NCBI GenBank assembly: GCA_021372515.1
Contig: JAJFUG010000027.1
Coordinates: 1 to 33,529, forward strand
Origin: a bacterium
Lineage (GTDB): Bacteria; Gemmatimonadota; Glassbacteria; GWA2-58-10
Direction of reading: 5' to 3'
DNA: 33,529 bases
Of this stretch, positions 1 through 33,529 are shown one piece after another (position 1 is the first letter of the stretch; every line of letters begins with the position of its first letter). The notes beneath the pieces are model-generated. The model worked only from the letters and a program-made list of their open reading frames with translations. It was not told where the DNA came from and did no database searches. The position numbers were made by a program, and so were the translations under genes.

Positions 1-720
1 ACCTCCCTGGCCGACTACTGCCGGCGGGTCGGTCCGGGCTACGCCGAGGCGCAGACCCTGGTCCGCTGCGGGGCGTTCGACAGTTTCGAGCTGACCCGGC
101 CGGAGCTGCTCTGGCGCCTGGAGCTGCTGTTCGAGCGCGGCAAGCTCAAGGCCGCCGCGGACAGCGGCTGCGGGGCCCTGGCCCTGGGGGTTGAGCCGTG
201 CGGGAGCGACCGGCGGGTCGCTCCGCGCCTGCCCGAGTACCCGCGCGGTGAGCGTCTGCGCCTGGAGCGGGAAATTTTCGGTTTCACGGTCAGCGAGCAC
301 CCGCTGTCCCTGGGGGGACGGTTCCCGCCGCCAGTGCCTGGCCTGGTGCGGGCCACGGAGCTGCGCGCCCACGCCGGGCGGAACGTGCGCCTGCTGGGAC
401 GGCCCATCGCCTGGAAACGCATCCGCACCGGCAGCGGGGCGATGATGTTCCTGTCGCTGGATGACCCGACCGCGGCGTTCGAGGTGGTGATATTCCCGCG
501 TTGCTATCGAAGCTGCGGTGCTCTGGCCCTGGGGCCGGGGCCGTTCCTGGTCAGCGGGAGGGCGAGCGAGGAGTACGGCGTGGTCACGGTGACTGCCGAG
601 CGCCTGGAGCTTTTCGACCCGGAGCAGGTTCCCCGGTTGTATCCGGGGGGTAAGGCACCGCAACCCCAGGCGGCCGCCCGGACTGAGTTGCGGAATACAC
701 GGGCCGAGGCGCTTCCGTAG
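1..720 (+). CDS. dnaE: DNA polymerase III alpha subunit (DnaE family), C-terminal fragment
   Basis: The frame is open from base 1 to a TAG at 718-720, so only the last 239 residues are present and the catalytic PHP and palm domains lie outside the window. The visible part starts in the helical region before the OB fold, contains the segment EREIFGFTVSEHPL that resembles the DnaE linker usually reading like GFYVSGHPL, and then an OB-fold (from about residue 112: VPGLVRATELRAHAG, FLSLDDPTAAFEVVIFP, FLVSGRASEEYGVVTVTAERL). In replicative DnaE a tau-binding domain of over 100 residues normally follows the OB fold. Here only about 30 low-complexity residues follow, so this may be a shorter, accessory DnaE paralogue. 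The stop codon lies inside the inverted-repeat element at 717-780. Family assignment is firm; which paralogue it is remains inference. Confidence 0.85.
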   Translation, partial: TSLADYCRRVGPGYAEAQTLVRCGAFDSFELTRPELLWRLELLFERGKLKAAADSGCGALALGVEPCGSDRRVAPRLPEYPRGERLRLEREIFGFTVSEHPLSLGGRFPPPVPGLVRATELRAHAGRNVRLLGRPIAWKRIRTGSGAMMFLSLDDPTAAFEVVIFPRCYRSCGALALGPGPFLVSGRASEEYGVVTVTAERLELFDPEQVPRLYPGGKAPQPQAAARTELRNTRAEALP

Positions 721-780
721 GGGCGCGGCCTGCCGTGCCCGAAAAGAAACTACCGGGCGGACACATGGGTCCGCCCCTAC
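717..780. repeat. Double-hairpin inverted-repeat element (GTAGGGGC...GCCCCTAC) at the dnaE stop
   Basis: The 64-bp unit is bounded by GTAGGGGC (717-724) and its exact reverse complement GCCCCTAC (773-780). Inside are two adjacent hairpins: 721-729 with 732-740 (nine pairs including one G-U), and 755-762 (GGGCGGAC) with 769-776 (GTCCGCCC). The dnaE TAG is part of the left terminal GTAG. It looks like a small REP/MITE-type dispersed element; similar sequences are recalled from other environmental genomes, but this is unverified. It may also act as a transcription stop or mRNA-end structure for dnaE, although there is no T-tract after it. Only one copy is present in this window. Confidence 0.65.
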
Positions 781-907
781 AACACACGACAAAGGGAGAA
801 AAGATAACGGACGGGATATGTCTCGCCCCTGTGAAAGGCGGCGGATTCCGGCAGTTGGGGAAAAATGTCCCGGAAAGGCACTATGTTTTGACGGTGAACG
901 GTAACTG

Positions 908-1765
908 CTACACCTGGTCCGTTGGGGCGAGCGACATGGCTTCGCGGCGGCGGTGGCGGATCAAGGCCACCTCGGCCGCCATCACGTAGACCAGCGCCGT
1001 GAGGTAGAACCAGAAAATCAGCGCCAGGATCGCCCCCAGGGTGCCGTAGACCCGGTTGATCCCCGGGTACAGTCCGATGTAGTAGCGGTAGGCGTGCTTG
1101 GTCAGCTCGATCACCGATGAGGCGATCAGGCTGGCGGTCCAGCTCGTGCCGGTGCTGACCTTGCGCGAGGGGAACAGACGGTAGGTGAAAAACAGCAGTA
1201 CGAGAGTGAGGCAGAATGTCCCGAACACAGTCACCGGACCGCTGCCCAGGAACGCCTCCACTGTGGGAAGGTTGCCGCTGAACACCTGGTTCATCCGGGC
1301 CAGGCCGGGGATGAAAGTCAGCAGCAGGTTGCTCAGGATCAGCACCAGGCCCAGAAGGAAGAGCATGGCGAAATCGAAGGCCTTGCCGTGGAGCACCCCG
1401 CGCGTGCGGTCGGCCTCGAACACCACGTCCAGCACGGTCCGCAGCGTGGCGAACAGGCGGGTGGCGGTGAACGCCACACCCACCACGCCCAGGATCCCGA
1501 GCCAGGCCCGGTCGCGGATCAGGGCCTGGGTGTTGTTGATGATTCTTTCGCTGGAGACCGGGATCAGGCCCTGGATGTACAGGACGGTCTTGTCCCAGAG
1601 TTCGGAGCTGGTGTGAAAAACGAACCCGCCGATGGAGAAGATGATCAGCATCAGCGGGATGGCCGAGACCAGCAGGTTGAACGCCACCCCCGAGGCCAGG
1701 AACAGGGCGTTGTCCTTGACCATCTTGAAATAGAGGTTCTTTGTGTAGTACCATAGAGTTCGCAT
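908..1765 (-). CDS. YihY/BrkB-family inner-membrane protein
   Basis: The protein has 285 residues, typical for the family. It has about six hydrophobic segments (around residues 22-50, 88-108, 131-153, 176-196, 208-225 and 240-268). The N-terminal part (KDNALFLASGVAFNLLVSAIPL) and the C-terminal signature around residues 233-266 (YPGINRVYGTLGAILALIFW, then a polar-hydrophobic helix ending AAEVALI) are characteristic of the YihY/virulence factor BrkB family. These are integral membrane proteins of unclear biochemical function, once wrongly called ribonuclease BN. The gene is convergent with dnaE and divergent from the nucleosidase gene, with 91 bp between the two starts. No strong ribosome binding site is seen before the ATG, but no other start is better placed relative to the family N-terminus. 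Confidence 0.9.
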   Translation of the reverse strand: MRTLWYYTKNLYFKMVKDNALFLASGVAFNLLVSAIPLMLIIFSIGGFVFHTSSELWDKTVLYIQGLIPVSSERIINNTQALIRDRAWLGILGVVGVAFTATRLFATLRTVLDVVFEADRTRGVLHGKAFDFAMLFLLGLVLILSNLLLTFIPGLARMNQVFSGNLPTVEAFLGSGPVTVFGTFCLTLVLLFFTYRLFPSRKVSTGTSWTASLIASSVIELTKHAYRYYIGLYPGINRVYGTLGAILALIFWFYLTALVYVMAAEVALIRHRRREAMSLAPTDQV

Positions 1766-1856
1766 CTGATCGGGCCAGGCTGAGGGTGGGTGGCGAAATG
1801 CCGCATCCGGTCCGACACCAATTTAGACAGGCCCGGAAAGGAAGTCAAACCAGAAA

Positions 1857-2498
1857 ATGAAACTCCTGTGCGTGAGCGCGGTTAAGCTGGAGCTGGCCTG
1901 GCTGCTGGAGCGCCTGGCCCGTCCCGAGAGGACGGAGGTCAAGGGCCTGAAAGCCTGGAGCGGCCTGATAGAGGGGCACCGGGTCCGGCTGGCCTGCCTG
2001 GGGATCGGCCCGGCCCCGGCCCGCAATGCGATGGAGAGTCTGCTGCAGAATGAGGCGTACGCCCGTGTCTATCATTTCGGGCTGTGCGGCGCGCTCTCCC
2101 CGGGGCTCGACCTATGCCGCCCGGTGCTGGCGCGCAGCGTGGCCGCCGCCTGGGACCCCTCCCGCGAGCCACTGGCCCTGGAGCCGGCCCCGCCCGGGGC
2201 GTTCGACTCTCTGGAGCTGCGGCCCCTGGAGGGCGCTTTCGTGTCCAACGGCCTGCCGGTGTTCAACAGTCAGGTGAAAGGCTTCCTGGCCGCGCGTTTC
2301 AAGGCCGACTGCGTGGACATGGAGGCCTGGGAGGTGGCCCGTGTCTGCGCGGAGCGGAGCATGCCGCTCACGGTTATCAAGGCGGTGAGCGACCGGGCCG
2401 ATTCCTCGCTCCCGGACACTTTCCGCCGCCAGGCCCGTCCCGCCGCCCTGGCCGCCCAGCAAGCGGTGCTCGAGCTGTTGCGCCGCGTCCCCGGCTGA
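1857..2498 (+). CDS. Nucleoside phosphorylase-I family protein (MTA/SAH or futalosine nucleosidase-like)
   Basis: This 213-residue soluble protein has the layout of the nucleosidase branch of the PNP/UDP family. Visible motifs are Glu12 in the first turn (the position of the catalytic acid in MTA/SAH nucleosidase), GIGPAPARNAM at 49-59, FGLCGALSPG at 74-83, VDMEAWEVA at 153-161 (the ribose-binding Met-Glu pair) and AVSDRAD at 176-182 (the Asp that protonates the purine). Expected chemistry is irreversible N-ribosidic cleavage of a purine nucleoside, for example methylthioadenosine/S-adenosylhomocysteine or futalosine. The related hopanoid-associated phosphorylase subfamily is also possible. 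No menaquinone or methionine-salvage gene is adjacent, so the substrate cannot be assigned. An AAGGAAG about a dozen bases upstream is the likely ribosome binding site. Confidence 0.75.
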   Translation: MKLLCVSAVKLELAWLLERLARPERTEVKGLKAWSGLIEGHRVRLACLGIGPAPARNAMESLLQNEAYARVYHFGLCGALSPGLDLCRPVLARSVAAAWDPSREPLALEPAPPGAFDSLELRPLEGAFVSNGLPVFNSQVKGFLAARFKADCVDMEAWEVARVCAERSMPLTVIKAVSDRADSSLPDTFRRQARPAALAAQQAVLELLRRVPG

Positions 2499-2509
2499 GT
2501 GCGTCTCGC

Positions 2510-2538
2510 TTGCGCAAGGCCGCCAAGTGGAGTAATAT
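2510..2538 (+). promoter_or_regulatory. Possible promoter before the cyclic-nucleotide-binding gene
   Basis: TTGCGC (2510-2515) and TAATAT (2533-2538) are separated by 17 bp, about 49 bp before the ATG at 2587. Both boxes match the sigma-70 consensus only partly. The -35 side lies in a perfect 10-bp palindrome, CTTGCGCAAG (2509-2518), which could be an operator. This would separate expression of the downstream pair from the nucleosidase gene. Confidence 0.3.
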
Positions 2539-2586
2539 TCGCTCAGACAGTTTCCGCCACAGTCCAGCCTGAGGGGAGCCGCAGCC

Positions 2587-3534
2587 ATGAGTCCGCTCGA
2601 AAAAACCTACCGCAAGGGCGAGGTGATAATCAAGGAGGGCTACAGCGGCCGCACCGTGTTTGTGATCCGCAAGGGCATGGTCGAGGTGCTCAAGCAGGTG
2701 GAGGGCGGCGAGGTGCAGCTCACCGTGCTCGGGCCGAACGAGTTTTTCGGCGAGATGAGCGTGCTCGACCCGGAGGCCCCCAAGCGCACAGCCACGGTCC
2801 GGGCGCTGGAGGAGACGCGGGTCACGGTGATGAGCCGCGAGGAGTTCGAGGGCTACCTGGGCGAGCTGTCGCCCGGGGTGCGTAACCTGATGCAGAAACT
2901 GACCCGCCGTCTGCGCGAGACCTCCGAAAAGCTGGAGCAGGGAACGCATAAAAAATCGCACGACAGCCTTCCCCCGTTCGAGTACGTGCTCACCCTGGAT
3001 GAGCTGGAGCTGGCCCGCGAGCACTCGGTGGAGGTGATGTTCCTGCAGAAAAAGTTCACCGCCGGGCAGGTCCTGCTCAAGGAGGGCGACACCGGCTACA
3101 GCGGGTTCATCGTGAAGAAAGGCCGCCTGGAGGTGAGCCGGATGGCCGGTGGCCGCAAGGTGGTGCTGGGCGAGCTGGGCGAGGGCGATATCGTGGGCGA
3201 GAGCGCGCTGCTGGACGACACCCGCCGCAGCGCCACGGTGCGCGCCCTCACGGACGGCGAGATGCTGGTGTTCGGCAAGCGGGACATCATCAACATGACC
3301 CGCAAAAGCCCGCTGGAGCTATTTATGGTGCTGGATGCCCTGACCGTGAAAATCACCCGGACCAACGAGCTCTACTGCAAGGTACTGCTGGAGCGCGACA
3401 GCCTCTCAGCCGAGCGGGAGCGTCTGAACGCGGAGCTGTCCACGGCCAGGGCGGAGCTGGAGCAGGCGCGGCGCGAGGCCGTTGCTTTGCGGGAGCGCCA
3501 GACGCAGGCGCAGCAGCCTCCACAATCTAATTGA
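2587..3534 (+). CDS. Protein with two tandem cyclic-nucleotide-binding domains and a C-terminal coiled coil
   Basis: The protein has 315 residues. The first CRP-like cNMP-binding domain spans about residues 5-115, with the phosphate-binding cassette FGEMSVLD...KRTATVRA at 54-72. The second spans about 145-258, with VGESALLDDTRRSATVRA at 203-220. Both keep the Gly-Glu and Arg that contact the cyclic phosphate, so both may bind ligand. There is no helix-turn-helix. Instead residues about 258-308 form a charged heptad-like coiled coil followed by a Gln/Pro tail. It is therefore a likely cAMP/cGMP (or other nucleotide) sensor acting through protein contacts, not a transcription factor. A GGGGAG sits before the ATG. 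The next gene starts 30 bp downstream on the same strand, suggesting co-transcription. Confidence 0.88.
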   Translation: MSPLEKTYRKGEVIIKEGYSGRTVFVIRKGMVEVLKQVEGGEVQLTVLGPNEFFGEMSVLDPEAPKRTATVRALEETRVTVMSREEFEGYLGELSPGVRNLMQKLTRRLRETSEKLEQGTHKKSHDSLPPFEYVLTLDELELAREHSVEVMFLQKKFTAGQVLLKEGDTGYSGFIVKKGRLEVSRMAGGRKVVLGELGEGDIVGESALLDDTRRSATVRALTDGEMLVFGKRDIINMTRKSPLELFMVLDALTVKITRTNELYCKVLLERDSLSAERERLNAELSTARAELEQARREAVALRERQTQAQQPPQSN

Positions 3535-3564
3535 AGGACTGGCCCCCCTGAGACGGATACACCG

Positions 3565-4548
3565 ATGAAAGCCCTGGTCCTGGCCGCCGGATTCGGCACG
3601 CGCATGCTGCCGCTGACAAACCGGATTTCGAAAGTCTGCCTGCCGCTGGCCGGTGTGCCAGCGCTGGTGCGGGTGCTGCGCGGGCTGCGCGCGCAGGGGG
3701 TCGATTCCTGCATGGTGAACCTGCACCACGGCGCAGAAAGCGTGGAGGAGAGCCTCGACGCGTGGGGCGAGCGGCCGCTGTATTCGCCGGAGAAAGAAAT
3801 CCTGGGCACCGGCGGCGCTCTGGCGCAGGCCTCGGCCTGGCTGGCGGGCGGCACTTTCCTGCTGGTCAACGGCGATTGCAGCTACAGTGGGTTCTGTCTG
3901 GAAGAGGCGTTGCGCTTTCACCGCGAGCGCGGGGCGGCCGCGACCCTGGTGCTGATCGACATGCCACGGGAGGGCCGCTACGGGGCGGTTGAGACGGACA
4001 GCCGGGGACGCGTGGTGCGGATCGCCGGGCGGCCCGAGGGAGCGCCAACCGGGGGACAGGCCCTGCATTTCTGCGGTATTCATATTATCGAGCCGGAGCT
4101 GCTGACGCGGTTGCGGCCGGTGTTCTCGGAAATAATCCGGAACCTTTACCTGCCGATGATCGCCGACGGCGAGCCGCTTTACGGGTTCCACACCGCCTTC
4201 GAATGGCGCGACCTGGGCACGCCCCGGCTTTATCTTGAAGCCCAGTTCGAGTTCTTGCGGCGTGAGGCCGCCGCTCCGGAGCATTCGCTCTGTGCGGCGG
4301 GCTGCCGCCTGGAGACGGGAAGCAGCGTGGGGCCCCTGGCCGACCTGGGGCGGAACGTGCGCCTGGAGCAGGACTGCCGGGTGGAGCGTTCGGTGCTGAT
4401 GGCTGGAGCGAGCCTCGGCCGGGGCTGCCGGGTCAGCGGCTGCGTGATGGCTCCGGGCGTGGCGCTGGAGGCCGGGACGATAATTGAAAATATGCTCGTC
4501 GCTCCGGGGCCGGATGGTCTGGAAATGCGCTCCTGGGTGGTCAGTTGA
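3565..4548 (+). CDS. Sugar-phosphate nucleotidyltransferase with C-terminal left-handed beta-helix
   Basis: This is a 327-residue NTP_transferase-family enzyme. The N-terminal signature GFGTRMLPLTNRISKVCLPL occupies residues 9-28, GTGG is at 81-84 and NGD (metal-binding Asp) at 102-104. EWRDLGTPRLYLEA near residue 213 is typical of mannose-1-phosphate guanylyltransferase and glucose-1-phosphate nucleotidyltransferase relatives. From about residue 245, short repeats of the hexapeptide type (LGRNVRLEQDCRVERSVLM, GASLGRGCRVSGCVM) suggest a left-handed beta-helix, as in GMPPB- or GlmU-like proteins. The expected reaction is sugar-1-phosphate + NTP to NDP-sugar + PPi in envelope polysaccharide synthesis. 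The exact sugar and nucleotide cannot be read from the sequence. It probably shares a transcript with the upstream double-cNMP protein. Confidence 0.85.
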   Translation: MKALVLAAGFGTRMLPLTNRISKVCLPLAGVPALVRVLRGLRAQGVDSCMVNLHHGAESVEESLDAWGERPLYSPEKEILGTGGALAQASAWLAGGTFLLVNGDCSYSGFCLEEALRFHRERGAAATLVLIDMPREGRYGAVETDSRGRVVRIAGRPEGAPTGGQALHFCGIHIIEPELLTRLRPVFSEIIRNLYLPMIADGEPLYGFHTAFEWRDLGTPRLYLEAQFEFLRREAAAPEHSLCAAGCRLETGSSVGPLADLGRNVRLEQDCRVERSVLMAGASLGRGCRVSGCVMAPGVALEAGTIIENMLVAPGPDGLEMRSWVVS

Positions 4549-4557
4549 GACGCGGAG

Positions 4558-4586
4558 CCGGTCAATCCGCTGTCTGCACCGGTTTT
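4558..4586 (+). terminator. Weak putative terminator after the nucleotidyltransferase gene
   Basis: CCGGT (4558-4562) can pair with ACCGG (4578-4582) across a 15-nt loop and is followed by TTTT. The position, 10 bp after the stop codon, fits, but the stem is short. Confidence 0.35.
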
Positions 4587-4682
4587 GAAACGTATTGCTG
4601 CGTATCGCAAGGTATTATTTAATATGGCCACACTCTCGTCAAAATCAAACAGATTAAGCTCGTCGCGGCATGCAAAAAAAAC

Positions 4683-4711
4683 TTGTATTCCTCTTGTATT
4701 TTCTTTACAAT
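4683..4711 (+). promoter_or_regulatory. Putative sigma-70-type promoter for the cohesin-dockerin gene
   Basis: TTGTAT (4683-4688) and TACAAT (4706-4711) are spaced by 17 bp inside a conspicuously AT-rich stretch between GC-rich genes. The predicted transcript has a leader of about 65 nt, with AGGAG at 4772-4776 placed 6 nt before the ATG at 4783. The -10 box matches five of six consensus bases, the -35 box fewer. Confidence 0.5.
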
Positions 4712-4782
4712 TAGAAACCTGAAAATGAAAGATAACTATCCGCTGGATAAACTCATAACTACCCTGAAATCAGGAGTGACGC

Positions 4783-5919
4783 ATGTTCGGTAACAGGGGC
4801 GCCTCACAGGTTTTAACACTTCTGGCCGCGACATTGATCTGCGCCGGCCAGGCGCTTGCCCAGACCAGTTTGAAAGTCGTATCAGCCACAGGTGCGGCAG
4901 GTTCGGATGTTACGGTCAAGGTCACTGTGACCTCTGACAAGAATATCTCGGGCGCCGAGTTCCAGATGAGTTTCGATAAGTCCAAGTTGACTTTCAAGCA
5001 GGCAGCCAAAGGCTCCGCTGCAGCCAGCATGTTCATGACCGACCCGACAGTGCCCACCGTAGGCGACCAGACCGTGAGCGCCGATAGCAGCAAGCTCTAC
5101 ATCCAGTTGATCGATTCGACCCAGACCCATCCGATCGCCTCCGGCACTGACCGCGAGGTCGTGCTGGTCACGTTCACGATCAAGAGCGGGGTTACGGGCA
5201 GCGTGCCGGTGACCCTGAGTGGTGTGTCGCTGTCGGACGCCGCTGGCGCATCGATCAGCGCCACCACGACCGACGGTGAGGTGACAGTCGGCTCGGGCGT
5301 GGACATACAGCTCAGCGTGACCGACGGGCGCGGGCCGGCCGGCTCCGACGTTACGGTCAAGGTGATGGCGGATGTCAACCGTGAGGCCGTGGGCCTGAAT
5401 TTCGGCCTGGTGTTCGACAAGAACAAGCTCACCCTCAAATCCGTCGCCCGCGGCGCCGCCGCCCCCGGCGTGGACAGCCTGGACATCTACACCGATATCG
5501 CCGCGGCCAACGCCGCCGGCAAGATCGAAGTTTGGCTGCTGGACTATTTCTTCGGCCAGACCGGCGCCAACCCGCTCAAGGTCGGAAAAAGCAAGGAAAT
5601 CTACAAGTTCACCTTCACGATAAACAGCGGTGCGGAGGACGGCGAGGTGCCGGTGACACTGTCCGGGATCGAGGCCGGGGCGATTGAGGGCGGCGAGTCC
5701 GTGCTGCTCACCTACTCCTCGTTGGGCGGCATTGTCACGATCGGCGGCGCGCCCGGGGATGTGGACGGCAACGGCAAGCTGGACGTGTTCGACCTGCTCG
5801 GCCTGCTCAAGGTCCTGAGCGGCGCCCAGGTCGGCAACGGTCTGAGCGATGTGGACGGCAACGGCAAGATCGATATCTTCGACCTGCTCGCCCTGCTGAA
5901 AAAGCTGTCCGGCAACTGA
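4783..5919 (+). CDS. Secreted protein with two cohesin-like domains and a C-terminal dockerin
   Basis: The protein has 378 residues. Residues 1-26 form a signal peptide (hydrophobic core, then GQALA before the likely cleavage). Two related beta-sandwich domains follow. Residues about 28-172 and 175-322 both begin with a GSDVTVKV strand, contain FDKxKLTxK and close with VPVTLSG, the pattern of cohesin/carbohydrate-binding-type domains. The C-terminus (325-378) is a dockerin with two calcium-binding loops, DVDGNGK at 326-332 and 356-362, each followed by a helix xxDLLxLLKxLSG. The two dockerin halves are also a direct DNA repeat (5758-5822 and 5848-5912). Cohesin binds dockerin in cellulosomes, so carrying both on one chain could allow self-assembly or calcium-dependent cell-surface oligomers. 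No catalytic glycosidase domain is seen and no other cellulosomal gene is nearby. Confidence 0.88.
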   Translation: MFGNRGASQVLTLLAATLICAGQALAQTSLKVVSATGAAGSDVTVKVTVTSDKNISGAEFQMSFDKSKLTFKQAAKGSAAASMFMTDPTVPTVGDQTVSADSSKLYIQLIDSTQTHPIASGTDREVVLVTFTIKSGVTGSVPVTLSGVSLSDAAGASISATTTDGEVTVGSGVDIQLSVTDGRGPAGSDVTVKVMADVNREAVGLNFGLVFDKNKLTLKSVARGAAAPGVDSLDIYTDIAAANAAGKIEVWLLDYFFGQTGANPLKVGKSKEIYKFTFTINSGAEDGEVPVTLSGIEAGAIEGGESVLLTYSSLGGIVTIGGAPGDVDGNGKLDVFDLLGLLKVLSGAQVGNGLSDVDGNGKIDIFDLLALLKKLSGN

Positions 5920-5941
5920 CAAGTTACAATGTGAATCCCAA

Positions 5942-5976
5942 CCCGCCGTTCCCCGCTGTGGGAGCGGCGGGTTTTT
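5942..5976 (+). terminator. Rho-independent terminator after the cohesin-dockerin gene
   Basis: A 12-bp stem (5942-5953 with 5960-5971, one G-U pair) with a 6-nt loop is followed by TTTTT. It lies 22 bp after the stop codon. Confidence 0.9.
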
Positions 5977-6156
5977 ATTTGGGGAGGGACGGAGGTAGGG
6001 GGGAGGTGGGCTGTGGAGGGTCGGTCGGGAAGAATTGTTACAATCATGTTTCGGTGGATGGGATCTGCCGTATCGTGAGCCCGGGAGCGACCGGTTTGAC
6101 CCAGAAATATCTTGTCAGATGTGCAGTTGGCGTTTATTTTTGCAACTCTCTAAAAG

Positions 6157-6241
6157 GGCGTTCAACGCCACTGGGAGTTTGGTCGGAAGCCGGTTCGCCG
6201 GTATGGGGATCGGTTTATTCATATATGACCCCTTCGGGGGT
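6157..6241 (+). promoter_or_regulatory. Structured leader before gltBD with three short hairpins
   Basis: The 290-bp gap before gltB contains three hairpins: GGCGT/ACGCC (6157-6161, 6165-6169), CCGG-TTCG-CCGG (6190-6201) and ACCCC-TTCG-GGGGT (6228-6241, one extra G). Two of them have stable UUCG tetraloops and the last ends 26 nt before the ATG. No known riboswitch consensus is recognised. A weak -35/-10 pair, TTGGCG (6128-6133) and TAAAAG (6151-6156) with a 17-bp gap, could start a transcript just upstream. A regulatory leader is plausible but unproven. Confidence 0.3.
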
Positions 6242-6267
6242 GGAACTTCAGACCAAGGCTACACACA

Positions 6268-10801
<4,534 letters not shown>

Positions 10802-10809
<8 letters not shown>

Positions 10810-12238
10810 GCCTACCGGATTTATCGATTACACGCGGGTGAACCCGAAAGCCCGGCCGGTCGAGGAAAGGCTGAAGGATTACAAGGAAATCTATCCTCTG
10901 CTTTCCGAGACTGACCTGGCCACGCAGGCCGCCCGCTGCATGGACTGCGGCATCCCGTTCTGTCACGGCGCGGGCTGCCCGGTGCGCAACCTCATCCCGG
11001 AGTTCAACGATCTGGTCTTCCGCGGCCAGTGGCGCGAGGCCCTGGAGGTGCTGCACAGCACCAACAATTTCCCGGAGTTCACCGGCAAGATCTGTCCGGC
11101 GCCCTGCGAGACGGCCTGCGTGGCCGCGGTCAACACCGATGCCGTGGCGATCAAGCAGATCGAGCTGCAGATAATCGAGAAGGGCTTCGAGAATGGCTGG
11201 GTGAAAGCGCAGCCGCCGCAGGTCCGCACCGGCAAGCGCGTGGCTGTGGTAGGCAGCGGCCCCTCCGGGCTGGCCTGCGCCCAGCAGCTCAACCGCGCCG
11301 GCCACACGGTGGTGGTCTACGAGCAGAAAGACCGGGTCGGTGGCCTTCTGCGCTACGGCATCCCGGATTTCAAGCTGGACAAGCACCTGCTTGACCGTCG
11401 TGTGGGCCTGCTGCAGGAAGAGGGGATCGAGTTCCGCACCAGCGTGCATATCGGACGGGACATTGCCGCAACTTATCTGGCGCGCCAGTATGACGCGGTC
11501 TGCCTGACCGGCGGGGCGATGCACCCGCGTGACCTGGAAGTGCCGGGCCGGGAGCTGGCGGGCGTGCATTTCGCCATGGAGTTCCTGGAACAGTCCAACC
11601 GTCGTGTCGCCGGCGACAGCCTGGCCGCGGAGTCGCAGATTCTGGCCGCGGGCAAACATGTGATCGTGATCGGCGGCGGCGACACCGGTGCTGACTGCGT
11701 GGGCACCTCCAACCGTCAGGGCGCCCTGTCCGTGACCCAGCTCGAAATCCTTCCCCGTCCGCCCGAGAACTCCAACCCCTCCACGCCCTGGCCGCGCTGG
11801 CCCAACATCCTGCGCTCCAGCACCTCTCACGCCGAGGGCTGCCAGCGCATGTGGTCCGTGACCACCAAGTCCCTGGAGGGTGAGGACGGCCGGGTGAAGG
11901 TTCTCAAGGGGATGGAAGTCACCTGGGGCGGCTCCGCGGGCGCCTTCCGTCCCTCGGACAAGCCGGGCAGCGAGTTCGAGTTGAAAGCCGACCTGGTCCT
12001 TCTGGCGATGGGCTTTGTCCACCCGGTGCACTCCGGCATGATCGAGGAACTGGGCCTGGAGTTGGACAAGCGCGGTAACGTGGCGACGGATGAGAACCTA
12101 ATGTCCAGCCGCGCGGGTGTGTTCGGCGCGGGCGACATGGTGATGGGCGCCTCGCTGGTGGTCCGGGCGATCTACCAGGGCCGCAAGGCCGCCCAGGGGA
12201 TCGACCGCTGGCTGATGGGTTCCACCTCGCTGCCTTGA
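10802..12238 (+). CDS. gltD: Glutamate synthase small subunit
   Basis: This 478-residue FAD-dependent subunit passes electrons from NAD(P)H to GltB. The N-terminal iron-sulphur region has Cys46, 49, 54 and 59 ([14 protein letters not shown]) and Cys98, 102 and 106 (CPAPCETAC), which bind the 4Fe-4S clusters. A dinucleotide-binding loop for [17 protein letters not shown], lies at 147-160. The second Rossmann loop for NAD(P)[14 protein letters not shown], lies in the middle, and the C-terminal GDM FAD motif ([13 protein letters not shown]) is present. The start overlaps the end of gltB. After the stop there are 88 bp before tRNA-Asp and no obvious terminator of its own. Confidence 0.97.
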
Positions 12239-12326
12239 ACGCGCATCTGACAGCACTTGGCGCGATTTGTATTGACAATGTTGTAGAATATGTTAGATTA
12301 TTCAAGTCTGAGTTTGACGTAGACGC

Positions 12327-12403
<77 letters not shown>

Positions 12404-12414
12404 TAATTGACGAG

Positions 12415-12448
12415 AAAGCCCTTCGGACAGTATGTCGAAGGGCTTTTT
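12415..12448 (+). terminator. Terminator after tRNA-Asp
   Basis: An 11-bp stem AAAGCCCTTCG (12415-12425) / CGAAGGGCTTT (12436-12446) is followed by a run of five T. It differs in sequence from the terminator after the displaced tRNA end at 25379, as expected if this one came in with the island. Confidence 0.85.
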
Positions 12449-12680
12449 GTATGTAAATGAAAGACTTTCACTCCCCCCGTACCTCTTCGAAGGATGAAAC
12501 ATAAAGGGCTTGCTCTTTTCAGCAGATCCTTTATCATCCAAGTACATCGCGTTTTGAAAGTGATGATTGTGTGGATGGCCTCAAGCTGACAATTACACGC
12601 TTTCGGACTGGGATTCCAGACGCTCTGTCTGAGCTGGTGCTACATGTTTCAGGCGGACTTGTCGAGCAAGGTGGCCCGCT

Positions 12681-13874
12681 ATGAGGATGGAGTCAGGACA
12701 GCGTTTCGCCGGCACGCTGACCATGCAGCCACTGGACCTGCGACTGCGCCAGGATGTCAGACAGTCACTGCTCGATACGATTGCCGCGAGCGCGGTGTTT
12801 CCATGCCGGACAACTCCGCTGGACATCTTCAGATACGCGGTGTCTGAGGCAATAGGACTGCATGCGGAGCGGCTATCGCAACTCGTAGAAGACTGCGAAG
12901 ATATCGCCTCACAAAGTCCCGATGCACCGAGGCCGGAAGACTACTATTGGGCCATTCGGTTCGCGGTGTCACGCGCTGTTTCGGCGATCCAGGGTTCACT
13001 CGCTGAGATGCTGGCGCTGGGACCGGTGGCGCAGCTTGTCGCCGAACTCAGGACAGCGCGGGCAATTCCGAAAGCAACACGAATCTGGGTCGGGAATTCT
13101 ATCGTGGCCCCGTCATTCAACGGCAAAACCGTGGCGAGCGCGGCGGATGTACATTTTCTGGTCACCTCGCCCACGCGGAAGCGAGCCGTGCTTGTGGGAG
13201 TGGCCGAGGTTAAATCGTACCGCTGTTCACAGAACAAAGCGACCTGCCAGCTCGACAAGCATCTCGCCAGAGCCGCGCGAGGCTTGGTGACACATCTGCC
13301 AGGGCGCCGGAACGTCCATTACGCGGTGCGGCCGGCGAAGACACCGCTCAAGATATTCATCATCCCCGCACAGTGGCGCTTGTCTCGACATTTCAGGTTT
13401 GAGTCGAACGGAAGCCGCCGCAGTCTTGTCGTGCAGCCTCCTGAACCCGCGGCCGCAGTGAAGGCTCTCGCACATCTACCCGGCGAGTGGAAAATCACGC
13501 TGAGATGGTCCAACGAAGCGCTCGCAGCGGCCGCATTCGAAATCTTCCTCTGGTGCCTGGGACGAATTGGCGAAAAAGTCTACGCTCTGCGTCCCTCGCC
13601 ATGGGCCGGGATGACTCCTGCCGCAGCGGGTCAGAACGCCGCGAAGATGGCACTCTACTACGCGCTCCTGAACATCGAAGAACCCGAGACGCTTGGCCAG
13701 GCGATCAAACTCTACAATATCCTTGGGTTTGGCTTCGCGCTGGGCTCCAGTTTCCGCGGAAGAGATGGTCGGCCGGCCATGCTCTGGCCCCAGGACCTGG
13801 ATGAGATACTTGAGAACGGCAGAACGCGCGAGGGCGGATACCTCAAGGGAATGCCGCCTGACAGCCGAATTTGA
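12681..13874 (+). CDS. Putative PD-(D/E)XK nuclease-fold protein, otherwise uncharacterised
   Basis: I do not recognise the family of this 397-residue protein. The centre holds a PD-(D/E)XK-like core: Asp156 in AADVHFLVTS, then a strand and Glu176-x-Lys178 in VGVAEVKSYRC, the arrangement of many restriction and phage-defence endonucleases. The protein also has a helical N-terminal domain (about 1-130) and a C-terminal region after about residue 250 rich in Ala, Trp and Arg. There is no signal peptide or membrane segment. Translation probably starts at 12681, with AAGGTGG about 6 nt upstream; ATGs at 12687 and 12723 are alternatives. It is the first gene of the island, and its stop is 4 bp from the stop of the convergent ATPase gene. 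A defence or addiction nuclease role is inference. Confidence 0.6.
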   Translation: MRMESGQRFAGTLTMQPLDLRLRQDVRQSLLDTIAASAVFPCRTTPLDIFRYAVSEAIGLHAERLSQLVEDCEDIASQSPDAPRPEDYYWAIRFAVSRAVSAIQGSLAEMLALGPVAQLVAELRTARAIPKATRIWVGNSIVAPSFNGKTVASAADVHFLVTSPTRKRAVLVGVAEVKSYRCSQNKATCQLDKHLARAARGLVTHLPGRRNVHYAVRPAKTPLKIFIIPAQWRLSRHFRFESNGSRRSLVVQPPEPAAAVKALAHLPGEWKITLRWSNEALAAAAFEIFLWCLGRIGEKVYALRPSPWAGMTPAAAGQNAAKMALYYALLNIEEPETLGQAIKLYNILGFGFALGSSFRGRDGRPAMLWPQDLDEILENGRTREGGYLKGMPPDSRI

Positions 13875-13878
13875 GACA

Positions 13879-15114
13879 TTACAGGCAGGCGAACGGCAGG
13901 GCGGTGACACCGGAACCAAGCGGGAGAGTAATATCTCCGGGGTGAACCACGTAGCCCGGCGCTGCTTTTTCGCCGAGGTCCTGTTGAAAAGCCCTGATTG
14001 AGGCAGCCATTGCGGGACGGGGGGTGGCGGAGAGTTTTATTTCGATGGGTACAAGCCTGCCTGAACTTTCCACGATGATGTCCACTTCTGTTCCGGTAGA
14101 AGTCCTCCAGAAATATACCTGTGGCTCGATGCCGCGATGGATGAGAGTCTTGAAGACCTCCATAAGCACGGCGGTTTCCATGATCGATCCGCCCATCGGC
14201 CCGGAAGAGGCATGCTCAGGGTCTTTCAGGCCGCAGAGGTAGCAGAGTGTACCCAGGTCCGTAAAATACACCTTGGGTGTTTTTACCAGCCTTTTCCCGA
14301 CATTTACGTAATAAGGCCACAGAACAATAACCTGATAAGTGGCCTCCAGCACCGAGAGCCAGGCTTTGACCGTGTTGATCGAGAGGCCGAGATCACGCGC
14401 AAGATCGGTCAGGCTTAGAAGCTGGGCGTTGCGGGCCGCCAATGCCCGAAGAAAATGCTGAAATTGCGAAAGGTCGCCTACCTGGCGCAGGGAGCGCACA
14501 TCCCGTTCCAGGTAAGTCTGAACGTACGATGCATGCCAGAGGCTGATGTCCCGCTCGGGATGAGCTGACAGCTCAGGGTAGCCACCCCGCAGAAAACTTT
14601 CCCAGAGAATCTTTGGAGAGGTCTGGCTTGCCGACGCTGAATCCAGACCGGTCTCCCAGGGCAGGGACGCCAGGGGCCTGCTTTCAGCTTCGCTTCTCGA
14701 AAGCGGAAGAAGGCGGAGTATAGCGGCCCGTCCGGCAAGTGACTCGGTTACATGCTGCATCAGAAGGAGGTTCTGCGATCCGGTCAGGAAGAAACGCCCG
14801 GTGGATTCCCGGTCGGAATCAATCTTTTCCTTGATGTAGGGAAGAAGGTCCGGTGCGTACTGCACCTCGTCAAAGATCACCGGAGGCGGAAACATTTCAA
14901 GGAAACCGCGTGGATCTGCTGTCGCGGCAGCCCGGATATCCGGGGGTTCGAGCGAGACGTACCGGCAGCTCTCACCGAACAGTCGACGCAAGGTGGTGGT
15001 CTTTCCAGCCTGACGGGGACCGGTAAGCACAACCGCCGGAAACTCGGCGGCGGCCTTTGTCAGTATCGGTTCAATTGACCGGCTGATATAGCTTTGGGAT
15101 ATTGGCCTGTTCAT
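13879..15114 (-). CDS. ATP-binding protein with AAA_14 and DUF4143 domains
   Basis: The protein has 411 residues when started at MNRPISQSYISR. Walker A is GPRQAGKT (32-39) and Walker B is VIFDEVQ with Asp82-Glu83, followed by the FFLTGSQNLLL sensor strand typical of the family. The C-terminal half is DUF4143, with a nuclease-like VDIIVESSGRLVPIEIKLS motif. Such proteins are common on islands, and their biological role is not established. The reading frame stays open to 15216, but the extra 34 codons run through the 54-bp direct repeat, and the ATG at 15112-15114 matches the family N-terminus. A perfect palindrome lies 4 bp before this start. Confidence 0.88.
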   Translation of the reverse strand: MNRPISQSYISRSIEPILTKAAAEFPAVVLTGPRQAGKTTTLRRLFGESCRYVSLEPPDIRAAATADPRGFLEMFPPPVIFDEVQYAPDLLPYIKEKIDSDRESTGRFFLTGSQNLLLMQHVTESLAGRAAILRLLPLSRSEAESRPLASLPWETGLDSASASQTSPKILWESFLRGGYPELSAHPERDISLWHASYVQTYLERDVRSLRQVGDLSQFQHFLRALAARNAQLLSLTDLARDLGLSINTVKAWLSVLEATYQVIVLWPYYVNVGKRLVKTPKVYFTDLGTLCYLCGLKDPEHASSGPMGGSIMETAVLMEVFKTLIHRGIEPQVYFWRTSTGTEVDIIVESSGRLVPIEIKLSATPRPAMAASIRAFQQDLGEKAAPGYVVHPGDITLPLGSGVTALPFACL

Positions 15115-15118
15115 GACG

Positions 15119-15130
15119 TGCAATATTGCA
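15119..15130. promoter_or_regulatory. Palindrome immediately upstream of the DUF4143 ATPase start
   Basis: TGCAATATTGCA is a perfect 12-bp palindrome ending 4 bp before the minus-strand ATG. A further TTGCAA half-site lies about 15 bp farther upstream. Its position would suit an operator or a translation-level site; no binding protein is known. Confidence 0.35.
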
Positions 15131-15154
15131 TTTAAAATGAATAATTGCAAGAGA

Positions 15155-15208
15155 AAATCACACCGCTTCCAGCAGGTATTTCTTAAACTTGTTTGCCGTC
15201 CTCCACCA
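15155..15208. repeat. 54-bp direct repeat, left copy
   Basis: It matches 19328-19381 at 51 of 54 positions (differences at 15163-15164 and 15205), 4,173 bp apart. On the minus strand it encodes the last 16 codons and stop of a frame ending W-W-RTANKFKKYLLEAV. A degenerate partial third copy (15249-15277 against 15165-15193, 23 of 29 identical) lies exactly 84 bp, or 28 codons, to the right. Confidence 0.9.
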
Positions 15209-15325
15209 AATAACACTATAAAGCTGGCCTGATTTCAACAATGACGCGGCTTTGAACAGGTTGTTCCTAAACTTGTTCCATTCTTCATAATGTCGGCACT
15301 TGACAGTAGATGCCGACGATATGTA
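15158..15325 (-). pseudogene. Probable 3' remnant of an unknown minus-strand gene overlapping the abiE control region
   Basis: The minus strand has an open frame of 55 codons ending in TGA at 15158-15160. Its product contains two copies of a short motif 28 residues apart, NKFRNNLFKAA and NKFKKYLLEAV, both rich in aromatic and basic residues. No ATG or GTG start is present; the first possible start is a TTG well inside the frame. The upstream end is closed by a stop at 15326-15328. The last 17 codons (with stop) are the left 54-bp repeat. I read it as the tail of a repeat-containing gene whose 5' part is gone, but it may instead be a non-coding repeat array that happens to be open. It overlaps the abiEi operator and promoter in antisense. 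Confidence 0.4.
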
Positions 15326-15335
15326 TCATATACTT
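15292..15335 (+). promoter_or_regulatory. abiE operon promoter with inverted-repeat operator
   Basis: A consensus -35 TTGACA (15300-15305) and a near-consensus -10 TATCAT (15324-15329) are 18 bp apart. A perfect inverted repeat GTCGGCA (15292-15298) / TGCCGAC (15311-15317) straddles the -35 box. AbiEi antitoxins are known to repress their own operon by binding inverted repeats in the promoter, so this is the expected operator. Transcription would begin near 15336, at the A of the best ATG, implying a leaderless message. Confidence 0.65.
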
Positions 15336-15938
15336 ATGAAAATAACTCCTCTAAAACTGGTGACATGGCTTGCACGGAAAAATGGACTTCTTCGGCCTCG
15401 TGACTTAGCCGAAATAGGTCTGTCGCGCCAATACCTAAGTATTGCGTACAAAAGGGGACTTCTGGAAAAAGTTGGCCGGGGGATGTATTCTCTGCCAAAT
15501 GCAGTGCAGCATGAATATCGCAGCTTCGCTGAAGTTTGCAAATATGCGCCGTCAGCGGTGGTTTGCCTTCTATCGGCGCTTCAATATCATGACCTCACTA
15601 CGCAAACTCCCTTCCAGGTGTGGCTGGCGATTGGACACAAAGCGCGTAAACCCAATATCGGCACGGTGCAAATTCGTGTGGTGCGTTACTCTGCTTCCTC
15701 ACTCGCTCAAGGAATTGAAATCCATAATATAGACGGGGTGGACATCCGGGTTTTCAGTCCTGCCAAGACCGTGGCTGATTGTTTCAAATACCGAAGCAAA
15801 ATCGGCCTCGATGTGGCAATAGAAGCTCTTCGTGACTGCCTGCGCCAGAAGAAAGCGACAGTCGATGAGCTGGTGTCGTTCGGGCGGGTGTGCCGGGTGG
15901 AACGGGTAATGAGACCATACGTGGAGGCGATGCTTTGA
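15336..15938 (+). CDS. abiEi: Type IV toxin-antitoxin system AbiEi-family antitoxin
   Basis: The protein has 200 residues. The N-terminal winged helix (about 1-55: LARKNGLLRPRDLAEIGLSR, then a basic wing GLLEKVGRGMYSLP) serves DNA binding and autorepression. The C-terminal AbiEi domain (about 60-200) neutralises the toxin and includes ALQYHDLTTQTPFQVWLAI and the conserved VFSPAKTVADCFKYRSKIG at 139-157. The start is set at the ATG at 15336 because the -10 box ends 6 bp before it; an in-frame ATG at 15321 would lie upstream of the predicted transcription start. The gene ends in a TTGA overlap with abiEii. It heads the three-gene operon, so it presumably controls the helicase as well. Confidence 0.88.
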   Translation: MKITPLKLVTWLARKNGLLRPRDLAEIGLSRQYLSIAYKRGLLEKVGRGMYSLPNAVQHEYRSFAEVCKYAPSAVVCLLSALQYHDLTTQTPFQVWLAIGHKARKPNIGTVQIRVVRYSASSLAQGIEIHNIDGVDIRVFSPAKTVADCFKYRSKIGLDVAIEALRDCLRQKKATVDELVSFGRVCRVERVMRPYVEAML

Positions 15939-16849
15939 GTGAGTCGGTAGCACAGTCAGTACTCGACAGGCTGCTGAATCTTTCAAGAAAGAACCGTGAG
16001 GATTACAATCTCGTTCTGACACGTTATGGTATAGAGCGCCTGCTTTATCGCCTGTCACAGACCAAGCATGCCGACCGGTTTGTCTTGAAAGGCGCAATGC
16101 TTTTCATGCTCTGGATGAACCAGGATTATCGGCCTACCAGAGACATAGACCTGCTTGGTTTTGGTGAAATTGATCAACGGATGTTGTCTGATATTTTTCG
16201 AGAGATTTGCCAGGTCAGTACAGTTGATGATGGGGTTGTATTTCAAGCTGATTCGATAAAAGTGGAAGAAATACGAGAGGGAGAAATCTACCAGGGGCAA
16301 CGCGTAAAGATTCGCGGAAACATTGGTAATACCAGGCTTGCCATGCAGGTAGATGTGGGGTTTGGAGACGTGATAGTTCCGGAACCGACAGAGCAGATTT
16401 TTCCGATCCTTCTGGATTATCCCGCACCGCGAATCCGTATTTACTCAAGGGAATCAGTCATTGCCGAAAAACTGGACGCCATTATTGTACTGGGATTGAG
16501 AAACAGCCGGATGAAAGACTATTATGACCTGTGGACGCTTGTCTGCAATTTTGAATTCGGCTCCAAGACATTGATCGAAGCAATCAGAGCGACTCTTGTC
16601 AAGCGGGGGCGAAAACTGCCTGAAAGTCTCCCCGCAGGATTGGGGGAACAGTTCGCGGCAGATTCATCAAAAAGGACCCAATGGAAGGCATTTATAGAGC
16701 GTGCAATCCCTGGGCGGCCAGTATTGGAGCTGGCTGATGTATTTCATAGATTGCGGGAATTTTTGGAAATACCACTCTGTGCGTTAACTGGTGACAGTTT
16801 TGCTGATTGGCATTGGCCTCCGGCAGGTCCATGGAAGAAAACGGACTGA
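15935..16849 (+). CDS. abiEii: Nucleotidyltransferase toxin, AbiEii/AbiGii family
   Basis: The protein has 304 residues when started at the TTG at 15935, which overlaps the abiEi stop by 4 bp and has GGAGG at 15923-15927. A GTG at 15890 is in frame but lies deep inside abiEi and has no ribosome binding site. The nucleotidyltransferase core shows FVLKGAMLFMLW, then PTRDIDLLG with Asp70 and Asp72 as metal ligands, and later the family motif SVIAEKLDAIIVLGLRNSRMKDYYDLW. AbiEii toxins add nucleotides to target RNAs or other acceptors and block growth, giving abortive phage infection when the antitoxin is lost. The catalytic residues look intact. The helicase gene begins 4 bp after its stop. Confidence 0.88.
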   Translation: MSESVAQSVLDRLLNLSRKNREDYNLVLTRYGIERLLYRLSQTKHADRFVLKGAMLFMLWMNQDYRPTRDIDLLGFGEIDQRMLSDIFREICQVSTVDDGVVFQADSIKVEEIREGEIYQGQRVKIRGNIGNTRLAMQVDVGFGDVIVPEPTEQIFPILLDYPAPRIRIYSRESVIAEKLDAIIVLGLRNSRMKDYYDLWTLVCNFEFGSKTLIEAIRATLVKRGRKLPESLPAGLGEQFAADSSKRTQWKAFIERAIPGRPVLELADVFHRLREFLEIPLCALTGDSFADWHWPPAGPWKKTD

Positions 16850-16853
16850 TAGC

Positions 16854-19298
16854 ATGAGACTGGACAATGGTAGGATTCGAGAGCTTCGAACTGAACTCGC
16901 CAAAGTTGAGGCCAGGAGAGAATGGATTTTAGACGAGATCGCCAAGATTGAATCAACGGGACATATAAGCCCGCCCACTGTTGTTCAAACTGCTCCAATA
17001 CAACCTTCTTGTAATGTCAACAACCATTCGCCAGCACACGAAAAAATCTCCCTTTTCCGGTCCCTGTTTCGCGGCAGGCAGGATGTCTTCCCACGCCGCT
17101 TTGAAAGCATGAAAACCGGCAAGAGTGGGTATCAACCAGTATGCGGAAACGAGTGGCAACCTGGGATTTGCCTCAAACCTCGGATCAAATGCTCCGATTG
17201 CGAACACCGCCAGTATCTTCCAGTGACCGATCAGGTTATTGAATGCCATTTGAGAGGATGCAAGCCGGATGAAAAGCCCCAAAAAGATTTCGTTATCGGA
17301 GGATATCCGATGCTCCCTGATGAGACGAGTTGGTTTTTAGCGGTTGATTTTGACAAAACCTCTTGGCAGGAAGATGTTTTAGCTTTTCGCCACACCTGTG
17401 CGGAGCTTGATATACCGGTTGCAATTGAGCGTTCTCGTTCCGGCAATGGCGCGCATGCATGGTTCTTTTTCGAGGAACCGGTTCCATGTGTTCATGCTCG
17501 CCAAATGGGAGCATTTCTTCTGACAGAGACTATGGAGAGAAGCCCGGATATCGGGCTTGATTCTTACGACAGATTTTTTCCCAACCAGGATACGCTTCCT
17601 AAGGGAGGTTTGGGCAACTTAATTGCTCTTCCTTTACAAAAAAAATCTCGCGATGCCGGTAACACCGTGTTCCTCGACGAAAACAACAATCCTTATGAAG
17701 ACCAATGGGCGTTCCTGTCATCCATCGGGAGGATGAGTTTCAATCAAGTCGAAAAGCTGTCTCAAATCGCAACCGAAAAAGAACGCGTAACCGGATTGCG
17801 TATGCCGGTGACTGATGAAGAAGATGATGATAAGCCTTGGGTAAACCTGCCTTCTCGCTCAAAAGAGATGAAAGTCACCGGTCCATTGCCCCAAAAGATT
17901 GAAATAGTAAAGGCTAACCAGATTTATCTTGAAAAGGCAATGCTTTCTCCATCCTTGCGAAATGCATTGATCCGCACCGCCGCATTCCAGAATCCTGAAT
18001 TTTACCAGAAACAAAAATCGCGGATGCCTGTATGGAACATTCCTCGTATCATATCCTGCGCAGAAAACTTTCCTCATCATATCGCTTTACCACGAGGATG
18101 CCTTCCCGACCTGGTCGAATTGTTCAAAGACCTGGCAATCGAGCTGGATATCCGTGATGAACGGGTATCTGGTGAGCCGCTTGAAGTGGAATTCACCGGG
18201 CATCTTCTCCCTGAACAGCAGAAAGCAGCTCAAGCCCTACTTGCGCAGGATACTGGTGTTCTCGCTGCAGCCACCGCTTTTGGGAAAACTGTCGTAGCAA
18301 TATATCTTATTGCCAAGCGTGCGGTCAATACCTTGATTCTGGTACATCGTCGACAGCTTCTCCAGCAGTGGCAAACGAGGTTGACAGAATATCTCGACTT
18401 AGACAAAAAAGATATCGGTATCATTGGCGGTGGTAAGAGAAAACAGACCGGAAAGGTTGATATAGCAATCATTCAAAGCCTGAATCGCAAGGGGGAAGTG
18501 GATAATCTCGTTGCGGAATACGGACATCTTGTGATTGACGAATGCCATCACATTTCAGCTCCGAGTTTTGAGGCAATCTCCCGCGAATTCAAGGGGAGGT
18601 ATGTCACTGGACTTTCGGCCACAGTCACCCGTAAAGACGGCCACCATCCGATAATTTTTATGAACTGCGGATCGGTGCGCTTCAAGGTCAGCTCAAAGGA
18701 TCTAGCGAAAGAACGACCATTCAGATATTCTCTGATTGTACGAAATACATACTCGCGGCTACCGGTTGAATGTGCAAATGAAACGGCACTTACCATAGCC
18801 GAGATTTACTCTTTTCTGATGCACGATGAGCAGCGTAATAAAATGATTATCAACGATGTGCTAACAAACCTTGAAGAGGGCCGATTCCCGGTTCTGTTGA
18901 CCGAGCGGCGGGAGCATGTGGAGTACTTCCGAAAGGAACTTAACGATAAAGTTAAGCACCTGATAACCTTCAAAGGCGGAATGGGAAGGAAACAGCTCAA
19001 GGCTGCATTGGAAAAACTGAATACTCTTCCTGACAATGTTCCGCGTTTAATTCTGGCAACCGGCCGATTCTTGGGTGAGGGATTCGATGACGCCAGGTTG
19101 GACACTCTTTTCCTTGCTCTGCCAGTATCTTGGAAAGGAATACTGGTTCAGTATTCAGGTCGGTTGCACCGATTCCATGAAAGCAAGAAGAAAGCAATCA
19201 TTTACGACTATGCTGATCTGGAAATTCCAATGCTTGCCAGAATGTTCGAGAAACGAGTGAAGGGCTATAAGAGCATAGGATATGAAATTGATTTTTGA
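16854..19298 (+). CDS. TOTE conflict-system primase (AEP)-SF2 helicase fusion protein
   Basis: The protein has 814 residues, started at the ATG 4 bp after abiEii. A short coiled coil (about 6-33) is followed by an archaeo-eukaryotic primase domain of the TOTE conflict-system type (about 65-290). It contains a Cys cluster CLKPRIKCSDC at 106-116, catalytic AVDFD with Asp165 and Asp167, the SGNGAHAW motif with His201, and SYDRFFPNQDTLPKGGLGNL at 237-256. The C-terminal half (about 440-814) is a superfamily-2 helicase: Walker A ATAFGKT (473-479), DECH box (562-565), the SAT motif GLSATVTRKDG and the late motif QYSGRLHRFHESKKKAIIYDY. All catalytic residues appear present. It is cytoplasmic and probably acts on invading nucleic acid. 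I found no separate nuclease partner in the operon. The upstream AbiE pair is the unusual neighbour. Confidence 0.85.
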   Translation: MRLDNGRIRELRTELAKVEARREWILDEIAKIESTGHISPPTVVQTAPIQPSCNVNNHSPAHEKISLFRSLFRGRQDVFPRRFESMKTGKSGYQPVCGNEWQPGICLKPRIKCSDCEHRQYLPVTDQVIECHLRGCKPDEKPQKDFVIGGYPMLPDETSWFLAVDFDKTSWQEDVLAFRHTCAELDIPVAIERSRSGNGAHAWFFFEEPVPCVHARQMGAFLLTETMERSPDIGLDSYDRFFPNQDTLPKGGLGNLIALPLQKKSRDAGNTVFLDENNNPYEDQWAFLSSIGRMSFNQVEKLSQIATEKERVTGLRMPVTDEEDDDKPWVNLPSRSKEMKVTGPLPQKIEIVKANQIYLEKAMLSPSLRNALIRTAAFQNPEFYQKQKSRMPVWNIPRIISCAENFPHHIALPRGCLPDLVELFKDLAIELDIRDERVSGEPLEVEFTGHLLPEQQKAAQALLAQDTGVLAAATAFGKTVVAIYLIAKRAVNTLILVHRRQLLQQWQTRLTEYLDLDKKDIGIIGGGKRKQTGKVDIAIIQSLNRKGEVDNLVAEYGHLVIDECHHISAPSFEAISREFKGRYVTGLSATVTRKDGHHPIIFMNCGSVRFKVSSKDLAKERPFRYSLIVRNTYSRLPVECANETALTIAEIYSFLMHDEQRNKMIINDVLTNLEEGRFPVLLTERREHVEYFRKELNDKVKHLITFKGGMGRKQLKAALEKLNTLPDNVPRLILATGRFLGEGFDDARLDTLFLALPVSWKGILVQYSGRLHRFHESKKKAIIYDYADLEIPMLARMFEKRVKGYKSIGYEIDF

Positions 19299-19327
19299 TC
19301 TGATAGTATTTGAACCACCAGTTTTGG

Positions 19328-19381
19328 AAATCACAATGCTTCCAGCAGGTATTTCTTAAACTTGTTTGCCGTCCTCCGCCA
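19328..19381. repeat. 54-bp direct repeat, right copy
   Basis: It is the partner of 15155-15208 (51/54). On the minus strand it encodes only WRRTANKFKKYLLEAL and a stop (19331-19381), directly preceded in frame by TAA, so here no longer coding frame survives. It lies 29 bp after the helicase stop and 6 bp before a strong terminator. Confidence 0.9.
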
Positions 19382-19387
19382 TTAGTT

Positions 19388-19422
19388 AAAAGCACCCAAT
19401 TCCATCGAATTGGGTGCTTTTT
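19388..19422. terminator. Strong terminator at the right end of the cassette
   Basis: A perfect 15-bp stem (19388-19402 with 19407-19421) with loop CATC ends in a T-run on the plus strand, and the minus strand also ends in TTTT. It can stop both the helicase transcript and the convergent phosphorelay operon. Confidence 0.92.
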
Positions 19423-19515
19423 GTTTTGGTGAGGTGCAATAATAATTCACATCATAGCCGCAAGAAGAAAGGCCTATCCAAAAGAAGCTGAGAATTATAC
19501 GAGTTCCATCCAGAC

Positions 19516-19893
19516 TTAGCTGATATCAAAAATGGCCCTAAGCCTGGCATGCAAGAGCACCGGATCGAACGGTTTGAATACGTGGTCGGCGGCTCCCATC
19601 TTGATACACCGTCTAATGCTTTCCATGTCTTCGTTACCGGAGACAATCACTACTGGGATGTTTCGTATAAGGCTGTCGCTCTTTATCTGCTCCAGCACCT
19701 CAAATCCATCCATATCCGGCATGAACAGGTCAAGGAGCACCAGATCGATGGCTTGTCCCCGTAATAACTCCAAGGCTTTTTTGCCGCTGTCCGCTTCCCA
19801 TACGGTATAACCGGACTCTTTCAGATTTGTGCTCAAAATCGTTCGCGGCAGTCTTTGATCGTCCACGACCAGGATCGATTTGGGATCGTTCAT
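19516..19893 (-). CDS. Single-domain response regulator
   Basis: This 125-residue protein consists only of a receiver domain. The acidic pair is in ILVVDDQ, the phospho-acceptor Asp is in LVLLDLFMP, the Thr/Ser switch is in VVIVSGNED and the conserved Lys is in FKPFDP. There is no output domain, so it acts by protein contact or as a phosphate carrier. It is the last gene of the four-gene minus-strand operon, 12 bp after the hybrid kinase, and is the most obvious final acceptor of that relay. Confidence 0.92.
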   Translation of the reverse strand: MNDPKSILVVDDQRLPRTILSTNLKESGYTVWEADSGKKALELLRGQAIDLVLLDLFMPDMDGFEVLEQIKSDSLIRNIPVVIVSGNEDMESIRRCIKMGAADHVFKPFDPVLLHARLRAIFDIS

Positions 19894-19905
19894 CTCCAGT
19901 TCCCT

Positions 19906-22900
19906 CTACATTTGAGCGAGTGCCTGCTGCGCCTTTTCGAATTCCTGCCTGGCACGCTCGATTAACTTCTCGACGCCTTCCAGTTTGCCATCGCGGGCAA
20001 GGGATTCTATTTCCCGGGCAACGGCCGAGAGATTCATGGCGCCGAAAGTAGCGCCGGCGGATTTGAGCGTATGTGCGGCCAGACGAAGTGCTTTGACATC
20101 GCCTTGCTGTTGAGCCTGACAGGCATCCGACAAAAGCTTCGCGCCATCCTCCATGAATCCCTGTAGCAGCTCGGGGAAAATTTTTTCCGCCTGGTTTCCG
20201 AGACTTTCCTTGAGCCTTTCCAAGGCATTGATATCGATGTTCCCGGAGGGCTCCGTCACGGCTTCGCTCCCAGGGGAATCACCTGCGGGCCCGCCTTCAT
20301 CAGGTTCCGTCCCGGCGCCGGGCGGGACCTCCGTAATCTCTCCATTTAGTACGGCCTTGCTCCGGCAGAGGGCGGCAACCAGGCTCTTGACATGCACGGG
20401 CTTGCTCACGTAATCATCCATGCCCGCGGCAAGGCATTCTTTGCGGTCCTTGTCCAAAGCGTCTGCGGTCATGGCGACAATTCGAGGCTGCCGGTCGGGG
20501 GGAAAATGCTGACGGATTTGCCGGGTGGCCTCGAGGCCGTCCATTTCCGGCATCTGCACATCCATCAGCACCAGATCGTATAATTGACGTTTGAGGGCTT
20601 CCACAGCCTCCAGACCGTTGGAGGCCACATCCGCCTTATAACCGAGGCGGTCCAGCATCGCCAGGGCGAGCTTCTGGTTACTTTTATTGTCCTCGGTCAG
20701 GAGGATGCGCAAGGGATGGCGTGTTCCCATCTGGGGGTCGTACTGGGAAGCACGCTCCTCCGTATTGGATGAGACGAAAATCGTACCCTCGGGGCAGAAG
20801 GCTCTCTGGAATGTTTCGTATAGCCGGGAAGCTTTGACAGGTTTGAGAAGCACTTCGCGGAAACGCTTCCTGTCCTCGGGAGATATGGCCTCCGAGGAAG
20901 AGGTGAGCATGACCAGAGGGACAGAGCCGCCGCAGGCCAGGTCCCTGATTTTCTCACTCACCTCCACTCCGTCCATTTCCGGCATCTGCATGTCCAGCAC
21001 TATGATATCAAATTGGTCCCGGCCCTGGATCAGCTCCAGCGCTTCCCTGCCCGAGGAAACCGCGACCGGCGACATACCCCAGGATGCGGCTTGAAGGAAA
21101 AGAATTTCCCGGTTTGCGGGATTGTCATCCACGATAAGTACCTTTTTCCCGCACAAGACAGGCTGGTCGGCCTCGAGGTAAACAGGCCTGGTGCAGGCAG
21201 CGGACATGGCACGGATGGTAAAGTGGAAGTTAGAGCCTTGTCCGTCCTCGCTTTCCACCCATATCCGCCCGCCCATCATCTCCACCAGGCGCATGCTTAT
21301 CGCCAGGCCCAGGCCGGTGCCGCCGTACTTGCGGGTCGTCGAGGAATCCGCCTGGCTGAAAGCCTGAAAGAGGCGATTCAACCTGTCCGCCGGTATTCCT
21401 ATGCCCGTGTCCCGGACCGAGAACTCGAGCTCGAACCATTTGCTTTCCCGGTCCGCAGACGGCGACACTGCTCCCGACTGGACACTCGTCCCCGGCGCCG
21501 CTTTCAGTTCGCTGGAAATAACCGTGACCATCACCTCACCCTTGTCGGTGAACTTAACGGCGTTGCCGATAAGGTTCACCAGGATCTGCTGCAGGCGGGT
21601 GGGGTCGCCGACCACTGTCGCCGGTGCATGGACATCGATGAGGGCGCCGATTTCCAGACCCTTGCTTCGAGAACGGTGGGCGAAGAGGTCCACGGTGGAT
21701 TCCACGCACTGGTGCAGGTCAAAAGGACAATTATCCAGCTCCAGTTTTCCGGCCTCGATTTTCGAGAAATCGAGGATGTCGTTGAGTATGACGAGCAGAG
21801 CCTCCCCGCTTTTTCTTATCGTATTGGCGAAATCACGCTGCTGCGGATCGAGGTCGCCATCCAGCAGCAAGCCGGACATACCGATAATCGCGTTCATCGG
21901 GGTCCGGATTTCATGGCTCATCATCGCCAGAAAGGCGCTTTTAGCCCGGTTGGCCGATTCGGCGTTTTCTTTGGCCCTCTCCATCACCTCCTGGGCCCGC
22001 TTGCGGTCGGTTATGTCACGAATGCACTCGATTGCACCGACCACATTGCCCCGGATATCATGTAGCGCGGAGGCCGTAACCATCATGTGAACACCGTCCC
22101 GCAATTTCGGAGCGAAAGTCTCGCCGATCAGAACTGAACCCTGACGCAACAGAGTTGGATATTTCTTTTCCAGCTCCTCATTGGGATTCAAGGCCAGATT
22201 GATGAGAATCGGCCTGCGCTCGCCATAAATTGACATGGAATACTCATTATTGCCTTTGCCGAGCATCTCCCCGGACTTGATCCCGGTCAATTTCTCCATC
22301 GCTGAATTCCAGGCAATCACCCGGCCCTCCCGGTCTACGACGAAAGTGGCATCGGGGACAAAATCGATAATGTCCGCCAGTCGTCTTTCCAGGCTGTCTG
22401 CGTGTTCCATAAGCCGGAGCTGGGAACCACGGACGCTTTCCATCATGGCATTAAACGTAGTGGCCAGAACTCCCAGCTCATCGTTGCTTTTGACGGTCAC
22501 CGGCTGGTCGAGCTGCCCTTTTTGCACTCTTTCGGCGGCATTGGCCAGTTCGGTCAAGGGATTTGTCAGCCTGCGTGCGAAAAGGATAGCGATCGCGCCC
22601 GCGAACAAGGCGGTTAAAAAGAGGAGGAGCCATTGCTGGCGGGTGGTTTTTCGAAAGAGCTGCTGGATGATGCTCTGACTGGAACGGATAGGACCGTAGA
22701 ATTCATCCATATACGTCGTCGCGCTGACCATCAGGGTGACGCCCTGGACCGGACTGTGGATCGGGGTGGTAATCATGAACTTCTGGCGCACCGATCCATC
22801 GGCGTCCACCCAGTCGTAATAGCCCTCTCCCTCCTTGCCATCCAGGCTCTGTTTGAATACTTCCCAGAACGCCGGCAGCTTAACGGAGAAGTCGTGCATG

Positions 22901-23262
22901 TCATGGTTGACAATGGCGGGGTTCGGGTGAAAACGGGTGATTGCCGTACCGGTCTCCCAGAGAGCGGTGTAACCTGTCTCACCCACTTTCTGGCCTGCCA
23001 GTTTCAAAAACTCCTGGTCCTTCTGAAGGTCCTCGATGCTGGCCTGGGGATGGGTCAGGATGAATATCTCCGCCTGGCGGGCGACATCCCGGGCTTTCTG
23101 ACGGATCGACTCCTCGCCCAGGCCTCTAAGCGCCTCCGTGCTCTGCGAAACCGCCAGTGAGCCCACTCCCTTGATTGCGCGCTGGCTGAGATAACCTACG
23201 ATCAGCGTGGGAACAGTGGCCGCTATCAAAAAACAGAGGACAATACGGGTGGTGATTTTCAT
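19906..23262 (-). CDS. Hybrid sensor histidine kinase (Cache-HAMP-PAS-HisKA-HATPase-REC-REC-Hpt)
   Basis: The protein has 1118 residues. A membrane anchor (about 5-25) leads to a periplasmic Cache-like sensor (about 35-200, containing [12 protein letters not shown]) and a second transmembrane helix (about 210-228). HAMP follows at about 229-280 and PAS at about 290-420 ([19 protein letters not shown]). HisKA carries His450 in SHEIRTPMN, and the ATPase domain has N-box [18 protein letters not shown] (618-624) and GGTGLGL (647-653). Two receivers have Asp757 and Asp901, and a C-terminal Hpt has His1064 in HTLKSAG. All phospho-acceptors are present, so it can run a complete His-Asp-His relay. 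The linker at about 975-1008 is Gly/Pro/Glu-rich. It is co-transcribed with two Hpt proteins and a receiver, with 2-bp and 12-bp gaps. Confidence 0.95.
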
Positions 23263-23264
23263 TT

Positions 23265-23654
23265 TTATTCCCGGAATGAGTAGTACTTCTCAAGTTTCTC
23301 CAATTGTCGGGAGGTGTCCGACTGGTCACTCGAACGGGGATTTTCTGTCATTTCTTTTAGAATGGCTGCGGATTCCAACAGAACTCCGATAACTTCCGGC
23401 CCGGGCGCAAGCTTTCGGGCGCAGATGAGATTCATGGTCTTTTCCATCGCATAGGCCAGTTCCCGGATGTTTTGCAGAGCCATGTATCCTGCGCTGCCTT
23501 TAACCGAGTGAAAAGCCCTGAATACCTTGTCCGCCAACTTGTCATCCCTGTCCCGGCCAGCAGTTTCCAGAGCCAGCAGATCGTCTTCAATCCCTCTCAG
23601 GTTCTCCTCTGCGTCCTCGATAAACATCAGTAAGGTCTCTTCATCGAATTCCAT
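23265..23654 (-). CDS. Stand-alone Hpt (histidine phosphotransfer) protein
   Basis: This 129-residue protein has a helical Hpt/CheA-P1-type domain. The phospho-acceptor is His49 in FHSVKGSAGY, preceded by the acidic helix FIEDAEENLRGIEDDLLAL, as in CheA P1 domains. The C-terminal tail (about 105-129) is polar and probably disordered apart from a short helix. It lies 2 bp upstream of the hybrid kinase and 43 bp downstream of the Hpt-REC gene. It adds a second intact Hpt to the system, which already has one at the kinase C-terminus, and so could branch the relay. Confidence 0.88.
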   Translation of the reverse strand: MEFDEETLLMFIEDAEENLRGIEDDLLALETAGRDRDDKLADKVFRAFHSVKGSAGYMALQNIRELAYAMEKTMNLICARKLAPGPEVIGVLLESAAILKEMTENPRSSDQSDTSRQLEKLEKYYSFRE

Positions 23655-23697
23655 CCGGCCCTCTTTTTGAATACTTTTTCACGGGTGCTATTAAGTT

Positions 23698-24459
23698 TTA
23701 TTCCAGGTATGCCCGCAACGATCTTTCAATTTTAGCCTTCATGTGTTCTCTTGTCGCACCTTTAAGTATGTAATTTACAGCGCCAAGCTTGAGACATTTG
23801 GTAACGATATCCGAGTCTCCGATGGAGGTCAGCATCACGACCCGGGCAAAGGGGGCAAGTTCGGTTATCTCCTCCAGCACCACGTCACCATTTTTCCCCG
23901 GCATGTGTATATCCAGAATCAGAAGGTCGGGCTTTTCTCTTTTAAACAGTTCGACCACCTCATCGCCGTTGGACGCCTCGCCTACCACTTCGTATTTCAT
24001 GGAAACCAGCAGCTTCCTGAGCATCTGCCGGAAAAAAGTCTGATCATCGGCAATGAGCACACGCGGTATCTTCGCAATGCTCGATATACCTTCCAACTTT
24101 TTCAATATATCCGCAATGTTTGCCTCGTTGCTTGACTCCGCGTGCTTGATCAATTCGATCAGAATTTCTGTTGAATTCAACAGAGCGTTGACCACGTGAG
24201 GAAGCGGCAACATGGTTTTATAATGGACCATACTCAGAATATTCCCTATCAAGCTGGCCAGGGCCTCAATGTTTTTAAGCTCCATTGATTTTGCGCCGTG
24301 TTCAATGGAGAGCATGGTCTGAATTAATTCATCTGCCAGCACATTATCTATTTCCGTTGATTCCCAGGCCTCGAGAGCGTTTATTTTCTTTTCAATTTCT
24401 TTCGTTTTGTCGAGAGAGCCCTCAACAAACGATTGTAAGGTCTGGCCGTCGAAAACCAT
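23698..24459 (-). CDS. Degenerate Hpt-like domain fused to a receiver domain
   Basis: The protein has 253 residues. The N-terminal half (about 1-125) is an all-helical domain that aligns with the neighbouring Hpt protein. It keeps His54 and Lys57 (EHGAKSMELKNIEAL) but lacks about four residues, including the Gly-rich part of the usual HxxKGSAG motif, so phosphotransfer is doubtful. The C-terminal half (about 132-253) is a full receiver: VLIADDQ, Asp183 in LLILDIHMPG, VVMLTSIGD and the Lys in YILKGA. There is no DNA-binding domain. It is the first gene of the operon, with GGAGG (24465-24469) before the ATG. Confidence 0.85.
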   Translation of the reverse strand: MVFDGQTLQSFVEGSLDKTKEIEKKINALEAWESTEIDNVLADELIQTMLSIEHGAKSMELKNIEALASLIGNILSMVHYKTMLPLPHVVNALLNSTEILIELIKHAESSNEANIADILKKLEGISSIAKIPRVLIADDQTFFRQMLRKLLVSMKYEVVGEASNGDEVVELFKREKPDLLILDIHMPGKNGDVVLEEITELAPFARVVMLTSIGDSDIVTKCLKLGAVNYILKGATREHMKAKIERSLRAYLE

Positions 24460-25324
24460 CTTTTCCTCCCAATACTGAATACCTTATCTTTTTTTAATGT
24501 CCCATTCGGGAGCGGGAGAAAATTCTGCACCTTCAGGCGACGACTTTGGTATGCTTACGGTGAACGATCGGGAAAGCATTATCTACTCCATCCCGAGGAT
24601 TCATGGATTCGAGATGGTTTCACGCGGCAGTAAAGAGGTCTTAATCGCCCTTTGGGACTGTTGATTTTGGAGATTCATTCTGGGCGTTTCCATGCAGTGG
24701 CTTGATCTCAGCGGTTGCCAGGGCAGGCTGACCAAGCCTATCGCTTTTATTGTCAACCGGTTTTGTGGTTATTGATTTGTCAGACATTTTATATTTGCGC
24801 GACCTTTGATTCAATGGTACATAGAATCATGTCTGTTTTTTTGCTTGGTTTTAATGTATCGGGCTCCGCAGCTCAGAAACATGATCTGTTGGAGGTTATT
24901 TCCTTAATCCACTGCAGATTGATGCTATTCAGCCGGGGAAACGTGAGAAACCTTCTACGCGATTAAATCAGAGGTCCCTTCCAATTAATAAGAAAAGAGA
25001 CAAATGTCAATATAGACCTTAGTCTTACACACCCGATATCTTGTCTTGTTTTCGCCGCAGGCTGTCGGAATATTGAAAAATCAGCTTGAGAGCTAATACT
25101 TTCAACAGAATTCAATGGATTGAACCACATAGACTGGATTAAGAAATCAGGAATATGTGCATTGTCGCAGGTCATTCTGTGTCAGTTTATGCCGGAATCG
25201 GGGTTAAACTATTAAATTCGTGCCAATCTGCAGCCTCACCCTGAAAGCATGACATACAGCCTCCATGCGCCTCTGGCTTTAGATAAAAGGAGTAAGAAAG
25301 AGGAGGGAAACTGCCTGAAGGGGT
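24460..25324. other. Non-coding right end of the island
   Basis: About 865 bp of AT-richer DNA lie between the phosphorelay operon and the displaced tRNA end. The promoter of the minus-strand operon must lie at its left end, but no convincing boxes were found. A 37-codon frame (24551-24664) has no ribosome binding site and no recognisable product. No integrase remnant could be recognised in any frame. Confidence 0.6.
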
Positions 25325-25369
25325 CTGTCAAGCCGGAGGCCGCGGGTTCAAGTCTCGTCGGCCCCGCCA
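25325..25369 (+). pseudogene. Displaced 3' end of tRNA-Asp (right island junction)
   Basis: The 45 nt match 12359-12403 with two changes (25340 C for T, 25345 G for A). The sequence keeps the 3' anticodon arm, T-arm with TTCAAGT, the 3' acceptor strand and CCA, but no D-arm or 5' acceptor strand lies upstream, so it cannot fold as a tRNA. The following terminator at 25379 fits the original end of the tRNA gene before integration. Confidence 0.88.
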
Positions 25370-25378
25370 CCAATAGAG

Positions 25379-25411
25379 AAGGGCCTGGGAGATCCTCCCA
25401 GACCCTTTTTT
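25379..25411 (+). terminator. Terminator following the displaced tRNA-Asp end
   Basis: The stem at 25379-25391 with 25395-25407 has one C/A mismatch (core CTGGGAG/CTCCCAG), a 3-nt loop and a T-run at 25406-25411. It most likely ended the ancestral tRNA-Asp transcript. Confidence 0.88.
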
Positions 25412-25490
25412 ATCGAAGCTCCGCTCTCCGGGCGTTGTCCGCAGAGAGCAGTAGTGATTTGTCAGCAAGCCGCACGCCGAGCCTGCCGGC

Positions 25491-26393
25491 TCACTTGACC
25501 GGTTTCGTGGAAAATTTCAAGAACGTAAAGGTTTCCGGGATGTGCGAATTCATATAGCCGTGCTTGTTCCAGGTCCATCCGGCGCACTGCTCCAGCTTGG
25601 TCCCGTCACGGCCGCAGTGCTGGAACCGCGAGCAGTCGATCCGCCACATGTCTCCATCCACGGGCGGCAGCGCGCGGCCATCCGCCAGGGGCGCCAGTTC
25701 AGCCCAGGGAAGGGCCAGCTCCACGCTCCAGCCCCGGTCCTCGACATTGTCCTGGTTTATTACCCCGTCGACATGAACCGCGTGTTTCATCCCGGTGATA
25801 TCGAAATCGAAAAACCCGGTCCGCTCGCCGCGCGGATGCATCGGGGGTATGAACTGGGAGAGCTTTTCGGTTTTCCGCAGCGTGGGCGACCATTCGGTCG
25901 TCGGGTAGGCCGACCCGGGTTGGCCCAGGACATCATCCCAGATCCAGAAGACCTCGTAGATTGTGTTCAGCGCGTTGATTTCCAGCTCGTAGTAGGCGTC
26001 ACGGCCGGCGATAAACAATTCGACATCGTTATCCTCCCAGATACGGGAGTCCTGCTCGGTGAGCCTGGCGCGGACATGGGTCTCCTCGATCCGGTACCCG
26101 ATATACAGATAGCTGTCGTCCCAGAGCAGCTTTACCCGCGAGTCGAAAAACGCCGGTTCGCCGGAGATGATGTCGACAAACGGCGAGGACCACGGGGCCG
26201 CCTGCCAGCACGGTTCATCCAGCCTGCCGTCGACCGTGATCTCGCCGCTCGCCCGGTGGCAGGTGTATTCCGCGAGTTTCTGACGGCTGATTTTTTCGAG
26301 ATCGATCATGGTTTGGGCTCCAGCCTTGCTTGCAGGTAAAATCGAGAGAAGGAAAACGGTCAACAGCTCAAAGGTTGTCATTCGCCTCATCAT
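25491..26393 (-). CDS. Secreted carbohydrate-binding family 9-like protein
   Basis: The protein has 300 residues. The signal peptide spans residues 1-26 (hydrophobic core LLTVFLLSILPA, cleavage after SKAGA). The mature part matches the CBM9-like domain found in many FCB-group proteins: ITVDGRLDEPCWQAA, then LLWDDSYLYIGYRIEE, the acidic IWEDNDVELFI and YYELEINALNTIYEVFW, and near the end WSVELALPWAEL and WRIDCSRFQ. Family members bind or accompany sugar ligands at the cell surface, and no catalytic domain is fused here. AGGAGCG precedes the ATG pair. It is divergently transcribed from the propeller/sigma-54 regulator across a 354-bp gap, which suggests it could be one of its targets. Confidence 0.88.
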   Translation of the reverse strand: MMRRMTTFELLTVFLLSILPASKAGAQTMIDLEKISRQKLAEYTCHRASGEITVDGRLDEPCWQAAPWSSPFVDIISGEPAFFDSRVKLLWDDSYLYIGYRIEETHVRARLTEQDSRIWEDNDVELFIAGRDAYYELEINALNTIYEVFWIWDDVLGQPGSAYPTTEWSPTLRKTEKLSQFIPPMHPRGERTGFFDFDITGMKHAVHVDGVINQDNVEDRGWSVELALPWAELAPLADGRALPPVDGDMWRIDCSRFQHCGRDGTKLEQCAGWTWNKHGYMNSHIPETFTFLKFSTKPVK

Positions 26394-26747
26394 TTACGCT
26401 CCTGGGCTCATTCTGGACCTGACTTCCTCAGATGCGGTTTTTCGATCGGCCCGGCTTGGATGAACTCACTTTTTTCGATTACATGAAAGATTGTCAGTTT
26501 GAATCGAGATTTGGCCTGCCCCGGAAGTATAGCACCAATTACGAGAGAACTCAAAGGTGGAGCACACGGTACAAGCTTTGGGTTTTAGCCAGGGAATTAC
26601 ATTGCCTGTTTTTTGCTTTTTTGTTTGCATTTAAACAACAGTCTTAAAAGATTTTGCCTTGGAGCAGGTTGAATTATCGGTGGCAAACAATAATAATGTC
26701 ACACTTTTGCATAATGGTCGTCTGCTTTACTTGGGAAAAAACTGATA
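26394..26747. promoter_or_regulatory. Divergent intergenic region between the CBM9-like gene and the propeller regulator
   Basis: The 354-bp AT-rich gap must hold both promoters. An inverted repeat TTGTTT (26621-26626) / AAACAA (26633-26638) is the clearest feature. A TGTCAC...TTGC sequence at 26697-26710 resembles a sigma-54 promoter but is one base too short between the two elements. No coding sequence is recognised. Confidence 0.4.
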
Positions 26748-29700
26748 ATGATGAGAATGAGAAGAATTTCTCTCCTTTTATCAACCCTCGCCATCCTTGT
26801 TGGTTCCCACAGGAACCTCTACGCGGTGAAATATCCTTTCAGAACCTATACTGCCAAAGACGGACTGGCGTCGAATCAGGTCGGCTCGATCCTGCAAGAC
26901 CGTAAAGGCTGCCTCTGGTTATCGACTCAGGGCGGAATTTCCAGGTTCAATGGTTTGAATTTTACCAATTACAGCGTAACGGATGGTTTAGCCGGCAACA
27001 GCGCTCTAAAAATCTTCGAGGATTCCCGGGGCGGCCTCTGGGCCAGTTTCTGGGGAGGGGGAGTGAGCAGGTATGACGGGGAGAAGTGGACCACTCTGAG
27101 CGATGATTATCTGCGGGACAACACTGTCTGGACTTTTTTCGAGGATTCCCGCGGCCGACTGTGGGTGACTACCTTCGGGGCCGGTGTGGCTTGTCTCGAC
27201 AAGGCCGGGTGGCAATATCACACCGTCGCCGATGGACTGCCCGATAACCGGGTCAGGACTGTATTTGAGGACTCCAAAGGCAACCTGTGGTTCGGGTTCC
27301 AGCAGTATGGAGTCTGCCGTTTCGATGGCAAGAACTGGAAACACTTCTATCCTCTGGGACCGGGAGCGCTTTGCCAGATCAACTCCATTGTCGAGGATAA
27401 AGAGGGCGACATCTGGCTCGCCGGCTACAGCAAAATAAAAAGAGAGAGTGTAGCCATAGAAATCAGAGGGACTGTTGAACAGGGGAACTACAGGATTTTC
27501 GACCACAAGGATGGTATCCCGCTGGGTTCTGATCCCTCACTTTTACAGGACAGCCAGGGCAATATCTGGTACAGTGCACAGGGCGGCGGTGTGGGGGTTT
27601 ATGACGGCACAGGCTGGAAGACATACACCACGCAAAATGGGCTGCCCTCCGATAATATCACCTCGATCTTCGAGGATAAGGAAAAGAACCTGTGGTTCGG
27701 CACCTGGGGAGACGGGTTGGTGCGGCTCAGCGACAGGGCTTTCGTGACCTATACCGAGGCGGATGGACTGCCGGGGAACTCGGTTGCCCCCGCGCTTGAG
27801 GATAGGCAGGGAAACCTCTGGTTTAACGACCGGTATGTCGAGGGAGTCGCCAGGTATGACGGCAATAAATGGACTACGTATACCTCGCGTGACGGCTTGT
27901 GCAGCGACCATATAGTACATCTTTATATGGACAGCAAGGGCGTTATCTGGTTTTCGTCCGGCTACGAAATAAGTACATTAGACGGTTCGAGGTGGAAAAA
28001 TTATATTCTCGAAAATCAATGGATCAACAGGTCTTTTTTTGAGGACAGAAATGGCGTCATTTACATCGGGACGTTTCAATACAAGTTCAACGGACGGACA
28101 ATCGAGCCTTGTTTATTGAAAGGAGAAAATCCCGATTCCCCTCCCTCGGTCCTTTCGACAGCTCAAGACACGGCCGGCAATTTGCTGTTCGGCACCACGG
28201 AGTGCCTGCTGGTCTTTAACGGCACCGACCTCAGAAAGCTGGAACGAGGCAGAGTAATCAATGCAATTACAGGCGACCCCGAGCGATGTCTCTGGTTTGC
28301 CACGGACAGCGGTTTGGTAAAATCCGATATCCAGGACTATTACGGATACGCCGGAGAAAACGAGCGGCTCGCCGGAATACGCTATACCATTGAAAGCGGT
28401 CTGGCCCATAACGATGTCCTGGCCCTCTGCCGGGACGCCTCCGGCGCGGTATGGGCGGGTACAAACGGTGGCGGCGTTAGCCGGCTCAAGGATGACGCAA
28501 TTACCAATTTCACCGTAGAGAACGGCCTTTCCAGCAATGTCTGCAACTATATCCTCGAGTCCGGCAGCCGCTTGTATTTTGTGATGTCCAACGGACTCAA
28601 TTGCTACGACGGCGAGACGTTCAAAGTCTATACTGAGGAGGATGGCTTCACCGCCAACACACAATCCCAGCCTCTCCTGGATCGAAAAGGAAACCTCTGG
28701 TTCAGATCGCCCAATGGTGTAATAAAATATGATCCTTCCTCCGACCGGCCGACTCTCATTCAACCGCCCGTTTATATCACCGGGCTTAAATTGTTCGATA
28801 AGAGCATCCCGGTTAGGGACGGAATCGTCCTCGATTACGACATGAACGGCCTGAATATAGAATTTGTCGGTATCTGCTTTGCCTCGCCGGGTGTCCTGTA
28901 CAACTATCGACTGGAGGGCCTGGAGGCGGATTGGATCCCAACCCGCCAGAATTCCGTCTCCTACACCAACCTGCCTGAAGGCCGATATACATTCAAAGTC
29001 AAGGCGAGGAACCAAGACGGGGTCTGGAGCCGGGAGACGGCAACGCTGTCTTTCAGAATACTGCCACCCTTCTGGGCCACGCTCTGGTTCAGGGTCTTGA
29101 GCCTCGTTGCCATCGTTGCCGCTTTCTACGGGATTCACGAATTCAGGACACGCTTCATCAAGAAAAGAAACCTCGAACTCCTGCACGAGGTGAGTGAACG
29201 CAAGAAAGTGGAATCCGCCTTGCGGAAAGAACATGCCGAGGTGGAGAGCCTGAAGAACCGTCTCCAGGCCGAGAACATTTACCTGCAGGAAGAGATCCGG
29301 ATCGAGCACGATTTCAAGGAGATCATCAGCAACAGCGACGCGCTGAACAAAGTGCTGGAGCGGGTGGAGCAGGTAGCCGCCACCGACGCCACGGTGCTTA
29401 TTCTCGGCGAGACCGGGACCGGCAAGCAGCTCATTGCCCGGGCCGTGCACAATGTAAGCCCACGGGCCGAGAGGGCGCTGGTTACCGTGAACTGCGCCGC
29501 CCTGCCGGCCACTCTTATCGAGAGCGAGCTTTTCGGACATGAAAAGGGAGCGTTCACCGGAGCGCTTTCCAGAAAGATCGGGCGTTTCGAACTGGCGGAC
29601 GGCGGCTCGATTTTCCTGGACGAGATCGGGGAAATGCCTCTCGACCTGCAGGCCAAGCTCCTGCGGGTCCTGCAGGACGGGGAATTCGAGCGGCTGGGCA

Positions 29701-30248
29701 GCACCGCCACGATCAGGGTCAATGTTCGGATCATTGCCGCCACCAACCGTGACCTCGAAAAAGAGGTGCGGCAGGACCGCTTCCGGCAGGACCTCTTCTA
29801 CCGGCTCAATGTCTATCCGATTACCTGCCCGCCCCTGCGTGAGCACAAGGAGGACATCCCGCTGCTGGTCAACCATTTTGTCAATAAATACAGCGCCCAG
29901 GCCGGTAAGAAGATAAATTTCATCTCGCCGAACCTTATTGACAACCTGCAGTCTTACGACTGGCCGGGTAATGTCCGGGAACTGGAAAATGTCATCGAGC
30001 GGGCCGTGATTGTCAGCCGCAGGAACAAGCTCGAACTGGCCGAGTCTCTGCAGAAAGAGACCCAGCCCCGGGACCGGGATTCGAGAACCCCGACCCTGGA
30101 GGAACTGGAGCGGGAGCACATTGTAAAAGTGCTGAAAACCACCGGCTGGCGGATAAGAGGAAAATCCGGCGCGGCGGAAATTTTAGGGCTGAAACCGACA
30201 ACGCTTGAATCGAGAATGGACAAGCTGGGGATCCGGCGCAACACCTGA
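26748..30248 (+). CDS. Membrane one-piece regulator: Reg_prop propellers, Y_Y_Y, TM, sigma-54 AAA+ activator, Fis HTH
   Basis: The protein has 1166 residues. A signal/anchor sequence (1-26) is followed by about 14-15 propeller blades (about 30-665; motif FEDSKGNLWFGT), enough for two seven-bladed propellers. A Y_Y_Y domain (about 690-772, YNYRLEGLEADWIP) and a transmembrane helix (about 776-798) come next, then a coiled coil (about 800-855). The sigma-54 activator domain has Walker A GETGTGK (887-893), the sigma-54-contacting loop GAFTGA (934-939), Walker B FLDEIGEM and the R-finger region. The C-terminus (about 1115-1166) is a Fis-type helix-turn-helix. Propeller/Y_Y_Y sensors are best known from Bacteroidota hybrid two-component systems, where they feed a histidine kinase. 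Here that part is replaced by a direct AAA+ output, giving periplasmic sensing with direct control of sigma-54 promoters. Confidence 0.95.
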   Translation: MMRMRRISLLLSTLAILVGSHRNLYAVKYPFRTYTAKDGLASNQVGSILQDRKGCLWLSTQGGISRFNGLNFTNYSVTDGLAGNSALKIFEDSRGGLWASFWGGGVSRYDGEKWTTLSDDYLRDNTVWTFFEDSRGRLWVTTFGAGVACLDKAGWQYHTVADGLPDNRVRTVFEDSKGNLWFGFQQYGVCRFDGKNWKHFYPLGPGALCQINSIVEDKEGDIWLAGYSKIKRESVAIEIRGTVEQGNYRIFDHKDGIPLGSDPSLLQDSQGNIWYSAQGGGVGVYDGTGWKTYTTQNGLPSDNITSIFEDKEKNLWFGTWGDGLVRLSDRAFVTYTEADGLPGNSVAPALEDRQGNLWFNDRYVEGVARYDGNKWTTYTSRDGLCSDHIVHLYMDSKGVIWFSSGYEISTLDGSRWKNYILENQWINRSFFEDRNGVIYIGTFQYKFNGRTIEPCLLKGENPDSPPSVLSTAQDTAGNLLFGTTECLLVFNGTDLRKLERGRVINAITGDPERCLWFATDSGLVKSDIQDYYGYAGENERLAGIRYTIESGLAHNDVLALCRDASGAVWAGTNGGGVSRLKDDAITNFTVENGLSSNVCNYILESGSRLYFVMSNGLNCYDGETFKVYTEEDGFTANTQSQPLLDRKGNLWFRSPNGVIKYDPSSDRPTLIQPPVYITGLKLFDKSIPVRDGIVLDYDMNGLNIEFVGICFASPGVLYNYRLEGLEADWIPTRQNSVSYTNLPEGRYTFKVKARNQDGVWSRETATLSFRILPPFWATLWFRVLSLVAIVAAFYGIHEFRTRFIKKRNLELLHEVSERKKVESALRKEHAEVESLKNRLQAENIYLQEEIRIEHDFKEIISNSDALNKVLERVEQVAATDATVLILGETGTGKQLIARAVHNVSPRAERALVTVNCAALPATLIESELFGHEKGAFTGALSRKIGRFELADGGSIFLDEIGEMPLDLQAKLLRVLQDGEFERLGSTATIRVNVRIIAATNRDLEKEVRQDRFRQDLFYRLNVYPITCPPLREHKEDIPLLVNHFVNKYSAQAGKKINFISPNLIDNLQSYDWPGNVRELENVIERAVIVSRRNKLELAESLQKETQPRDRDSRTPTLEELEREHIVKVLKTTGWRIRGKSGAAEILGLKPTTLESRMDKLGIRRNT

Positions 30249-30348
30249 ATGGTATCCGAAATATCGGAGTCTCTCCGGCATTTCGGAGATTAGCCCGCGC
30301 GCCCGAAAGAGGCGATAAAGCCGAATAATAACATAAAATATTCAATGG

Positions 30349-30383
30349 AAGCCACTTGGACAACTGCCCGGGTGGCTTTTTTT
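30349..30383 (+). terminator. Terminator after the propeller regulator
   Basis: The stem AAGCCAC (30349-30355) / GTGGCTT (30372-30378) is extended by four further pairs, two of them G-U, and followed by T7. It isolates the regulator from the thioredoxin-like gene. Confidence 0.82.
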
Positions 30384-30475
30384 ATTCGGAACGGGTTTTG
30401 TATTTCGAAGAAAAGAAGGAAAGCACGAATCCAATGCTGCGGCGAGCCGGCGGAGAGCACGTGGGAGATGGAAAA

Positions 30476-30823
30476 ATGAACGGAAAGCCCGGCCTTCTCA
30501 TTCTGACCGAGGCCAATTTCCGGCGGGAAGTCATCGAGGCGGCCGGGCCGGTGCTGGTCGTGTTCGAGACCGACTGGAGCGGATCGTACCGGATTATCGC
30601 TCCGTTCATCGAGGAGATGGCCCTCCGATACCAGGGCCGGATCAAGCTGGGGAAACTGGATGTCGACGCGAATAAACGGATAGCCGACGAATATTCGATC
30701 CGTACTCTTCCCACGCTCATCTTCTTCAAAAACGGGCAGATCGTGGACTTCCTCATCGGCATTTGCCCGAAAAACATCATTGAGAACTTGCTCGGCAGCA
30801 TCCTGCTGCGGGACGATAGTTGA
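30476..30823 (+). CDS. Thioredoxin-fold protein lacking both active-site cysteines
   Basis: This 115-residue protein is close to thioredoxin in length and pattern: VLVVFETDWSGSYRIIAPFI, then a KLDVDANKRIADEYSIRTLP strand-helix-strand and the cis-Pro loop RTLPTLIFFKNGQ. The canonical WCGPC is replaced by WSGSY, so neither redox Cys remains and thiol-disulphide exchange is excluded. The only Cys is near the C-terminus (GICPKN). It may be a chaperone, a scaffold or a binding partner, as known for other redox-inactive thioredoxin folds. The start at 30476 is chosen because GGGAG lies about 8 nt upstream; in-frame codons farther upstream show no family similarity and overlap the terminator. No signal peptide is seen, so it is cytoplasmic. 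Confidence 0.85.
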   Translation: MNGKPGLLILTEANFRREVIEAAGPVLVVFETDWSGSYRIIAPFIEEMALRYQGRIKLGKLDVDANKRIADEYSIRTLPTLIFFKNGQIVDFLIGICPKNIIENLLGSILLRDDS

Positions 30824-31097
30824 GCCGGCAGCGGAACCGACTGCCGGAGCATGACTTCAGGCTTCAGTGAACCGCTCACTTTTTCAAGAGGGGGCCGGAG
30901 AGACTGAAAAGAGACCGGACCGGCGGGATGGGATCGAGGATACCCGGGCGCCTGGAGGAGCCTCTGCGGCGGTGTGGTGAGACCTGGGAAATCGGAGCGC
31001 GCAAGAAAGGGGGGCCATTCATCAGCACTACTCTACCATCTCTCTGAACTCGAATCAACCTCGGTTTGACAGACTCCTCAGCCAGCAGGGGGCTTCG

Positions 31098-33529
31098 ATG
31101 CACCAAAGGAAATGCAAATCCTACCTTTCTATAACCGTCGACACGGTGTTTCTGCTCTTGTTTACGGTGGCCGGGCTGTTCGCGCAGCTGGCCACCGGCA
31201 AGGTGGAGGGTGTTGTCCGGGACAAGGACACAGGGAAACCTCTGGCGGGGGCCCAGGTGCTCATCGAGGGCACGCGCCTGGGAAATGTGACCAACGCGGA
31301 CGGTTACTACTTCATCCTCAATGTCCCCCCGGGACGCAGGGACATTACGTTCGCTTTCACCGGGTACCAGAAAACCACCGTGGCCAGCCAGCTTGTCCTG
31401 GCCGACCAGACTGTCACGGTGAACGGCCAGCTCAGCTCCACGGTGATCCAGCTTGAGGGGATCACTGTCGCCGGCGAGTCCGAGATCATCGTCCCCCGCG
31501 ATGAGACCTCGACCAAGCGCCGCCTGACCAGCGAACAGGTCTCCGAGACGCCGGTCAACCGTCTCGAGGACGCCATGATCCTGGAGGCCGGAGTGGAAAT
31601 CGGCGGCCGCGGCTCCCGCGACCGGGGCCTGCGTATCCGGGGCGGCCGTATCGGCGAGGAGGCCATGATCATTGACGGGCTGATGGTCCGCAACTACTCC
31701 GCCAACCCGTTCAAAGTGGGCCAGGGCTGGGTTTTCGAAAACGATTTCGGATCCACCAGCGATGACACCTCACCGCTCGAGGTGGGCACCTCGGCCGTGG
31801 AGGAGGTGGATATCATCACCGGTGGTTTCCAGGCCGAGTACGGCAACGCCCAGTCGGGCATCGTCAACATAGTCACCAAGGAAGGCGGGAGCAGCCTGGC
31901 CGGCAATGTCCGCTACACCACCGACCAGCTCAATCCACGCACCAGTGACTTCGGGTACAACCAGATGGCGACAAGCCTCGGCGGACCGATACCGGTGGTG
32001 CCGGACCTCTATTTCCACCTCTCCGGCGAAATCCAGGGTGAGGCCGACCGCAGCTACACCCATGCCGATGAGGGTTTCCGGGGCATCGACCAGACATTTG
32101 TCGACCGCCTCAACGACGCTGTCCGGAACGACCCCGCGGTGGCGGCGGTGCGGACCGAAAACCCGGGCCTGGAGTATCCCTATACCCTGGAGCAGTTCCG
32201 GACCGGCCACGAGTTCTATGTCAGCCACCTCCAGCAGGATTATCCCTCGCTCTACAAGGCGGATAATCCCCTGCACCAGATGTCTCTTTTCTCCCCCGAC
32301 AATCCCGTGCGGCTGCCCTACAACTGGGGCGACCGGACGCTCCTGTCCGGGAAATTCACCTATTCTCCGGTAAAAAGCCTGAAACTGATCGCCTCCGACA
32401 ACTGGTCCCGCAACCAGCATTCCTACCCGGCGGGCTACTCGGGGGAAGGCAATTATTTTCAGACCGGGGTTTTCTACAAAGGGGACCCGCTGTGGGAAGG
32501 CCGGGACTGGGGGACAGCGACGCAGGTCCATGTGCCGCAGGCCTACGGCAGAAGGATCAAGACCGACAACCTGCTCAGCGGGTTTGACTGGAACATTTTC
32601 AGGTCCGCCGCGCGGAGCGCCTCGCTGCAGTTCCGCTTCAGCTATTTCGGCACCGTGGCGGTCAACCAGGCCAGCCTGGAAACCGACTGGGAGCGCAGCA
32701 CTTTCATGAGCTGGAGCGCCCACGACATCCGTTTCGAGATCGAAAGGTATTTCAACAAGGAAGGGCCTCACCCCGAGCGGGGTGAAAAGTGGGTGGACGG
32801 CGAGCTGGGCTGGAAACAGTCGGTGCCGTACGAAACACCTTTCGAACAGGGCGTTTACACTGCCTATTACATGAACTACATGTACAGCAGCGAGAAACAG
32901 AAGAATTACAAGGCCGACCTGGACTTCCAGGTCGATCGCCATAACCGGGCCAAGCTGGGGATGCAGTTCACGCATTTCGACGTTTTCAGTTTCGGAACCA
33001 ATTACAAGACCACGGTGCGGAACCCCCTGGATGTCTACAAGCGGTTCCCGGAAATGTGGAGCGCCTACCTGCAGAACAGGACGGATGTGGGCGACCTGGT
33101 CGTCGATTACGGGTTGCGCTACGACGGGTACGCGCCGGTGACCAACTGGGGCCGCACCGCCACCGATCCCTACGCCGAAAATTTCCATCCCCAGGTGCAG
33201 ACCTCGTTCTCGCCGCGTTTCGATGTGGCTTTCCCGGTCACCGAAAAGGCGCAGTTCCGCTTCTCCTACGGGGTGTTCACCCAGCTTCCCAACCTTCAGT
33301 ACATGACCCTGAGGAGCGAGGAAGGCTCGGGCGCCGAAAATTACGGCGACCTGGGATACTCCCGCACCGACGCCTTCGAGTCCGGCATGAGCTACCTGTT
33401 GACCGACGACATGGTCATGGACCTGGTGGCCTATTACCGGGACATTGACGGCAACCTGGCGACCAAGGAGTTCTTCCGGGACTACTGGAAATGGAAAACC
33501 GAGGAGCGCATCCGCGACTGGTTCACCGG
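31098..33529 (+). CDS. TonB-dependent receptor with carboxypeptidase-like N-terminal domain (partial)
   Basis: The frame starts at an ATG with AGGGGG just upstream and is open to the window edge (810 codons visible), so the C-terminus is missing. A long signal peptide (1-29, ending LFAQ) precedes a carboxypeptidase-regulatory-like domain (about 33-120: GKVEGVVRDKDTGKPLAGAQ, TNADGYYFILNVPPG). Next comes the plug domain (about 135-260: MIIDGLMVRN, VEEVDIITGGFQAEYGNAQ, GIVNIVTKEGG). Outer-membrane beta-barrel strands rich in Tyr/Trp/Phe follow. Proteins of this type import glycan fragments, siderophores or other ligands with TonB energy. A SusD-type partner, if any, would lie beyond the window. 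The 274 bp upstream hold no recognised gene or clear promoter. Confidence 0.93.
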   Translation, partial: MHQRKCKSYLSITVDTVFLLLFTVAGLFAQLATGKVEGVVRDKDTGKPLAGAQVLIEGTRLGNVTNADGYYFILNVPPGRRDITFAFTGYQKTTVASQLVLADQTVTVNGQLSSTVIQLEGITVAGESEIIVPRDETSTKRRLTSEQVSETPVNRLEDAMILEAGVEIGGRGSRDRGLRIRGGRIGEEAMIIDGLMVRNYSANPFKVGQGWVFENDFGSTSDDTSPLEVGTSAVEEVDIITGGFQAEYGNAQSGIVNIVTKEGGSSLAGNVRYTTDQLNPRTSDFGYNQMATSLGGPIPVVPDLYFHLSGEIQGEADRSYTHADEGFRGIDQTFVDRLNDAVRNDPAVAAVRTENPGLEYPYTLEQFRTGHEFYVSHLQQDYPSLYKADNPLHQMSLFSPDNPVRLPYNWGDRTLLSGKFTYSPVKSLKLIASDNWSRNQHSYPAGYSGEGNYFQTGVFYKGDPLWEGRDWGTATQVHVPQAYGRRIKTDNLLSGFDWNIFRSAARSASLQFRFSYFGTVAVNQASLETDWERSTFMSWSAHDIRFEIERYFNKEGPHPERGEKWVDGELGWKQSVPYETPFEQGVYTAYYMNYMYSSEKQKNYKADLDFQVDRHNRAKLGMQFTHFDVFSFGTNYKTTVRNPLDVYKRFPEMWSAYLQNRTDVGDLVVDYGLRYDGYAPVTNWGRTATDPYAENFHPQVQTSFSPRFDVAFPVTEKAQFRFSYGVFTQLPNLQYMTLRSEEGSGAENYGDLGYSRTDAFESGMSYLLTDDMVMDLVAYYRDIDGNLATKEFFRDYWKWKTEERIRDWFT

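Follow-up and report, generated by a model that had tools for sequence, protein, structure and literature searches.

Why should a toxin-antitoxin (TA) pair stand directly ahead of a primase-helicase gene, and does such an arrangement form a working unit or merely reflect the company that both kinds of gene keep? The question is raised by a stretch of 33,529 nucleotides from a Glassbacteria genome (contig JAJFUG010000027.1; hereafter, the window), in which an AbiE pair is followed on the same strand by a gene for a primase-polymerase (Prim-Pol) of the AEP type fused to a helicase. Elsewhere, AbiEi represses its own promoter through inverted repeats and AbiEii binds GTP and is bacteriostatic, and AbiE can give both phage resistance and plasmid stability (PMC3985639).

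In this study we describe the anatomy of the locus, its intact catalytic motifs, its recurrence, its repeated independent assembly and its horizontal movement. From the sequences, we read it as a mobile, probably co-transcribed conflict module, in which an exchangeable TA slot under antitoxin control lies directly upstream of a CAPP-type Prim-Pol/XPB-like helicase gene; to this reading we assign a probability of about 0.5.

Anatomy of the operon and of its island

The features of the locus are collected in Table 1. The stop of abiEi overlaps the TTG start of abiEii by 4 bp, another 4 bp separate the abiEii stop from the helicase ATG, and a candidate promoter (TTGACA-N18-TATCAT, 15300-15329) together with a terminator-like stem (19388-19421) brackets the three genes. 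This layout upholds the operon-level coupling proposed in a first-pass annotation of the window, and the three genes are probably co-transcribed. The longest abiEi frame opens at a TTG (15300) that is itself part of the -35 box; for this reason, and because alignment with a sister locus gives 200 aa in both, the ATG at 15336 was taken as the start.

Table 1. Positions of the operon, its control elements and the island ends within the window
Feature	Position	Strand	Description
tRNA-Asp, attachment-site gene of island	12327..12403	+	complete tRNA, one island end
54-bp direct repeat, left copy	15155..15208	.	94% identical to right copy
candidate promoter/operator	15285..15329	+	inverted-repeat core GTCGGCA-N12-TGCCGAC; TTGACA (15300) in spacer, TATCAT (15324) at right arm
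abiEi	15336..15938	+	type IV antitoxin, 200 aa, wHTH and C-terminal domain; 83.5% identity to sister locus L024
abiEii	15935..16849	+	nucleotidyltransferase toxin, 304 aa, TTG start; motif G53-A54-x15-D70-I-D72
Prim-Pol (AEP) + XPB-like SF2 helicase	16854..19298	+	814 aa
54-bp direct repeat, right copy	19328..19381	.	94% identical to left copy
intrinsic terminator-like hairpin	19388..19421	+	15-pair stem, after operon
duplicated tRNA-Asp 3' end	25322..25369	+	94%; right end of island

AbiEi matches PF13338 (3e-10) and, over its full length, the PADLOC AbiEi model (7e-79), with PF09407 just under the cut-off (3e-4). AbiEii matches PF08843 at 2.8e-47, and its nucleotidyltransferase motif keeps the exact spacing of the definition hG[G/S]x15DhD (PMC3985639), with Ala instead of Gly/Ser. 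The third protein joins an AEP-TOTE primase domain (PF22548, 4e-99) to a ResIII/DEAD helicase. Its N-terminal domain matches the PADLOC CRISPR-associated PrimPol (1e-90) and the PDB entries 7nqd/7nqf (2e-9), which we take to be CAPP structures, while the C-terminal half is XPB-II by sequence and closest to UvsW and XPB by fold; the structure model of the protein, whose alignment was built without plasmid-record rows, reached a pLDDT of 84.7 and a pTM of 0.72. Primase residues D165, D167, S196, G197, G199 and H201 (DxD and SxxxxH motifs) and helicase residues K478, D562-E563-x-H565-H566 and A589-T590 are invariant in 26-35 relatives, and the SF2 motifs are intact; because of this invariance both enzymes look active. 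The catalytic residues named beforehand (D70/D72 of AbiEii, D165/D167 of the primase and the Walker lysine K478) were correctly placed.

Non-CRISPR CAPPs with a helicase have been described, typically on mobile elements (PMC8211822), and the window protein resembles the CAPP_A helicase type and its non-CRISPR homologues in the fusion of an AEP domain to a helicase and in its mobile-element setting; it differs in its island, whose tested genes include no Cas family, in the TA upstream and in its XPB/UvsW-like helicase. With the TOTE conflict systems (TPR, OB, TBP, Effector; PMC12458937) it has the Pfam AEP-TOTE domain in common, whereas no TPR, OB or TBP gene occurs among the window island genes tested, nor in the gene after the unit in the sister locus. 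The earlier label "TOTE-type" thus has no support beyond the name of a Pfam domain; the most fitting name for the protein is non-CRISPR CAPP-type Prim-Pol with a fused XPB-like helicase.

The nearest relative carrying the unit is Candidatus Glassbacteria MFIX01000090 (locus L024, also G001), of the same family and another genus, with 83.5% identity in AbiEi and 87% in both AbiEii and the helicase. As a whole, the promoter scan yielded no more sites than shuffled sequences did, and the window palindrome taken alone is not significant, being reached by 14 of 60 shuffles. In L024 the site forms a perfect 18-bp palindrome with TATAAT; the palindrome is kept at 17/18 in another AbiE-helicase locus, L281, and is partly degenerate in the window. 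Since the palindrome around the promoter is conserved in L024, repression of all three genes by AbiEi is plausible.

In both Glassbacteria genomes gltB-gltD and tRNA-Asp lie upstream of the operon and a duplicated piece of the tRNA 3' end lies beyond it (6052-6135 and 12594-12642, respectively, for tRNA and duplicate in L024). The two loci therefore share with tRNA-integrated genomic islands the combination of a complete tRNA and a 3' fragment as ends, although no integrase, recombinase or replication gene was recognised among the window island genes tested. Window and L024 have only positions 15257-19291 in common, a stretch that begins shortly ahead of the operator and ends at the stop of the helicase gene, with a DNA identity of 86.3% compared with 74.9% in the flanking gltBD stretch, and the cassette's common ancestor is thus more recent than that of the core genes. 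Identity at fourfold-degenerate sites is 0.61 for AbiEi, 0.72 for AbiEii, 0.73 for the helicase, 0.56 for gltB and 0.48 for gltD, the near-equal values of AbiEii and the helicase showing that these two diverged together. We read this as horizontal movement of the cassette as a unit.

Two direct copies of a 54-bp repeat do bound the cassette, as had been reported from the window, and they are the only two in the 4.87-Mb genome; a third, partial copy (38 bp, 76%) lies at 15240-15277. A search for the origin of the repeat in this genome and 30 relatives found no further copy, and hence no demonstrable empty site. The AT-richness ascribed to the cassette stands in relation to the DNA on its left (GC of 0.45-0.49 against 0.56-0.67) but does not set it apart from other parts of the same island, which are equally AT-rich.

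Recurrence and repeated assembly of the AbiE-helicase pairing

About 1,650 genomes from five groups were searched with PF22548, and the helicase was also searched in plasmids, giving a set of 116 helicases below 80% identity, 113 of them with at least 500 nt upstream. A same-strand AbiEii immediately precedes the helicase in the Glassbacteria pair, in the Arcobacteraceae plasmids L148, L179, L293 and L295, and in loci L275, L281, L286, L287, L206, L209, L245 and L266. Counting the window, ten lineages have AbiEii in this place, and the gaps are mostly between -4 and +17 bp (47 in L287). The coupling first noticed in a single genome accordingly extends to a second genus of the family, to Campylobacterota plasmids and to further lineages, contrary to the refuting condition named in the first-pass annotation, an association confined to this genome. 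The least secure of these is L266, where the toxin only narrowly passes the Pfam threshold and the first gene lacks an AbiEi match.

AbiEii is the commonest Pfam family among the directly upstream ORFs, with 10/98 compared to 2/139 for other genes in these loci (Fisher p=0.0044), an enrichment of about sevenfold; without L287, a hand-added locus with an in-frame stop in its helicase, the figures are 9/97 and p=0.0087. At a rough 0.75 AbiEii per genome, 0.02 cases would be expected by chance. A fused AbiEii-helicase query made from the window proteins matched no plasmid record over both parts, which we attribute to a failure of sensitivity because divergent AbiEii were later found by annotation in the Arcobacteraceae plasmids. 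Phages gave, among the matches listed, the helicase half only, and viral contigs gave one weak helicase match and three contigs with AbiEii. The control genes themselves include TA and Abi families, these loci being rich in defence genes.

On the helicase tree (n=108), in which labels not confirmed by Pfam were assigned by reading the sequences, it takes 9 changes to explain the AbiE label, of which supported branches force at least 7, and the label clusters no more than shuffled labels do. The AEP-linked AbiEii are likewise polyphyletic, scattered among stand-alone AbiEii with 7-9 changes across bootstraps. Both trees indicate that the AbiE-helicase pairing arose independently several times across bacteria.

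The arrangement also varies. The AbiE block of Arcobacter cloacae has shifted to a place downstream of the helicase (92% identical) with adjacency kept, and in G143 and G176 an AbiE pair from a different subfamily is transcribed divergently and not together with the helicase, the G143 pair having its own 12-bp palindrome. Some tree placements, namely those of L179 and L266, depend on long branches. SWIM-domain proteins resembling PDC-S62 (a PADLOC candidate) or DpdE occur beside or near the unit in three loci, as a 637-aa protein directly after the operon in L024, a PDC-S62 relative near the unit (L281) and a SWIM-SNF2 protein following it (L286), whereas the window has no SWIM partner.

An exchangeable slot and the readings it allows

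AbiE is one of several occupants of this position. Pfam-matched ORFs listed for the same upstream slot include ParE (4), Fic/Doc (3), PIN (3), MazF/PemK (2), HipA and YhaV, as exemplified by MazE-MazF in L037, HigB with a following regulator in L147 and, in L042, a ParE toxin with a ParD-like ORF ahead of it. Counting all toxins, about 24/98 upstream ORFs compare with 6-8/139 controls (p about 6e-6 to 7e-5), totals that are approximate, since they come from the first 25 Pfam families listed per set and single-member toxin families of the control may be uncounted. Because other toxins occupy the same place, the general feature is the slot and not AbiE itself, and models needing a specific AbiE-helicase contact are disfavoured. 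A TA is not obligatory either, as about 80 of the 113 helicase loci have none recognised directly upstream. The idea of AbiE as a dedicated regulator of the helicase is ruled out by the presence of ParE, MazF, PIN, Fic/Doc, HipA, YhaV and others in the slot.

We favour the interpretation that the exchangeable TA guards a Prim-Pol/helicase conflict gene or serves it as a growth-arrest arm. The antitoxin would hold down the shared promoter of all three genes until its level dropped, either when a phage took over the cell or when the island entered a cell free of antitoxin; toxin and Prim-Pol/helicase would then be produced together. The toxin would arrest growth, with invading DNA, or structures at which replication or transcription is blocked, being unwound by the helicase and primed or copied by the Prim-Pol. 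The linkage would also make it costly to lose the helicase gene, so that the TA would guard it as well. A more ambitious proposal, that these loci belong to an undescribed class of composite immune modules uniting a conserved Prim-Pol/helicase with swappable TA pairs, which come from at least seven families of toxin, share a single operonic slot and act as a generic abortive arm triggered via the helicase, is one that we advance only tentatively and consider doubtful.

The main rival remains pure addiction, according to which the TA does no more than secure the retention of a passenger Prim-Pol/helicase and the two never take part in the same process. The variety of unrelated toxins in the slot, the stabilisation of plasmids by AbiE (PMC3985639) and the many relatives on plasmids and islands would all agree with it; for retention, co-residence would suffice, yet the genes overlap or lie a few bp apart under what is apparently one promoter, and we regard this account as unlikely, if a serious competitor. 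Quite improbable in our view is that the Prim-Pol/helicase assists mobile elements in replication or repair and is not an immune protein, with the TA promoter merely providing regulated expression. Non-CRISPR CAPP homologues do typically reside on mobile elements (PMC8211822), UvsW and XPB are the nearest helicase folds, and relatives adjoin recombinase trios and TniQ/TniB, but the island genes tested lack a recognised integrase or replication gene, and the SWIM partners match a candidate defence family, PDC-S62, or DpdE. Chance adjacency of two genes that are both common in defence islands and mobile elements might likewise account for the pairing, given the TA and Abi families among the control genes of the same loci and the integrases, transposases or RelE/HipA that often adjoin the plasmid relatives; against the sevenfold excess over the same-locus control, the mostly tiny gaps and 10 observed cases where 0.02 were expected, this seems very improbable.

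Known counterparts and implications

The unit shares with AbiE type IV TA systems the overlapping abiEi-abiEii bicistron, the wHTH antitoxin and the nucleotidyltransferase toxin (PMC3985639), the palindromic promoter of such systems being perfect in L024 and degenerate in the window, and differs from them by a third co-directional gene, the Prim-Pol/helicase. All parts are known, whereas no account of their recurrent operonic coupling, with its multiple origins, turned up in the literature that could be searched: our search, largely confined to openly accessible papers, returned no description of AbiEii paired with TOTE, SWIM or primase-polymerase proteins. Nor did it return a stated role for the non-CRISPR CAPP-type helicases, widespread as these are on mobile elements.

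Taken as a whole, the locus is probably a modular, anti-invader gene unit. If this is true, the repeated recruitment of unrelated toxins to one slot would provide a testable function for the non-CRISPR CAPP-type helicases, for which the combination of one helicase with different toxins offers a natural experiment, and TA pairs would be pluggable as interchangeable parts of larger conflict systems.

Genes adjoining the helicase in the window and in relatives

The primase-helicase and a SWIM-SNF2 protein, which recur as neighbours, are naturally fused in a single 1849-aa ORF at one related locus (L038, 4427-9976). In three other genomes the helicase start is overlapped by a similar-looking protein of 183-200 aa (Table), with no PADLOC match in either of the two tested. 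In Arcobacter cloacae (locus L294), a 150-aa ORF without a Pfam match lies 2 bp upstream of the helicase, the position occupied by AbiE in its relatives. The AAA_14-DUF4143 family, represented beside the window cassette, is also found directly upstream of the helicase at locus L248. The 397-aa ORF of the island had no match in Pfam, PADLOC or NCBIfam.

A helicase 81% identical was found on a Latescibacterota contig (L025, JABHYP010000027.1), where it may reflect recent transfer or misbinning; it begins at the contig edge, so that any upstream genes lie beyond the contig.

Coordinates of neighbouring genes and hairpins
Feature	Location	Strand	Remark
AAA_14-DUF4143 ATPase (PADLOC candidate PDC-S01)	window 13879-15114	-	adjoins cassette
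397-aa ORF	window 12681-13874	+	within island
183-200 aa protein	L271 7779-8330		overlaps helicase start
183-200 aa protein	L290 7940-8542		overlaps helicase start
183-200 aa protein	L189 759-1322		overlaps helicase start
150-aa ORF	L294 2046-2498		ParB/Srx-like by eye
Terminator-like hairpin	window 12404-12470		3' of a tRNA-Asp/repeat boundary
Terminator-like hairpin	window 19388-19421		3' of a tRNA-Asp/repeat boundary
Terminator-like hairpin	window 25370-25410		3' of a tRNA-Asp/repeat boundary

Possible gene remnant in the flank, other window genes and island boundaries

On the left flank, the minus strand of 15155-15290 resembles the C-terminal end of a lost gene, terminating NKFKKYLLEAV*, and contains a 76% repeat copy (15240-15277). 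Elsewhere, the window encodes a protein combining cohesin and dockerin domains (4783-5919) and a hybrid regulator in which a Reg_prop/Y_Y_Y sensor is fused to a sigma-54 activator with a Fis-type HTH (26748-30248).

Every tRNA-Asp or repeat boundary in the window is followed by a terminator-like hairpin, each different from the others, and the hairpin at 19388 is similar to the terminator behind the tRNA-Asp of a relative (G005, locus L045). This suggests that insertions have accumulated in layers at this hotspot.
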